From NCBI RefSeq assembly GCF_041107455.1, contig NZ_JBGBPY010000001.1:744001-808000 (forward strand): a stretch of DNA of 64,000 nucleotides. The letters run 5' to 3'. Shown here piece after piece: positions 1 through 64,000 of this stretch (positions within the stretch are counted from its first letter, which is position 1; every line of letters starts with the position of its first letter). The notes under the pieces were generated by a model. It was not told where the DNA came from and did no database searches. It saw nothing but the letters and a program-made list of their open reading frames with translations. The DNA comes from Rhodanobacter humi. Lineage in GTDB: Bacteria > Pseudomonadota > Gammaproteobacteria > Xanthomonadales > Rhodanobacteraceae. The translations under genes and the position numbers were made by a program.

Positions 1-35
1 CATTTCCGCTATACTACCGCGCTCCGCGTCAATCC

Positions 36-111
36 GCTCCCATCGTCTAGTGGCCCAGGACACCGCCCTCTCAAGGCGGGAACACGAGTTCGAACCTCGT
101 TGGGAGCGCCA
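36..111 (+). tRNA. tRNA-Glu (anticodon CTC)
   Basis: A complete cloverleaf can be folded. The acceptor stem GCTCCCA (36-42) pairs with TGGGAGC (101-107), followed by discriminator G and an encoded CCA (109-111). The anticodon stem CCGCC (63-67)/GGCGG (75-79) encloses a 7-nt loop with CTC at 70-72, which reads GAG (Glu). The T-arm carries GTTCGAAC. The D-arm segment CGTCTAGTGGCCCAGGAC is typical of bacterial tRNA-Glu. Promoter and any upstream tRNA neighbours lie outside the window. Confidence 0.97.
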
Positions 112-119
112 TTATCTAT

Positions 120-212
120 GCGATTCGTCCGGAATCGCTGCTCGGCGCGGCAATGCGACAAGCTTCAAGCACTCGCCTTGCCCAAGCGCCAACCGCGGCC
201 ATCGATGGCCGC
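120..212 (-). repeat. GGA-loop hairpin repeat, copy 1
   Basis: Two inverted repeats share the layout of the copy at 26309-26400. Read on the minus strand they are GCGGCC/GGCCGC around a six-base centre (195-212) and GCGATTC/GAATCGC around CGGAC (120-138), about 55 nt apart. Here the first loop is ATCGAT, so its GG has been lost. The element lies between tRNA-Glu and fdxA and is antisense to both. It belongs to the family described at 16997-17100. Confidence 0.7.
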
Positions 213-430
213 ACTCCTCAGGAACAACCGGCACGATCAAACGGTCGTGCCAGTTGCTTTTGCGCAGTGCCAATGCTTTTGCAGCGACAACCACGGCAAC
301 CGCCCTCCAGCCTGTGCACGTGGACGCATCGGCCATGCCCGGGTAGCGGCCGGCACTGCCATCGGCGACTTCTCACCCGGCGCGCGTTGCAGTCATACTT
401 GCCAACGCCACAACGCTAGAGCCCCGCCCC
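213..430. other. non-coding stretch before fdxA
   Basis: No credible ORF, RNA fold or further repeat is visible here. The apparent long reading frames that cross it (from the tRNA into fdxA) have no family signature and out-of-frame codon use. The fdxA promoter should lie in this stretch, but no convincing -35/-10 pair can be assigned by eye. Confidence 0.5.
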
Positions 431-754
431 ATGACCTTTGTCGTCACCGACAACTGCATCAAGTGCAAGTACACCGACTGCGTGGAAGTCTGCCCGGTCG
501 ATGCCTTCCACGAAGGCCCGAACTTCCTGGTGATCGATCCGGACGAATGCATCGACTGCACGCTGTGCGAGCCGGAATGCCCGATCAACGCGATCTACCC
601 GGAAGACGACGTGCCCGCCGGCCAGGAGGGTTACGTGGCGTTGAACGCCGAACTGGCGAAGGCGTGGCCGGTGATCACCGAGCGCAAGGACGGCCTCGCC
701 GATGCGAAGGATTGGGAAGGCAAGCCCGACAAGCTCAAGCTGCTGGAGCGCTGA
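431..754 (+). CDS. fdxA: 7Fe ferredoxin FdxA
   Basis: A 107-residue ferredoxin, exactly the usual length of the FdxA/Azotobacter FdI family. It is a cytoplasmic one-electron carrier with one [3Fe-4S] and one [4Fe-4S] cluster. Cysteines are at 9, 12, 17 and 21 and at 40, 43, 46 and 50. By comparison with FdI (offset by one), C9, C17 and C50 hold the 3Fe cluster and C21, C40, C43 and C46 the 4Fe cluster, leaving C12 free. The C-terminal tail (about residues 60-107), acidic and lysine-rich, is characteristic of the family. The gene stands alone, ends at a bidirectional terminator (813-841), and converges on the bamC-like gene. The redox partner cannot be inferred from context. Confidence 0.95.
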
Positions 755-812
755 GGGTCGGAATCGGGGGACGGCAGAACGCCGCAAGCCGCCCCTTCAA
801 GGCATCGCAACG

Positions 813-841
813 AAAAATGCCGCCCATCGGGCGGCATTTTT
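813..841. terminator. bidirectional rho-independent terminator
   Basis: A perfect 13-bp stem, AAAAATGCCGCCC (813-825) and its complement (829-841), with a 3-nt loop. The A-run on one side and T-run on the other allow termination of fdxA (+) and of the bamC-like gene (-). Confidence 0.9.
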
Positions 842-864
842 CATGGGCGGGAATGGCGGTGGAA

Positions 865-1428
865 TCAGCTGCCCATGCCCTTCTTCAGCGCATCGATCAG
901 CTTGGCGACCGCACCCTCGTCACCCTGCACGCGCACTTCGCTGGCGCTGCTGCCGCTGGGGTTCACGGTGACCTGCACCGCATGCGTGGCCGTGTCGGAG
1001 CTGGCCTTGCTCTTGCCGTGATGGAACATGCGGCCGAAGAAGCCCCGCTTTTGCGCCGGCGCCATGCCGCCCACCACGTTCACCGCATAGCTGTGCGCGC
1101 TGTCGTCATGGCCGGTCACCTGGCCCGCGCCGCCACCGGCCAGGAACTGGCCCACCTTCTGGTAGGTGCCGTCGACGGTATCGGACACCACGAAGGCGTC
1201 GGAGATCGCGCTGGGCACGGGCGCGGCCTGCGGCTGGTTCGAGCCCGGCGGCGGAATCACCAGCGCGGCATTCGCCGGCGGAGTGTCCAGGCCCGGCGGG
1301 ATTTCCAGCGGGGACTCCTGCTTGGCGGTTTCCCACGCCTTCGTGGAGCGGAACATGCCGCAACCGGAGAGCAGCAGGCCCGCGAAGGCCAGCGCCGGCA
1401 GGGTCACGAGGAGCGAGGATTTCTTCAT
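865..1428 (-). CDS. bamC: BamC/NlpB-like outer-membrane lipoprotein
   Basis: 187 residues. The N-terminus has Lys-Lys, a hydrophobic stretch and a lipobox ending LLLSGC, so C23 should be the lipidated residue after signal peptidase II cleavage. The segment LEIPPGLDTPP just after it resembles the conserved N-terminal tail of BamC, the lipoprotein of the outer-membrane protein assembly (BAM) complex. It follows dapA by 52 nt on the same strand, the same order as E. coli dapA-bamC. It is much shorter than E. coli BamC (about 340 aa), so at most one C-terminal helix-grip domain is present. The BamC assignment therefore rests on lipobox, tail motif and synteny rather than on full-length similarity. 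Confidence 0.75.
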   Translation of the reverse strand: MKKSSLLVTLPALAFAGLLLSGCGMFRSTKAWETAKQESPLEIPPGLDTPPANAALVIPPPGSNQPQAAPVPSAISDAFVVSDTVDGTYQKVGQFLAGGGAGQVTGHDDSAHSYAVNVVGGMAPAQKRGFFGRMFHHGKSKASSDTATHAVQVTVNPSGSSASEVRVQGDEGAVAKLIDALKKGMGS

Positions 1429-1480
1429 GCAAGGGATTCCGTGGAAAGGTCGGTTACGGCACAGCCAGGATCGAATTCAG

Positions 1481-2407
1481 TCAGGCGGCATGCGCCAAGG
1501 ATGCCAGACTGGACAGCGCCTCGCGCAAACGGGCGCGATCCGGCCCCTCGGCGAGTTCCACCAGCGGCAGCCGCGGCAGCGCTGAACCCAGCCCCAGCTC
1601 CGGCAGGCCGGCCTTCACCGCGATCGGGTTCGGTGCGCAGTTCAACGCTTGCAGCAGCGGCGCCAGGGCATCCCCGCAACGCGCGGTGGCGGCGCGGTCG
1701 CCGCCGGTGGCCGCGTCGCACAGCGCGCGGAACGCCTTGGGCACCAGGTTCGCCACCACCGACACGGTACCGGCCGCACCGGCCAGCATCGCCTGCCCGG
1801 CGGTGCCGTCGTCGCCGGAGAGATAGACGAAATCCGGGCGCGCAAGTTCCGCGAGCGCGGCGATGCGTTCGGCGTCGGCGCGCGCCTCCTTGATGCCGAC
1901 GATGGCCGGATGCCCGGCGAGCTGCGCCACCGTCTCCGGCAGCAGATCGCAGGCGGTGCGGCTGGGCACGTTGTACAACACCAGCGGCAGGCCGCCGTGC
2001 TCGGCCACTTCGAGGAAGTGCCGGCGCATGCCTTCCTGGGTGGGGCGCACGTAGTACGGCGTCACCACCAGCGCGGCATCGGCACCCAGCGCCTTGGCGC
2101 GACGCGTCGCCGCCACGGTCTTCGCGGTGCCCGCCTCGCCGGTGCCGGCGATCACCGGCACGCGGCCGGCGACGTGCTCCACCGCGAACGCGAGCAGGCG
2201 GTCGAACTCGTCGTGCTCTAGCATGTGCGCCTCGCCGGTGGAGCCGGCCACCACCAGCGCCTGCGTGCCGCCGGCGAGCTGATGGTCGAGCAGGCGCGCG
2301 AACGCCGGCAGGTCGAGCGTGCCATCGGGCGCGAACGGCGTCGCCAGCGCGCAGATGCTTCCGCGAATATCCAAGGCTCGGTTCCGCTGCAGATTCAGAC
2401 CGGCCAT
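1481..2407 (-). CDS. dapA: 4-hydroxy-tetrahydrodipicolinate synthase
   Basis: 308 residues. It condenses pyruvate with aspartate semialdehyde, the first committed step to diaminopimelate and lysine, in the cytoplasm. Family signatures are visible: the N-terminal GSICALATPF, the GSTGEAHML phosphate-loop-like motif, YNVPSRTACDL with the catalytic tyrosine, and GIKEA with the Schiff-base lysine. The ATG at 2407 was chosen because the reading frame further upstream has no family similarity and runs through the promoter region shared with the divergent gcvR. The gene begins a dapA-bamC transcription unit. A pair of overlapping hairpins lies immediately upstream of the start (2409-2439). Confidence 0.95.
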   Translation of the reverse strand: MAGLNLQRNRALDIRGSICALATPFAPDGTLDLPAFARLLDHQLAGGTQALVVAGSTGEAHMLEHDEFDRLLAFAVEHVAGRVPVIAGTGEAGTAKTVAATRRAKALGADAALVVTPYYVRPTQEGMRRHFLEVAEHGGLPLVLYNVPSRTACDLLPETVAQLAGHPAIVGIKEARADAERIAALAELARPDFVYLSGDDGTAGQAMLAGAAGTVSVVANLVPKAFRALCDAATGGDRAATARCGDALAPLLQALNCAPNPIAVKAGLPELGLGSALPRLPLVELAEGPDRARLREALSSLASLAHAA

Positions 2408-2408
2408 G

Positions 2409-2439
2409 TTACTTGCGGCCTTGCCGGAGCGGCAAGTAA
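2409..2439 (-). promoter_or_regulatory. overlapping alternative hairpins in the dapA leader
   Basis: TTACTTGC (2409-2416) is complementary to GCAAGTAA (2432-2439). A second stem, TTGCCG (2421-2426)/CGGCAA (2430-2435), uses part of the same right arm, so the two cannot form together. In dapA mRNA the longer stem begins one base before the ATG and would cover the ribosome-binding region. The function is inferred only from position. Confidence 0.45.
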
Positions 2440-2490
2440 GCTGGCCGGCGCGATTCCCGCGCCGCGCGGGATCCGGCACAGGCCATCCCA

Positions 2491-3051
2491 TTGAAACCGA
2501 CGCCCTCCGCCCGTTCGGGCAGCGACAACCAGTTGCTGATCCACGCGCTGACCTCCGCCACCCACTCACCGCTCACCGCGCTGACCCGCCGCATCGCCGA
2601 CGCCGGCTGCAGCCTGGCCGAATCGCGCGTGGCCACGATCGGCAACGAGGTATCGATGATGCTGCTGGCGAACGGCGCCTGGGACGCGCTGGCCAAGCTG
2701 GAGACGGCGCTGAACAAGCTGGCGCGCGACGAGAACCTGCGGCTCAGCCACTATCGCACGGCGCCGCGCGAGCCGAATTCGCACCTGCTGCCCTACATGG
2801 TCGAGATCATCTCCGCGGACCGCCCCGGCATCGTGGTGCGTATCGTGGAGTTCTTCAGCCAGCAGGGCATCAGCGTGGAGCAGCTGCATTCCACCCGTTA
2901 CCACGCGATGCAGACCGGCGCGGAGATGTTCCAGGCGCAGTTCACGATCGGCATTCCTGCCGACATCCACATCGCCGCCTTGCGCGACGATTTCCTGGAG
3001 CTGTGCGACGGCCTGAACCTGGACGCGATCATGGATCCGGTGAAGTTCTAG
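2491..3051 (+). CDS. gcvR: GcvR-like ACT-domain regulator
   Basis: 186 residues with two ACT-type domains. The first (about residues 14-85) carries LLIHALTSATHSPLTALTRR, and the second (about 105-180) carries VEIISADRPGIVVRIVEFF. In E. coli, GcvR binds GcvA and represses the glycine cleavage operon when glycine is low. The gene sits between divergent dapA and downstream bcp, as in E. coli, which supports the name. The start is a TTG at 2491. No ATG precedes the first ACT domain in frame, and the TTG gives the N-terminal length expected for the family. No gcvA or gcv genes are in the window, so the actual target is unknown. Confidence 0.85.
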   Translation: MKPTPSARSGSDNQLLIHALTSATHSPLTALTRRIADAGCSLAESRVATIGNEVSMMLLANGAWDALAKLETALNKLARDENLRLSHYRTAPREPNSHLLPYMVEIISADRPGIVVRIVEFFSQQGISVEQLHSTRYHAMQTGAEMFQAQFTIGIPADIHIAALRDDFLELCDGLNLDAIMDPVKF

Positions 3052-3155
3052 GATGCTCCGCCCATGACGGTCTGACAAGGCTGTCATCCGTAACATTCAT
3101 CGCGCTAGTCTCTGTCCGAACACAGGCGAAACCCCGTCGGGTTTCCGGAGAGACC

Positions 3156-3617
3156 ATGCCAGACCTCGGAAAGAAGGCCCCCGCCCTCAGCGGCACCACC
3201 GGCGACGGCAGCACGCTCAAGCTCGCCGACCTCAAGGGCCAATGGGTAGTGCTGTATTTCTACCCCAAGGACGCCACCCCCGGCTGTACCAACGAGGCGA
3301 AGGACTTCCGCGACCTCTACCCGAAGTTCAGGAAGCGCCACGCCGAGATCGTCGGCGTCTCGCGCGATTCGGCGAAATCCCACGCCAACTTCGCCGCCAG
3401 GCAGGAACTGCCGTTCCCGCTGCTGTCCGACCCGGACGAGACCTGGTGCCGCGCCTTCGACGTGATCCACGAGAAGGTGCTCTACGGCAAGCGCCACATG
3501 GGCGTGGTGCGCAGCACCTTCCTGATCGCCCCGGATGGGAAGCTCGCCGCCGAGTGGCGCGGCGTGAAGGTGCCGGGCCACGCCCAAGCCGTGCTCGACG
3601 CCATCCCCGCCAAGTGA
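3156..3617 (+). CDS. bcp: Peroxiredoxin Bcp/PrxQ
   Basis: 153 residues, thioredoxin fold. It reduces hydroperoxides with thiols in the cytoplasm. The peroxidatic cysteine is C44 in the motif DATPGCTNEAKDF. The resolving cysteine that E. coli Bcp has five residues later is absent (lysine at 49). The only other cysteine is C98, matching the non-essential C99 of E. coli. The protein is therefore predicted to work as a one-cysteine enzyme or with an external thiol. The ATG at 3156 follows a clear GGAGAG ribosome-binding site. The 104-nt gap from gcvR may carry its own promoter. Confidence 0.93.
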   Translation: MPDLGKKAPALSGTTGDGSTLKLADLKGQWVVLYFYPKDATPGCTNEAKDFRDLYPKFRKRHAEIVGVSRDSAKSHANFAARQELPFPLLSDPDETWCRAFDVIHEKVLYGKRHMGVVRSTFLIAPDGKLAAEWRGVKVPGHAQAVLDAIPAK

Positions 3618-3699
3618 CCGCCGCCCTTTTCGTCGCAGTCGCCGCGGCATCCCGCATGCCGCGGTCCCGTTGCATCTCCACTCACGAGGTTCCAGCCGC

Positions 3700-5079
3700 A
3701 TGACCGGAAGCAAGCGCATCTACGCCCTCGATACCAATGTGCTGCTGCACGACCCGACGTCGCTGTTCCGCTTCGAGGAACACGACGTGTTCATCCCGAT
3801 GACGGTGCTGGAGGAACTGGACGAGAAGAAGAAAGGCGCCTCGGAAGTCTCGCGCAATGGCCGCCAAGTCAGCCGTTTCCTCAACGAGCTGATCGTGCGC
3901 GGCAACGGTCACGGCATCTCGAACGGCCTGGAGCTGGCCAGCCCGCAGGGCATCAAGCTCAAGCGCGGCGGCGCGGTGGGTCGGCTGTACTTCCAGCAGC
4001 GCACCAGCGCGAACCACGGCAAGGCGGACAACCTGATCCTCGCCGCGGTGATCGAGCTGCGCGACCAGAACCCCGACCGCGCGGTGATCCTGGTCAGCAA
4101 GGACATCAACCTGCGCATCAAGGCCAAGATCTACGGCATCGATGCGGAGGATTACGAGAACGACCGCGCGCTGGACGACTTCGCCCTGCTCTACACCGGC
4201 TCGGCCGCGCTGCCCGAGGACTTCTGGGACAGGCACCCCGAAGTGCAGTCGTGGAACGAGCGCGGCCGCACCTACTACAAGCTCGACCGCCACGAGGACG
4301 AGGACTGGTACCCCAACGAATGCCTCTACCTGCCCGGCGAGGGTGGCGTGGAACTGCGCGTGCTCAAGATCGAGGAAGACAAGGCCACGTTCGCGCTGAT
4401 GGACGACCACAGCCATGCGAACCACCACGTCTGGGGCATCGCCGCGCGCAACCGCGAGCAGAACTTCGCGCTCAACGCACTGATGGACCCGGACGTGGAT
4501 TTCGTCACCTTGCTCGGCACCGCCGGCACCGGCAAGACCCTGCTCGCGCTCGCCGCGGGCCTCGCGCAGGTGATGGACCAGCAGCGTTACCGCGAGATCA
4601 TCATGACCCGCGCCACGGTCTCGGTCGGCGAGGACATCGGCTTCCTGCCCGGCACCGAGGAGGAGAAGATGACGCCGTGGATGGGCGCGCTCACCGACAA
4701 CCTCGAAGTGCTCGCCAATCCCGAGGAAGGCGGCAGCTGGGGCCGCCAGGCGACGAACGACCTGCTCGCCTCGCGCATCAAGATCCGCTCGCTGAACTTC
4801 ATGCGCGGACGCACCTTCCTGTCGCGCTACCTCATCATCGACGAGGCGCAGAACCTCACGCCCAAGCAGATGAAGACCCTGATCACCCGCGCCGGCCCCG
4901 GCACCAAGATCGTGTGCCTCGGCAACGTGGAGCAGATCGACACGCCCTACCTCACCGAAACCACCTCCGGCCTCACCTACGCGGTCGACCGCTTCAAGCA
5001 ATGGGAGCATTCGGCGCACGTCACCCTGCGGCGCGGCGAGCGCTCGCGGCTGGCGGATTTCGCATCCGAGGCATTGTGA
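3700..5079 (+). CDS. PhoH-family ATPase with N-terminal PIN domain
   Basis: 459 residues in two parts. The first is a PIN nuclease-like domain (about 5-145) starting YALDTNVLLHDP and containing further acidic residues. The second is a PhoH P-loop domain with Walker A GTAGTGKT (about 273-280) and Walker B LIIDEAQNL. PIN-PhoH (PhoH2) proteins are known RNA helicase/RNases, and a role in RNA turnover is inferred. The ATG at 3700 was preferred over a TTG at 3670 because an ACGAGG sequence lies about 10 nt before it. The stop codon overlaps the thiD start (GTGA), indicating translational coupling. Confidence 0.92.
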   Translation: MTGSKRIYALDTNVLLHDPTSLFRFEEHDVFIPMTVLEELDEKKKGASEVSRNGRQVSRFLNELIVRGNGHGISNGLELASPQGIKLKRGGAVGRLYFQQRTSANHGKADNLILAAVIELRDQNPDRAVILVSKDINLRIKAKIYGIDAEDYENDRALDDFALLYTGSAALPEDFWDRHPEVQSWNERGRTYYKLDRHEDEDWYPNECLYLPGEGGVELRVLKIEEDKATFALMDDHSHANHHVWGIAARNREQNFALNALMDPDVDFVTLLGTAGTGKTLLALAAGLAQVMDQQRYREIIMTRATVSVGEDIGFLPGTEEEKMTPWMGALTDNLEVLANPEEGGSWGRQATNDLLASRIKIRSLNFMRGRTFLSRYLIIDEAQNLTPKQMKTLITRAGPGTKIVCLGNVEQIDTPYLTETTSGLTYAVDRFKQWEHSAHVTLRRGERSRLADFASEAL

Positions 5080-5858
5080 GAAACGCACCACCCATCGCCC
5101 TCACCATCGCCGGCTCCGATTCCGGCGGAGGCGCGGGTATCCAGGCCGACCTGAAGACCATCCACGCGCGTGGCGTGCACGGCTTGTCGGCGATTGCCGC
5201 GATCACCTCGCAGAACACGCGCGGGGTGACCGCGGTGCACCCAGTGCCGCTGGCGCACATCCGCAGCCAGATCGCCGCGGTGTTCGACGACTTCCCGATC
5301 GGCGCGGTGAAGACCGGCATGCTGGGCAGCGCGGCGATCGTGCGGCTGGTGGCGCGCGAAATGGCGGCACGCAAACCGGCGTGGCTGGTGGTCGATCCGG
5401 TGATGATCGCCACCAGCGGCGCGCGCCTGCTCGACGAGGGCGCGATCACGGTGCTGGTGGACGAACTGATCCCGTTGGCCGACGTGCTCACGCCCAACCT
5501 GCCCGAAGCCGAGGCGCTGCTGGGCTATCCGATCCGCAACGCGAAGGACTGCGCCCGCGCCGGCAACGAGCTGCGTGAACTGGGTGCCAAGGCCGTGCTG
5601 CTCAAGGGCGGTCACGGCAGCGGCCGCGAGGTGGTGGACCGCTTCTTCGACGATCGCGGCGTGCTGGAACTGCGTCACCCGCGGCTGAAGCTGGAGGCCC
5701 ACGGCACCGGCTGCACGCTGGCCTCGGCGATCGCCGCCGAACTGGCCAAGGGGCAATCGCCCCGTGGCGCCGTGCGGCGCGCCGTGGCCTACGTGCAGCG
5801 CGCGCTGACGCGGGGCTACCAGCCCGGCGGCGCGCCACTGCGCGTGTTGTCGCACTAA
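5076..5858 (+). CDS. thiD: Hydroxymethylpyrimidine/phosphomethylpyrimidine kinase
   Basis: 260 residues, ribokinase fold. It phosphorylates HMP and HMP-phosphate for thiamine synthesis. The N-terminal AGSDSGGGAGIQADLK motif, VVDPVMIATSG, and the C-terminal HGTGCTLASAIAAEL anion-hole motif with the catalytic Cys/Asp region are all present. The GTG start at 5076 overlaps the phoH stop by four bases and is preceded by GAGG. No other thiamine gene and no TPP riboswitch is visible nearby, so expression is probably tied to the upstream PhoH gene. Confidence 0.95.
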   Translation: MRNAPPIALTIAGSDSGGGAGIQADLKTIHARGVHGLSAIAAITSQNTRGVTAVHPVPLAHIRSQIAAVFDDFPIGAVKTGMLGSAAIVRLVAREMAARKPAWLVVDPVMIATSGARLLDEGAITVLVDELIPLADVLTPNLPEAEALLGYPIRNAKDCARAGNELRELGAKAVLLKGGHGSGREVVDRFFDDRGVLELRHPRLKLEAHGTGCTLASAIAAELAKGQSPRGAVRRAVAYVQRALTRGYQPGGAPLRVLSH

Positions 5859-5922
5859 ACCGACACCCGGCTCATTCACGGCTAGCGCAGTAGAATGACG
5901 CTTTGCCCTGCCGCCTGAACCG

Positions 5923-6861
5923 ATGACCCCGCGCCTCGTCCTGTTGATCCTGATCCTGCTGTTCGCGCTGTGCGTGCTGCTGGTGCACCTGCGCGGGCGC
6001 GCGCGGCTGCGCTTCGACCGCCAGCTGGTGGATCACTCCGCGATCTTCGCGCCGTACAACCTGCTGATGTACGCGTTCTCCGCGGTGCCGGCGCGACCTA
6101 TCCTCGACCGCCGCGGCTTCCCGCAGCTGGACCTGCTGCAGGCGAACTGGCAGACCATCCGCGAGGAGGCGCTGTCGCTGTTCGACGAAGGGCATATCCG
6201 CGCCGCGCAGAACGGCGCCGACGCCAGCTTCAACAGCTTCTTCAAGCAGGGCTGGAAGCGTTTCTACCTGAAGTGGTACGGCGAACCGTTGGCCTCGGCC
6301 GAGGCGCTGTGTCCGAAGACGGTGGCGCTGCTGAAATCCATCCCCAGCATCAAGGCGGCGATGTTCGCCACGCTGGCGCCGAACAGCCGGCTCAATCCGC
6401 ACCGCGACCCGTTCGCGGGCTCGCTGCGCTACCACCTCGGCCTGATCACGCCGAACTCGCGCGACTGCCGCATCTTCGTCGACGGCGAGGAGCACGCCTG
6501 GGGCGACGGCAAGGACGTGGTATTCGACGAAACCTACGTGCACTGGGTGGAGAACAAGACCGACCAGACCCGGGTGATCCTGTTCGCCGATGTGGAACGC
6601 CCGCTGCGCACGCGCTGGATGAGCGCGATCAACCATCGCGTGGGAGCGTTCATGGGCAAGATCACCGCCTCGCCGAACACCGAGTCGCCGGAAGAAAAGA
6701 CCGGCTTCGTCAACCGCGTGTTCGCGCTCAACCAGCGCAACCGCGAGCGCAACCGCGCGTTCAAGAAGAAGCACCCGAAGCTGTTCCGCGCGCTGAAATA
6801 CCTGGGCATGCTGGTGCTGGCATGGCTGATCGTCTGCGCGCCGTGGCCGTTCGTCCGCTGA
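5923..6861 (+). CDS. LpxO-like aspartyl/asparaginyl beta-hydroxylase family protein
   Basis: 312 residues with one hydrophobic helix at each end (about 4-21 and 294-309), so it is membrane-anchored. The central cytoplasmic domain is of the Fe(II)/2-oxoglutarate aspartyl/asparaginyl hydroxylase type. It has the iron-binding HRDP motif (H160, D162), RYHLGL, and the distal histidine H207 in FDETYVHWVEN. The architecture and length match LpxO, which hydroxylates the secondary acyl chain of lipid A. The substrate is inferred from family only. The gene is monocistronic, with thiD 64 nt upstream. Confidence 0.83.
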   Translation: MTPRLVLLILILLFALCVLLVHLRGRARLRFDRQLVDHSAIFAPYNLLMYAFSAVPARPILDRRGFPQLDLLQANWQTIREEALSLFDEGHIRAAQNGADASFNSFFKQGWKRFYLKWYGEPLASAEALCPKTVALLKSIPSIKAAMFATLAPNSRLNPHRDPFAGSLRYHLGLITPNSRDCRIFVDGEEHAWGDGKDVVFDETYVHWVENKTDQTRVILFADVERPLRTRWMSAINHRVGAFMGKITASPNTESPEEKTGFVNRVFALNQRNRERNRAFKKKHPKLFRALKYLGMLVLAWLIVCAPWPFVR

Positions 6862-6864
6862 CGC

Positions 6865-6891
6865 GGTAACGCCAAGGCCCGCCCGCGCGTC
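6865..6891 (+). promoter_or_regulatory. predicted ECF41-type promoter of the sigma gene
   Basis: GGTAACG (6865-6871), a 16-nt spacer, then CGTC (6888-6891) followed by CTTG. The ECF41 consensus is TGTCACA-N16-CGTC. The same arrangement with nearly the same bases recurs at 7811-7837 before the partner gene. CGTC lies 30 nt before the sigma gene start codon. Confidence 0.65.
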
Positions 6892-6920
6892 CTTGCTGTG
6901 ATCCCTTCGAGGAAACCGCC

Positions 6921-7847
6921 ATGGATCCGCAAACCGCCCTGTTCCAGCAACACCGCCAACGACTGTTCGGGCTGGCCTACCGCATGCTCGGCACGCCCGC
7001 CGACGCCGAAGACGTGTTGCACGACGCCTGGCTGCGCTGGCACGCGCAGGACACCGCCGCGCTGGACGACCCGGAGGCGTGGCTGGTCACCGTGACCACC
7101 CGCATCGCGCTGGACAAGCTGCGCCGCGCCAAGACCGAGCGCGAACACTATCCCGGCCCATGGCTGCCCGAGCCACTGGTGGAAGAAACCGCACCGGCCG
7201 CAAACACCGGTGCCGAGACGCCCGAAGCCCTGCTGGAGCGCGACCAGAGCCTCACGCTCTCCTTCCTTACCCTGCTGGAACGGCTGGGCCCGGAGGAGCG
7301 CGCCGCCTTCCTGCTCAACGAGGTGTTCGACTACAGCCATGCCGAGGCGGCCGCCATCCTCGGCATCAACGAGAACGCCTGTCGCCAGCGCGTGCACCGC
7401 GCCCGGGCGCGGCTGCGCGAGGACCGTCCGCGCTACAGCGTCGATGCACGCGCCCAGCAGCGCCTGCTGCAGCGCTTCGTGACAGCCATGGAACAACCCA
7501 CGCTGGAATCGCTGCAGGCGCTGTTCGCCGAGGACGCGATCCACATCTCGGACGGCGGCGGCGTGGTCGCCGCCACCTTGCACCCGCTGCACGGCGCCGA
7601 ACGACTGGCGCGGCTGTACCTGCAGATCGCCCACAACACGCGCCTGCAGCCGCTGCGCTACAGCCTGCGCACGCTCAACGGCGCGCCGGCGCTGCTGGCC
7701 TGGGCCGGCGACACGCTGACCACCGCGATCTGGATCGAGGGCGACGGCGAGCACATCACTGCCATCCACGCGCTGCGCCATCCGGGCAAGCTCGCGCGCC
7801 TGGCGGCGACGGTCACGAATCCGCAGGCCGGCGCGTCCTTGCATTGA
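6921..7847 (+). CDS. ECF41-family RNA polymerase sigma factor with SnoaL-like C-terminal domain
   Basis: 308 residues. Sigma region 2 (about 8-72) has LAYRMLG..DAEDVLHDAWLRW, and region 4 (about 112-168) is a helix-turn-helix ending RQRVHRARARLRED. A SnoaL-like extension follows (about 180-300). ECF41 hallmarks are present: WLPEPL at 81-86 in the linker, DGGG at 211-214 (family DGGGK, here followed by V), and HPGK at 287-290 (family NPDK-like). In this family the C-terminal domain takes the place of an anti-sigma factor and modulates activity. The gene is followed by a carboxymuconolactone-decarboxylase gene, the typical ECF41 partner, and both are preceded by matching promoter elements. Confidence 0.94.
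   Translation: MDPQTALFQQHRQRLFGLAYRMLGTPADAEDVLHDAWLRWHAQDTAALDDPEAWLVTVTTRIALDKLRRAKTEREHYPGPWLPEPLVEETAPAANTGAETPEALLERDQSLTLSFLTLLERLGPEERAAFLLNEVFDYSHAEAAAILGINENACRQRVHRARARLREDRPRYSVDARAQQRLLQRFVTAMEQPTLESLQALFAEDAIHISDGGGVVAATLHPLHGAERLARLYLQIAHNTRLQPLRYSLRTLNGAPALLAWAGDTLTTAIWIEGDGEHITAIHALRHPGKLARLAATVTNPQAGASLH
7811..7837 (+). promoter_or_regulatory. predicted ECF41-type promoter of the partner gene
   Basis: GGTCACG (7811-7817), a 16-nt spacer, then CGTC (7834-7837) followed by CTTG, inside the last codons of the sigma gene. It matches the ECF41 consensus at five of seven -35 positions and all four -10 positions. CGTC is 57 nt upstream of the partner start codon. Confidence 0.7.
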
Positions 7848-7893
7848 GCGGCCCGATCCGGTCGTCATTACCCACTACCGAAGGAGTCACCCC

Positions 7894-8352
7894 ATGACCC
7901 GCATTTCCATCCAGCGCCACTACGCCACCATGCAGCCGCTGATCAAGCTCGGCGAGGAGATCCGCGCACGCGGCCACCTCGATGCGAAGCTGGCCGACTT
8001 GATCCTGATGCGCTGCTCGCAGATCAACGGCTGCGCGTTCTGCCTGGACATGCACAGCAAGGACGCCCGCGCCGCCGGCGAGACCGAGCAGCGCCTGTAC
8101 CTGCTGCCCGCCTGGCGCGAGACCAAGCTGTACAGCGAGGCCGAGCAGGCCGCCTTGGCCTTCGCCGAGGAACTCACCGAGCTGCCCTCGCACGAGTCGG
8201 TGTCCGACGCGCTGTACGAGCGGCTGCACCAGCATTTCGACGACGCGGCCGTGATCGACCTGATTCTGCTGATCGGCCTGATCAACACCTGGAACCGGCT
8301 CAACATCGCCGTGCGCACGGAAGGCGGCCACTACAAGCCCGCGTCGCACTGA
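7894..8352 (+). CDS. Carboxymuconolactone decarboxylase/AhpD-family protein
   Basis: 152 residues, all-alpha AhpD-like fold. The redox motif C47-x-x-C50 lies in NGCAFCLDMH, with H54 downstream, as in AhpD-type alkylhydroperoxidases. The substrate is unknown. It lies 46 nt after the ECF41 sigma gene with a good ribosome-binding site (AAGGAG). In known ECF41 loci such a gene is the main target of the sigma factor, so a role in a stress or detoxification reaction under this sigma factor is inferred. A strong hairpin after the stop (8361-8399) ends the unit. Confidence 0.9.
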   Translation: MTRISIQRHYATMQPLIKLGEEIRARGHLDAKLADLILMRCSQINGCAFCLDMHSKDARAAGETEQRLYLLPAWRETKLYSEAEQAALAFAEELTELPSHESVSDALYERLHQHFDDAAVIDLILLIGLINTWNRLNIAVRTEGGHYKPASH

Positions 8353-8360
8353 CGCGGCAG

Positions 8361-8399
8361 GCGCATCCGCGCAGGCCTCAACCGCCTGCGCGGATGCGC
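8361..8399. terminator. convergent terminator hairpin
   Basis: A perfect 16-bp stem (8361-8376 with 8384-8399) and 7-nt loop, overlapping the stop codon of the minus-strand acyltransferase gene. There is no T-run, so it may act as a hairpin barrier between the two converging transcripts. Confidence 0.65.
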
Positions 8400-9523
8400 G
8401 CGAACATCCCACGCGCCTTCGCCTGCATCGCACCCGGCAGCGATTTCAGCCGCAACGCCGGCTGCTCGACCAGGTGCCAGGACAACACCGCCAGCAACAT
8501 GGCCAGCGGCCACGCCAGCAGGATGTTGCCTGCCGGCGTCAGCCGCGGCGCGAGATGCGCCACCAGCTGTTGCATCGGGTAGCCCCACAGGTACAGGCCA
8601 TACGAGTAGTCGCCGAAACGCAGGCAACCCAGCCACGGCGATGCATAGGCAAAAGCGAACACGAAGGCGGTCAGCGCCAACGCGAACGCGAACGGATAGA
8701 GCGGCGTTGCGTGCAGCAGCCACGCCAGCGCGGCCAGCCCAGCCACGCACCACCAGCCCGTCGGAATGCGCTCGCGGTTGACGCAGCAGAACACGCCCAG
8801 CGCGAAATAACCGGCCAGCCGCAGGAACGAAGCCAGCGGCACCAGCGGCACGTGTGCGGGAGCCAGCAGTCCGCAAACGAACAATGCCGCCAGCAGCAGA
8901 TGGCAGCACCAGCGCCGCGACAGGATGCCCAGCACGCCCGCCAGCGCTACCCACAGGTACATGCGCACCTCGGCCGGCAGCGTCCAGATCGAGCCGTTGA
9001 CGAACGCCAGCTTCGGGTTGCCGGTGAACACGCCGGGCAGTTCCCAGACCAGCCCCTTGCCCAGCTGCACGTTCTTCGTCACGTAGCGCACCACCTCGTG
9101 GCTGCCGTAGTAGTCATGCAACGGCAGGCCGGTGCACGCGGCGCCCAGCACCAGGGCCGTGCCCAGCAGGCAGAGCAGATAGGCGGGATAGATGCGCAGC
9201 AGGCGCGCCCACAGGAAATCCCCAAGGTGCCGCCGGCGCAGGTAGCTGCCGGCGATCATGAAGCCGCTGACCACGAAGAACACGTTCACCGCCAGGTCGC
9301 CGGAATAGCTGCCCCAGCCCAGCCAGACGAAGATGTCCGGCCAGCCCCGGCCGCCGGTGATGGCAGGCGCATGGCCGTAGATCACCAGGCTCGCCGCCAG
9401 CAGCCGCAGCAGCAGGAAATTGTCGCGACCCACGGCCAGGCCATCGGCCGCGGTGGTGATGCGCCGCATCGCCGGACCGCGCCAGCCGCCTCGCAAATCC
9501 GACAGCCACTCCCTCGCCCTCAT
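8378..9523 (-). CDS. Acyltransferase-3 family membrane protein (OafA/NodX type)
   Basis: 381 residues with about ten hydrophobic helices. The N-terminal part has FLLLRLLAASLVIYGHA with the conserved histidine of the acyltransferase-3 family. FFVVSGFMIAGSYLRR and the arginine-rich RLLRIYPAYLL are further family motifs. Such proteins transfer acetyl or other acyl groups to cell-surface glycans. The acceptor cannot be predicted, and no polysaccharide gene is adjacent. The ATG at 9523 was chosen because the preceding 24 in-frame codons are not family-like. An ATG 18 codons later would also be acceptable. Confidence 0.85.
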   Translation of the reverse strand: MRAREWLSDLRGGWRGPAMRRITTAADGLAVGRDNFLLLRLLAASLVIYGHAPAITGGRGWPDIFVWLGWGSYSGDLAVNVFFVVSGFMIAGSYLRRRHLGDFLWARLLRIYPAYLLCLLGTALVLGAACTGLPLHDYYGSHEVVRYVTKNVQLGKGLVWELPGVFTGNPKLAFVNGSIWTLPAEVRMYLWVALAGVLGILSRRWCCHLLLAALFVCGLLAPAHVPLVPLASFLRLAGYFALGVFCCVNRERIPTGWWCVAGLAALAWLLHATPLYPFAFALALTAFVFAFAYASPWLGCLRFGDYSYGLYLWGYPMQQLVAHLAPRLTPAGNILLAWPLAMLLAVLSWHLVEQPALRLKSLPGAMQAKARGMFARIRAGG

Positions 9524-9742
9524 GCACACTCCCGTCGACCGGCAACCGACGCCAGCGACATGGCGGCAGGCGAACGCGCATCTTAGCGGCAGCACCCGCC
9601 ATCAAGCCGGGGCCGGACACGTACGAATCCGCCGGATCGCACCCGCACGGACCGTCAGGCCGTACGGTTCCGCCGCCCCGGACGAGGCCGGGCGCCCGCC
9701 GCCGCATGCTGGCTGCTCCTCCCGACGAGCGGAAACAGTCCC

Positions 9743-10393
9743 ATGCACGAACGATCCGCCAGGCTCCTGCGCGGCCTGGCCATCCTGGCATTCGCCGTGC
9801 TTTCGATCACGGTCGCCACCTACGCCTTCGCCTACCTCTATCGCGAGCACTCGCCGTACAACCGCTTCGCCGCCCAGTTCGCCGTATCCGGACTGGACGT
9901 GCCGGCGCACTTCTTCGGCGCCGGCCTCGCCCTGCTGCTGACCCCGCTGCAGCTGAGTGCGGCCGTGCGCCGGCTCGCGCCTCGCCTGCACCGGGTGAGC
10001 GGCTGGCTCACCGCCAGCGGCATCCTGGTGGCGGCCCTCGCCGCCCTGTCGATGTCACGGCACACGCAGGGCGGCGCGGCAAGCGGCGCGCCGCTGGCGG
10101 TGCTGGCCCTGGCCTGGCTGTTCTGCATGGGCAAGGGCATCCGCCGCATCGTGGCCGGCGACGTCGCCGGCCACCGTCGCTGGATGTGCCGCACCGCCGC
10201 GTTGACCTTCGCCGCGGTGACCCTGCGGCTGATCCTGGGCGCCGGCATCGCGCTGCACCTGCCGCCCCTGTCCGTCTACGTCTTCGCCACCTGGGCCTGC
10301 TGGCCACTCAACCTCGCCGTGTGCGAGCTGCTGCTGCGCCAACGCAGCGCCCGCCCGCATCCTTCCGCCATCGCACTGGCCACGCATTCGTGA
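9743..10393 (+). CDS. DUF2306 integral membrane protein
   Basis: 216 residues with about six transmembrane helices. The pattern of short loops with HRVSGW and HRRWMCRTAALTFAAVTLR is typical of DUF2306 (YozB-like) proteins, whose histidines may bind haem or metal. Function is unknown. It is followed 17 nt later by the serine hydrolase gene on the same strand, so the two are probably co-transcribed. Confidence 0.78.
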   Translation: MHERSARLLRGLAILAFAVLSITVATYAFAYLYREHSPYNRFAAQFAVSGLDVPAHFFGAGLALLLTPLQLSAAVRRLAPRLHRVSGWLTASGILVAALAALSMSRHTQGGAASGAPLAVLALAWLFCMGKGIRRIVAGDVAGHRRWMCRTAALTFAAVTLRLILGAGIALHLPPLSVYVFATWACWPLNLAVCELLLRQRSARPHPSAIALATHS

Positions 10394-10410
10394 AACACGG
10401 GAAGAACGCC

Positions 10411-11799
10411 ATGACCACACGCATCCTGAAAATCATCCTTGGCCTGGTGCTGCTCGTCGTGCTCGCGGGCGCGGCTTGGCTGGGCACCGCTGGCCGCCCC
10501 CTGCTGCTCATCGCCACCGGCTCGACCAGCCAAGGCCTGTGCGAAGCGGCTTTCGTCAGCCATGTCGACCCCGACCGCGTATTCCGCGAGCAGCACGCGC
10601 CGCAGATGCGCGGCCTGGCCTGGGCGGTCCGCCGGCACGTGGATCGCACGCGGCGCGAGGCACGCGTCAGCGTGCTGGGCGCCTTCGATGCGCGCGCCGT
10701 GTTCCGCCCCGGACTGGGCTGTCTGCTGGTCCACGGTGACGGCCCCGTACCCGAGGCCGCGGGTTTCGAACCCTCGCCCATCGCCAGCCCATATCCGGAT
10801 CGCGTGGTCGGGTCGGACGACCCCGCCGTCCGTGCCGCGCTCGAGCGCGCCTTTGCCGAACCCGATCCCGCGCATCCGCGCAACACCAAGGCCGTCGTCG
10901 TGCTGCACGACGGCCGGCTGATCGCCGAACGCTACGCGCCGGGCTACGGGCCGGACACGCCGATCTGGGCGCACTCGCTGACCAAGTCGCTGACCCATGC
11001 GTTGATCGGCATCCTGGTGCGCGAAGGCAAGCTGCGACTGGACCAGCCGGCGCCGATTCCCGCCTGGCGACGGGTCGGCGACCCGCATGGCAGCGTGACT
11101 GTCGACCAGTTGCTGCGCATGGACAGCGGCCTGCCGTTCGACGAGACCGATGGGGTAGTGAACCCGCTCACGCGCATGGCCTTCCTCACGCGCGACATGG
11201 CCGGCTATGCGGCGGGCACGCCACTGGCGCATCCGCCCGGCACCCACTGGGCCTACGGCAACCTGGACTACATGCTGCTCGGCCGCGTGGTCACCGACGC
11301 CGCCGGCGGCAGCGCCGTGGACGCCGAACGCTTTGCGCGGCGCGAGCTGTTCGCGCCGCTGGGCATGGCGCACACCGTGATCCAGACCGATGCCACCGGC
11401 AGCCTCGCCGGCTTCGGCGGCAGCTACGGCACTGCGCGCGACTTCGCCCGCTTCGGCCAGCTCTACCTCGATGACGGCGTGGTCGACGGCCGGCGCATCC
11501 TGTCCGCGGGCTGGGTGGCCTACAGCCATTCGCAGACGCTGGACACCGGCTACGGCGCCGGCTTCTGGCTGAACATCAAGCACGACACCCGGGTGCCGGT
11601 GTGGAACGCGCCCTGGGGCATGCCGCAGTTACCGAGGGACATGTACTACGCACGCGGTGCGTTCGGGCAGTACGTGGTCATCGTGCCGTCGGAAAAACTC
11701 GTGGTGGTGCGCATGGGCATCTCGCTGGACTACGGCGACCACACCGGCGATCTGGTGGCGGCGATCATCCAGGCCCTGCACGCCCGACCGTCGCCGTGA
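10411..11799 (+). CDS. Beta-lactamase-related serine hydrolase
   Basis: 462 residues. The N-terminal hydrophobic helix (about 6-26) should anchor it in the inner membrane with the enzyme in the periplasm. A variable region (30-150) precedes a class C beta-lactamase/esterase fold. It has the nucleophile motif S189-L-T-K192 (SxxK), a YGN motif in HWAYGNLDYMLLG, and a C-terminal RGAFGQYVVIVPSEKLVVVRMG strand region. Such proteins include esterases, peptidases and amidases, and true beta-lactamase activity is not implied. The ATG at 10411 gives the complete anchor. The last 35 bases overlap the convergent AraC-type gene. Confidence 0.87.
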   Translation: MTTRILKIILGLVLLVVLAGAAWLGTAGRPLLLIATGSTSQGLCEAAFVSHVDPDRVFREQHAPQMRGLAWAVRRHVDRTRREARVSVLGAFDARAVFRPGLGCLLVHGDGPVPEAAGFEPSPIASPYPDRVVGSDDPAVRAALERAFAEPDPAHPRNTKAVVVLHDGRLIAERYAPGYGPDTPIWAHSLTKSLTHALIGILVREGKLRLDQPAPIPAWRRVGDPHGSVTVDQLLRMDSGLPFDETDGVVNPLTRMAFLTRDMAGYAAGTPLAHPPGTHWAYGNLDYMLLGRVVTDAAGGSAVDAERFARRELFAPLGMAHTVIQTDATGSLAGFGGSYGTARDFARFGQLYLDDGVVDGRRILSAGWVAYSHSQTLDTGYGAGFWLNIKHDTRVPVWNAPWGMPQLPRDMYYARGAFGQYVVIVPSEKLVVVRMGISLDYGDHTGDLVAAIIQALHARPSP

Positions 11800-12910
11800 G
11801 CGACTGCGCCTTGCGGTAGGCGCTGGGCGTGTCGCCGACCTGGCGCTTGAACGCGGCGTTGAAGGTGGACTTGGAGGTGAAACCGCAGGCGTAGGCGATG
11901 TCGAGGATGCTGCGCGTGTCGCCGACGTCGGCGAGGCAGGCGCGCGCCGCCTCCACGCGCAGCCGGTTGATGTAGTCCCAGAACGTGCCGCCGAAGCGGC
12001 GGTTGATCACCGTCGACACCAGGTACTCGGGATAGCCGCTGCGCTTGGCCACCTGGCCGATGCTCAGCGCCGGCTCCAGGTACAGCGGCGCGGCGCCGTC
12101 CATCAGCGCCGCGAGGCGTGCCTGCACCGCGTCGTAGCGTGCATCGTCCGGCTCGGCGCTCGCGGCGGGCGCAGCGGGTTCATCGCTCGCGGACTCAACT
12201 TCTGGCTCGACCGCCACCGGCGGCTGGCCCAGGCTGAACCAGCCCACCACGCAGATCCAGCCCGCGATGGCGCCGAACAGCAGGCCGTAGTTGAGGATCG
12301 GCAGGTAAACCAGCGCCTGCACGATGGCGATGCACCAGATCACCACCTGGCAGGCCGCCATGGCGTCGACCCAGCGCAGCGACAGGCGATCCGCGTCGGA
12401 ACGCCGCTCGCGCAGGCGTCGCCGATAGCGATGCACCCGGACCAGCGCCGCCGCCACGTAGCTGAGGCTGTAGACGAACAGCGCGATGTCGAACCAGTGG
12501 CCGATCGAGCGCTCGCCGGCAATCCAGCTCGCCGACATCGCCTGCAGCCGCGCCGGGCTCGCCAGCAGCACGTGGCCGGTGACCAGCAGCATCGCGGCGA
12601 AGCCGAGCAGGTGCATGAGGTCGCGCCAGCGGAAACCGACGCCCCGGGTCAGCGCCCGCACGTAGAGGAAGAACAGGCTGCCGTACAGGAACGGAAACAA
12701 CGCCACGAAGCGGTAGGCGCGGAACCACTCCGGCGCCAGCGTGTGCCAGTAGGCCGCCTTCACCGCCAGGTCGAGGCCGGTCAACGCCACCCACACGGCG
12801 AGCAGGCGGTTCGCCTCGCGGTTGGCGGAGCGGCGCCACAGCGCCAGCGCCAGCAGCGCGGCCTGCACGGCGGCGGCGATGTAGACGTAAACCCAGAACG
12901 CGATGTCCAT
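11765..12910 (-). CDS. AraC-family regulator with 7-TM N-terminal domain
   Basis: 381 residues. Seven hydrophobic helices (about 3-245) are followed by an alanine/proline-rich linker and an AraC/XylS DNA-binding domain (about 285-375) containing SIGQVAKRSGYPEYLVSTVINRRF and DIAYACGFTSKSTFNAAFKR. This makes it a membrane-bound one-component regulator that could sense an envelope signal. The ligand is unknown. It converges on the serine hydrolase gene with a 35-bp overlap, so the hydrolase or DUF2306 gene is a plausible target. The ATG at 12910 sits directly before the first helix. An ATG at 12943 is also possible, and neither has a clear ribosome-binding site. Confidence 0.88.
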   Translation of the reverse strand: MDIAFWVYVYIAAAVQAALLALALWRRSANREANRLLAVWVALTGLDLAVKAAYWHTLAPEWFRAYRFVALFPFLYGSLFFLYVRALTRGVGFRWRDLMHLLGFAAMLLVTGHVLLASPARLQAMSASWIAGERSIGHWFDIALFVYSLSYVAAALVRVHRYRRRLRERRSDADRLSLRWVDAMAACQVVIWCIAIVQALVYLPILNYGLLFGAIAGWICVVGWFSLGQPPVAVEPEVESASDEPAAPAASAEPDDARYDAVQARLAALMDGAAPLYLEPALSIGQVAKRSGYPEYLVSTVINRRFGGTFWDYINRLRVEAARACLADVGDTRSILDIAYACGFTSKSTFNAAFKRQVGDTPSAYRKAQSLTATVGRAGPG

Positions 12911-12968
12911 CGGAGGGTCGTGCGGCAGGCTGGAAACGCCCATGCTAGCAACCGCCGGCGCGTGCTCC

Positions 12969-13004
12969 AAAAACGACAAGGCCGCGGACGATGCCGCGGC
13001 CTTG
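12969..13004 (-). terminator. rho-independent terminator of icd
   Basis: An 11-bp perfect stem, CAAGGCCGCGG (12977-12987) and CCGCGGCCTTG (12994-13004), with a 6-nt loop. On the minus strand it is followed by a T-run (complement of 12969-12973). Confidence 0.88.
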
Positions 13005-13024
13005 CGTGGTCACGTCGCGAATGG

Positions 13025-14038
13025 TCAGGCCGCGACGCGCTTCGCGATGGCCGCGCCGAAGCTCTCGGTGCTGCCCTTGCCGCCGAGGTCCGGCGTCACG
13101 CTGTCGCGGTCGTTCGTCATGGTGTCGCGGATCGCGGCGCGCAGCTTGTCGCCCTTGTCCACCATGCCCAGGTGGTCGAGCATGTCCGAGGCGGCCAGCA
13201 GCAGCGCGCAGGGATTGGCGATGCCCTTGCCGGCGATGTCGGGCGCGGAGCCGTGCACCGCCTCGAAGATCGCCGCGTGCTCGCCGATGTTGTCGCCCGG
13301 CGCCAGACCCAAGCCGCCGACCAGTCCGGCGCAGAGGTCGGACAGAATGTCGCCGAACAGATTGGTGGTGACGATCACGTCGAACTGCTCGGGCTTCATC
13401 ACCAGCTGCATGCAGGTGTTGTCCACGATCATCTCGTTGAACTCGATCTGCGGGTATTCCTTGGCGATCTCGCGCGCCACGTTGAGGAACAGGCCCGAGG
13501 CGGTCTTGATGATGTTGGCCTTGTGCACGGCGGTGACCTTCTTGCGGCCCTTCTTCACCGCCAGCTCGAACGCGTAACGCACGATGCGGCTGGAACCCTT
13601 GCGGGTATTGCGCACCATCGAGATCGCGGTCTCGCCGTCCTCGGACAGGCTCTGCCCCTCGGACAGGTACGCGCCCTCGGTGTTCTCGCGCACCGTGATG
13701 ATGTCGATGTTGTCGAAGCGCGCCTTGGTGCCGGGGAAGCTCACCGCCGGACGCACGTTCGCGTACAGGTCGAAATGGCGGCGCAGGGTGACGTTGATCG
13801 AGGTGAAGCCGCCGCCGATCGGCGTGGTCAGCGGGCCCTTCAGCGCCACCTTGTGCTCGGCGATCTTGTCCAGCGTGGCCTTCGGCAGCAGGTCGCCGTG
13901 CCTCTCCAGCGCCACCATGCCGGCGTCGACAAAGTCGTACTTGAGGCCGCAGTCCAGCGCGTCGAGCACGCGCAGCGTGGCGGTCATGATCTCCGGGCCG
14001 ATGCCGTCGCCCGGGATCACCGCGATGGTCTTGCTCAT
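13025..14038 (-). CDS. icd: Isocitrate dehydrogenase, NAD-type
   Basis: 337 residues, isocitrate/isopropylmalate dehydrogenase family. It oxidises isocitrate to 2-oxoglutarate in the TCA cycle. Visible motifs are IPGDGIGPEIM, the substrate-site arginines in ANVRPAVSFPG and RENTEGAYL, the lysine in TAVHKANIIK, and metal-binding aspartates in NLFGDILSDL. The length and the short N-terminus match the NAD-dependent bacterial enzymes rather than the 416-residue E. coli Icd. Cofactor choice is inferred from family. The ATG at 14038 has AAGGAG 8 nt upstream. Homoisocitrate or tartrate activity cannot be excluded from sequence alone. Confidence 0.88.
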   Translation of the reverse strand: MSKTIAVIPGDGIGPEIMTATLRVLDALDCGLKYDFVDAGMVALERHGDLLPKATLDKIAEHKVALKGPLTTPIGGGFTSINVTLRRHFDLYANVRPAVSFPGTKARFDNIDIITVRENTEGAYLSEGQSLSEDGETAISMVRNTRKGSSRIVRYAFELAVKKGRKKVTAVHKANIIKTASGLFLNVAREIAKEYPQIEFNEMIVDNTCMQLVMKPEQFDVIVTTNLFGDILSDLCAGLVGGLGLAPGDNIGEHAAIFEAVHGSAPDIAGKGIANPCALLLAASDMLDHLGMVDKGDKLRAAIRDTMTNDRDSVTPDLGGKGSTESFGAAIAKRVAA

Positions 14039-14455
14039 GGGGGGAAACTCCTTGGGGAATGAAACCGTCGATCGGCGCCGGGAGAGCGGCGCACGGGATC
14101 GATAACCCTGCAATTATCGCCCATCCGTACGGCAGCGAACAGCCGGGAGCGTGCGCAAGGCGTTGAAAATCCTCGCACGCAGCGTTGCGGGAAATGGCAT
14201 GCCCGGCTCGTCTTCCTCTCCTCTTGAGGGAAGAGGATCGAGGTAAGGGGTCAATCTTGCGGCGACGCCCGATCAAAGCAGGCTTCGCACTGACTCTGTC
14301 GCAAGACCCGCCCCTCACCCCAGCCCGTTGCTAGGCTCGTTCCTCGCCAATCAACCCCGGCCCTCGCGCCGGCGCTCGGGCGCTCAACCATGTGCGAGCC
14401 CGTGGCTCGCAAGCAACATGGTTTCGCCCCCCGCGTGGAGAGGGAGAAAAGCGCG
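14039..14455. other. intergenic region with long inverted repeats
   Basis: 417 bp between icd and the AhpD-like gene, both on the minus strand. It must contain the icd promoter, though none is obvious. CTCCTCTTGAGGGAAGAGG-like sequence (about 14217-14235) and a composite hairpin (AACCATGT 14386-14393/ACATGGTT 14416-14423, outside GCGAGCC 14394-14400/GGCTCGC 14404-14410) belong to the CCTCTCCC-type intergenic repeat family also seen at 33241-33352. No gene is supported. Confidence 0.55.
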
Positions 14456-14869
14456 TCAGGCGTGGTCGGCGCAGCTACCGGCCGAACCGGCGTCACCGGC
14501 TTCCAGTTGGTCGAGGAAATCCACCGCGCGGCGCAGGTGCGGGATCACGATGGAGCCGCCCACCACCAAGCCGACGCTGAACGTCTCGAAGAACTCCTCG
14601 CGCGTCACGCCGGCGTCCTTGCACTGCGCCACGTGGTAGCTGATGCAGTCGTCGCAGCGCAACACCATCGAGGCGACCAGGCCCAGCAGCTCCTTGGTCT
14701 TCACGTCCAGCGCGCCGGGCTTGTAGGTCTGCGTGTCCAGCGCGAAGAAGCGCCGCACCACCTGGTTGTCCTCGGCGAGGATGCGCTCGTTCATGCGCTG
14801 GCGGAACGCGGTGAACTCGGCCAGGCGATCCTTGCCGCCGTCCTTGCCGTCGCCTTGGACCCCGCTCAT
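14456..14869 (-). CDS. Carboxymuconolactone decarboxylase/AhpD-family protein
   Basis: 137 residues. The AhpD-like motif CDDCISYHVAQCKDAG carries a CxxC and downstream histidine, typical of peroxidase-like carboxymuconolactone decarboxylase proteins. Its ATG overlaps the glutaredoxin stop codon by four bases, so it is translationally coupled to it. A role in thiol-dependent peroxide or disulfide chemistry with the glutaredoxin is inferred. It is a second, distinct AhpD-like protein in the window, not a close copy of the one at 7894-8352. Confidence 0.88.
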   Translation of the reverse strand: MSGVQGDGKDGGKDRLAEFTAFRQRMNERILAEDNQVVRRFFALDTQTYKPGALDVKTKELLGLVASMVLRCDDCISYHVAQCKDAGVTREEFFETFSVGLVVGGSIVIPHLRRAVDFLDQLEAGDAGSAGSCADHA

Positions 14870-15129
14870 GCGGTCTCGCCCAGCAACTCGGCCAGCTTGC
14901 CGCTGCGCTCGGCGGCCACCAGGTCGTCGTAGCCACCCACCAGTTGGTCGTTGACGAAGATCTGCGGCACCGTGCGGCGGCCGCCGCTGCGCGCCAGCAT
15001 GGCGTCGCGCTGCGCCGGATCGGTATCCACGCGGATGTCTTCCCAGCTCAGGCCCCTGGCCTTGAGCAGGTTCTTGGCCGCCACGCAGTACGGGCAGACC
15101 GCGGTGGAATAGACTTCGATCTTGGACAT
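14866..15129 (-). CDS. grxC: Glutaredoxin 3
   Basis: 87 residues, the usual size. The active site CPYC is at 12-15 in STAVCPYCVAAKNLL. TVPQIFVND contains the cis-proline, and GGYDDLVA the glutathione-binding GG-D motif. It reduces disulfides and glutathionylated proteins using glutathione. The ATG at 15129 is preceded by GGAG at suitable distance. It is the first gene of a two-gene unit with the AhpD-like protein and diverges from the BepA-like protease gene. Confidence 0.94.
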   Translation of the reverse strand: MSKIEVYSTAVCPYCVAAKNLLKARGLSWEDIRVDTDPAQRDAMLARSGGRRTVPQIFVNDQLVGGYDDLVAAERSGKLAELLGETA

Positions 15130-15234
15130 CACGAAACTCCGATTGCCTGCGCCGCAAAATGGGGGCGAAAGCCCCTGGAACAAGCCGCTGTACGGTGAAC
15201 CGACACCGCCGCACGCGGTCATCTATTGAATAGT

Positions 15235-15282
15235 GCGACCAGGATGGCCGCCCGTTTGGTCCTCGCGATCAAGGATGATCGC
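15235..15282 (+). repeat. GGA-loop hairpin repeat, copy 2 (BepA-like gene leader)
   Basis: Two hairpins whose loops start 30 nt apart. The first is GCGACC-AGGAT-GGCCGC (15235-15251), with five of six pairs and a loop one base short. The second is GCGATC-AAGGAT-GATCGC (15265-15282), with a perfect stem. The second loop reads CAAGGATG. They lie in the presumed 5' leader of the protease gene, whose start is at 15310, on its coding strand. Confidence 0.75.
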
Positions 15283-15309
15283 AGCAGTCGCTCATTGTCC
15301 CGCAAACCC

Positions 15310-16992
15310 ATGCCCATGTCGCCACGACGCCCCGCCAAGCGCCTGCTGACCGCCCTGATCCTCGCCGGCCTCGCCTTCGCCGCCGGGGCGCAGGATCGCC
15401 TGCCCGACCTCGGCAGCTCGGCGAACGCGCTGATCTCGCCGCAGGAGGCGCAAGACTACGGCGCCGCGATGCTGCGCCAGATGCGCGCGCTGGGCATGGT
15501 GGTGGACGACCCGCTGCTGGACGACTACATCAACGATCTCGGCTTCCGCCTGGTGGCCGCCTGCGCCAAGCCGCGCGACCACTTCGCGTTCTTCATCGTC
15601 AAGGACGACGAGATCAACGCGTTTGCCGCGCCCGGCGGTTACATCGCGGTGAACTCCGGCCTCATCACGATCACCCGCAACGAGAGCGAGCTGGCCGGCG
15701 TGATCGCCCACGAGATCGGCCACATCACCCAGAACCACCTGCAGCGCGCATTCGAGGCCTCGAAGAAGGACGCCCCGCTGATGGCGCTGGTGCTGCTGGG
15801 CGCGATCGCCGCCGGCACCGCCGGCCGCGGCGCCGGCGACGCGCCGACGGCAGTGTTTGCCGCGGGTCAAGGCCTGCTCGCGCAGAAGCAGATCAATTTC
15901 ACCCGCAAGGACGAGATCGAGGCCGACCGCGCCGGCATCCAGACGCTGGCCAACGCCGGCTTCGATCCGAACGCGATGGCCGCGTTCTTCGGCCACATGG
16001 AAGACGTGATGAGCGCCGGCGCCGGTGGCCAGGTGCCGTCCTTCCTGCAGGACCACCCGGTCACCAGCGACCGCATCGCCGACGCCAAGGCGCGGGCCGG
16101 CGCGCTGATCGCCGCGCAGAAGCTGCGCCCTTCCGGCGACACCCTGCTCAAGGGCCAGTGGGAGCAGATCACCGCGCCGATGCCGTTCGTGCGCGCACCG
16201 CTCCGGCTCGACCGTCATGCCGCCGATCCGAACGGCCTCGACACCTACGCCTTGATGCGCGAGCGGGTGCGCGTGCTGTCCGGCAACGCGCTACGGCTGG
16301 CCACCTGGTACAGCAGCAACCTCAAAGACCACCCGGAGTTCGACACGCCGGCGAACCGCTACGGCTATGCGCTGGCGCTCACCCACAGCGGCCGCGGCGC
16401 GCAAGCGATGACGCAGCTCGAACCGCTGCTCAAGACGCACCCGGGCAGCCTGATCCTCACCCTGGCGCAGGCCGACGCCGAACTGCAGGCCGGCAGGCGC
16501 GACGCCGCGCTGGCGCTGTACCACCAGCTCAACGAGCAATCGCCGCGCAACCGCGCGGTGGCGCTGGCCTATGCCACCGCGCTCACCGAACACGGCGACA
16601 AGACCCAGGCCGCCACCGCGGCGGACCTGCTGCGCCCGCTGCTGCAGGACAGCGATCAGCCCGAGATCTACAGCGCCTACGCCCGTGCCAGCGACAAGGC
16701 CGGCGACGGTGAACGCGCCGGCGAGGCCTTCGCCGACGCCAGCTACTACTCCGGCCGTCCATTCGACGCGATGGAACAGCTGCAACGCCTGCTCAAGCGC
16801 GACGACCTCAGCTACTACGCCCGCGCGCGCATCCAGGCGCGCATCGCCGAACTCACCCCGCTGGTGCTGGAACTGCGCAAGCGCAAGATCGCCACCCCGG
16901 ACAACCCCGCCACCCGTGACGGCTCGCAGCAGTTGCAGCATCAGCAGTGCGCCGGACGGCTGTGCTTCGGCCTGGATACAAGCTCTCACTAA
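15310..16992 (+). CDS. bepA: BepA-like periplasmic M48 metalloprotease/chaperone
   Basis: 560 residues. The signal peptide (about 12-30, ending GAQD) is followed by an M48 peptidase domain with the zinc motif HEIGH at 134-138 and the third ligand in EADRAG (about 204). A C-terminal TPR-rich region (about 330-520) completes it. This is the layout of BepA (YfgC), which assists or degrades outer-membrane proteins such as LptD at the BAM complex. The ATG at 15310 (or 15316) was chosen. The in-frame extension from 15226 is translated repeat sequence. It is flanked on both sides by GGA-loop hairpin arrays. Confidence 0.9.
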   Translation: MPMSPRRPAKRLLTALILAGLAFAAGAQDRLPDLGSSANALISPQEAQDYGAAMLRQMRALGMVVDDPLLDDYINDLGFRLVAACAKPRDHFAFFIVKDDEINAFAAPGGYIAVNSGLITITRNESELAGVIAHEIGHITQNHLQRAFEASKKDAPLMALVLLGAIAAGTAGRGAGDAPTAVFAAGQGLLAQKQINFTRKDEIEADRAGIQTLANAGFDPNAMAAFFGHMEDVMSAGAGGQVPSFLQDHPVTSDRIADAKARAGALIAAQKLRPSGDTLLKGQWEQITAPMPFVRAPLRLDRHAADPNGLDTYALMRERVRVLSGNALRLATWYSSNLKDHPEFDTPANRYGYALALTHSGRGAQAMTQLEPLLKTHPGSLILTLAQADAELQAGRRDAALALYHQLNEQSPRNRAVALAYATALTEHGDKTQAATAADLLRPLLQDSDQPEIYSAYARASDKAGDGERAGEAFADASYYSGRPFDAMEQLQRLLKRDDLSYYARARIQARIAELTPLVLELRKRKIATPDNPATRDGSQQLQHQQCAGRLCFGLDTSSH

Positions 16993-16996
16993 AAGT

Positions 16997-17100
16997 GCGG
17001 CAAGGATGGCCGCTTTTGTGAATAGTGCGGCCATGGATGGCCGCCCGTTTGATTTTGCACTCATGGACGAGTGCACGGGTAACCACTCACGGACGAGCGC
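16997..17100 (+). repeat. GGA-loop hairpin array, copy 3 (four units)
   Basis: Four consecutive hairpins with loop starts at 17002, 17033, 17063 and 17089. Unit 1 is GCGGC-AAGGAT-GGCCGC (one-base bulge). Unit 2 is GCGGCC-ATGGAT-GGCCGC (perfect). Unit 3 is GCACTC-ATGGAC-GAGTGC (perfect, 7 bp with flanks). Unit 4 is CCACTC-ACGGAC-GAGCGC (four of six pairs). All four loops with closing bases fit CANGGANG, the CsrA/RsmA recognition sequence. Stems differ but remain complementary. The array lies after the protease stop and before the phoB promoter region. Confidence 0.8.
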
Positions 17101-17151
17101 ACAAATAACTCGCACAAGTAACCCATGTCATCGCCGCGTAACATTTCTGCA

Positions 17152-17169
17152 CTGCAATATCACGGTCAC
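17152..17169 (+). promoter_or_regulatory. candidate Pho box before phoB
   Basis: CTGCAAT-ATCA-CGGTCAC has the 7-4-7 layout of the PhoB box (consensus CTGTCAT-N4-CTGTCAC), matching 5 of 7 and 6 of 7 bases. It lies 21 nt before the phoB GTG, as expected for autoregulation by phosphorylated PhoB. Confidence 0.6.
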
Positions 17170-17189
17170 AGGCCAACGGACGCTGACGC

Positions 17190-17879
17190 GTGCACAAACG
17201 CATCCTGATCGTCGAAGACGAAACCTCGATCCGCGACATGATCGCGTTCGCCCTGCGCAAGGCGGACATGGAGGCGATGCAGGCCGCCGACGCCCGCGCC
17301 GCCCAGCTGGCCATTTCCGAGCAGGTGCCCGACCTGATCCTGCTGGACTGGATGCTGCCGGGCATGAGCGGGCTGGAACTGGCGCGCCGCCTGCGCAAGG
17401 AGGAGCTGAGCCGGGAGATCCCGATCATCATGCTCACCGCGCGCGGCGAGGAGATGGACCGCGTCAACGGCCTCGAGGCCGGCGTCGACGACTACGTGGT
17501 CAAGCCGTTCTCCACCCGCGAGCTGATCGCGCGGATCAAGGCGGTGCTGCGGCGCAGCCACGGCGACGACGGCGACGGCGTGGTGGAGCTGGGCCGGTTG
17601 CGCATCGACGGCCCCGCGCATCGCGTCTACGCGGGTGACGAGCCGGTGACGATCGGCCCCACCGAATACCGCCTGCTGCACTTCTTCATGACCCATCCCG
17701 AACGCGTGTACTCGCGCGCCCAGTTGCTCGACCACGTGTGGGGCGGCAGCGTCTACGTGGAGGAGCGCACCGTGGACGTGCACATCCGCCGCCTGCGCAA
17801 GACGCTGGAACCGTGGAAGCTGGAAGACATGGTGCAGACCGTGCGCGGCAGCGGCTACCGTTTCTCGCTGAGTGCCTGA
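17190..17879 (+). CDS. phoB: Phosphate regulon response regulator PhoB
   Basis: 229 residues. The receiver domain (1-120) carries the acidic pair E9-D10, phosphorylation site D53 in LLDWMLPG, and K-P-F switch residues in VVKPFST. The OmpR/PhoB winged-helix domain (130-227) contains [18 protein letters not shown] and [12 protein letters not shown]. It activates Pho regulon genes under phosphate limitation when phosphorylated by PhoR. The start is a GTG at 17190. It is followed 115 nt later by phoR and then ppk1, a fixed order in this bacterial group. Confidence 0.96.
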
Positions 17880-17994
17880 GGGCCGGGATTCGGCAAGGGT
17901 CAGCCGCCTGGTCTCCCGGCCTGCCGGGGGAGAGGATCAGGCCGAGGGGGGAACGCCTGTAAGCTCTTCGCATCAGCCCCTGCCCAGCCATCCG

Positions 17995-19251
17995 ATGCCC
18001 ACCACTCCTCGCTGGAAACTGCCCGCCGCCTGTTTCGCCGCCCTGCTCGCCGGGGCGCTGCTCGGCTGGCTGGCCGGCGGCCACGTCGCGACCGGCGTGG
18101 CGCTCGTCGCCGTGGCGGAAATCGTCTTGCTGCTGACTCGCGACCGTCATCCGGCGCGCCCCATCATGGCGTCAACCGTTGCCGCGAAACACAACCGACT
18201 CATGACGCGCTCCCGCCGCCTCGCCTCCAGTCTGCGCGACCTGCGCCGCACCGCCAGCCAGCTACCCGACGGCGTGGTGTTGCTCGACGCGGACCAGCGC
18301 GTGCGCTGGTTCAACCATGCCGCGGAAAACCTGCTGGGCCTGCGTTCCCCGCACGACCGCGGCGCGCCGCTGGGCCAGCGCCTGCCGGCTTCCGAACTGG
18401 TCGACTGGCTGCACCAGGACGAGCGCGAACCGCTGCACGACACCGTGGCGCCGGGCCGCCCGGACAGCCAGATCAGCGTGAGCCTGCTGCCGTTCGGCCG
18501 CCGCCAGCAGGTGCTGCTGGCGCGCGACACCAGCCACGTCACCCGGCTGGAGCAGATGCGCCGCGACTTCGTGGCGAACGTCTCGCACGAGCTGCGCACG
18601 CCGCTCACCGTGATCCACGGCTACCTTGAGCTGATCGATCCCGAGGACGCGCCCGCGCTGGCGCCGGTGCTCGGCGAGATGCGCGCGCAGTCCAAGCGCA
18701 TGGGCCAGATCGTGGAGGACCTGCTCACCCTGTCGCGGCTGGAGACCCAGCACCGCGTCGAGGACGAGCGCGTGCCGATGGCGCCGCTGCTGGCCACGCT
18801 GCGCAAGGAGGCCGAGGCGCTCAGCCAGGGCCGCCATCGCGTCGCGGTGGAAGCGGATGCCGGGCTCGACCTGCTCGGCTCGCCCAAGGACCTGCACAGC
18901 GCGCTGTCCAATCTGGTCAGCAACGCGGTGCGCTACACCCCGGCCGGCGGCAGCATCACGATACGCTGGCGGCGCAGCGATGACGGCGCGACCTACTCGG
19001 TCAGCGACACCGGCTACGGCATCCCCGCCAGCCACCTCGCCCGGCTCACCGAACGCTTCTACCGCGTCTCCTCCAGCCGCTCGCGCGGCAGCGGCGGCAC
19101 CGGGCTGGGCCTGTCCATCGTCAAGCACGTGCTGAACCTGCACCAGGCGCGACTGAGCATAGCGAGCGAGCCGGGCCGCGGCTCCACCTTCGCCTGCCAT
19201 TTCGGCCCCGAGCGCCTGCTCGCACCCTCCAACGGCCACGACGAAAGCTGA
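17995..19251 (+). CDS. phoR: Phosphate regulon sensor histidine kinase PhoR
   Basis: 418 residues. Two closely spaced N-terminal membrane helices (about 9-45) with almost no periplasmic loop, a PAS domain (about 85-185), then HisKA with H198 in ANVSHELRTPLTV. The HATPase domain has N, G1 and G2 boxes (LVSNAVRY, DTGYGIP, GSGGTGLGLSIV). The lack of a sensory loop is typical of PhoR, which reads phosphate status from the Pst transporter through PhoU. The ATG at 17995 gives the proper membrane start. The 115-nt gap after phoB contains a CTCCCGGCCTGCCGGGGGAG hairpin. Confidence 0.95.
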   Translation: MPTTPRWKLPAACFAALLAGALLGWLAGGHVATGVALVAVAEIVLLLTRDRHPARPIMASTVAAKHNRLMTRSRRLASSLRDLRRTASQLPDGVVLLDADQRVRWFNHAAENLLGLRSPHDRGAPLGQRLPASELVDWLHQDEREPLHDTVAPGRPDSQISVSLLPFGRRQQVLLARDTSHVTRLEQMRRDFVANVSHELRTPLTVIHGYLELIDPEDAPALAPVLGEMRAQSKRMGQIVEDLLTLSRLETQHRVEDERVPMAPLLATLRKEAEALSQGRHRVAVEADAGLDLLGSPKDLHSALSNLVSNAVRYTPAGGSITIRWRRSDDGATYSVSDTGYGIPASHLARLTERFYRVSSSRSRGSGGTGLGLSIVKHVLNLHQARLSIASEPGRGSTFACHFGPERLLAPSNGHDES

Positions 19252-19305
19252 AGCAGCATGCGGTGCGTCGCGCACCGGCCGGCGCGCTTGCGCCAGAATG
19301 CACGC

Positions 19306-21399
19306 ATGTCACGCCCCGTCGCCCAAGCGCCCGCACACCCCGACCTCGCCGCACCCGAGCTCTTCCTCAGCCGCGAGCTGGCCGCGCTGGAGTTCAACTT
19401 CCGCGTGCTGGCGATGGCCCGCGACGACGCGGTGCCGCTGCTGGAACGGCTGCGCTTCCTCAGCATCGTGGCGAACAACCTCGACGAGTTCTTCGAGGTG
19501 CGCGTGGCGATGCTCAAGCACCACCACGCCTACGGCTCGGCCGCGCCGGGGCCGGACGGCCTGTCGCCGCCGGAGCTGCTGGCGCGCATCCGCGCCCGCG
19601 TGCTGGAGCTGGTCGCCGAGCAGTACCAGATCTGGCAGCAGGAGCTGCGTCCGCAGCTGGATGCGGAGCGTATCCACATCCTCACCCGCAAGCAGTGGAC
19701 TCCGCGCCAGCGGCGCTGGCTGCAAGGCTATTTCGAGCACGAAGTGCTGCCGGTGCTGTCGCCGCTGGGGCTGGACCCGGCGCATCCGTTCCCGCGCATC
19801 CTCAACAAGACGCTGAACATCGCGGTGGTGCTGAAGGGCCGCGACGCATTCGGCCACGAGGGCCACATGGCGCTGGTGCGTGCGCCGCGCTCGCTGCCCC
19901 GGATCATCCGCCTGCCCGCCGAGGTGTGCGGCGAAGGCGAGCACTTCGTGTTCCTCGCCGAGCTGCTGCAGGCCTTCGTCGACCTGATGTTCCCCGGCTT
20001 CAAGGTGGTCGGCTCCTACCAGTTCCGGGTCACCCGCAACAGCGAGCTGATGGTGGAGGAGGCCGAGGTGGACAACCTCGCCCGCGCGCTCAGCGAGGAG
20101 CTGGTCGGGCGCGGCTACGCGCGGCCGGTGCGGCTGGAAATCGCCACCGACTGCCCGCAGGCGATCACCGCGATGCTGACGCAGAACTTCCAGCTGGAAG
20201 AGGCCGACGTCTACCGCTGCGACGGCCCGGTCAACATCATCCGCGCCGGGCTGATCTGCGACTGGGTGGACCGCCCCGAGCTGAAGTACCCGCGCTTCAC
20301 GCCGCAACTGCCGGCGGGGCTGGAGACCGGCCGCGACAAGTTCGAGCTGATCGCCCAGCGCGACGTGCTGCTGCACCACCCCTACCAGAGCTTCGCCGCG
20401 GTGATCGACCTGCTGCGCCAGGCCAGCACCGATCCACAGGTGCTGGCGATCAAGCAGACGCTGTACCGTGCCGGCGAGGACACCCCGCTGGTGGATCTGC
20501 TGGTAGAGGCGGCGCGCCACGGCAAGGACGTCACCGTGGTGATCGAACTGCGCGCGCGCTTCGACGAAGAGGCCAACATCCGCCTCGCCACGCGCCTGCA
20601 GGAGGCCGGCGTGCAGGTGGTGTACGGCGTGGTGGGCTACAAGACCCACGCCAAGATGATGCTGATCGTGCGCCGCGAGGATGACACGCTGCGCCGCTAC
20701 GCCCACCTCTCCACCGGCAACTACCACCAGATCAACAGCCGCACCTACACCGACATCGGCCTGATGACCGCCGATCCCGAGATCGGCGAAGACCTGCACA
20801 AGGTGTTCCAGCAGCTCTCGGGCCTGGGTCCGCGCATCGCGCTGAAGCGCCTGCTGCATTCGCCGTTCACGCTCTACACCGGCGTGATGGAACGCATCGA
20901 GCGGGAGACGGAACTGGCCCGTGCCGGCCGCCCCGCGCGCATCGTGGCCAAGCTCAACGCGCTCAACGAGGCGCACGTGATCGAGGCGCTGTACCGCGCC
21001 TCGCAGGCCGGCGTGGAGATCGACCTGATCGTGCGCGGCGCCTGCACCCTGCGCCCCGGCCTGCCCGGCGTCTCGGAACGCATCCGCGTGCGCTCCATCG
21101 TCGGCCGCTTTCTCGAACACAGCCGCGTGTACTGGTTCGGCAACGATGGCGCGCCGGAGCTCTACTGCGCCAGCGCCGACTGGATGGAGCGCAACCTGAT
21201 GCGCCGCATCGAAATCGCCTTCCCCATCCGCGACCCCGAACTCGCCGCGCGCGTGTACGCGGAAACCCTCGCCAACGGCCTCGCCGACAACACCCAAGCC
21301 TGGCTCCTGGACAGCGACGGCCGCTACACCCGCGCCACCCCGGGCCGCCACGCACCCTACAGCGCGCAGCAGGCGCTGCTGGACAAACTGTGCCCGTGA
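19306..21399 (+). CDS. ppk1: Polyphosphate kinase 1
   Basis: 697 residues, normal length. It reversibly polymerises the gamma phosphate of ATP into polyphosphate. N-terminal FLSRELAALEFNFRVL and NNLDEFFEVRVAML, plus the catalytic GYKTHAKMML with H448 as the likely autophosphorylated histidine, identify the family. The later RRYAHLSTGNYH region is also conserved. The ATG at 19306 was chosen because the 16 upstream codons have no family similarity. It lies 54 nt after phoR. Its partner ppx is not directly downstream, being displaced by about 3.4 kb of accessory sequence. Confidence 0.96.
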   Translation: MSRPVAQAPAHPDLAAPELFLSRELAALEFNFRVLAMARDDAVPLLERLRFLSIVANNLDEFFEVRVAMLKHHHAYGSAAPGPDGLSPPELLARIRARVLELVAEQYQIWQQELRPQLDAERIHILTRKQWTPRQRRWLQGYFEHEVLPVLSPLGLDPAHPFPRILNKTLNIAVVLKGRDAFGHEGHMALVRAPRSLPRIIRLPAEVCGEGEHFVFLAELLQAFVDLMFPGFKVVGSYQFRVTRNSELMVEEAEVDNLARALSEELVGRGYARPVRLEIATDCPQAITAMLTQNFQLEEADVYRCDGPVNIIRAGLICDWVDRPELKYPRFTPQLPAGLETGRDKFELIAQRDVLLHHPYQSFAAVIDLLRQASTDPQVLAIKQTLYRAGEDTPLVDLLVEAARHGKDVTVVIELRARFDEEANIRLATRLQEAGVQVVYGVVGYKTHAKMMLIVRREDDTLRRYAHLSTGNYHQINSRTYTDIGLMTADPEIGEDLHKVFQQLSGLGPRIALKRLLHSPFTLYTGVMERIERETELARAGRPARIVAKLNALNEAHVIEALYRASQAGVEIDLIVRGACTLRPGLPGVSERIRVRSIVGRFLEHSRVYWFGNDGAPELYCASADWMERNLMRRIEIAFPIRDPELAARVYAETLANGLADNTQAWLLDSDGRYTRATPGRHAPYSAQQALLDKLCP

Positions 21400-21447
21400 A
21401 ACAGGGACGGAGTCCAGGCTCCATCACCTTGTTCTCGCCTCGTTTCA

Positions 21448-22371
21448 CTACAGCCAGTGCGACAAATCCCGTTCGAGCAACCGGGCCAGCCGCTCTACAT
21501 CCGGGCGGCAACGCTGGTACAGCTCCTCGTCGCGCGGCAACCGTTGCTTCCTGCCCCGCGCCAACACGCGGATGCCGTTCAATACCCGCCGCCTTGCCTG
21601 GTAAGGCGCAATGGCCTGAACCACACGCTTGACTGCGCTGTTGCGGTAAACACGATGCACCGCGCGCTCAAGCGGGGTTTGGGCGGGCGCTTCGTTGTAG
21701 GCACGGAACTCCGGCGCGAACGAATCGTCGACCTGCAGAAACGCGAGCAGCTGACGATAAGTCTCTTTCGGCGCAGCGACCATGTCCTCCAGAAGAACCA
21801 CCTTCATCGCATCGCGGCCAAAGGTATCGAAATAGCGCTCTACCTGCGGTGCGAAGCGCGCGACGGAAAAATAATCGAGACACTTCGGAATGGTCGTGTG
21901 CGGCGGGATCCGCAAACCGTTCCGGCGGTCTTCGCCGGCCGCGATCGCCTCGTAGAAATCGGTGATGTCCTCGCGCGCGGTGATATGACGAATGCAGTGG
22001 GCGTGTCGCGAATGCATCTGCTCGACCGGCGGACGCAGCATGATCAGTATCCGCGCGTCGGGGCAGAACTGCTTGATTCGCGACGCCGCCTGCTCGCTGA
22101 ACAGGTACAACACCGAAGCATCGCCACGCCACTTGGCATACTCGCTGCCGCGATACAGATCGAGGTATTCGCCTTCGTCCTTGATCGAATCCCGCTCGCC
22201 GATTTCGAGCTCCGGGCAGAAGTAATGAGGCTCTTTGGCCCGCCCGAGCTTCGCATCGTCGAACGGGAAAAATATCTGCGGATGCTGACGCAAGTAGTGA
22301 TACATCGACGTCGTGCCGCATTTCGGCGCCCCGACCATGAAGAGGTTTGGCGTCGGCCTGTCGTGGATCAT
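21448..22371 (-). CDS. Sulfotransferase family protein
   Basis: 307 residues. The N-terminal MVGAPKCGTTS (residues 12-22) is the 5'-phosphosulfate-binding loop of PAPS-dependent sulfotransferases. ILIMLRPPVEQMHSRH matches the 3'-phosphate-binding region. It would transfer sulfate from PAPS to a glycan, lipid or small molecule. The acceptor is unknown, and no PAPS synthesis gene is adjacent. The start at 22371 places the P-loop at the usual distance from the N-terminus. Base use is visibly less GC-biased than in ppk1 or ppx. Together with its position between those two genes this suggests acquisition by transfer. Confidence 0.86.
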   Translation of the reverse strand: MIHDRPTPNLFMVGAPKCGTTSMYHYLRQHPQIFFPFDDAKLGRAKEPHYFCPELEIGERDSIKDEGEYLDLYRGSEYAKWRGDASVLYLFSEQAASRIKQFCPDARILIMLRPPVEQMHSRHAHCIRHITAREDITDFYEAIAAGEDRRNGLRIPPHTTIPKCLDYFSVARFAPQVERYFDTFGRDAMKVVLLEDMVAAPKETYRQLLAFLQVDDSFAPEFRAYNEAPAQTPLERAVHRVYRNSAVKRVVQAIAPYQARRRVLNGIRVLARGRKQRLPRDEELYQRCRPDVERLARLLERDLSHWL

Positions 22372-22811
22372 GCTCGAACTCCGCGCAAAGGCGATGTCTG
22401 ATGACCATCCGCAAACGCGGCCATGGTACCGCTCCGCCGTGACTGCGGAAATCAGGACGCACGGCGCAGGTTCTTCCGGATCGGAGATCTCCATCGGCCG
22501 CTCGCCATCGTCGACTCCACTGCACAAAACCCTGTGCGATCAGCCTAGGCTCGCGCTTGCACATCAGCCCTTGCGCCAGGAATGCCGCATGCGGAGTGAC
22601 CCAGCGGACAGCGGCAACTCCCCGTGACCCTTGCCCTCGTCGCAGGCTCCAGTCCACCCGTCGCAGCAGGCGTGGGCGTCACGCTTGCGCCCATGCCTTG
22701 CGCAGTTTCTTGCGCGGCATTTTGTCAAGAATCGTTCATTGCCCACGCGTAGCGTGGACGCGCTCCGGCCCCTGTCCGGCGCTCATCCGGCCCTACCCAA
22801 GGACACTCCAT
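22372..22811. other. intergenic region before the beta-propeller gene
   Basis: 440 bp separating the divergently oriented sulfotransferase gene and the beta-propeller gene. No ORF with family features is seen. A degenerate Pho-box-like sequence, TTGTCAA-GAAT-CGTTCAT, lies at 22722-22739, 73 nt before the ATG at 22812. The 3' end has a good ribosome-binding site (AAGGA). Confidence 0.4.
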
Positions 22812-24489
22812 ATGACGAAGCTTCTGCTCGGCCACTCCTTCCGCCAGCGCATCGTGGCTGTCATGGTGATTGGCGCACTTGCTGTCAGCGGCATCGCCAG
22901 TGCCGACGATTATTCGCACGGACACGGCTTTCAGTTTCTGCCCGGTAATCTGGTGGTAAGTCGCAGCGTTTACGACAACAAGAGCAGCAACATTGCTGTC
23001 GGCACCATCCTTGCGCCGAACTGCGCAAACACCACTGGCGGCTGCGGTGCAGCAACCGGCGCTCCCTATGACGGCAGCTATCCCTAATGTCTGGAACAAC
23101 GATCTCTACGACGGCAGTTTCGGCATCACGGCGCGAATCTTCCTGGATCAGCTGACTCCCGACGGCTGGCTGATCAACTCGCTGGAGGTACCCAACAGTT
23201 CCCTGCCCACCGCGATGGCGGGCCAACTGGTCACCAGCTTCAGCTCCAAGTCGGAGCTGGCCTTGAATCTGTCGCTGGATCACAAGTACCTGACGTTCAT
23301 GGGCTATGTCGCCCCCGTCAATGCACTCGACGTGTCCAACTCGAACACTGCCGGCGCCGTCGACCCCACCAACCCGGATGGCCAGAATTTCCATCGTGCG
23401 GTGGCGACGGTGGATCGCCATGGTCGCTTCAGCTTCACGGAAACCAATGCCTACAGCGGCAACAACGGGCGCGCCGCCATCCTCAATGATCGCGGCGATG
23501 CCCATTATTTCTACACGGCTGGCAATGCGGGCAACGGCAGCAACCCGCAGCCAGAGGGCGTCGTGCTGGGCGCCGGCGCGCAGTTCATCACACCGGTGTC
23601 GCTGCCGGAGGTATTGCAGACGCCTGGCGTCAGCATGCCGGTAGCCAGCTTCTCGCTGACCGCATTGGGGCAGAAGGCCGACAAGATCGGCAAGGACGAC
23701 AATTTCCGCGGCATGACCGTGTTCAACAACGTGCTCTATTACACCAAGGGCAGCGGCGGGAACGGCATCAATACGGTCTACTTCGTGGATACGATGGGCA
23801 AGGCCTGCCCCAACGGCGTGGGCGTGCCGGTGCCCGGTGCCGCTCTGCCCTCCGCTCCGCTGCCCTACGACGCAAGCACGCTGGCCAAGACAGGTCTGCC
23901 GACCAACATGTGCGTGCTGGCCGGTTTCCCGTCGACGCCGAACAAGACGGCGACGACCGTCGCCTATCCGTTCGGCATCTGGTTCGCCGACGCCAACACT
24001 GTTTATGTGGCCGACGAAGGCGATGGCTACGCCGGCGGCAGGGACTTGCACACGCACGCCGCGGCGCAGACCACCGCCGGCCTGCAGAAATGGGTAATCG
24101 ATGCGGCGACGCAGAGCTGGAACCTCGCCTATACGTTGCAGGCCGGGCTGGGCCTGGGCAAGCCGTACACGGTGCGCGACTATCCGATCGGGACCAACTC
24201 GGCCACCAACCTGCCCTGGTCGCCCGCCACCGACGGCTTGCGCAACATCACCGGTCGCGTCGATCGTGACGGCAAAGTCACGCTCTGGGCCGTGACATCC
24301 ACGGTGAGCGGCAACGACGACACCGGTGCCGATCCGAACCGGCTGGTAGCGATCCGCGACGACTTGAAGAACACCACGGCAACCGCTGCCGCGAAGGAGT
24401 CATTCGTGACCTTGCGCGGTGCGAAGTTCGGTGAAGTGCTGCGCGGCGTGTCGTTCGCCCCCGGTGACGACGACGATCACCGCCGCTGA
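22812..24489 (+). pseudogene. secreted beta-propeller-like protein, frameshifted
   Basis: The first frame (22812-23087) encodes a signal peptide (cut near GIASADDYSHGHG) and about 91 residues, then stops at TAA. A second frame continues the same protein without a break in character from about 23080 to 24489. Removing T23085 from TATCCCTAATG joins DGSYP to NVWNN and restores one reading frame of 558 residues. The mature part has repeated strand-rich segments (FRGMTVFNNVLYYTKGSG, YPFGIWFADANTVYVADEGD) suggesting a secreted beta-propeller. Function is unknown to me. It is either a real pseudogene or a base-call error. It ends at a good terminator (24542-24592). Confidence 0.8.
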
Positions 24490-24541
24490 CACTTGAGCGT
24501 GGGTTGACGGCGCGGCCTGGCCACGCTGCAGGGTGAATCGA

Positions 24542-24592
24542 GGGGCCAGCAGACATTACCTACGGAGAGGGTATGTTGCTGGCCCCTTGTTT
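24542..24592 (+). terminator. rho-independent terminator
   Basis: GGGGCCAGCA (24542-24551) pairs with TGCTGGCCCC (24577-24586). The inner ACAT/ATGT extends it after a one-base bulge. It is followed by TTGTTTGT. It lies 53 nt after the beta-propeller stop. Confidence 0.8.
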
Positions 24593-24774
24593 GTCGGGAC
24601 GCCGAACGGACGGACCACTGATCATCCGGTTTTCGTCGCAGCGCCACGGTACCGCCGATTCAATCGCGAGCATGCGGCATGGCGGGCTTGCCCAGGGCGC
24701 GCCGTGTCATGCCGCGTGCGGATGCGGCATGATGTGCGTCGCGGCACACATCTCCGCCGACAAGGAACCCGCGC

Positions 24775-26292
24775 TTGAGCCAAGCCGACCAGACCCCGAT
24801 TCGCGACGGCGAGCTGCTCGCCGCGGTGGACATGGGCTCGAACAGCTTCCACCTGATCGTGGCGCGCATGGAGCACGGCGAGCCACGGGTGATCGACCGT
24901 CTGCGCGACAGCGTGCGCATGGCCGCGGGCCTGCGCAGCGACGGTTCGCTGGACGCCGACCGCCGCGCCCGCGCGATGGACTGCCTGGCGCGCTTCGGCC
25001 AGCGCATCGCCGGCCTGCCTTCGCAGCGGGTGCGTGCGGTGGCCACCAACACGGTGCGTCGGCTGGCCGCGCCGCAGGCCTTCCTTGGCGCCGCCGAGGC
25101 CGCGCTGGGCCATCCGATCGAAGTGGTGTCCGGCCGCGAGGAAGGCCGTCTGATCTTCCTCGGCGCCGCGCACGACCTGCCCGCCTCGCGCGAGCCGCGG
25201 CTGGTGATGGACGTGGGCGGCGGCAGCACCGAGTTCATCATCGGCCGCGGCCTCGCGCCGCTGCACACCGAGAGCGTGCAGGCCGGCTGCATCGCCTCCA
25301 CGCTGCGCTTCTTCCCCGGCGGCAAGCTCAACCGCAAGCGCTGGCAGCGCGCGCGCGGCGAGATCGGCGTGCTGTTGCAGCAGTTCGCCGAGGACTACCG
25401 CGAATCGGGCTGGCAGGATGCCTACGGCTCCTCCGGCAGCGCCAAGGCGATCGGCGCGGTGGTGCAGGCGATGAAGCTCAGCGACGACGGCATCACCCCC
25501 GCCGCGCTTGCCGGGCTGCGCGACGCGATCCTCGCGCAGGGCACGATCGCCGCGCTGAAGCTGCCCGGCCTGGTGGAGGAACGCACGCCGGTGCTCGCCG
25601 GCGCGGTGGTGATCTTCGAGGCCGCGTTCGAGGCACTGGGCATCGCGCGCATGCGCGTGTGCGAGAGCTCGATGCGCGAGGGCCTGCTGTGGGACCTGCT
25701 CGGCCGCGCCGCCGGCAGCGACCCGCGCACGGGCAGCATCGACGCGCTGGCCAGCCGCTACGGCGTCGACCGCGCCCAGGCGCGGCGGGTGGAGTCCACC
25801 GCGCTGCAGCTGTTCGACCAGGTGGCCAAGGCCTGGAAGCTGGACGGCGAGGCGCGCGAATGGCTGTCCTGGGCCGCGCGCGTGCACGAGATCGGCCTCG
25901 CCATCGCGCACAGCCAGCACCACCACCACGGCGCCTACATCCTGCGCCACGCCGACCTCGCCGGCTTCTCGCGGCAGGAGCAGCAACTGCTCGCCGCCGT
26001 GGTCGAGCTGCACCGGCGCAAGCCGGACAAGGCGGTGATCGCCACACTGCCCCAGCGCTACCGCCAGCTGGCCCGCTACACCACGGCGCTGCTGCGCCTC
26101 GCGGTGCTGTTCCGCCGCGGCCGCCGCGCCGAATCGCTGCCGCCCATGAAACTCACCGCCACCCGCCAGCGGCTGCGCCTGCAATTGCCGGCGGCGTGGC
26201 TGGAACAGCACCCGCTCAGCGAGGCCGACCTGCAGCAGGAACAGGCGCCGATGGCGGAGCTTGGGATGGAACTGGAGTTGTCCGCGGTTTGA
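24775..26292 (+). CDS. ppx: Exopolyphosphatase (Ppx/GppA family)
   Basis: 505 residues, as for E. coli Ppx/GppA. It removes terminal phosphate from polyphosphate, or hydrolyses pppGpp. Motifs of the actin-like ASKHA fold are AAVDMGSNSFHLIVAR (phosphate 1), VMDVGGGSTEFIIG (phosphate 2) and YGSSGSAKAIG. The C-terminal HD-like region contains ARVHEIGLAIAHSQHHHHGAYIL. The start is a TTG at 24775 with AAGGA upstream, and no better ATG exists in frame. It is functionally the counterpart of ppk1, about 3.4 kb upstream. Confidence 0.94.
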   Translation: MSQADQTPIRDGELLAAVDMGSNSFHLIVARMEHGEPRVIDRLRDSVRMAAGLRSDGSLDADRRARAMDCLARFGQRIAGLPSQRVRAVATNTVRRLAAPQAFLGAAEAALGHPIEVVSGREEGRLIFLGAAHDLPASREPRLVMDVGGGSTEFIIGRGLAPLHTESVQAGCIASTLRFFPGGKLNRKRWQRARGEIGVLLQQFAEDYRESGWQDAYGSSGSAKAIGAVVQAMKLSDDGITPAALAGLRDAILAQGTIAALKLPGLVEERTPVLAGAVVIFEAAFEALGIARMRVCESSMREGLLWDLLGRAAGSDPRTGSIDALASRYGVDRAQARRVESTALQLFDQVAKAWKLDGEAREWLSWAARVHEIGLAIAHSQHHHHGAYILRHADLAGFSRQEQQLLAAVVELHRRKPDKAVIATLPQRYRQLARYTTALLRLAVLFRRGRRAESLPPMKLTATRQRLRLQLPAAWLEQHPLSEADLQQEQAPMAELGMELELSAV

Positions 26293-26308
26293 TTCAGGCG
26301 GTACTAGT

Positions 26309-26400
26309 GCGATTCGTCCGGAATCGCCGTAGCGTGCGGATGCCGGCAGGCTTCAAGCTCTCGCTCCGCTCTCGCGCCACCAGCGGCCATCCATGGCCGC
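26309..26400 (-). repeat. GGA-loop hairpin repeat, copy 4
   Basis: On the minus strand: GCGGCC-ATGGAT-GGCCGC (26383-26400, perfect, loop context CATGGATG) and GCGATTC-CGGAC-GAATCGC (26309-26327, perfect 7-bp stem). About 55 nt separate them, the same architecture as copy 1 at 120-212. It lies between ppx and ppiA, both on the plus strand, so the GGA-bearing strand is antisense to its neighbours. Confidence 0.72.
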
Positions 26401-26478
26401 ACTCTTCACAAAACCTCTCAACTCCACACAACGACGTGGCCGCGTATCATGCGCGGATACTTCGGAACGCTCGACGCC

Positions 26479-27186
26479 ATGCCCAAGCTCAAGCTCGCCC
26501 TGCTGCTCCTCACCGCCGTCCTGCTCGCACCCGCGCTGCAGGCGCAAGATGCCAAGCCGGCGCCCGCCGCGGCCAATCCCGAAGTGCTGCTGCACACTTC
26601 GCAGGGCGACATCATGCTGGAGCTGTATCCGGACAAGGCGCCGAAGAGCGTGGCGAACTTCCTGCAGTACGTGCGCGACGGTTTCTACGCGGGCACGGTG
26701 TTCCACCGCGCGATCCCCGGCTACCTGCTCCAGGGCGGCCTGTACACGCGCGAGCTGCAACCGCGGCGCACCCGTCCGGCGATCGCCAGCGAGGCGGACA
26801 ACGGCCTGTCCAACCTGCGCGGCACCGTGGCGGTGGCGCGCGGCGCCGACCCGAACTCCGGCACCTCGCAGTTCTTCATCAACCTGGTGGACAACCGCCG
26901 GCTGGACTTCGTGGGCAACCAGAGCGGCCTCACCTGGGGTTACGCGGTGTTCGGCAAGGTCATCAAGGGCATGGACGTGGTCGACAAGATCGCCGCCCTG
27001 CCCACCCGCGGCATCGGCCCGTTCGCCGCCGACGTGCCCAACCCGCTGGTGGTGATCGAGGGCGCCCAGGTGATCGGCGAGGCCGCGCCCGCCGCCGCCG
27101 CGGCCAGCGCACCCGCCCCAGCCGAACCTGCCGCCACGCCCAAGCCCGCGAAGCGCAGCGCCCGCAAGCCCGTAAGCGGCGGCTGA
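26479..27186 (+). CDS. ppiA: Periplasmic cyclophilin-type peptidyl-prolyl isomerase
   Basis: 235 residues. The signal peptide (about 1-23, ending LQAQD) is followed by a cyclophilin domain (about 35-200). It includes TSQGDIMLELYPDKAPKSV, FHRAIPGYLLQGG with the catalytic arginine, and GTSQFFINLVDN. An alanine/proline-rich tail follows. It speeds cis-trans proline isomerisation in exported proteins. The ATG at 26479 gives a clean signal peptide, while the longer frame starts in the repeat-bearing intergenic DNA. lpxH starts 8 nt after its stop, a pairing also found in E. coli (ppiB-lpxH). Confidence 0.93.
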   Translation: MPKLKLALLLLTAVLLAPALQAQDAKPAPAAANPEVLLHTSQGDIMLELYPDKAPKSVANFLQYVRDGFYAGTVFHRAIPGYLLQGGLYTRELQPRRTRPAIASEADNGLSNLRGTVAVARGADPNSGTSQFFINLVDNRRLDFVGNQSGLTWGYAVFGKVIKGMDVVDKIAALPTRGIGPFAADVPNPLVVIEGAQVIGEAAPAAAAASAPAPAEPAATPKPAKRSARKPVSGG

Positions 27187-27194
27187 GGCGGCTG

Positions 27195-27923
27195 ATGGGC
27201 ACGCTGTTCATCGCCGACCTGCACCTGGACGACAGCCGGCCGCAGATCACCACACTGTTCGAACGCTACCTCGCCAGCGACGAGGTACGCCGCGCCGATG
27301 CGCTGTACATCCTCGGCGACCTGGTCGAGGCCTGGATCGGCGACGACGACGATGCGGAGCTGCCACAACGCATCGCCACCGCCACCCGCGCCGTGCGCGA
27401 GGCCGGCGTGCCGGTCTACTTCATGGTCGGCAACCGCGACTTCCTGCTCGGCGAGGACTACGCCCGTCGCGCCGGCTTCGAGCTGCTGGAGGACGGCACC
27501 GTGCACACGCTGCACGGCCGCCCCACTCTGCTGATGCACGGCGACGTGCTGTGCACCGACGACACGGCCTACCAGACGGTGCGCAGGCAGGTGCGCACGC
27601 CGGAATGGAAGGCGCAGATCCTCGCCATGCCGCTGGAAGCGCGCCGCGCCTTCGCCGCGAAATCGCGTGCGGAAAGCCGCGCCCACACCGGCAGCACGAT
27701 GGAAGCCATCATGGACGTCAATGCCGGCGCGGTGGCCGAGTCGATGCGCCAGGCCGGCACGACGCGGCTGATCCACGGCCATACCCACCGCCCCGCGATC
27801 CATCATTTCAAGATCGACGGCCAGCCCGCCGAGCGCATCGTGCTGGGCGACTGGTACGAACAGGGTTCGGTGTTGCGCGTGGACACCGACGGCGTGGAGC
27901 TGCGCGGCCTGCCGACAGGCTGA
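27195..27923 (+). CDS. lpxH: UDP-2,3-diacylglucosamine diphosphatase
   Basis: 242 residues, calcineurin-like metallophosphoesterase. It hydrolyses UDP-2,3-diacylglucosamine to lipid X in lipid A synthesis at the inner membrane. Metal-binding motifs appear in order: FIADLHLDD, GDLVE, GNRDFLLG, LMHGDVLC and HGHTHRP. The start at 27195, 8 nt after ppiA, sets the D-x-H motif at residues 8-10 as usual. Probably co-transcribed with ppiA. A REP-type inverted repeat follows. Confidence 0.95.
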   Translation: MGTLFIADLHLDDSRPQITTLFERYLASDEVRRADALYILGDLVEAWIGDDDDAELPQRIATATRAVREAGVPVYFMVGNRDFLLGEDYARRAGFELLEDGTVHTLHGRPTLLMHGDVLCTDDTAYQTVRRQVRTPEWKAQILAMPLEARRAFAAKSRAESRAHTGSTMEAIMDVNAGAVAESMRQAGTTRLIHGHTHRPAIHHFKIDGQPAERIVLGDWYEQGSVLRVDTDGVELRGLPTG

Positions 27924-27943
27924 AAAACGCCCGCAGGAGCGGC

Positions 27944-27997
27944 GTAGGAGCGGCTTCAGCCGCGATTCGCGCCGGTCGCGGCTGAAGCCGCTCCTAC
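27944..27997. repeat. REP-type inverted repeat (GTAGGAGCGG family)
   Basis: GTAGGAGCGGCTTCAGCCGC on the left and its reverse complement on the right with a short spacer. The same family occurs at 31099-31158 and 51021-51102, and as a variant at 49762-49838. It lies between convergent lpxH and the hydroxylase gene. Confidence 0.9.
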
Positions 27998-28023
27998 ACG
28001 CTCTCGCCGACGACGGCCGTCGC

Positions 28024-28647
28024 TCAGCGCACCCTCACCTTGCTCTTGGACACGTACCACGTGCCCAGCAGGAAATCCCACAGCGGCGAGGTGACGCCGT
28101 AGTTCTTGTCGGGATGGTGGTGGTGCACGTGGTGCACCGCCGCCCACTTGCGCGCCAGCGGATGGCTGAAGCGGCGACGGTGGATGATCAGGTGGCTGAA
28201 GCCATACAGTGCGTAGCCGAACGCGATCGCCCCGGCGAGCAGCAGCGCGATCGCCAGGGGCAGCACCAGGGTCAGCACCGCCGCGAGCAGCAGAATCACC
28301 GCCGGCGGGAAGAAGAACGGCAGCGAGTCGAAGCCCAGCGGCTTCTCGTGATGCAGGGTATGGCCTTCCTCAAACAGCGGCACCGGCCCGTGGAACAGCC
28401 AGCGATGGAAGGCGTACTCGATGAAGCTGAAGACGAACAGGCCGACCAGCACCACCAGCACCGCTTGCAGCGGGCGGTTGTGGTCTACCCAGAGCGCCGC
28501 GCCGAGCAGGGCGAAACTGACCACGAAATCGGCGGCCTGGCCCACCCAGTAATTCGCACGGGTGGACGACATCCGCGCGATGGCCTGCAGCACGCCATGG
28601 CCGCGGACCTCGCTCGATTCCGTCGACGGGCGCATCGCCTCACCCAT
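28024..28647 (-). CDS. Fatty acid hydroxylase superfamily membrane protein
   Basis: 207 residues with four to five hydrophobic helices. The di-iron histidine clusters of the superfamily are present: HRWLFH, HTLHH, HLIIHRRR and HHVHHHHPDKNYG. Such enzymes hydroxylate sterols, fatty acids or carotenoids. The substrate here is unknown. The ATG at 28647 was chosen for its GAGG ribosome-binding site 8 nt upstream. It is a single gene following the divergent-free stretch after the acyltransferase gene on the same strand. Confidence 0.85.
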   Translation of the reverse strand: MGEAMRPSTESSEVRGHGVLQAIARMSSTRANYWVGQAADFVVSFALLGAALWVDHNRPLQAVLVVLVGLFVFSFIEYAFHRWLFHGPVPLFEEGHTLHHEKPLGFDSLPFFFPPAVILLLAAVLTLVLPLAIALLLAGAIAFGYALYGFSHLIIHRRRFSHPLARKWAAVHHVHHHHPDKNYGVTSPLWDFLLGTWYVSKSKVRVR

Positions 28648-28853
28648 GGGCAAGCCTCGCGCCTATCCGGTTTGTCTGGCCTCTATCCAGCGTCATCCTC
28701 TACTCCTTCGACCGGCTTCCACGGCAGTTCCATGGCTGCCTTCACGGCGGCATCACCGCCCGCGCAAGCTTACCGCGCCCTGTCCAACGGCGGGCATGGC
28801 GCCGGTTCTGCCGCCTCACGCGGTATTCAGTCGCGCGCGCGGCATCGGCGCGA

Positions 28854-29741
28854 TTATTCCAGCAGTTGCCCGATCCGTGCATCCTGCTCACGCCACAAGG
28901 CATTGATCCAGGCCTGGAAACGCTGGCGGAACGCCTCATCGCCCTCGTAATCGCCGCGGAGGCCGGGCTCGATCAGGCGCTGGCGCAAGCTCACCCGCAC
29001 CTCGCGCAGGCGCCCGGCGATCAGGTCGGACAGGCTGCACGGACCGCCGGGATAGACGATGGCGACCTCCAGGATGGCCTGCAGGCCGTCGCCCATCGCA
29101 TCCAGCACGAAGGCCACGCCGCCGGCCCGCGGCCGCAGCAAATGCCGGTAGGACGAGCCCTGCGCGTCGTGCTTGGCCGGCGTGAAGCGGGTGCCCTCGA
29201 CGAAGTTCATCACCGACACCGGCAACTGGCTGAATTTCGCGCAAGCGCGGCGGGTGACCTCCCGGTCCTTGCCCTGCAGTTCGGGATGCTTCGCCAGGGT
29301 TTCCCGCGAGTAGCGCTTCATGAACGGGAAATCCAGCGCCCACCAAGCCGGCCCCATCAACGGCACCCAGATCAGCTGGCTCTTCAGGAAGAAGCGCAGG
29401 AACGGGACGCGCCGGTTCAGGATCTTCTGCAGCACCGGAATGTCCACCCAGCTCTGGTGGTTGGCCAGCACCAGGTAATTCGCGTCGCGGCGCAAGCCGT
29501 CCAGGCCATCCACCTGCCAGCGGATGCGCGTGAACAGCTCGAACAGCGCGTTGTTGACGCCGATCCAGCTTTCCGCGATCGCGACCAGCATGCGCGAGCA
29601 CAGGCGCCGCCATGCCGCCAACGGCAGCAGCAGCTTGAGCAAGGTGAGCGCGAACAGCGGCAGCACGTGCAGCAGCACGTTGAGCACGAGCAGCAGGATG
29701 ACCAGCGGCACGCGGATCAGGCCGGGCAGAAAGGAAAGCAT
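28854..29741 (-). CDS. Lysophospholipid acyltransferase (PlsC/YihG family)
   Basis: 295 residues. N-terminal membrane helices (about 5-50) precede a PlsC acyltransferase domain with the catalytic NHQSWVD (HX4D) and FVEGTRFTPAK, the glycerol-3-phosphate-binding motif. Length and the EGTRFT form match E. coli YihG, which acylates lysophosphatidic acid. The ATG at 29741 gives the first helix at the N-terminus. The longer frame upstream is not family-like. It lies 82 nt downstream of sufS on the same strand but is functionally unrelated, so it probably has its own promoter. Confidence 0.88.
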   Translation of the reverse strand: MLSFLPGLIRVPLVILLLVLNVLLHVLPLFALTLLKLLLPLAAWRRLCSRMLVAIAESWIGVNNALFELFTRIRWQVDGLDGLRRDANYLVLANHQSWVDIPVLQKILNRRVPFLRFFLKSQLIWVPLMGPAWWALDFPFMKRYSRETLAKHPELQGKDREVTRRACAKFSQLPVSVMNFVEGTRFTPAKHDAQGSSYRHLLRPRAGGVAFVLDAMGDGLQAILEVAIVYPGGPCSLSDLIAGRLREVRVSLRQRLIEPGLRGDYEGDEAFRQRFQAWINALWREQDARIGQLLE

Positions 29742-29823
29742 CGGAAACCCTGTGACTGACGAGAGCCCGAGCATAACGGCCCGGGGCGGTGTCCCGGGAT
29801 GGCCGGGGCATCGCGGCGGCAGC

Positions 29824-31071
29824 TCAACGCAGCAACCGGCGCACCTTGAGCAGGGCCGCCACGAAGGCATCGACTTCCTCGTGCGTGTTGTAGAACGCCA
29901 GCGAGGCGCGCAGCGTGGCCGGCACGCCGTAGAACTGCATCAGCGGGTGCGCGCAGTGGTGGCCGGAGCGCACCGCCACGCCTTCCAGGTCCAGCAGGGT
30001 GGCGAGGTCGGTGGCCTGTGCGCCCTCGATCAGGAACGAGATCACCGGCTCCTTCTCCGCTGCCTCGCCGACGATGCGCAGGCCCGGGATCTCGCGCAAT
30101 CGCGCGGTGGCGTGGTCGAGCAGGGCGCGCTCGTGGGCCCGGATCGCCTCGAAGCCCAGCGCATCGTAGTAGGCGATCGCGGCGCTCACGCCGGCGAAAC
30201 CGGCGATGTTCGGCGTGCCCGCCTCGAAGCGATGCGGCGGCTCGGCGAACGTGGTGCCGGAGAACTTCACCTCGCGGATCATCTCGCCACCGCCGAAGAA
30301 CGGCGGCATCGCGTCCAGGTGTTCCTTGCGCGCCCACAGCGCGCCGGTGCCGGTGGGCGCCAGCATCTTGTGGCCGGTGAGCGCGTAGAAGTCGCAGCCC
30401 AGCGCCTGCACGTCCACCGGGCGATGCGGCACCGCCTGCGAGCCGTCCACGAACAGCGGGATGCCGCGCTTGCGGCATTCCTTCGCCAGCTCGCGCACGG
30501 GATTCACCGTGCCCAGCACGTTGGAGACGTGGCCCACGCAGGCCAGCTTCACCTCGGGCGTGAGTCGCTTGACGAACTCCTCCACGATCAGCTCGCCGCT
30601 CGCGGAGATCGGCGCCGCCTTCACCGTGGCGCCCGCGCGCGCGGCCACGATCTGCCACGGCACGATGTTGGCGTGATGCTCCATCGTGGTGGTGAGGATC
30701 GCGTCGCCGGGCTGGAGCCGCGGCAGCACGAAGCTGTACGCCACCAGGTTCGCCGCCTGCGTGGTGCCCGAGGTCAGCACCAGCTCGTTGCGCGACGGTG
30801 CATTGATGAAGCGCACCAGCGCATCGCGCGCGCCCTCGTAGGCTGCCGTGGCCTCCTCGCCGAGCAGGTGCACCGCGCGCGACACGTTGGCGTTGTGCTC
30901 GCGGTAATGCCGATCCACCGCCTCGATCACCTGGCCCGGTTTCTGGCTGGTGTTCGCGTTGTCGAGGTACACCAGCGGCTTGCCGTGCACCGTGCGCGCG
31001 AGCAGCGGGAAATCCGCGCGGACGCGCTGGACGTCGAAGGTGGTGGATGTGTTGGCTTGTGCGTTCATCAT
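29824..31071 (-). CDS. sufS: Cysteine desulfurase SufS
   Basis: 415 residues, PLP enzyme of class V. It takes sulfur from cysteine for Fe-S cluster assembly. The PLP lysine is in ALTGHKMLAPTG and the persulfide cysteine in RSGHHCAHPLM, both diagnostic of the SufS group. The usual N-terminal DNAATSQKP reads DNANTSQKP here. It is the last gene of sufRBCDS on the minus strand, separated from sufD by 94 nt that contain a REP-type repeat. No sufE/sufU follows in the window. Confidence 0.95.
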   Translation of the reverse strand: MMNAQANTSTTFDVQRVRADFPLLARTVHGKPLVYLDNANTSQKPGQVIEAVDRHYREHNANVSRAVHLLGEEATAAYEGARDALVRFINAPSRNELVLTSGTTQAANLVAYSFVLPRLQPGDAILTTTMEHHANIVPWQIVAARAGATVKAAPISASGELIVEEFVKRLTPEVKLACVGHVSNVLGTVNPVRELAKECRKRGIPLFVDGSQAVPHRPVDVQALGCDFYALTGHKMLAPTGTGALWARKEHLDAMPPFFGGGEMIREVKFSGTTFAEPPHRFEAGTPNIAGFAGVSAAIAYYDALGFEAIRAHERALLDHATARLREIPGLRIVGEAAEKEPVISFLIEGAQATDLATLLDLEGVAVRSGHHCAHPLMQFYGVPATLRASLAFYNTHEEVDAFVAALLKVRRLLR

Positions 31072-31098
31072 CGATAGGTTCCGTGTCTCGGCATCACC

Positions 31099-31158
31099 GT
31101 AGGAGCGGCTTCAGCCGCGACCGGCAAGGGAGGGAATCGCGGCTGAAGCCGCTCCTAC
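31099..31158. repeat. REP-type inverted repeat inside the suf operon
   Basis: GTAGGAGCGGCTTCAGCCGC and its reverse complement around an 18-nt spacer, between sufD and sufS. A partial third arm (CGCTCCTACA) follows. Such a stem in the message could alter sufS expression or stabilise the sufBCD part. Confidence 0.88.
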
Positions 31159-31165
31159 ACCGCTC

Positions 31166-32454
31166 CTACACCGCCAGCAGGCCGGCGAGGTGTTCGCGCA
31201 GCGCCGCATTCGGCAAGTCATCCAGCACCGCGCGGCAGAACGCGGCGGTGAGCAGCGCGCGCGCCTCGGCCTGCGGGATGCCGCGCGAGCGCAGGTAGAA
31301 CAGCGCGCGCTCGTCGAGCTGGCCCACGGTGGCGCCGTGCGCGGCCTTCACCTCGTCGGCGTAGATCTCCAGCTCCGGCTTAGTGTCGATCTCGGCCTGG
31401 CCGGACAGCAGCAGGTTCTTGTTGCTGAGACTGGCGTCGCTGCCGTCGGCGCCGGGCGCCACCAGGATCGCGCCGCGGAACACGCCTCGCCCGCGCTGGT
31501 CGGCCACGCCGCGCCAGACGGAATCGGACGCCGTGTTCAGCGCCTGATGGCGGATCGCCAGCTGGGTGTCGATGTGCTGGCGACCACGCGGCATGAACAC
31601 GCCTCGCGTGTCCAGGCGTGCACCGCCGCCGGCCAGTTCGACGCGCAACTCGTGGCGCACCAGCGCGCCGCCCAGTTCCAGCACATGCAGCTTGGCTTGC
31701 GCCCGCGCGCCCAGGTGCAGCCGGCTGCGGCGGATCAGGTTGCTGCCGACAGCAGCGTTCTGGAACAGCGTGTGATGCAACACCGCGCCATCGCGCAGCG
31801 TGATATCGCCCACCGCCGTGCCCAGGTGTTGCTGCTCGCCACCGGCGGCATGGTGCTCCACCAGCGCCAGCTCGGCGCCCTCGCCCAGCTCGATCACGTG
31901 GCGCAGATGCCAGGCCAGCTCGCCTTCGGCAGGCGCGCCGAGGAACACGAGGTGCACCGGCGCGACGATCTTCGCGCCAGCCGCCACCTTCAGCGCCACG
32001 CCGTCGGCGGCCAGCGCGGCATTGAGGCGCACGAAGGCGTCGCCCCGCTCCGGCTCGTGGCGCGACAGCACGAAGCGCAGCGGCTCGGCATCCTGCCGCA
32101 GCGCCTGCGCCAGCGGCTGCAGCGCGAGGCCCGCCGGCAGCGCGTCCAGCGCGGAAAGGTCGGCGCGGAACACGCCGTTGACGAAGACCAACCGCGGCCC
32201 GTCCACGCCCGGCAAGGCGAACGCGGCGGGGTGGATCGCACGCGTCGCCGCCTGCGCATCGCCGTTGACATAGCGGCGCTGGCCCAGCGCACGCAGCGCG
32301 GTGTACTTCCATGCCTCCATGCGCGTGTCGGGCAAGCCGGCGGCGGCGAACGCCGCGAGGTGTTCGCGGCGCAGCGCGTCCAGCCAGGCGATGCCGCTAG
32401 CCGGCAGCGGCGCGTCCAGCAGCGACGCCACGAAGGGCGCAGGGGCCGGCTGGC

Positions 32455-32458
<4 letters not shown>
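31166..32458 (-). CDS. sufD: Fe-S cluster scaffold subunit SufD
   Basis: 430 residues. It is the partner of SufB in the SufBC2D scaffold that builds Fe-S clusters. The central right-handed beta-helix and the C-terminal KPELEIYADEVKAAHGATVGQLDE are characteristic, as is the conserved LFYLRSRGI. The ATG at 32458 overlaps the sufC stop by four bases, so the two are translationally coupled. The longer in-frame extension reads into sufC and is rejected. Confidence 0.95.
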
Positions 32459-33222
<764 letters not shown>

Positions 33223-33241
33223 GACTGTTCCTGGTCTTGAG

Positions 33242-33352
33242 CCCCTCTCCCTTTGGGAGAGGGGTTGGGGTGAGGGTTCGGCTGGAACGAGACACCGCGC
33301 TCCGACCGTACCCTCATCCGCCCTACGGGCACCTTCTCCCGGAGGGAGAAGG
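33242..33352. repeat. CCTCTCCC-type inverted repeats between sufB and sufC
   Basis: Two hairpins: CCCCTCTCCC-TTT-GGGAGAGGGG (33242-33264, perfect) and CCTTCTCCC-GGA-GGGAGAAGG (33332-33352, perfect). They flank GGGTGAGGG and its complement CCCTCATCC. Related sequence occurs at 14217-14455 and 45959-46150. They sit inside the suf operon. Confidence 0.82.
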
Positions 33353-33360
33353 AAAAAGCA

Positions 33361-34833
33361 TCAACCCACCGCGCCTTCCAGCGAAACTTCGAGAAGCTTC
33401 TTGGCCTCCACCGCGAACTCCATCGGCAGTTCGCGGAAGACCTGCTTGCAGAAGCCGTCGACGATCATCGACACGGCGTCTTCCTCGCCGATGCCGCGGC
33501 TGCGGCAGTAGAACATCTGGTCGTCGGAGATCTTCGAGGTGGTGGCCTCGTGCTCGACGATCGCCGTGGGGTTCTTCACTTCCATGTACGGGAACGTGTG
33601 CGCGCCGCAGCGCTTGCCGATCAGCAACGAGTCGCACTGGGTGTAGTTGCGCGCACGCTCGGCGCCCTTCTCCACCTTCACCAGGCCGCGGTAGCTGTTG
33701 TTGCTCTTGCCGGCGCTGATGCCCTTGGAGACGATCTTCGACTTGGTGTCCTTGCCGATGTGGATCATCTTGGTGCCGGTGTCGGCCTGTTGGTAATGAT
33801 GGGTGAGCGCCACCGAGTGGAACTCGCCCACCGAACGGTCGCCGCGCAGTACCACGCTGGGGTACTTCCAGGTGATCGCCGAGCCGGTTTCCACCTGGGT
33901 CCAGCTGATCTTGCTGTCGTCGCCGCGGCAGTCGCCACGCTTGGTGACCAGGTTGTATATGCCGCCCACGCCGTTCTCGTCGCCGGGATACCAGTTCTGC
34001 ACGGTGGAGTACTTGATCTGGGCGCGCTCCAGCGCCACCAGTTCCACCACCGCGGCATGCAGCTGGTTCTCGTCGCGCTTGGGTGCGGTGCAGCCTTCGA
34101 GGTAGGAGACGTGGGCGCCTTCCTCGGCCACGATCAGGGTGCGTTCGAACTGGCCGGTGTTCTGCGCGTTGATGCGGAAGTAGGTGCTGAGCTCCATCGG
34201 GCAGCGCACGCCCTTCGGGATGAACACGAAGCTGCCATCTGAGAACACCGCCGAGTTCAGCGCGGCGAAGAAGTTGTCGCCGGTCGGCACCACGCTGCCC
34301 AGGTACTGCTGCACCAGCTCGGGATGCTCGCGGATCGCCTCGCTCATCGAGCAGAAGATCACGCCGGCCTCGGCCAGCTGCTTGCGGAAGGTGGTGCCGA
34401 CGGAGACGGAGTCGAACACCGCGTCCACCGCCACGCCCGCCAGCGCGGCGCGCTCGTGCAGCGGCACGCCCAGCTTCTCGTAGGTTTCCAGCAGTGCGGG
34501 ATCGACCTCGTCCAGCGACTTCGGCGCCTTCTTCGGCGCGGCGTAGTAGCTGATCGCCTGGTAGTCGATCGCGTCCATCTTCAGCTTGGCCCAGTCCGGC
34601 TGCGGCATGGTCAGCCAGTGGCGGTAGGCCTTGAGGCGCCACTCGGTCATCCACTCCGGCTCGCGCTTGATCGCGGAGAGCGCGCGGATGGTCTCCTCGT
34701 CCAGGCCCGGCGGCAGGCCGGTCATCTCGATCTCGGTGACGAAGCCGGCGCTGTAGCTGCGGCCCAGCGCCTCGGCGACCCCGGCGTTGTCGCGCAGCGC
34801 GGTGGAAGTGCTGTCGATGGTTGCGCTGCTCAT
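33361..34833 (-). CDS. sufB: Fe-S cluster scaffold subunit SufB
   Basis: 490 residues, the normal SufB length. It is the main cluster-bearing scaffold of SufBC2D. The C-terminal [28 protein letters not shown] and the [16 protein letters not shown] and KAYRHWLTM segments are family signatures. The ATG at 34833 overlaps the sufR stop by four bases. It is the first structural gene of the operon and is under the control of the Rrf2-type regulator encoded just before it. Confidence 0.96.
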
Positions 34834-35291
34834 GCCGTGGTTCTGCCTTTCAGGGTGCTGATGTCGACCGTCACTTCGTGGCGACGCGGCGGTGGCCGCA
34901 ACATGTCGGCCAGGCTCACCGCGCGCAACGCGTGGTCGAGCACGCTGCTGATGCGCTGCCAGCTGCCGCGCACGCCGCATTGCGCCTCGCGCTCGCACTG
35001 GCCCTCGGTGACGCCGCATTCGGTCATGCCGATCGGCCCTTCCATCGCCTCGACAATCTCGGCGAGGCTGATCGCCTGCGCCGGCCGCGCCAGCCGGTAG
35101 CCGCCGTTGACGCCGCGGAAGGACTCCACCAGGCCGGCGTGGCCCAGCGATTTCAGCAGCTTGCTCACCGTGGGCAGTTCCAGGCGCGTCTCGTCGGCGA
35201 TCTGCGCCGTGCTCAGCACGTCGTCCGGATGGGCGGCGATGCAGGTCATCACCACCGTGGCGTAATCCGTGAGTCGACTGACGCGGAGCAT
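34830..35291 (-). CDS. Rrf2-family Fe-S regulator of the suf operon
   Basis: 153 residues. A winged helix (about 1-70) with [24 protein letters not shown], then cysteines C92, C99 and C105 in [16 protein letters not shown]. IscR has C92, C98 and C104, so this protein should bind an Fe-S cluster and sense cluster supply. It corresponds to the SUF system regulator SufR found at the head of suf operons in Xanthomonas relatives. It is translationally coupled to sufB. An inverted repeat (35326-35343) 35 nt upstream of the start is a likely operator. The ATG at 35291 gives the standard [11 protein letters not shown] start. Confidence 0.93.
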
Positions 35292-35325
35292 GGGAAGGCT
35301 CGTGTAGCGGGGATCGATCTTAATC

Positions 35326-35343
35326 CAGACCAAAATGGTACTG
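35326..35343 (-). promoter_or_regulatory. candidate operator of the suf regulator
   Basis: CAGACCA-AAA-TGGTACTG is an inverted repeat (ACCA/TGGT core, CAG/CTG flanks with one extra A). It lies 35 bp upstream of the regulator gene, close to a TAAGAT that could serve as a -10 on the minus strand. Confidence 0.5.
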
Positions 35344-35376
35344 ATTGCGGGAAGTCCGGTCAAATCGCCGGCGGCG

Positions 35377-37245
<1,869 letters not shown>

Positions 37246-37322
37246 TTCCCGCCGCTTCCGCGCACCCGACGAGCCCGACCGGGCCCACCGCCACCAGCCG
37301 GACAAGACACGGAGAACACACG

Positions 37323-38129
37323 ATGCGAGGACCAGCCAGCGCCCTCATCGCGATCGCCCTGCTCGGCGCCGCGCCGGCCCATGCCGACGATGCGCCACCC
37401 GTGACCGGCAACGTGGCCGTGACCTCGGACTATGTGTTCCGCGGCCTGAGCCAGACCTGGGGCAAGCCGGCGATCCAGGGCGGCGGCGACTACGCCGCCG
37501 CCAGCGGCTTCGCCGCCGGAACATGGGCCTCCAGCATCAGCGAGCGCAGCTTTCCCGGCGCCGCGATGGAACTGGACCTCTACGCCAGCTACGGCCGCAG
37601 CTTCGACAGGGACTGGTCGTGGCGCGCCGGCGTGTACGGCTACATCTATCCCGGCGGCAACCTCGACCGCGCCAACCCGCGCCTGCCGGCGCGATCGTTC
37701 GACACGCTAGAAGCGAATGTCGCGCTGGGCTGGAAATGGCTCACGCTCAAATACAACCAGGCACTGACGGACTACTTCGGCACGGATGTCGAAGAGGGCT
37801 ACGCCGGCAACTCGCGCGGCACCCGCTACGTGCAACTCGACGCCACGCTGCCCCTGCGCGGCGCGTGGAGCCTCACCCTGCATGCCGGCCACACCCATTA
37901 CCCGAACGGCCTGCTCGCACCCTTGCCCGGCGGCGCGCGCAAGCCTGACTACAGCGATGTCGGCGCGACACTGAAATACCAGCTCACGGCGCAGTGGGCA
38001 CTGAGCGGCGGCGTGACCCATGCCAGCAACGCCGCCTTCTACCGCCACACCGCCAGCCTGCTGAACCCGAATGACACCAGCGACGTCGGCGGCACGCGCG
38101 GATTCGTGATGCTGCAGGGTACGTTCTGA
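37323..38129 (+). CDS. TorF-family putative outer-membrane porin
   Basis: 268 residues. The signal peptide (about 1-21, ending AHADD) is followed by an all-beta barrel. The start VTGNVAVTSDYVFRGLSQTWGKPAIQGG is the signature of the TorF (gcw_chp) family, and the protein ends in phenylalanine (LQGTF), as outer-membrane proteins do. Genes of this family often follow glnK-amtB in these bacteria, so a role in uptake of nitrogen compounds is inferred. It lies 77 nt after amtB, with GGAG upstream of the ATG at 37323. Confidence 0.88.
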   Translation: MRGPASALIAIALLGAAPAHADDAPPVTGNVAVTSDYVFRGLSQTWGKPAIQGGGDYAAASGFAAGTWASSISERSFPGAAMELDLYASYGRSFDRDWSWRAGVYGYIYPGGNLDRANPRLPARSFDTLEANVALGWKWLTLKYNQALTDYFGTDVEEGYAGNSRGTRYVQLDATLPLRGAWSLTLHAGHTHYPNGLLAPLPGGARKPDYSDVGATLKYQLTAQWALSGGVTHASNAAFYRHTASLLNPNDTSDVGGTRGFVMLQGTF

Positions 38130-38169
38130 GGCAGGGCGACGGCTTTCGGCAATCCCATCCCGTTTGACG

Positions 38170-40920
38170 CTATCCGTTTGCCAGGCGGATCCCGGCATCG
38201 GTTGTGGTGTGGGTAAAGTCCACCGTCCCGCATGGGGCCACCGCGAAATGCTGGGTCGCGAAGCGGATTCGCATGGCCTCGTCCCATTCCAGGTCGTCAA
38301 GGTTGAGCGTGTCCTTGGTTTCGCGCACCAGGTAAAGATGTTCCTTGCCGTCGCGCTCGTACACGATGGCCCAGTCCGGCGAGTACTCGCCCACCGGCGT
38401 TTTCACGCGGAAGCGGCGTGGCAGCTTGGTGAACAGCTTTACCGTGCCACGGTGGTTCTCCAGCAATTCGGCGAAGGATTTTTCCACCAAGCTGTCGTAG
38501 TCCACGTAGTCGTAAAGGTTGGTGCCGTCGATCGGTGCCTCTGCCACGCCCGAAGGCGGCGTTGGCTGCCCTGGCACGGCCAGCGGCTTGTTCTTGGTTT
38601 CGCTGTCCAGGAACACCACGTTGGCGTCCCACCAATGAGCTTCGTCCACGGGGACATACTCGATGTTCTGGACCATCTGCTCGATGACCGCAACGCGGAT
38701 CGCGTGGGCGACGATGCGCGCCCAGTATCCCGGGTCGTGGATGGCGCCGGCCTGGTACTGCGGCGGAATGGCCGACAAGATCGCCACCACGGTTGGCCGG
38801 GTCAGCTGCAAGGGAAACTTGCCGTGTTGGAGCTGGTCCTCGACCAGCTGAACCACGTTGGGCAACCGTTGCCCGGCCAGAACCACGTACTCGCCGGAGG
38901 ATTCCGCAACCGTTTCGTCGGTAGTGACGACCTTGCCGCAGTCGTCGTATACCAGATCGGCGCTCTGGACCACGTTGGCTCGCCGCTGGATGTTTCGCAG
39001 TTCGTCCAAGTGCTCATGTCCGGCCACAGTCACGGCCAGCGTGATTTCGTCCAAGTGTTCGATGCGATACACGGCCCGGTAACGGATACGCCGCCACAAC
39101 GCCGCAAACTCGGGGCTTTGGAGCTTTTCCGATCGCAGTCGAATGGTGACGCTGTGGTCTTCGTTTTCCACGTCCGGCCGGTCGCCGGCACCGCCGTACT
39201 CGGCGTTGAGGCCGTCGCGGAACTCGCTGAAGCTCTCGTCCACCACCAGGGTCAGGCGGTTGATCGCTTCGTCCTGCACGCGGTTGCCGTCTTGGTCCAC
39301 CGGCAGGCGCAGGCCTCGCCCGATTTGCTGCCGCCGCTCGGTGTCGGAACGGGTGTGTCGCAAGAACCCGATCTGGAACACGTTCGGGTTGTCCCAACCT
39401 TCGCGCAGCGCCGAGTGCGAAAAAATGAAGGCGCGCGGGTTGGCCAGATCCAGCAGCTTTTCCTTGTTGGCGATGATCTCGTCGTAGGCACGCGCCTCGA
39501 AGCCCTCCTCGTTGGCCTTGCCGCTGGTGTCCTTGTAAATCCCGGTCTTCGTCGATGGGAAGTAGTGGACGCGCAAAGTCGCCGGATCAGGCATGGCATC
39601 GACCGGCCGGCCGGATCGCGCCCACTCCTCGCGGAACAGCGCGTCGAACATCGCCGGCAAGGTCGCCGCATCGCCGATGTAGTCGGCGACGCGCTCCACG
39701 AAAAACAGCGACAGTACTTTCAGGCTTTGGCCGCGCTGCTCCACGTCCGCCTGTTTTTGCAGGTGCGCACGGATGGTGTGGCGTATCTGATCGCGCCAGA
39801 TCGAAAGGCTATCCACGCCCAGGGTTTGGCCGACGGTGAGTGCCACGCCGTTATCGAACCTCAGTTCCGATCGGGTCATGCTTTCGATGACGTAACCGTG
39901 GTACTGAGCCAGCCCGCCGCTTTCTTCCTGCAGGTCGGCCCCTGGTGCCAACACCACCGTTTTGCGATCACCGTCGGACGCGTCGACAACCAGTTCGGCC
40001 AGCCAGCGCGTCGTGCCGCGCTGGGTCCTGGATCGAATCTCCTTGAGTTGGAGGTAAGGCTGGCCGCTGGCACCAGCCACCACGCCTTTCACGCTCACGC
40101 GCTTCACCAGACCCAGTTCCGCCGCGCGCTTGGCAGACAGGCGATGAACCAGGTTGTACAGATCGCGGTGTGTGGCGCTGTACCGCAGGGCCACCAGCGG
40201 ATTGAGCGTGGCAATCGTCTTGCGGCGCTTGGGCGTGCCCATGTTTTGCGGCTCGTCGATCAGCACCACCGGACGCAACCGGGCCAGCTGGGCGATCCCG
40301 GTGGCTCCTCCGTTCCAGAGGTTGGCCTGTTCCGGCGAGGCGTACAGGGTATTGCTCGCCGGTTTGTCCAGCGAGCTGATGCCGGCCACCAGGAATTGCA
40401 CGCTGGATGACGGGTCGGCGAAATCCGGCACGGCCTGGCTGTCGCCCAGCACGCGCCACTGGTAATCCAGATGGGGGTATTTGGCCCGAAAATGCTCACG
40501 GGTCTGCTCAAAGGTCTTCACCACGCCAGCCCGGATGGCCACAGTGTGAACCAGGATCACGAACTTCCGCAGGCCGTAGGTCTCGGCCAGGCGCAGCGCC
40601 GTGGCGATGTAGGCGTATGTCTTGCCGGTGCCCGTTTCCATCTCCACCGAGAAGTTGGGGAAATCCCGGGGCTGTTCGAGCAGATCGGTTTCTTCCATCA
40701 GGACCAGGGTGCCCTGCGCCTCGACGGCTTCCCGGGTGGTCACGGCCAGCAGATTCCGGGCCAGCACCTCGCGATCAAGCTGGAACCCGGCGTGGCCGGC
40801 CGCGCCGGATGCCTGGCCCGTCACTCCCTGAGGCGGCACCAAGGCACCACCTTCGAACAGATCCACGATGGCCTCGATCGCCTGGGCCTGATGCGGCTGA
40901 TCGTCAAATCGAAACTTCAC
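38170..40920 (-). CDS. res: Type III restriction endonuclease subunit (Res)
   Basis: 916 residues. A superfamily 2 helicase/translocase has GTGKT (97-101), DEPQ (about 222), YSATH (about 248) and QQIGRGLRLPVD (about 528). A C-terminal nuclease domain has a PD-(D/E)xK pattern in SPDWAIVY..RETKDT. It cuts DNA after ATP-dependent communication between two inversely oriented sites, in complex with Mod. Its ATG at 40920 overlaps the end of mod by 17 nt. Nothing appears truncated and all motifs are intact. Confidence 0.93.
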   Translation of the reverse strand: MKFRFDDQPHQAQAIEAIVDLFEGGALVPPQGVTGQASGAAGHAGFQLDREVLARNLLAVTTREAVEAQGTLVLMEETDLLEQPRDFPNFSVEMETGTGKTYAYIATALRLAETYGLRKFVILVHTVAIRAGVVKTFEQTREHFRAKYPHLDYQWRVLGDSQAVPDFADPSSSVQFLVAGISSLDKPASNTLYASPEQANLWNGGATGIAQLARLRPVVLIDEPQNMGTPKRRKTIATLNPLVALRYSATHRDLYNLVHRLSAKRAAELGLVKRVSVKGVVAGASGQPYLQLKEIRSRTQRGTTRWLAELVVDASDGDRKTVVLAPGADLQEESGGLAQYHGYVIESMTRSELRFDNGVALTVGQTLGVDSLSIWRDQIRHTIRAHLQKQADVEQRGQSLKVLSLFFVERVADYIGDAATLPAMFDALFREEWARSGRPVDAMPDPATLRVHYFPSTKTGIYKDTSGKANEEGFEARAYDEIIANKEKLLDLANPRAFIFSHSALREGWDNPNVFQIGFLRHTRSDTERRQQIGRGLRLPVDQDGNRVQDEAINRLTLVVDESFSEFRDGLNAEYGGAGDRPDVENEDHSVTIRLRSEKLQSPEFAALWRRIRYRAVYRIEHLDEITLAVTVAGHEHLDELRNIQRRANVVQSADLVYDDCGKVVTTDETVAESSGEYVVLAGQRLPNVVQLVEDQLQHGKFPLQLTRPTVVAILSAIPPQYQAGAIHDPGYWARIVAHAIRVAVIEQMVQNIEYVPVDEAHWWDANVVFLDSETKNKPLAVPGQPTPPSGVAEAPIDGTNLYDYVDYDSLVEKSFAELLENHRGTVKLFTKLPRRFRVKTPVGEYSPDWAIVYERDGKEHLYLVRETKDTLNLDDLEWDEAMRIRFATQHFAVAPCGTVDFTHTTTDAGIRLANG

Positions 40921-42886
40921 GCGCCATCCTTTCCAGCATGATGAGCTTCGAGCGCAGACGCGGGGCCAGCGTCAGGGTCAAGGCGTCATCAACCCGATCC
41001 CCACGCAAGACCAAGGTGTCGTCGCCGGTCTCGCGCAGTTTCACCGCCGCGGCGGTGACCGGAGTGAAGCGATCAAGGCAGACCAGCAGGCGTTCGTCAG
41101 CAGCGTTCTGGAAGGCGTACACCGCTGCCCCATCGGCCTCGGTACGGGTCAGCGTTTCGTCCAGCCGGGTGGCGCTGGCCTTGAGGGCCACTTCCCACGC
41201 CAAAGCTTCAGGACTCGCGTCGTCCTTCACCGGGGGCTGCCCGGCCTGGGTCAACATCAAGGTGTACTGGGCACTTTCACCCCGCCCGGGCAGGGCCACA
41301 ACCGGTGCCTCGACGGCCAGCCCGGTTTCCCGTGCACGGAACACGCGGAAGCCCAGATTACCGCCGATCGCTTCCGCCGATCGCCGCAATCGCTCTGCGG
41401 TGATTTCGAAGATGGTGGCGTAACCGGCGGCCACGGCGTTCCTGCCGGTTTCGGTGGTTTCGTCCGGCTTTTCGGGGCGTTGCACCAGCACCCAGTGCCG
41501 GGTTTTGCCGTCGCGAGGGTTCTGCTCCCAAATCGCCTGCCCCGTGGAACCGGAGCCGGCAAAGAAATCCAGCACCAGATCGCCATCGTCGGTGATGGCG
41601 TGGATCAGTCGAGCCAGCACGTCGGTGGCCTTGGGGTCGTCGAAGACTTCGGCGCCCATCAAGTTATTTAGTGCCGACGACGCTCCGCTTCGATCACGGT
41701 AGAACGACGAAGCCGGCGCCCAGTATTCCTGCTCATGCAGATATTTTTTGATACGGATTCGCGTGGCGCGCCCACTGGGGTACAGCAGTCGTCCAGCCTG
41801 GTCGAGTTGCTCCATGCGGGCCAACTCATAACGCCAGCCATTTTCTGGGGGCTCGTAGCCCTTGAAGTTGTAGATCAAGTTTTCGCGATAGTTCGGGCTG
41901 GAGCTGTTGTCCGAAGTCCACACACCATCTTGGTCGATGTGGTTGTAGTGCTCATGTTGCTTGGCGGGATTGCCTTCGGGCAGTTCTTTGAACCATGCGC
42001 GCAGCTCTTCCTTGGCCACATCGAAGGCGGTTCCGTGCTTTTCGAGCAGTTCCTTTTCCTTGGCATAGACCGCTTCCAATCCGGTCTTCCGTTCGCGCCA
42101 ACGTATATCCAGATCTTTTAGTTTCTGGCGGTTTTTCGCATACACAAGGATGTAGTCCTGGCCGCCTGCAGTCAGTTTGGCGTCACCTTTTCGACCTCCC
42201 TGCCACGTCATCATGTCCACGAAGTTCTCCGCACCGAATACCGCATCCAACAGCAATCGCAGGTGGTGAACTTCGTTGTTGTCGACGCTGGCCAGGAACA
42301 CGCCGTCCTTGCGCAGCAGGTGGCGTGCCACCACCAGTCGCGGGAACATCATGGTCAGCCAAGGCGCATGTTTCCGGCCCTTGGTTTCCTTCTTGCTGGT
42401 GGTCGCACCCTGATCGTCCACCTGGCCGGTAGCACGCAGGTATTCGGCCTCGGGAACCGAGAAGTCGTCGTTGTAGGTGAACGTGTCGCCGGTGTTGTAC
42501 GGCGGGTCGATGTAGATCAGCTTGAAGGCGCCGCCGTAGCCGTTTTTCAGCAGCTTGAGCACTTGCAGGTTGTCGCCTTCGATCAAGACGTCCCGGGCAT
42601 CGTCCCAATGCACCGACGCCGGCACGTCCGGAACCAGCGTAGCCGTGGTCGGGGCGCGGGCGTCCTGCCGCGCCTGCTCCAGGCCCGGCCAGGAAAAGGC
42701 AAAGGCTGGCTCGGTTTCCTCGGCCAAGCCAAGCGCATCGAGCAAGGCGGTGCGGTCAAGTTCGCCATCGAGGAAAGCCGCGGGCAGAAGCTCCCGCAGT
42801 TGCTTCAACAGCTCCGTCAGCCCATCGGAAGTTTCGGATGGCACGCAACGGACTTCGCTCAACTGTTCGAGCAAGGATTTGGCCAC
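40904..42886 (-). CDS. mod: Type III restriction-modification methyltransferase (Mod)
   Basis: 660 residues. Beta-class N6-adenine methyltransferase order: DPPY at 127-130 (LIYIDPPYNTGDTFTYND) precedes the SAM motif DFFAGSGSTG (about 435-442), with the target-recognition region between them. It methylates one strand of an asymmetric site and gives Res its specificity. The start is a GTG at 42886 with AGGGG before it. The middle third (about 41680-42480) is more AT-rich than flanking genes, suggesting horizontal acquisition. No tandem repeat for phase variation is present. The target site cannot be predicted. Confidence 0.94.
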   Translation of the reverse strand: MAKSLLEQLSEVRCVPSETSDGLTELLKQLRELLPAAFLDGELDRTALLDALGLAEETEPAFAFSWPGLEQARQDARAPTTATLVPDVPASVHWDDARDVLIEGDNLQVLKLLKNGYGGAFKLIYIDPPYNTGDTFTYNDDFSVPEAEYLRATGQVDDQGATTSKKETKGRKHAPWLTMMFPRLVVARHLLRKDGVFLASVDNNEVHHLRLLLDAVFGAENFVDMMTWQGGRKGDAKLTAGGQDYILVYAKNRQKLKDLDIRWRERKTGLEAVYAKEKELLEKHGTAFDVAKEELRAWFKELPEGNPAKQHEHYNHIDQDGVWTSDNSSSPNYRENLIYNFKGYEPPENGWRYELARMEQLDQAGRLLYPSGRATRIRIKKYLHEQEYWAPASSFYRDRSGASSALNNLMGAEVFDDPKATDVLARLIHAITDDGDLVLDFFAGSGSTGQAIWEQNPRDGKTRHWVLVQRPEKPDETTETGRNAVAAGYATIFEITAERLRRSAEAIGGNLGFRVFRARETGLAVEAPVVALPGRGESAQYTLMLTQAGQPPVKDDASPEALAWEVALKASATRLDETLTRTEADGAAVYAFQNAADERLLVCLDRFTPVTAAAVKLRETGDDTLVLRGDRVDDALTLTLAPRLRSKLIMLERMAREVSI

Positions 42887-42899
42887 GCGGCGCCCCTGT

Positions 42900-42940
42900 A
42901 TTCACGTAAAAAGTGAATCATAGTGAACGTGCAAGGTGAA
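42900..42940. promoter_or_regulatory. operator-like repeats between mod and its divergent regulator
   Basis: ATTCAC-N7-GTGAAT (42900-42918) is a perfect inverted repeat. Two more GTGAA half-sites follow at 42923 and 42936. The region separates the mod start (42886) from the divergent HTH gene. It could let that protein control both promoters. Confidence 0.6.
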
Positions 42941-42973
42941 TTGCAGCCGTGCCCACGCACGTACCTTGCCGGC

Positions 42974-43378
42974 ATGGCCGATCACCGCATGGAATTCTCC
43001 GAGCGTCTCGCCGCTGCGATGCAGAAGGCCGGGTACGAGCCTCGGCCGGTCGTGCTGATGACGCAGTTCAACAGCCGCTTCCACGGCCGGTCCATTGCCT
43101 TCCAGACCGCCTCGCGCTGGCTCAACGGGCTGGCCATCCCGAAGCCGGACAAGCTGATCGCGCTGGCCGACTGGCTGCACATGGACCGCGGCCTGCTCGG
43201 CTTCGGCGAGAAGGAGCTGCGCCGCGGCAGCGACAAGCAGATCAAGGAGCGAGCCGCGGCATACGACGCCGACGAGCAATTGCTGCACGCCATCCAGACC
43301 CTGTCCGGTGCGCAACGCAAACTGGTGCGTGAGCTTGTCACGCTCCTTGCCGCAGCAGGCAGCAAGCGCTCAGGCTGA
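42974..43378 (+). CDS. HTH-domain regulator divergent from the type III R-M genes
   Basis: 134 residues. The first half reads as a helix-turn-helix of lambda-repressor type (FSERLAAAMQKAGY, then SIAFQTASRWLNGLAIPKPDKLIALADWLHM). The second half is helical with a LHAIQTLSGAQRKLVRELVTLL segment that may dimerise. It probably represses or times expression of mod-res, by analogy with control proteins of other restriction systems. Evidence is location and the operator-like repeats only. Start uncertain: ATG 42974 begins the conserved part, but a TTG at 42941 has a better ribosome-binding site (AAGG), and a GTG at 42923 is also in frame. Confidence 0.72.
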   Translation: MADHRMEFSERLAAAMQKAGYEPRPVVLMTQFNSRFHGRSIAFQTASRWLNGLAIPKPDKLIALADWLHMDRGLLGFGEKELRRGSDKQIKERAAAYDADEQLLHAIQTLSGAQRKLVRELVTLLAAAGSKRSG

Positions 43379-43423
43379 GTTTGAAGGGGGCCAAGGCCAA
43401 CCAATAGGCCTCGTGCTACAGGA

Positions 43424-43717
43424 TCAGGCTGCAGCCACCGTGATTTTGAGGCCAAGCGCATGCGCCACCTTGCTGACGGTGGCAAAGCTGGGATTTCCGG
43501 TGCCGGACAGCGCCTTGTAGAGCCCCATGCGGGTCAGTCCGGTCTTGGCGGCAAGCTGGGTGATGTTCCGGGCACGCGCCACGTCGCCAAGGGCGGCGAG
43601 GAACAACGCAGGATCGTCTTCCGCCGCGCAAGCCGTCAGATAGGCCGCGATGTCCTCCTCGGTTTCGAGGTAGTCGGCGGTGTCGTAACGCGAGAAGGTT
43701 TCTTTGACGGTAGCCAT
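43424..43717 (-). CDS. Addiction-module antitoxin (HigA-like, TIGR02684 type)
   Basis: 97 residues. The C-terminal half is an XRE-type helix-turn-helix (NITQLAAKTGLTRMGLYKALSGTGNPSFATVSKVAHALGLKI). The N-terminal half (YDTADYLETEEDIAAYLTACAAEDDPALF) matches the group of putative addiction module antidote proteins. It should neutralise the toxin encoded directly upstream and repress the pair through the palindrome at 44026-44041. The ATG at 43717 lies 2 nt after the toxin stop. Confidence 0.9.
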   Translation of the reverse strand: MATVKETFSRYDTADYLETEEDIAAYLTACAAEDDPALFLAALGDVARARNITQLAAKTGLTRMGLYKALSGTGNPSFATVSKVAHALGLKITVAAA

Positions 43718-43719
43718 GT

Positions 43720-44016
43720 TCAGTTCTCCCAGCATTCGGCGATCTTCGCCGCCAGGGCGATGTCCTTGCGCTGTGTGGATTTGTCGCCACCGCACAGCAG
43801 CAGGATCAGCGTCTTTCCCTTGAAGGTGTAGTACACCCGGTAGCCGGGGCCATGATCGACCTTCAATTCGTGGATTCCGTTTGCCAGCGCACGAAACTGA
43901 CCGGGGTTTCCAAGTGAGAGGCGGCGGATGCGCACCTCGATCCGTGCCTTGGCATCGCGATCACGGAGGTTGCGCAACCACGTATCGAACGTGCTGCTTT
44001 TCAGAACCTCGTACAT
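43720..44016 (-). CDS. RelE/ParE-superfamily toxin (HigB-like, TIGR02683 type)
   Basis: 98 residues. The order FDTWLRNLRDRDAKARIEVRIRRLSLGNPG, then ELKVDHGPGYRVYYTFKGKTLILLLCGGDKSTQRKDI is characteristic of the RelE/HigB-like addiction-module killer group. These are ribosome-dependent mRNA interferases or gyrase poisons. The toxin gene precedes the antitoxin, as in higBA pairs. Start ATG at 44016, only 9 nt from the palindromic operator. Confidence 0.92.
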   Translation of the reverse strand: MYEVLKSSTFDTWLRNLRDRDAKARIEVRIRRLSLGNPGQFRALANGIHELKVDHGPGYRVYYTFKGKTLILLLCGGDKSTQRKDIALAAKIAECWEN

Positions 44017-44025
44017 GGACAGATG

Positions 44026-44041
44026 GTAAACTGCAGTTTAC
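44026..44041 (-). promoter_or_regulatory. palindromic operator of the toxin-antitoxin pair
   Basis: GTAAACTGCAGTTTAC is a perfect 16-bp palindrome 9 bp upstream of the toxin start. It lies where an HTH antitoxin would bind to repress the operon. Confidence 0.75.
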
Positions 44042-44107
44042 TTATCGTCAACCAAGGGTGCCCTTCACCGCCCTCGCCACTGGTACCCAATGCCTTACCA
44101 TCGCCGC

Positions 44108-45121
44108 ATGACTGCCACCGATTTCCGCACCGCCGCCCGCCTCGCATGGGCCCGCACCACTCTCGGCGACGACGCGCTCACGCTGGAATCCGCCTCCTCC
44201 GACGCCAGCTTCCGCAGCTACTGGCGCACCACGCACGCGGGACAAAGCTGGATCGTGATGGACTCGCCGCCGGAGCGCGAAGACCCGCGACCCTGGCTGG
44301 CGATCGGCGAACGGCTCGCCAAGGCCGGCCTGCACGTGCCGAAGGTGGCGGCGCAGGATCTGCAGCAGGGCTTCCTGCTGATCGAGGATCTCGGCTCACG
44401 GCTGTATCTCACCGAGTTGAACGAGGCGAACGCAGACCAGCTCTACGGCGACGCGATGGACGCGCTGCTGGTGATGCAGACGAAAGTGGCCTGCGACGAC
44501 CTGCCGCCGTTCGACCACACGGTGCTGGTGAACGGGCTGGAGGTGATGCCGAAGTGGTTCCTCGAACGCCACCTCGGCCACACACCGGATTGCGATGAGT
44601 GGGACGTGCTGGAAGCGGCGTTCGACGTCATCGTTCGCAACGCGCTGGCGCAGCCGCGCGTATTCGTGCACCGCGACTATCACAGCCGCAACCTGCTGGT
44701 GGTCGAAGCGAACAATCCCGGCGTGATCGATTTCCAGGGTGCGTTGCACGGCCCGATCACCTACGACCTCGCCTCGCTGCTGCGCGACGCCTACGTCGCC
44801 TGGCCGCGCGAGCGCGTCGAGGCCTGGGTGGAGTCCTACCGCCTGCGTCTGCGCCACGCCGGCGCGATCGGCCACGACATCGACACGACGCGCTTCCTGC
44901 GCTGGTTCGACCTTACCGGCCTGCATCGCCACGTGCGCGTGCTGGGCCAGTTCTACCGGCTGTGGTATCGCGACGGCAAGCCGGGTTATCTCGCCGACGT
45001 GCCGCAGGTGTACCGCTACGTGATCGAGGTGGCGAAGAGCTATCCGGAGCTGGCCGACTTCGCGGCCCTGCTGGAACGTCATGTGCAAGGTCGCGACCTC
45101 ACCCAGGTGGCCGCAGCATGA
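44108..45121 (+). CDS. amgK: N-acetylmuramate/N-acetylglucosamine kinase AmgK
   Basis: 337 residues, aminoglycoside-phosphotransferase fold. The catalytic loop HRDYHSRNLLV and the metal-binding VIDFQGALHGP are visible, with GFLLIEDLGSRLY in the N-lobe. AmgK phosphorylates MurNAc at the anomeric position in the peptidoglycan recycling route that bypasses de novo UDP-MurNAc synthesis. The identity is fixed by the murU gene 82 nt downstream, a pairing known from Pseudomonas. The ATG at 44108 was preferred to one six codons earlier on the basis of family length. Confidence 0.92.
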   Translation: MTATDFRTAARLAWARTTLGDDALTLESASSDASFRSYWRTTHAGQSWIVMDSPPEREDPRPWLAIGERLAKAGLHVPKVAAQDLQQGFLLIEDLGSRLYLTELNEANADQLYGDAMDALLVMQTKVACDDLPPFDHTVLVNGLEVMPKWFLERHLGHTPDCDEWDVLEAAFDVIVRNALAQPRVFVHRDYHSRNLLVVEANNPGVIDFQGALHGPITYDLASLLRDAYVAWPRERVEAWVESYRLRLRHAGAIGHDIDTTRFLRWFDLTGLHRHVRVLGQFYRLWYRDGKPGYLADVPQVYRYVIEVAKSYPELADFAALLERHVQGRDLTQVAAA

Positions 45122-45203
45122 CGGAAATGCATCGACCTTCCCTGCCCGTCCTCCCGGCGAAAACCGGGATGACGGCAACCTGCCGCCACGAAGAAGGCAA
45201 GGC

Positions 45204-45914
45204 ATGAGGCACGCGCTGATCTTCGCGGCCGGACTGGGCGAGCGCATGCGCCCGCTCACCGAACGCACGCCCAAGCCGCTGCTGGTGGTGGGCGGCAAGC
45301 CGCTGATCGTGTGGCATCTGGAGAAGCTCGCCGCGATCGGCGTGAACTACGTGGCGATCAACACCTCGCACCTCGCCGAACAGTTTCCCGAGGTGCTGGG
45401 CGACGGCTCGCGCTGGGGCCTGCGCATCCGCTACGTGTACGAAGGCCCGGTGCCGCTGGAGACTGGCGGCGGTCTGCTCAATGCGCTGCCGTTGCTTGGG
45501 CCGGAACCGGTGCTCACGATCAGCGGTGACGTGTGGTGCGACGCCGACTTCGCAGCCCTGCCCGCCGAACCCGCGGGGCACGCGCACCTGCTGATGGTGG
45601 ACAACCCGACGCACCATCCAGGCGGCGATTTCCGGCTGGACGCGCAAGGCCGGCTGCATGCGGATGGCGAGCCGCGGCTCACCTACAGCGGCATCGGCGT
45701 ATTCCGCCGCGAGCTGCTGGATGGCTGGCGCGAAGCGGTGGGCGATGTCGCGGGCGTCGAGGCGAAGCCGCTGCGCTTCAAGCTGCGGCCGCTGCTGGAA
45801 GCGGCGATGGTGCAAGGCGCGCTGTGCGGTTCGCTGCACCGCGGCCGCTGGACCGACGTGGGCACGCCACAGCGCCTGGCCGAACTGGATGCCGCACTGG
45901 CATTACGCGCCTGA
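45204..45914 (+). CDS. murU: N-acetylmuramate-1-phosphate uridylyltransferase MurU
   Basis: 236 residues, nucleotidyltransferase fold. AGLGERMRPLTERTPKPLL is the nucleotide-binding signature, and LTISGDVWCDADF supplies the metal-binding aspartate. It makes UDP-MurNAc from UTP and the AmgK product. The ATG at 45204 has AAGGCAAGG upstream. A 15-bp terminator hairpin (45916-45949) directly follows. Confidence 0.93.
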   Translation: MRHALIFAAGLGERMRPLTERTPKPLLVVGGKPLIVWHLEKLAAIGVNYVAINTSHLAEQFPEVLGDGSRWGLRIRYVYEGPVPLETGGGLLNALPLLGPEPVLTISGDVWCDADFAALPAEPAGHAHLLMVDNPTHHPGGDFRLDAQGRLHADGEPRLTYSGIGVFRRELLDGWREAVGDVAGVEAKPLRFKLRPLLEAAMVQGALCGSLHRGRWTDVGTPQRLAELDAALALRA

Positions 45915-45915
45915 A

Positions 45916-45949
45916 ACGCCAACGGCCCGGATGACCGGGCCGTTGGCGT
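45916..45949. terminator. bidirectional terminator-like hairpin
   Basis: A perfect 15-bp stem, ACGCCAACGGCCCGG (45916-45930) and its complement (45935-45949), with loop ATGA. It has a short T-run only on the minus-strand side. It separates convergent murU and secF. Confidence 0.75.
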
Positions 45950-45958
45950 GTGAAAAGC

Positions 45959-46150
45959 GCCCCCTCTGCCCTTTGGGCATCTCCCCCGCAAGCGGGGGAG
46001 AGAAAAACAGTCCGAGGTAACGCGCCCTCTCTGCCCTGCGGGCATCTCTCGCGCTTGTGGAGCACCCTCTCTGCCCTTGCTGGCATCTCTCGCGCTTGTG
46101 GAGCGCCTTCTCTGCCCTGCGGGCATCTCTCCCGCAAGCGGGAGAGAGTC
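45959..46150. repeat. tandem array of four CCCTCTCTGCCC-type units
   Basis: Four imperfect direct copies of about 40 bp begin near 45959, 46022, 46062 and 46103. The core is CCCTCTCTGCCCTGCGGGCA followed by TCTCTCGCGC or a CCCGCAAGCGGG hairpin. The outer copies end in complete inverted repeats, while the inner two have CGCGCTTGTGGAG instead. It fills most of the 269-bp gap between murU and secF and encodes nothing credible. Confidence 0.85.
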
Positions 46151-46183
46151 ATCAGGATCGCCCGCGGAGCGGGCGATGCGGCC

Positions 46184-47140
46184 TCATGGCCGGCGGGCGA
46201 GCTCCGGGTTTTCCTTGGTCACCGGCATCAGGTCCTTCTTCGACACGCCCAGCCACAGCAGGATCGGGCTGGCGACGAAGATGGACGACAGCGTGCCGAC
46301 CACGATGCCGATCAGCATGGTGATCGCGAAACCGTGCACCGCCTGGCCGCCGTAGAAATACAGCGCGGCCATGGTGATGCCGGTGAACAGCGAAGTGATG
46401 ATGGTTCGCGACAGCGTGCTGTTGATCGAACGGTTGAGGATCTCTTCCGGCTCGGCCTTGCGGGCGAGGCGGAACAGTTCGCGGATGCGGTCGAACACCA
46501 CCACCTTGTCGTTGATCGAGTAGCCGATCACCGCGAGCACCGAGGCCAGCTCGGTCATGTCGAACTCGCGCTGCACCAGCGCCAGGATGCCCAGGGTCAC
46601 CAGGGTGTCGTGGACCTCGGTGAGCACCGCGGCGATCGCGAAGCGGCGCTCGAAGCGGATCCACAGGTAGGCCATGATGCCGAGTATCACGAACACGGCG
46701 GCCACCATGCCGTCGCTCTTCAGCTCCGCGCCGACCTCGGCGCTGACCGAGGAGCGGCTCTTCAGCGCGGCGTCGCTGCGCGTGGCCTGCAGCGCGTGCA
46801 TCACCACACCGGCCACCTTGTCCAGGTTCACCTGGCCCTTGGCGTCCAGCATCTCCTTGGTGGGTTGCAGGCGGATCGACACCTGGCGGCTGCCGCCCAC
46901 GCTCTGCACCACCGGGTTCTCGAGGCCGCCCTTGTCCAGCGCGTCGCGCACGTCGCCGGTCTGCACCGGCTGGGCGTACTCCACCACCAGCGAGACGCCG
47001 CCGGTGAAATCCAGGCCGTAGTTCAAGCCCTTGGTGGCCAGCAGCACCACCGAGGCGACCACCAGCACGATCGCCACCGCGGCACTGAATACGCGGATGC
47101 GCAGGAAGTGGATGTTGCTGTTGTGATTGAAGATTTCCAT
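46184..47140 (-). CDS. secF: Protein translocase subunit SecF
   Basis: 318 residues, as expected (E. coli 323). Six membrane helices with a periplasmic domain between the first two. LDFTGGVSLVVEY is the conserved DFTGG motif, and VIGYSINDKVVVFDRIRE and the C-terminal helix bundle are typical. With SecD and YajC it uses the proton gradient to aid late steps of Sec export. It lies 148 nt downstream of secD. Confidence 0.96.
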   Translation of the reverse strand: MEIFNHNSNIHFLRIRVFSAAVAIVLVVASVVLLATKGLNYGLDFTGGVSLVVEYAQPVQTGDVRDALDKGGLENPVVQSVGGSRQVSIRLQPTKEMLDAKGQVNLDKVAGVVMHALQATRSDAALKSRSSVSAEVGAELKSDGMVAAVFVILGIMAYLWIRFERRFAIAAVLTEVHDTLVTLGILALVQREFDMTELASVLAVIGYSINDKVVVFDRIRELFRLARKAEPEEILNRSINSTLSRTIITSLFTGITMAALYFYGGQAVHGFAITMLIGIVVGTLSSIFVASPILLWLGVSKKDLMPVTKENPELARRP

Positions 47141-47288
47141 CTACCAGTTCCTCGGAAGGTGTACCGGCCACAGAGGGCCGGTCGCGGAACGGACGCCCAG
47201 GCGGCCGTTCCGCGGAGCCTGATCCGGACACGCGCCGGATCGGGCGAGCCGGCGCAAGTCCAGGATGGACTTGCGCCGGCCATACGAG

Positions 47289-49172
47289 TCAGACCGACAA
47301 AGTCTTGAGCTTGCGGCGGCCGTGAATCAGCGCGGTGAACGCGTGCGTCATCACCACCGAGGTGAACATCGAGGTCAGGATGCCGAGGCCCAGCGTGACG
47401 CCGAAGCCGCGGATCGCGCCGGTACCCATCGTCATCAGCGCCAGCGCCGCGATCAGGTGGGTAACGTTGGCATCGAGAATCGTGGCCCAGGCCTTGTCGT
47501 AGCCGGCGTGGATCGCCGCGTGCGGCGTGGAGCCGTTGCGCAGCTCCTCGCGCACGCGCTCGCAGATCAGCACGTTCGCGTCGATCGCCATGCCCAGGGT
47601 CAGCACGATGCCCGCGATGCCCGGCATGGTGAGCGTCACGCCGATCATCGACATCACCGCGACCAGGATCAGCAGGTTGAAGAACAGCGCGATGTCGGCC
47701 ACCAGGCCGAACAGCTTGTAGTAGACCGCCGCACACACCAGCACCAGCAGCAGGCCGAGCATCACCGCGTCGAAGCCCTTCGTGATGTTTTCCTGGCCGA
47801 GGCTGGGGCCGATCACGTATTCCTCGACGATGTCCATCGGCGCGGCCAGCGAACCGCTCTTCAGCAGCAGCGCCAGGTCGGAGGCTTCCTTCGGGCTGCC
47901 CAGGCCGTTGGTGGAGAACTCCTTGCCGAACGGGCTCTGGATGGTGGCGTCGTTGATCACCGACCAGGTGGTCTTCGGCGTGCGCACTTCCTTGCCGTTG
48001 ACCGTCGAGGTCTCGTACACGGTGTTGATCAGCACCACCGCCATCGGCTTGCCGACGTTGGCGTTGGTGAACTCCTGCATCTTCTTCGCGCCGGACGCAT
48101 TCAGCGTCACGTTCACCGAGGGCGAGCCGTTGTTCTGGTCGATGCCGGAGCTCGCGTTGATCAGCTCGTCACCGGTGACGATCGGGCGCTTGCCCACCAG
48201 TACCGGCACGTGGCCGTTGCTGGTGTAGTAGAGGTTGGCGTCCGGCGGGGTGCTGCCGGTGCGCGCCGCTTCGATCGCGCGCGGGTCGCCGGGGTAGCCG
48301 ATGCCGGGACGGTATTCCAGCGTGGCGGTGGCGCCGATCAGCTTCTTCGCCTCGGTGGGATCCTGCACGCCGGCCAGCTCGACCACGATGTGGTCCTCGC
48401 CCTGCTGCTGGATCAGCGGCTCGGACACGCCGAGATTGTTGATGCGGTTGCGCAGGGTGCCGAGGTTCTGCTTGATCGTGCCCAGCGAGAGGTCGCGCAG
48501 CTTGGTCGGCTTGATCGCCGCGTACAGCACGTAGCGGTCGCCGGTGCTGGGGCCATCCGTCACCGCCAGGTCGGGTGAGTTGGTGGCGATCAGGTCGGCC
48601 GCGCCGGAGCGGTCGGCCGCCGAGCGCAGCACCACCACGATGCCCTGCCCGGCCACCGCGCTGCGTGCCACCGACTCGTAGCGGATGTCCTTCTGGCGCA
48701 GCTGGTTGCGGATGTCGTCGGCGTAGCTGTTCTCCAGCTTGTCGAGCACGCCGCTCTGGTCCACCTGCATCAGGAAGTGCACGCCGCCCTGCAGGTCCAG
48801 GCCCAGCGGCATGGAGTTCGCGCCGATCATGGTGAGCCAGCGCGGCACCGTGGACTGCAGCTTGAACGCCACGGTGTAGCCGTCGCCGAGCAGGGCCTTG
48901 ATCGCGTCGGCGCCGGTCTTCTGCACGTCGGCATTGGCGAACGTGGCAAGCAGCTGGTCGCCCTGCGCCACCACCTCGCCCGCGGCGATGTGGTCCTTGG
49001 CCAGCGCGTCGGCCACCTTCTGCCGCAGCGCGTCGTCGATCGGTGCCGAGCCCTTGTTCGCGCTGACCTGCACCGCCTTCAGCGGCGTGAAGGCGTTCGG
49101 CAGCGCGTAGACGATGCCGAACAGCATCGCCAGCACGACCAGCGCGTACTTCCAGCGTGGGAAATCGCTCAT
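47289..49172 (-). CDS. secD: Protein translocase subunit SecD
   Basis: 627 residues (E. coli 615). One N-terminal helix, a large periplasmic domain (about 40-445), then five helices in the RND-like bundle. LGLDLQGGVHFLMQVD and GIAGIVLTLGMAIDANVLICERVREEL are diagnostic. The ATG at 49172 was chosen for its AAAGGAT ribosome-binding site. The 17 codons further upstream in frame fall in the hairpin array. The leader of this mRNA contains four GGA-loop hairpins (49186-49295), and its ribosome-binding site is itself an AAGGAT. Confidence 0.96.
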   Translation of the reverse strand: MSDFPRWKYALVVLAMLFGIVYALPNAFTPLKAVQVSANKGSAPIDDALRQKVADALAKDHIAAGEVVAQGDQLLATFANADVQKTGADAIKALLGDGYTVAFKLQSTVPRWLTMIGANSMPLGLDLQGGVHFLMQVDQSGVLDKLENSYADDIRNQLRQKDIRYESVARSAVAGQGIVVVLRSAADRSGAADLIATNSPDLAVTDGPSTGDRYVLYAAIKPTKLRDLSLGTIKQNLGTLRNRINNLGVSEPLIQQQGEDHIVVELAGVQDPTEAKKLIGATATLEYRPGIGYPGDPRAIEAARTGSTPPDANLYYTSNGHVPVLVGKRPIVTGDELINASSGIDQNNGSPSVNVTLNASGAKKMQEFTNANVGKPMAVVLINTVYETSTVNGKEVRTPKTTWSVINDATIQSPFGKEFSTNGLGSPKEASDLALLLKSGSLAAPMDIVEEYVIGPSLGQENITKGFDAVMLGLLLVLVCAAVYYKLFGLVADIALFFNLLILVAVMSMIGVTLTMPGIAGIVLTLGMAIDANVLICERVREELRNGSTPHAAIHAGYDKAWATILDANVTHLIAALALMTMGTGAIRGFGVTLGLGILTSMFTSVVMTHAFTALIHGRRKLKTLSV

Positions 49173-49185
49173 CTCAAGATCCTTT

Positions 49186-49295
49186 GTGGGCATCCGTGGC
49201 CGCGAACATGGAACGGCGACCATCCGTGGCCGCGCTCAAAAGGTTTTGCGCTCGTCCGTGACCGCCGGAATCAAGAAGCGGCCATCCATGGCCGC
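49186..49295 (-). repeat. GGA-loop hairpin array, copy 5 (secD leader, four units)
   Basis: Read on the minus strand: GCGGCC-ATGGAT-GGCCGC (49278-49295, perfect), GCGGTC-ACGGAC-GAGCGC (49248-49265, five of six pairs), GCGGCC-ACGGAT-GGTCGC (49216-49233, five of six), GCGGCC-ACGGAT-GCCCAC (49186-49203, four of six). Loops recur every 30-32 nt and all fit CANGGANG. The array ends 14 nt before the secD start codon and lies on its sense strand, between yajC and secD. Confidence 0.8.
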
Positions 49296-49333
49296 ACTAT
49301 TCGAGAAGCCTCGCCCCTGGACATCCCGGCTTT

Positions 49334-49660
49334 TCAGGCGGACTTCAGCGAGCCCTTGGGCAGCACCTGCGACACTGCGCCCTTCTGCAGCTTCACCTTC
49401 ACGTTCGGTGCGATCTCGATCGTGATGAAGGTCTCGCCCACTTCTTCCACGCGGCCGGCGAGGCCGCCGTTGGTCACCACCTCGTCGCCCTTGGCCAGGG
49501 CGGAGATCAGTGCGCGATGCTCCTTCTGCCGCTTCATCTGCGGGCGGATCATCATGAAATACATCAGGCCGAACAGCACCACCATCATGAGGATCATGGA
49601 GAGGCCGCCGCCCTGGGGCGCAGCGGCCTGGGCCAGCGTGACAGACATCGGAAGACTCAT
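49334..49660 (-). CDS. yajC: Preprotein translocase accessory subunit YajC
   Basis: 108 residues. One membrane helix (about 20-40, SMILMMVVLFGLMYFMMIRPQMKRQK) followed by a small basic domain with SALAKGDEVVTNGGLAGRV, the family signature. It associates with SecDF in the inner membrane. The ATG at 49660 has GAGA about 9 nt upstream, and a second ATG at 49648 is possible. It lies between tgt and secD, as in E. coli. Confidence 0.95.
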   Translation of the reverse strand: MSLPMSVTLAQAAAPQGGGLSMILMMVVLFGLMYFMMIRPQMKRQKEHRALISALAKGDEVVTNGGLAGRVEEVGETFITIEIAPNVKVKLQKGAVSQVLPKGSLKSA

Positions 49661-49761
49661 CGTTTCGTCTCGCAAGTAATGGCGGCAGCAGGGAATTCCG
49701 CTGAACGCCCGATAAAAGACCATGGATTATGCCATGCGTTCACGTCCGCCGCACGGTGGCT

Positions 49762-52192
<2,431 letters not shown>

Positions 52193-52261
52193 TTATCGCG
52201 CAAGCCCGGACCGGCCGGCGCCCGCCTTGTTCCCGCTGCAGGCAGCGGCCAGAATCCGGCG

Positions 52262-52822
52262 ATGAATCCGCACTACCCCGCCGCGCCCTGGAGCGGCTTC
52301 CTCAAGGGCATCTCGATCGTCGTCACCCTGCTCTTGCCGGGCGTGTCTCTGCTGGTCGCGGTCACCGTGCCGGCCCATCTGCCGCCGGTGTTGCGCACGC
52401 TGACGGTCGCCTTGCCGCTGGTGATCCTGCTGGCCGCCGTCCCGTTCGTGGTGCGCGACTACGCATTGCGCGACGGCACGCTGCAGGTGCGCCGCCTGTT
52501 CTGGACAACCAGCGTCGCGCTGGGCAAGCTGCGCGAGGCCACCATCGACCCGCAGGCCGGCGCGGGCTCGATCCGGCTGTTCGGCAACGGCGGCTTGTTC
52601 TCGTTCTCGGGCTGGTTCCGCAACGCGAAGCTGGGCCGCTACCGCGCCTTCGTCACCGACTGGCAGCGTGCCGTGGTGTTGCGTGGGGCCGGCATCACCG
52701 TGGTGTTGTCGCCGGCCGACCCGACGGGTTTCGTGCGTGACCTGCAAGCCGCGCTGGCGCCACCGGCCCGCGCCGAGGCACGCAGCAAGACGTTGCCGCG
52801 CTGGCGGCAAATCCGGCGCTGA
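52262..52822 (+). CDS. Membrane-anchored bacterial PH-domain protein
   Basis: 186 residues. Two adjacent hydrophobic helices (about 15-35 and 45-66) are followed by a domain of alternating strands ([43 protein letters not shown]) resembling bacterial PH domains. That family has no established general function. The [20 protein letters not shown] stretch is its most conserved part. It is a lone gene divergent from queA. Its last codons are followed by a GTCGGGAT palindrome and then the end of the convergent response regulator. Confidence 0.72.
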
Positions 52823-52838
52823 TTCGCGGCCATCCGCA

Positions 52839-52856
52839 GTCGGGATGAATCCCGAC
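52839..52856. repeat. GTCGGGATGAATCCCGAC palindrome
   Basis: An 18-bp inverted repeat (GTCGGGAT/ATCCCGAC around GA) directly abutting the stop codon of the response regulator (52857-52859). The same sequence occurs at 63466-63483. It may act as a terminator-like stem for converging transcripts. Confidence 0.88.
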
Positions 52857-53459
52857 CTACAGCCAGCCTTTCTGCCGCGCCAGCCGGTAGGCCTCGATGC
52901 GGTTCGCCACGCCCAGCTTGCCGATCGCCTCGGACAGGTAGTTGCGCACCGTGCCATGGGAAAGATTGAGCTGGGTGGCGATGTCCCCGGCGGACTGGCC
53001 TTCACCGGCCAGGCGCAGCACCTGGCGCTCGCGGTCGTTCAGCGGATCGGCCTCCGACCAGGCTTCCAGCGCCAGCTGCGGATCGATCGCCCGGCCACCG
53101 CGCTGCACGGTGCGCAGCGCCTCGGCGAGGTTCTCGGCGGGCGCGTCCTTGAGCAGGTAGCCGGACACGCCCGCATCCAGCGCACGGCGCAGGAAGCCCG
53201 GCCGCGCGAAGGTGGTGACGATGATCACCTTGACCGGCAGCTCGTGGCGCTGGATGCGCTGCGCCAGCTCCAGCCCGGTGAGGCCGGGCATCTCGATGTC
53301 GGTGACCAGTACGTCGGGCTTCAACCGCTGCAGCTCGCGCCATGCCATCTCGCCGTCGCAGGCGGAGCCCAGCACCTCGATGTCGGATTCGAGATTCAGC
53401 AGCGCCGACAGCGCACCGCGCACCATCGCCTGATCCTCGGCCAGCAGCACGCGGATCAT
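52857..53459 (-). CDS. NarL/DesR-type response regulator
   Basis: 200 residues. The receiver domain has D54 in VLVTDIEMPGLTG and a lysine in YLLKDA. A LuxR-type helix-turn-helix (about 138-198) contains LNDRERQVLRLAGEGQSAGDIATQLNLSHGTVRNYLSEAIGKL. It is probably phosphorylated by one or both histidine kinases encoded immediately upstream. It overlaps the first kinase gene by four bases. The most similar known system type is DesKR/LiaSR-like control of an adjacent ABC exporter. Confidence 0.93.
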   Translation of the reverse strand: MIRVLLAEDQAMVRGALSALLNLESDIEVLGSACDGEMAWRELQRLKPDVLVTDIEMPGLTGLELAQRIQRHELPVKVIIVTTFARPGFLRRALDAGVSGYLLKDAPAENLAEALRTVQRGGRAIDPQLALEAWSEADPLNDRERQVLRLAGEGQSAGDIATQLNLSHGTVRNYLSEAIGKLGVANRIEAYRLARQKGWL

Positions 53460-54664
53460 GCGGCGCTCCCCTGGTCCGCCAGCGCCGGCACCGGACGCGC
53501 ATTCGCGGCCGCGGGCTTCGATGCCGTGCACAGGGGCACTTCGACATCAAGCGTGGTGCCGCGCCGTGCAGGCGAGGCTATGGAGAGCGTGCCGCCCAAC
53601 GCGCGCACGCGCTCGCGCATGCCGCTGATGCCGTTGCCGTGGGCGGCCAGGCCGCCGCGTCCGTTGTCGCTGATGCGCATGTGGAACCTTTCCGCTTCGC
53701 GGGAGAACGCCACGTGCGCGGTCGTGGCGCGCGCGTGGCGGTGGATGTTGGTGACCGCCTCGCGCAGCACCAGCGCCAGCGACGCCTCGATCTCCGGCGG
53801 CAGCTCGAGCGAGACCGGCACCTCGGCATCAAGCGCGATATTCGAGGCTTCCAGCATCAGCCGCGCCGATGACAGCTCCGCCGCCAGGTCGCTGCGCCGC
53901 ATGCCGGTGACTGCGGCGCGCACCTCGGCCAGCGCATGGCGCGAGACGCGCTCCACCTCTTCCATCTCGCGCTGCGCGCGCGGCGGATCGGCCAGCGCCA
54001 GCTTGCGCGCCAGTTCGGACTTCAGCGTCACCAGCGACAGCGTGTGGCCGAGCAGGTCGTGCAGGTCGCGGCCAATGCGCTCGCGCTCGGCCAATGTGGC
54101 AAGGCGACGAATTTCGTCCTGCGACAGGCGCAACGCCGCGTCCTTTTCCTTGTAGACGCTCTCGACCATGACGATGGCGCTGATACCCAGCGCCGAGACA
54201 GGCATCACCACCAGCAAGGCCGCCGGATAACCGACCCACGACGCCAGCGCCACGAACGTCGCGTTGACCAGCAGCAGCTGGATCAGCCGGGCGCGGAAGC
54301 TCATCCGGCAATGGCTCAGCATGACGCAGGCATAGACGTAATAGCTGAGGCCGCTTGGATACCAGCGCAGCAGCACGAAGCACAGCGCCGCCATGGCCCA
54401 GGCGTAGAAATGCGTCGTGCGCCACGGCGCCAACTGGATCCTCGCGAACAGCAGCAGGAACACCGGGTAGGAAACGAGCGTGCAAGCCAGCCACATGCGC
54501 GTGTAGCCATGCACACCGCCGTCGAACAGCGGCGTGACGAAGATCCACAACGACCACAGCAGATGGACACTGTCGGCCCACGGCGACTTGCCGCGGCGGA
54601 GATCGTCGGCCACGCCGGAGTCCGGCGCGGGAGCGAACCAGCGGCTGACGCGGGCCGGGATCAT
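53456..54664 (-). CDS. DesK-type sensor histidine kinase, copy A
   Basis: 402 residues. An N-terminal block of about six membrane helices (35-190) precedes a HisKA_3 domain with the phospho-accepting histidine in ERERIGRDLHDLLGHTLSL. A small HATPase_c domain (about 290-380) has REAVTNIHRHA and DNGRGG. The absence of a periplasmic domain suggests sensing within the membrane. It is clearly paralogous to the next gene upstream, sharing the dimerisation helix and the same tryptophan-rich N-terminus. Coupled by a 4-nt overlap to the response regulator. Confidence 0.92.
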   Translation of the reverse strand: MIPARVSRWFAPAPDSGVADDLRRGKSPWADSVHLLWSLWIFVTPLFDGGVHGYTRMWLACTLVSYPVFLLLFARIQLAPWRTTHFYAWAMAALCFVLLRWYPSGLSYYVYACVMLSHCRMSFRARLIQLLLVNATFVALASWVGYPAALLVVMPVSALGISAIVMVESVYKEKDAALRLSQDEIRRLATLAERERIGRDLHDLLGHTLSLVTLKSELARKLALADPPRAQREMEEVERVSRHALAEVRAAVTGMRRSDLAAELSSARLMLEASNIALDAEVPVSLELPPEIEASLALVLREAVTNIHRHARATTAHVAFSREAERFHMRISDNGRGGLAAHGNGISGMRERVRALGGTLSIASPARRGTTLDVEVPLCTASKPAAANARPVPALADQGSAA

Positions 54665-54722
54665 GTCGCCACCACCCGTGACCACCGGTACACCGCTTTT
54701 TTGCTGGTCTGGCAACGAAGCA

Positions 54723-55955
54723 TCATGAGACGTGCTGCACCCGGGTGGACGCCAGCGTGCTGGCCCGCGGCGGGTCGACATCCGCCCCGCGCACCACGCC
54801 GCCCGCTGCCAGCGGCACCCCGATCTCCAGTCGCGTGCCGGCGCCCGGCGGCGAGTCCAGCCGCAGGCTGCCGCCCAGCGCCTGCACGCGCTCGCGCATG
54901 CCGCGCAGTCCGTTGCCTTGCAGGTGAACGCCGCCGCGCCCGTTGTCCTCGATGCGCAACTGCACGTCGTCGCCGCTGCGGACCATCGACGCCCGTGCCC
55001 GGGTCGCATGCGCGTGCCGCGCGATGTTGGTCGCCGCCTCGCGCAGCACCAGTGCCAGCCCGCATTCGACCGATTCGGGCAGGTTGGACACCTGCTGCTG
55101 CGAATCGAACTGCACGCCGGACGCGCGCAGCAGCAATGCGGCCGAGGCCAGCTCGGCGGCGAAACCCGCGGCGCGAATGCCGGTCACCGCCGTGCGCACT
55201 TCCGCCAACGCATGCCGTGCCACGTCCTCCGCCTCGGTGAGCTCGCGCCGCGCTGCCACCGGGTCGCGGTCGAACAGTTTGCGCGACAGTTCCAGCTTCA
55301 GCGTGATCAGCGACAGCGTGTGGCCGAGCAGGTCGTGCAGGTCGCGGCCGATGCGCTCGCGCTCGGCGGTGGCAGCCAACTGTCGGATCTGTTCGTGCGA
55401 TATCCGCAGCTTGGTGTTCTTGTCCCAGCTGATGCGTCCCACCAGCGCGCCGATACCCGTGCTGGTGCATACGCCGACCATGATCAGATAGGCATACCAG
55501 GGCCAGTGCAGGAAGATGCCTTCCAGCACCAGCAGCGCCTGGATGATCGCGATCTTGATCGCGCTGGAAAACCACACCCCTTGGTACGGCACCATCGCAC
55601 AGGCGAACACTGCGTAGGTCCAGCCGGCGGGGTTCCACGGTATCGACAGCGCCGTCAGCACCCCCAGCGCGCCGACGTAACCGTCTACCTCGGCGGCTGG
55701 CCGCACGCTAGCCAGCAGGAAAAGCAGAAGGAACAGCGGATAGCCCAGCGCCAGCGACAACCAGAAGCCGACTCCCACAGGCTGGAACAGCGGGCCGAGG
55801 AACACCCAGAACGACCACAGCAGGTTCCACGCATGCGCCCACGGCGAGTGGCCCGCGGCACGCATCGCCGCCGCCGTGGAACCCGGCGCCGGATGCAGCC
55901 AGGCAGGCCACCGCAGGCCGGAAGCGCGCTCGCTCGTGTCGTTCATGGCCCGCAT
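54723..55955 (-). CDS. DesK-type sensor histidine kinase, copy B
   Basis: 410 residues with the same layout as the adjacent copy A: WAHAWNLLWSFWVFLGPLF at the start, about six helices, the identical ERERIGRDLHDLLGHTLSL core, then REAATNIARHAHATRA and DNGRGG. Both kinases look catalytically intact. Their membrane parts differ more than their cytoplasmic parts, suggesting different input and shared output. The ATG at 55955 has GAGG at good spacing, and 55946 is an alternative. It lies 11 nt after the ABC permease gene. Confidence 0.91.
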   Translation of the reverse strand: MRAMNDTSERASGLRWPAWLHPAPGSTAAAMRAAGHSPWAHAWNLLWSFWVFLGPLFQPVGVGFWLSLALGYPLFLLLFLLASVRPAAEVDGYVGALGVLTALSIPWNPAGWTYAVFACAMVPYQGVWFSSAIKIAIIQALLVLEGIFLHWPWYAYLIMVGVCTSTGIGALVGRISWDKNTKLRISHEQIRQLAATAERERIGRDLHDLLGHTLSLITLKLELSRKLFDRDPVAARRELTEAEDVARHALAEVRTAVTGIRAAGFAAELASAALLLRASGVQFDSQQQVSNLPESVECGLALVLREAATNIARHAHATRARASMVRSGDDVQLRIEDNGRGGVHLQGNGLRGMRERVQALGGSLRLDSPPGAGTRLEIGVPLAAGGVVRGADVDPPRASTLASTRVQHVS

Positions 55956-55966
55956 GCTAGCGCGCC

Positions 55967-56761
55967 TCAGCCGTGGCGACGCAGGCGCCGCACCGCCAGC
56001 ATGAAGAACACCGCGCCGAAACCCGCCAGTACCAGCAGATGCGGCAGCACCGCGTCGTGCGTGATGCCCACCGCGGCCAGCGCGATCCGGTCGAGGTGGT
56101 AGCTCGGCCACAACGGCGCGAGCTGCTGCAGGAACTTCGGCAGCATCGGCAGCGGGAACCACAGGCCGGACAGGAAGGACATCGGCAGGTAGACCAGTTG
56201 AAGCATGCCGGGCGCGCCCTGCCCCTTGAACAGCGTGCCCACCAGCATGCCCAGTGCGCAGAACGGCAGCACGCCGAGCACGCCCGTCGCCAGCAGCGCA
56301 GCGACCTGTACCAACGTCAGCGCCACGTGCGCCAAGCCGAGGGCCATCGCCAGCAGCATCAGCACCACCACGGCGGCGGCGCCCATCGCCATCAGCATCT
56401 TGCCCAGCAGATACGCACCCGGCGGCATCGGCAGCGCGCGCTTGAGCGTGAGCAGGCCGCCCTCGCGCTCGATCGCCAGCGACACGCCGAAACCGAACAG
56501 GCCCGGGCTCATCACGCCGAAGATGCTGTAGCTGGCCAAGAGGTAGCGCGCCGCATCGGCGCCTTCGGACTTGCCCATCAGCACGCCGAACACCAGGTAG
56601 AACAGGCCCGGGAACAGCAGGATCGGCAGCATGAAGCCCGGCGCGCGCAGGTAGCGCAGGCATTCGCTGCGCGCCTCGGCGAGATAGGCGCCCAGCACGC
56701 GGCGCGGCGGCATGGCGGAAGCGCTGGCCGGCGATGCGGCGGTCATGGCAACGGCGTTCAT
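55967..56761 (-). CDS. ABC-2 type transporter permease
   Basis: 264 residues with six membrane helices of the ABC-2 family (FMLPILLFPGLFYLVFGVLMG; SPGLFGFGVSLAIEREGGLLTLKRALPMPPGAYLLGKML). It pairs with the ATPase encoded directly upstream to form an exporter. The substrate (lipid, peptide antibiotic or other envelope-active molecule) is unknown. Stop and start codons of the ATPase and permease share one base (TGATG), so they are translated together. Confidence 0.92.
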   Translation of the reverse strand: MNAVAMTAASPASASAMPPRRVLGAYLAEARSECLRYLRAPGFMLPILLFPGLFYLVFGVLMGKSEGADAARYLLASYSIFGVMSPGLFGFGVSLAIEREGGLLTLKRALPMPPGAYLLGKMLMAMGAAAVVVLMLLAMALGLAHVALTLVQVAALLATGVLGVLPFCALGMLVGTLFKGQGAPGMLQLVYLPMSFLSGLWFPLPMLPKFLQQLAPLWPSYHLDRIALAAVGITHDAVLPHLLVLAGFGAVFFMLAVRRLRRHG

Positions 56762-57669
56762 CAGGCGGCCTCCTGCTCGGCGACGGTTTCACGGGTGAGT
56801 TCGGTGAATGCCTCGGCCAAGCCGGCGCGTTGCACCTCCAGTTCGCCCAGGGCGGGATCGGCATCGAGCAACCGGCGCACCACCGCCTCGGCCTGCGCGG
56901 TGGCGATGCGCAGGTGGCCGTTCTCGCGCATGGCGGAGGCCACACCCGGCCAGGCGGCAATCGCCGCGGCGTCGAGATCGCTGACGCAGCGGATGCGGGT
57001 GAGCGCCACGCGCTTGCGCAGGTCGTCCACGCTGCCTTCGCTGAGCACGCGCCCCTGGCCGAGCACCACCACGCGCTGCGCCAGCGCCTCGGCCTCCTCC
57101 AGATAATGCGTGGTGAGCACCACGGCGCAGCCTTCGGCGACCAGCGCACGCATCGCCGCCCACAGCTTCTGCCGCGCGTCGATGTCCATGCCCACGGTGG
57201 GCTCGTCGAGGAACAGCAGCTCGGGCCGCCCGCACAGCGCCAGCGCGAACTGCACGCGCCGCTGCTGGCCGCCGGAGAGCTTGCCGTAGGGCCGCAGCAG
57301 CAGGTCGGCGATGCCGGCCAGCGCGGCGGTTTCGTCGAAACCGCGCGGGTGCGGGTAATAGCTCATGGTCAGGCGCAGCAGCTCGCCCACGCGCAACGTG
57401 GCCGGCAGGTTGGCCGACTGCAGCATCACGCCGATGCGGCGGCGCGCCTCGATGCGCTGCGGATCGAGCCCGAACAGTTCGGCGCGGCCCGCGTCGGGGC
57501 GGATCAGGCCCAGCAGCAGGCCGATGCTGGTGCTCTTGCCGGCGCCATTGGGGCCGAGCAAGGCCAGCAGTTCGCCGCGCCGCACGGCGAGGTCCACGCC
57601 ATCCAGTGCGGTGAGCGGGCCGTAGCGCTTCACGGTCGCGGCAAGTCGGGCAACGGTAGTCTCGTTCAT
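56761..57669 (-). CDS. ABC transporter ATP-binding protein
   Basis: 302 residues. Walker A GPNGAGKST (about 39-47), signature LSGGQQRRVQFAL and Walker B LLFLDEPTVGMD, followed by a D-loop and the H-loop in LTTHYLEEAEALA. The C-terminal 80 residues form the extra domain common in antibiotic and lipid exporters of this type. The ATG at 57669 has a strong AGGAGGA site. It is the first gene of a five-gene minus-strand unit: ATPase, permease, two kinases, response regulator. Confidence 0.94.
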   Translation of the reverse strand: MNETTVARLAATVKRYGPLTALDGVDLAVRRGELLALLGPNGAGKSTSIGLLLGLIRPDAGRAELFGLDPQRIEARRRIGVMLQSANLPATLRVGELLRLTMSYYPHPRGFDETAALAGIADLLLRPYGKLSGGQQRRVQFALALCGRPELLFLDEPTVGMDIDARQKLWAAMRALVAEGCAVVLTTHYLEEAEALAQRVVVLGQGRVLSEGSVDDLRKRVALTRIRCVSDLDAAAIAAWPGVASAMRENGHLRIATAQAEAVVRRLLDADPALGELEVQRAGLAEAFTELTRETVAEQEAA

Positions 57670-58013
57670 GCGGGTGTCTCCTCCTGCCGCACAGCCTAGG
57701 CAGCGCGCCGCGTCGCCCCCAGTCGCCGCCGTCAACCATCGCGGGTGACAGGCGTCATCCCGGCCGTGCAGGCACCGGGAAACGGCTCCCAAGTACCTGA
57801 TCGGGCAGGGCAAGGCGCCACCCGCACCGGCCGTTCCAGCTCCCTCAGGGGGTACCGGGCACCCTGTCTGCCGGGTTATCCTCGGTATTCGTGGACGCGC
57901 GCCCCACCCCGTCGAACCGGGCCATGCGCCGCGGGAGCCAGGCTCCCCCACGCAAACACGTCGGCCTGCTTCGCGCTGGGTGCGAGGCGCCGGTGGACTC
58001 CGAGGAGAAAGTC
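57670..58013. other. divergent promoter region between the ABC operon and the aminotransferase gene
   Basis: 344 bp. It contains a dyad GGGTGAC-AGGC-GTCATCCC (57743-57761; TGAC/GTCA core with one extra base), which could be the response-regulator site about 75 bp before the ATPase gene. A tight GGGAGCC-A-GGCTCCC hairpin lies at 57933-57947. No -35/-10 pair is convincing. The in-frame extension of the aminotransferase through this region is not protein-like. Confidence 0.45.
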
Positions 58014-59525
58014 ATGGGTTTGATCGATCAGCTGCGCGAACTGCGCGAATTCGGCGGCAAGCCGCGCACCACCGGCCTGGACGATGCCAGCATCGAACGC
58101 ATGGCGGCCGTCGACCCCATGCTCGGCGAGGCCGTGGCCAGTGCCGTGGCGCGCCACCGCGAACTGCGCGCCGAACTGGGGGCCGCTGGTATGGGTGATT
58201 TCCTGAAGCTGGACGAGGCCGCGCAGCTGGCGCAGGCGCAGGCCGGTTTCGTCAACTTCTATCCCGACGACGCGATCAACCCCTACCTGCCGGCCGCCGC
58301 GCGCGGCCCATGGATCGTCACCCTGAAGGGTGCGGTGCTGCACGACAACGGCGGCTACGGCATGCTCGGCTTCGGCCACAACCACCCGGCGATCGACGCC
58401 GCGCTGGCGCGCGACCAGGTGATGGCGAACGTGATGACGCCGAGCGTGGCGCAGTTGCGCTTCGCCCAGGCCTTGAACAGGGAACTGGGCCGCCATCGCG
58501 GCGGCAATCCGTATGCGCGCTACCTGTGCCTCAACTCCGGCTCGGAGTCGGTCTCGCTGGCCTGCCGCGTCGCCGACGTCAACGCCAAGCTGATGACCGA
58601 CGCCGGCGGCCGCTATGCCGGGCGCACGATCAAGCGCCTGGTGGTGAAGGGCGCGTTCCACGGCCGCACCGAGAAACCCGCGCTGTATTCCGATTCCTCG
58701 CGCAAGACCTACCAGCAGCATCTCGCCAGCTACCGCCACGAGGACAGCGTGCTGGTGGTCGAGCCCTACAACGTGGCCCAGCTGGAAGCCGCGTTCGCCG
58801 ATGCCGACAAGCACGGCTGGTTCGTCGAGGCGATGTTCCTCGAACCGGTGATGGGCGAAGGCGACCCCGGCCGTGCGGTGACGCCGGAGTTCTACGCCGC
58901 CGCGCGCCGGCTCACCGAGGCGCACGGCTCGCTGTTCCTGGTCGACTCGATCCAGGCCGGCCTGCGCGCGCACGGCGTGCTGTCAATCACCGACTATCCC
59001 GGCTTCGAAAAACTGCCCGCGCCGGACATGGAGACCTTCTCCAAGGCGCTCAACGCTGGCCAGTACCCGCTCTCGGTGCTGGCGGTGAGCGAGCGCGTCG
59101 CCGGCCTGTACCGCAAGGGCATCTACGGCAACACCATGACCGCGAACCCGCGCGCGCTGGACGTGGCGCTGGCCGTGCTGGGCGAGCTCAGCGACGAAGT
59201 GCGCGCCAACATCCGCGCCCGCGGCAAGGAATTCGTGGACAAGCTCAACACGCTGAAGGACGAGCTGGGCGGCCTGATCACCAAGGTGCAGGGCACCGGC
59301 CTGCTGTTCTCCTGCGAGCTGGCCCCGCAGTTCAAGTGCTACGGCGCCGGCTCCACCGAGGAATACCTGCGCGAGCGCGGCATCGGCGTGATCCACGGCG
59401 GCGTCAACTCGTTGCGCTTCACCCCGCACTTCAACGTCACCAGCGCCGAGGTGGACCTGGTCGTGTCGCACGTGCGCCACGCCCTGCTGGAAGGCCCGCG
59501 CAAGAGCGAAAGCAAGGCGGCCTGA
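58014..59525 (+). CDS. Class III PLP-dependent aminotransferase, substrate unknown
   Basis: 503 residues, longer than most class III enzymes (about 420-450) because of an N-terminal helical section (1-80). NGGYGMLGFGHNHPAIDAAL, CLNSGSESVSLACRVADVNAK (cofactor phosphate site) and K344 in ETFSKALNAGQYPLSV, the PLP lysine, identify the fold. The usual D-x-Q/I motif appears as FLVDSIQAGLRAHG. It would transfer an amino group from an amine or omega-amino acid. The exact reaction cannot be assigned and no pathway neighbour helps. The ATG at 58014 has GAGGAG upstream. A terminator-like hairpin follows. Confidence 0.85.
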   Translation: MGLIDQLRELREFGGKPRTTGLDDASIERMAAVDPMLGEAVASAVARHRELRAELGAAGMGDFLKLDEAAQLAQAQAGFVNFYPDDAINPYLPAAARGPWIVTLKGAVLHDNGGYGMLGFGHNHPAIDAALARDQVMANVMTPSVAQLRFAQALNRELGRHRGGNPYARYLCLNSGSESVSLACRVADVNAKLMTDAGGRYAGRTIKRLVVKGAFHGRTEKPALYSDSSRKTYQQHLASYRHEDSVLVVEPYNVAQLEAAFADADKHGWFVEAMFLEPVMGEGDPGRAVTPEFYAAARRLTEAHGSLFLVDSIQAGLRAHGVLSITDYPGFEKLPAPDMETFSKALNAGQYPLSVLAVSERVAGLYRKGIYGNTMTANPRALDVALAVLGELSDEVRANIRARGKEFVDKLNTLKDELGGLITKVQGTGLLFSCELAPQFKCYGAGSTEEYLRERGIGVIHGGVNSLRFTPHFNVTSAEVDLVVSHVRHALLEGPRKSESKAA

Positions 59526-59536
59526 GCCTGCGCTCC

Positions 59537-59569
59537 GCCTGCCAAAGCTGAGCTTCCGCTTTGGCAGGC
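59537..59569 (+). terminator. terminator-like hairpin after the aminotransferase gene
   Basis: GCCTGCCAAAGC (59537-59548) and GCTTTGGCAGGC (59558-59569) form a perfect 12-bp stem with a 9-nt loop, 12 nt after the stop. There is no clear T-run. Confidence 0.65.
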
Positions 59570-59713
59570 GCCCTCCCGGTTCGACGCGGTCATGCCGCAT
59601 TGACCTAGATGAATGCGGCTTGCACTGAAATTTTCGTTAGCCTCCACGCTGCTCCCGAACCGGCTATAGACTGCAGGCGCCGGCACCTGCCGGTCACCAT
59701 GGGAGGTCACATC

Positions 59714-60121
59714 ATGTCACTGTCGATACGCATGCTTGCTGTCAGTGCCGCCATTGCTCTCGCCGGCACCGCCTTCGCGGCCACGGCCACCCCTGCCGCA
59801 ACGCAGGCAGCCAAGGCCGCGGCAACGGCCCCGGCCGCCAAGAAGGAAATGACCGCGCAGCAGCAGCGCATGGCGGACTGCAACAAGGAAGCCACCGGCA
59901 AGAAAGGCGCCGAGCGCAAGGCCTTCATGAGCTCCTGCCTGAAGGGCGAGCATGCCGCGCCGGCCACCGCCGCCGCGCCGTCGGCCAAGGAGGCGCAGCA
60001 GGAACGCATGAAGTCCTGCAACGCCGAAGCCAAGGTCAAGGCACCGAAGGGCGCCGAGCACAAGGCCTTCATGAGCGCCTGTCTGAAGGGCGATGCCGCC
60101 GCGGCTCCCGCCGCGCACTGA
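59714..60121 (+). CDS. psiF: PsiF-family periplasmic protein with two PsiF repeats
   Basis: 135 residues. The signal peptide (about 1-22, ending AFAA) and an alanine-rich spacer are followed by two copies of the PsiF repeat: MADCNKEATGKKGAERKAFMSSCLKG and MKSCNAEAKVKAPKGAEHKAFMSACLKG, each with two cysteines. E. coli psiF is induced by phosphate starvation, but its biochemical role is unknown. The strong GGGAGG site sets the ATG at 59714. An inverted repeat GCCGCATT/AATGCGGC (59594-59619) and a TATAGA lie upstream. No good Pho box was found. A T-tailed terminator follows at 60141. Confidence 0.88.
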   Translation: MSLSIRMLAVSAAIALAGTAFAATATPAATQAAKAAATAPAAKKEMTAQQQRMADCNKEATGKKGAERKAFMSSCLKGEHAAPATAAAPSAKEAQQERMKSCNAEAKVKAPKGAEHKAFMSACLKGDAAAAPAAH

Positions 60122-60140
60122 GCCTGCAGCAGCTTGTTCA

Positions 60141-60172
60141 GGGCGCCGCCGCAAGGCGGCGCCCTTTTCTTT
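60141..60172 (+). terminator. rho-independent terminator of psiF
   Basis: GGGCGCCGCC-GCAA-GGCGGCGCCC forms a perfect 10-bp stem with a GCAA tetraloop, followed by TTTTCTTT. Confidence 0.93.
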
Positions 60173-60193
60173 GCCTGCGGCTATGCTTGGCCG

Positions 60194-60826
60194 ATGAAAA
60201 TCGTCGAAGTCCGCCACCCCCTCATCCAGCACAAGCTGGGCCTGATGCGCCGCGCCGGCATCAGCACCAAGGAGTTCCGCGAGCTGGCGGGCGAAGTGGC
60301 CGCCCTGCTCACCTACGAGGCCACCAAGGACCTGGAGACCGTCGAGGAACACATCGAAGGCTGGGCCGGCCCACTCACCGTGCAGCGGATCAAGGGTGCC
60401 AAGATCACCATCGTGCCGATCCTGCGCGCCGGCCTCGGCATGCTGCCCGGCGTGCTCGATCTGATCCCCGCCGCCAAAGTCAGCGTGGTGGGCCTGCAAC
60501 GCGACGAGCAGACGCTGAAACCGGTCGCCTACTACGAGAAACTCACCGGCCGCATGGACGAGCGCATCGCGCTGATCGTCGACCCCATGCTGGCCACCGC
60601 CGGCACCCTGGTCGCCACCGTGGACATGCTGAAAGCCGCCGGCTGCCGGCGCATCAAGGGCCTGTTCCTGGTCGCCGCGCCGGAGGGCCTCAAGCGCATC
60701 GAGGCCGCGCATCCCGACATCGAGATCTACACCGCCGCGATCGACGAGCGGCTCAACGAGCACGGCTACATCCTGCCGGGCCTGGGCGACGCGGGCGACA
60801 AGATCTTCGGCACCAAGCAGGGCTGA
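60194..60826 (+). CDS. upp: Uracil phosphoribosyltransferase
   Basis: 210 residues (E. coli 208). It makes UMP from uracil and PRPP in pyrimidine salvage. [16 protein letters not shown] at the start, [19 protein letters not shown], the PRPP loop [20 protein letters not shown] and the C-terminal [17 protein letters not shown] uracil-binding motif are all present. The ATG at 60194 matches the family N-terminus, while the longer frame reads through the psiF terminator. The next gene begins at the base following its stop codon. Confidence 0.96.
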
Positions 60827-62416
60827 ATGCAGGCGCCACAGGGGACATTCGACTACCTCATCGTCGGCGCCGGTCCGGCCGGTTGCGCCACCGCGTCGCG
60901 GCTGGCGGTGGCGCGTCCCGACGCCAGCGTGCTGCTGGTGGAAACCGGCCCCGCGAAGAGCGGCATCCGCTCGGACGTGCCGCTGGGCATCGCCGCGCTG
61001 ATGCCGTTCCGCAACGCGCGCAACTACGCTTGGCATACCGTGCCGCAGGCGGGCCTGGGCGGCCGCCGCGGCTACCAGCCGCGCGGGCGGGGGCTGGGTG
61101 GCTCCAGCCTGATCAACGCGATGATCTGCATCCGCGGCCAGCACGAGGATTACGACGATTGGGCCCGGCTCGGCGCCACCGGCTGGGCATGGCGCGACGT
61201 GCTGCCGTATTTCCTGCGCAGCGAGCACAATACGCGCGGCGCGGACGCATGGCATGCCGTCGGCGGCCCGCTGCACGTGAGCGACCTGCCCAGCCCCAGC
61301 GCCTGCGCGCAAGCCTTCATGGCGGCCGCGGTGCAATGCGGCCATGCGCTGAATCCGGACTTCAACGGCGCCAGTCAGGAAGGCGTCGGCCTGTTCCAGG
61401 TGTTCCAGCGGGATGGCAGCCGCTGCAATGCGGCGCGCGCCTATCTCGCCGGACTGGCGCCGAAGAACCTCACCGTGCTGGCCGACTGCCAGGTCGAGCG
61501 CGTGCTGATCGCGCAGGGCCGCGCCTGCGGCATCCGCTGCGTGGACGGCCGCGAATTCGCCGCGCGGGCCGAAGTGGTGTTGTCGGCCGGCGCCTTCGGC
61601 ACGCCGCAACTGCTGATGCTCTCCGGCATCGGCCCTGCGGCGCATCTGCGCGAACTGGGCATCGCGGTGCTGCACGACAGCCCCGGCGTAGGCGACAACC
61701 TGCAGGACCATCCGGACTTCACCATCAGCCGCAAGGTGCGCGATCCCGACCTGCTCGGCACGGTGCCTTCGCTGCTGCCGCAGATCCTGCGCGCCATCAA
61801 GCCGTACCGCCACGGCCACGGCCTGCTGACCAGCAACGTCGCCGAGGCCGGCGGCTTCCTGCGCACCCGGCCGGAACTGGAGCGGCCGGACGTGCAGCTG
61901 CAGCTGTGCATCGGCATCGTCGACCACCACAGCCGCCGCCTGCACCCGGCGCGCGGCCTGGCGCTGCACACCTGCGTGCTCAGGCCGCACAGCCGCGGCA
62001 GCGTGCGGCTTGCTTCTACCGACGCGCGCAAGCCGCCGCTGATCGACCCGGCCTTCCTCAGCGACCCGCGCGACCTGGAGACGCTGGTCGCTGGCGTCGC
62101 CTTGTCCCGCCGCATCCTTGCCGCGCCTGCCTTCGCGGCTTACACGGGCCCGGCCTACCACGACGCCGAGACCACGGACGAAGCGCGCCTGCGCGAGATC
62201 ATCCGCCAGCACGCCGACACCATCTACCACCCGATCGGCACCTGCCGCATGGGCAGCGACGCCACGTCCGTGGTCGATCCTGAACTGCGCGTGCGCGGCA
62301 TCGGCGGCTTGCGCGTGGCCGACGCCTCGATCATGCCCACCCTGATCTCGGGCAACACCCAGGCACCCTGCGCGATGATCGGCGAGCGGGCGGCGGAATT
62401 CCTCGCCCGCGCTTGA
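60827..62416 (+). CDS. GMC-family FAD-dependent oxidoreductase (choline/alcohol dehydrogenase-like)
   Basis: 529 residues. The N-terminal FAD-binding motif [18 protein letters not shown] (9-26), [24 protein letters not shown] (GMC signature 1), [18 protein letters not shown] (signature 2) and the C-terminal catalytic region [11 protein letters not shown] with [18 protein letters not shown]. It oxidises an alcohol to an aldehyde or ketone. Choline is only one possibility, and no betaine gene is adjacent. Start ATG directly abuts the upp stop, so the two are co-transcribed. It converges on pip with only 7 bp between stop codons. Confidence 0.92.
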
Positions 62417-62423
62417 GAACGAC

Positions 62424-63383
62424 TCAGCCCCGACCGAAGCGGTCGGTGGCCTCGATCAACTCATGGATGTTGCCCGGCTCGAACGCCGAGTGCCCCGCGT
62501 CCTGCACGATGCGCAGGTCCGCTTCCGGCCAGGCGCGATGCAGATCCCAGGCGCTGCGGATCGGGCAGACCACGTCGTAGCGGCCTTGCACGATCACGGC
62601 CGGGATCTTGCGGATGCGCTCCACGTTGCGCAGCAACTGGTCCTCGTGGGCGAAGAAGCCGCCGTTGACGAAGTAGTGGCATTCGATGCGCGCGAAGGCC
62701 AGCGCGAATTCGTCCTCGTCGTGCGAGCCGATGCTGGCCGAGTCCTGGTACAGGTAACTGGTGGAGCCCTCCCACACCGACCAGGCGCGCGCCGCGGCCA
62801 CGCGCACCGCCGGGTCGTCGCTGGTGAGGCGGCGGTGGTAGGCGCTCATCAGGTCGCCGCGCTCCACTTCGGGGATCGCCGCGAGATAGGTTTCCCACGC
62901 GTCCGGATACAGCGCGTCGCAGCCCTTCTGGTAGAACCACTCCAGTTCCCAGCGGCGCAACATGAAGATGCCGCGCAGCACCAGCTCGGTGACCTTGTCC
63001 GGGTGCGTCTGCGCGTAGGACAGCGCCAGCGTGGAGCCCCAGGAACCGCCGAACACCTGCCAGCGGGCGATGCCCAGGTGCTCGCGCACGCGCTCGATGT
63101 CAGCCACCAGGTCCCAGGTGGTGTTCTCGCGCAGTTCCGCGTGCGGCGTGGACTGGCCGCAACCGCGCTGGTCGAACAGCACGATGCGGTACACCGCCGG
63201 ATCGAAGAAACGCCGGCACTTCGGGTTGGTGCCGCCGCCCGGGCCGCCGTGCAGGAACACCACCGGCTTGCCGTCCGGGTTGCCGCACTGCTCGTAGTAC
63301 AGCGTGTGCAGCTCCGAGACCTTGAGCATGCCGCGGTCGTAGGGCTCGATCTCGGGGTACAGCATGCGGCGCGGCTCGGCCAT
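62424..63383 (-). CDS. pip: Proline iminopeptidase
   Basis: 319 residues, alpha/beta hydrolase of family S33. It releases N-terminal proline from peptides. HGGPGGGTNP is the oxyanion-hole motif, DQRGCGQSTPHAE is family specific, and the nucleophile serine is in GGSWGSTLALSYAQ. The catalytic histidine lies in DAGHSAFEP near the C-terminus and the aspartate in GRYDVVCPI. The start at 63383 gives the typical length. A GTCGGGAT palindrome lies upstream. Confidence 0.95.
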   Translation of the reverse strand: MAEPRRMLYPEIEPYDRGMLKVSELHTLYYEQCGNPDGKPVVFLHGGPGGGTNPKCRRFFDPAVYRIVLFDQRGCGQSTPHAELRENTTWDLVADIERVREHLGIARWQVFGGSWGSTLALSYAQTHPDKVTELVLRGIFMLRRWELEWFYQKGCDALYPDAWETYLAAIPEVERGDLMSAYHRRLTSDDPAVRVAAARAWSVWEGSTSYLYQDSASIGSHDEDEFALAFARIECHYFVNGGFFAHEDQLLRNVERIRKIPAVIVQGRYDVVCPIRSAWDLHRAWPEADLRIVQDAGHSAFEPGNIHELIEATDRFGRG

Positions 63384-63465
63384 GGCGATTCTCGTTGGAT
63401 GGCGGGGAAGCGCAAGGCTAGGTGTTTGAGTGCCGGAAACGCAACCGACCGTGCCGCTCGGGCAT

Positions 63466-63483
63466 GTCGGGATGAATCCCGAC
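63466..63483. repeat. GTCGGGATGAATCCCGAC palindrome, second copy
   Basis: Identical to 52839-52856. It sits 12 bp beyond the stop codon of the FAD-linked oxidase gene (minus strand) and upstream of pip. Confidence 0.88.
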
Positions 63484-63495
63484 CCACCATTGCGG

Positions 63496-64000
63496 TCAGT
63501 TCTCGAACAGCTTGCCCGGATTGAGGATGCCGTTCGGATCGAACACCTTGCGCACGCCGCGCATCAGCGCGATCTCCGCGGCGCTGCGGGTGCTGTCGAG
63601 GTAGGGCCGCTTGACCAGGCCGATGCCGTGCTCGGCCGAAATGCTGCCGCCGTGTTCCTTCAGCGTGACGGCGAGCAGTTTCGTCACGTGCTCGCACTGG
63701 GCGATGAAATCCGCGTCCGCCATGCCAGCGGGCTTCAGCACGTTGATGTGCAGGTTGCCGTCGCCGATGTGACCGAACCACACCACCTCGATGTGCGGGT
63801 ACTCGCGCGCCAGCAGCGCCTGCATCGCGTGCAGGAAGGCCGGCACCGCGCCAATGCGCACCGAGACGTCGTTCTTGTACGGCTTGTGCGGCGCCAGGCT
63901 CTCGGTGATGCCTTCGCGCAGCCGCCACAGCGCAGCGGCCTGCGCCTCGCTCTGCGCGATCGTGCCGTCGACGATCCAGCCCTGCTCCATGCCTTCGCCC
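63496..64000 (-). CDS. FAD-linked oxidase, C-terminal part (D-lactate/2-hydroxyglutarate dehydrogenase type), partial
   Basis: The last 168 residues of a larger protein whose start lies beyond the window. An open frame continues to base 64000 without a stop. WFGHIGDGNLHINVLKP carries the two histidines of the metal site, and SAEHGIGLVKRPYL is the conserved C-terminal signature of the VAO-type FAD-linked oxidases (GlcD, Dld2, D2HGDH). These oxidise D-2-hydroxy acids. The FAD-binding half is missing here, so the exact substrate cannot be told. Confidence 0.88.
   Translation of the reverse strand, partial: GEGMEQGWIVDGTIAQSEAQAAALWRLREGITESLAPHKPYKNDVSVRIGAVPAFLHAMQALLAREYPHIEVVWFGHIGDGNLHINVLKPAGMADADFIAQCEHVTKLLAVTLKEHGGSISAEHGIGLVKRPYLDSTRSAAEIALMRGVRKVFDPNGILNPGKLFEN

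Follow-up and report, generated by a model that had tools for sequence, protein, structure and literature searches.

Small RNAs that sequester CsrA are single, discrete transcribed genes, and REP sequences of the RAYT type carry a GTAG or GTGG foot before the palindrome. The repeat described here resembles TwoAYGGAY (RF01731), a motif of two hairpins with CA(C/U)GGA(C/U)G loops that Weinberg et al. (2010), in the part of their article bearing on it, judged to be a probable RNA, probably not cis-regulatory, from the human gut, gamma-Proteobacteria and Clostridiales (PMC2864571). Rfam clan CL00106 contains both TwoAYGGAY and RsmW. Binding by CsrA was proposed for TwoAYGGAY in 2014 (PMC4333381), and this prediction is the sole functional idea found, within the excerpts covered, for a motif that has been an orphan since 2010; other texts, as excerpted, list a structure update for it in Rfam 15 (PMC11701678) or discuss loop stability (PMC11661157). 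The excerpts nowhere describe TwoAYGGAY as a dispersed repeat or as tested for strand, and the literature search returned no description of the Rhodanobacter repeat. According to the portion of the article consulted, RsmU, a Xanthomonas RNA that is processed from a 3′ UTR and binds RsmA, still does so when all four of its GGA motifs are changed (PMC7694677), and GGA counts alone are therefore weak evidence. Bacillaceae-1 (RF01690), a motif of the Bacillales and Lactobacillales that can be likened to the Rhodanobacter repeat by description only, is of uncertain functional strand, its reverse complement fitting the CsrA motif (PMC4333381, in the passage concerned).

The window—the whole stretch of 64,000 nt that was analyzed—covers positions 744001–808000 of the larger of the two contigs of the 4.15-Mb genome of Rhodanobacter humi. 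At 16997–17100, four plus-strand hairpins follow one another between two plus-strand predicted genes, one at 15316–16992, which ends 4 bases before the first hairpin, and one at 17190–17879; the names putatively attached to these genes, BepA-like and phoB respectively, come from an earlier interpretation made from the letters of the window (hereafter the sequence-only reading). That reading placed the loop starts correctly, at 17002, 17033, 17063 and 17089 on the plus strand, but its four hairpins are not equally sound. The second (A type, 17027–17044, GCGGCC-ATGGAT-GGCCGC) and third (B type, 17057–17074, GCACTC-ATGGAC-GAGTGC) are perfect and together make up one short-form unit, whereas the first (A type, 16997–17013, loop AAGGAT) has decayed to a bulged stem with one arm base missing, and the fourth (B type, 17083–17100, loop ACGGAC) retains about three contiguous pairs.

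Similar units do recur at the four other places named by the sequence-only reading, some of them decayed or in a longer form. A plus-strand short-form unit at 15235–15282 consists of a decayed A hairpin (15235–15251, one loop base lost) and a perfect B hairpin, GCGATC-AAGGAT-GATCGC, at 15265–15282. The long-form copy at 26309–26400, whose GGA lies on the minus strand between two plus-strand genes, has its A hairpin at 26383–26400 and a B-like hairpin, GCGATTC-CGGAC-GAATCGC, at 26309–26327. A minus-strand array of four (49278–49295, 49248–49265, 49216–49233 and a weak hairpin at 49186–49203) occupies 49186–49295 and has the same strand as its flanking genes. Finally, a decayed long-form copy on the minus strand at 120–212 adjoins a tRNA gene, with a B-like hairpin at 120–138 and an A-like one at 195–212 that has lost its GGA (loop ATCGAT); in this copy, as in that at 26309–26400, the A hairpin and the second hairpin are about 73 nt apart. 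Ten exact CANGGANG octamers had been counted in these places, and they are present, but some of them stand in unsound hairpins.

The repeat unit, as read from 72 adjacent ANGGAN hairpin pairs in loci of the same genome (A–B and B–A pairs alike, three of them representing chance or other elements), comprises two same-direction hairpins with C-ANGGAY-G loops, and is often found in tandem with a period of about 64 nt. Its elements follow in the order TTGAARAGT, hairpin A (GCGGCC-ANGGAT-GGCCGC), 12 or 13 nt, hairpin B (GCGATC-ANGGAY-GATCGC) and AAAAG; the consensus preceding A is TTGAAAAGT and that preceding B is TCTTC, and the loop N is any base in the column consensus, wider than Y only. Short-form units measure 62 nt and long-form units about 105 nt. 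A B hairpin follows in 108 of 203 A hairpins, the spacing being 30 or 31 nt for 76 of them and 70–79 nt for 23, figures that leave aside the 95 A hairpins that no B follows; the two forms thus space their hairpins at roughly three and seven helical turns. Among 30 long-form copies in 28 loci, a survey of interiors of 50–60 nt, the A–B distance is about 71–75 nt and the interior is 53–57 nt in 29, with widely varied sequence (for example, at loci L161, L168 and L131). A third hairpin within this interior was considered and rejected (mean z −0.4; below −2 in 3 of the 30). The unit ends are not inverted, and TTGAARAGT and AAAAG are non-complementary, so an outer stem around both hairpins is absent. 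Neither strand of the unit consensus, by eye, has a U-run behind either hairpin, and the unit is therefore not an intrinsic terminator. The column consensus likewise has no GTAG or GTGG foot ahead of the palindrome.

Within the window, the CANGGANG octamer occurs 59 times against 42 expected (1 of 100 shuffles reached 59), and there are 10 C-ANGGAN-G hairpins that form 5 or all 6 of their pairs, against a shuffle mean of 3.65; because the maximum among 200 shuffles was 11, the window alone leaves the question of chance unsettled. The earlier argument that the copies were hard to explain by chance does not, then, hold for the octamer itself, which is not rare in the window, but it is settled in its favor genome-wide: exact GCGGCCANGGAYGGCCGC occurs 53 times in the 4.15 Mb, with T at the Y position in at least 42 of the matches listed, and the reversed control not at all. 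Loci examined in the same genome yielded 141 ANGGAN hairpins in 74 arrays, some being chance or other elements. A chance origin was rejected on the strength of dozens of arrays with covarying stems, common though the octamer alone may be. Of the 233 family genomes, 166 contain exact A hairpins, as do 16 of the 26 genera, while an order-wide sample shows the pattern in 119 of 398 genomes, with a patchy distribution; outside the family, genome G486 has 38 exact copies and G464, of the same genus, has none. A scan of named genomes returned at least 117 stretches, many from Rhodanobacter, Dyella, Dokdonella or Frateuria. Matches filed under Tolypothrix, Streptomyces, Brevundimonas and Bacillota (L126, L136, L185, L116 and L182) probably represent contamination, binning error or chance.

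Comparison of 34 units among six relatives, drawn from 10 of 12 chosen sites and restricted to copies present and similar enough to be counted, indicates which parts of the hairpins are held. Orthologous substitutions affect 5 of 198 GGA positions and 1 of 68 first loop A positions, but 23 of 68 loop N positions; stems have changed at 37 of 806 positions, the spacer at 55 of 430 and the aligned flanks at 718 of 7205. The difference between GGA and N is pronounced (Fisher p = 3e-11), although the rows come from related species and the true value is weaker. Stems, in turn, covary: the fourth pair of hairpin B is Watson–Crick in 241 of 277 cases against 103 after shuffling, and two-sided changes number 101 against 22. 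ATGGAT-type loops are borne by several unrelated stems; of 421 hairpins in a genome sample of 464 kb, 14 have ATGGAT, more than any other loop of six bases (the next has 9). Since GGA is held, N is free and the stems covary, something recognizes the loop. The pattern is what CANGGANG recognition predicts, and the sequence-only reading was right that structure is kept over stem sequence and that the CANGGANG positions are the constrained part of the loop.

That reading went further, however, and proposed the array as a CsrA/RsmA-binding RNA, for which the direction of the copies is informative. Gene calls were those of a self-made gene finder that works without curated annotation and was applied unchanged to other genomes. 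In co-directional gaps of the Rhodanobacter genome, 32 of 55 arrays have their GGA strand antisense to the flanking genes and 23 have it sense, a count that omits 1 edge array and 8 inside genes; in 137 loci of other genomes the figures are 76 antisense and 30 sense of 106, after exclusion of 20 arrays located at the end of a locus and 19 falling within predicted genes. The combined test, confined to sense and antisense arrays and including orthologous loci, so that its rows are not independent, gives 56 sense and 115 antisense of 171 (p = 8e-6, gene context). Equal use of both strands had been named in advance as telling against a CsrA-binding RNA; the copies go beyond equality, toward antisense, in both sets. 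By eye, the matches listed for the Rhodanobacter genome show no flip of the kind that a replication-strand bias would give. In units with GGA in at least one loop, a set that includes orthologous loci and hence non-independent rows, sense stems retain GGA in 119 of 129 cases and antisense stems in 242 of 261. Orthologous GGA substitutions number 3 of 71 in sense, 1 of 119 in antisense and 1 of 8 in convergent copies, and orthologous stem changes number 18 of 287 in sense and 11 of 474 in antisense copies (p = 0.01).

Mismatches within the stems bear on the same question. An RNA read from one strand should tolerate G.U and not A.C, yet the GGA strand shows no such excess, with 56 G.T against 53 A.C mismatches among 417 profile hits that include non-independent orthologous rows. 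The balance is unchanged (49 against 50) in the 371 of 417 hits kept after removal of 46 whose two loops both lack GGA (probably, in many cases, wrong-strand matches to the palindrome), counting stems with at least 4 of 6 Watson–Crick pairs. A control on 22 tRNAs gave 3 G.T and 0 A.C, which says little about the power of the test. Antisense excess, GGA upkeep no better in sense copies and the lack of a wobble excess together leave a general family of CsrA-binding transcripts unsupported, and general function as sense-strand CsrA transcripts was rejected on these strand, upkeep and wobble counts. At the same time, wobbles favor the mRNA strand in either copy direction (48 against 29, p = 0.04; permutation over arrays, p = 0.044), a marginal lean that points to generic structure of RNA 3′ ends whichever way a copy lies, and a hint that the structure of the transcribed RNA counts as well.

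The arrays tend to lie close to stop codons. Arrays are rarer in divergent gaps (5 of 74) than background gaps of at least 60 nt would suggest (51 of 226). In other genomes, the neighboring stop codon is no more than 40 nt away for 38 of 76 antisense arrays, and the stop on their own side is equally near for 17 of 30 sense arrays. Where alignment to relatives was possible, at 11 of 12 sites probed, copies are shared, multiplied, decayed or absent across six relatives; in the bepA–phoB gap itself, one close relative (L254) has a single diverged unit and another (L255) has none. Empty sites were found, but their flanks are too diverged to place insertion joints, and no clean empty site among those probed in the six relatives delimited the unit ends. 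In one locus (L208:4848, genome 1904848), a four-hairpin element is immediately preceded by an inverted second copy of a stretch from the end of the upstream gene.

How far, then, can these units be identified with TwoAYGGAY? In design the likeness is real: the earlier comparison with Csr-type RNAs is upheld insofar as the hairpins follow the design of TwoAYGGAY, a clan-mate of RsmW and predicted CsrA binder. A scan of the whole window at Rfam gathering scores, however, returned only a tRNA, and a scan of 16900–17200 (E up to 10) listed RsmW alone, at 15.2 bits against a cut-off of 52, and no TwoAYGGAY. The Rhodanobacter genome has two TwoAYGGAY matches at E up to 1, the better reaching 22.7 bits against a gathering cut-off of 43. 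Matches above 43 bits occur in 4 of 61 genomes (G249, G239, G236 and G146), and three genomes of other families have multicopy elements that contain this A hairpin, GCGGCCANGGATGGCCGC, but are otherwise quite unlike the Rhodanobacter unit; relatives within the order thus share GCGGCCANGGATGGCCGC and reach or approach the cut-off. Full-model matches were obtained at 3 of 8 loci of G486 and G249, all below 43 bits (41.1 and 33.9 in G249, 27.7 in G486). Each of ten folded elements of G249 carries, on top of an outer stem whose sequence is its own, two hairpins with GGA loops, mostly of the ANGGAN type; across loci L351–L378 the long outer stems vary from copy to copy, while the two-hairpin tip is conserved. 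In contrast, the Rhodanobacter unit is without an outer stem, tandem and dispersed. With scores far below the cut-off and no outer stem, the units are like TwoAYGGAY in design and are not filed as it. They share with CsrB, RsmZ, RsmY and RsmW the repeated GGA hairpin loops and paired sites, but differ from them in forming dozens of arrays (74 in the loci examined in this genome) on both strands.

Comparison with REP sequences and BIMEs is equally two-sided. Short palindromes, many per genome, lying in stop-codon gaps in either direction and in clusters, are common to both, whereas the Rhodanobacter repeat has a same-direction hairpin pair and a conserved loop. Mobilization by a RAYT (Y1) transposase, as for a classical REP, would suit short dispersed palindromes beside stop codons, and Y1_Tnp genes are indeed present in 158 of 233 family genomes and, as one or two genes, in 6 of 7 element-rich genomes. 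But no Y1 transposase was found in the Rhodanobacter genome itself, and the seventh element-rich genome, G037, has none either, despite 38 exact hairpins. The Y1 flanks covered are those of 36 distinct loci of relatives, a part of the Y1 genes found: an ANGGAN hexaloop hairpin with a stem of at least 5 occurs at only 2 of 30 family Y1 loci, and in 9 loci viewed closely (three of them among the 30) an ANGGAN loop occurs at one, on a 4-bp stem, another hairpin with a GGA or TCC loop at 4, and paired units beside the Y1 gene at none. At the Y1 locus of G486 a GTAG-headed palindrome, noted by eye, lies beside the gene instead. With no GTAG foot in the unit and no Y1 transposase in the genome, the repeat is not a REP of the RAYT type; that candidate was rejected on these grounds, on its lack in G037 and on the rarity of such hairpins at the Y1 loci covered, and it is scarcely credible as an account of the array.

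The best reading, although a tentative one that may well prove wrong, is that the array is a copy of a REP-like, strand-neutral hairpin repeat with a loop-recognizing partner. The copies are dispersed, their stems covary, the A and GGA of the loop are constrained while N is free, and copies are inherited at orthologous sites; moreover, the GGA strand has no preference for the strand of the gene, and no Y1 link appears in the loci examined. The arrays would then represent an old dispersed repeat of the Xanthomonadales with a TwoAYGGAY design, copies of which are inherited at fixed sites, gained, lost and tandemly multiplied, and tend to sit beside stop codons in either direction. The loop would be kept by recognition independent of the direction of transcription, most simply by a putative protein that binds the hairpin as single-stranded or extruded DNA, and hairpins that happen to be transcribed would be only generic 3′-end structures of whichever mRNA reads through. 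The sequence-only reading had itself offered a REP/MITE-like element as its alternative; this fits better than a CsrA RNA, but the transposase attached to it was not found. Against the REP-like reading stand the failure to find a DNA-binding or moving protein or a clean empty site, the lean of wobbles to the mRNA strand, and a close CANGGANG fit and hairpin pairing that suit a CsrA dimer. Further, 17 of 29 related elements in three genomes of other families lie in convergent gaps, a placement that would suit a 3′-end RNA function equally well.

Two RNA-level explanations compete with it. As a CsrA/RsmA decoy, the paired hairpins of the GGA strand would each hold a CsrA dimer, many copies buffering or sequestering the protein in the manner of CsrB and RsmZ. 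We consider this doubtful, yet the exactness of the loop and the membership of TwoAYGGAY in the Rsm clan keep it a serious reading. The loop fits the CsrA optimum, with GGA far more constrained than N; the GCGGCCANGGATGGCCGC hairpin appears in elements scoring 41.1 and 33.9 bits, with others reaching the cut-off; and CsrA binding has been proposed for TwoAYGGAY in print (PMC4333381, as excerpted). The genome also has two csrA genes, one per contig, as the sequence-only reading had asked to be checked, and the RsmU precedent lies in Xanthomonas (PMC7694677, portion consulted). The second csrA lies at G000:C2:44918–45073, on a 59-kb contig that is perhaps a plasmid. What weighs against a decoy is that two thirds of arrays have GGA on the antisense strand, that sense copies keep GGA no better, that the GGA strand shows no G.U excess, that no Rsm or CsrB family reaches its cut-off in the window, and that RsmU binding itself, in the text consulted, outlasts the change of all its GGA motifs (PMC7694677). 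Antisense transcription may account for the antisense copies, or sense copies may have been selected against for binding CsrA. It is also possible, if unlikely, that the opposite strand is the functional one, and that an mRNA with RUCCNU-loop hairpins behind its stop codon is selected, whether as an exonuclease block, as insulation of ribosomes or transcription, or as the site of a UCC-loop binder. The antisense orientation is the commoner one, its orthologous stems change less, and wobbles follow the mRNA strand; Bacillaceae-1 offers a parallel in its uncertain strand (PMC4333381, as excerpted). But the lean of the wobbles is marginal, one array in three points the other way with equal GGA upkeep, and the lack of a U-run removes the role of an intrinsic terminator. 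A more speculative proposal, and an improbable one, is that the CANGGANG tip is a docking module that serves in no fewer than four dissimilar repeat architectures of the Xanthomonadales, with stems and outer arms freely rewritten, and recognized as both single-stranded DNA and RNA, perhaps by CsrA or a recombinase. In that case a selfish or chromosome-organizing DNA repeat would have taken over a CsrA site, and what Rfam records as TwoAYGGAY and as part of the Rsm clan would be no more than its conspicuous fringe.

For TwoAYGGAY, the dozens of arrays in one genome (the 74 above) supply statistics that the orphan motif had lacked. The evidence of direction and wobble does not point to an RNA of the GGA strand, though the loop is clearly recognized, and this is a warning that motifs of palindromic repeats can be filed as RNAs of the wrong strand. 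Other GGA-bearing repeats accompany the one described here. A second repeat, with a core of approximately GACGCGGGGAG-hairpin(ATGGAT)-GCTYTGRGGAGCGAGGAA, is nested in different outer inverted repeats at L202:5502, L042, L057, L212:8953 and L217. Another element, some 170 nt long and rich in GGA, contains GAGGAAAGTCCG and has no Rfam match at gathering scores; it occurs at L204:9849, L205:16370 and L019, and presumably resembles a stretch of RNase P RNA.
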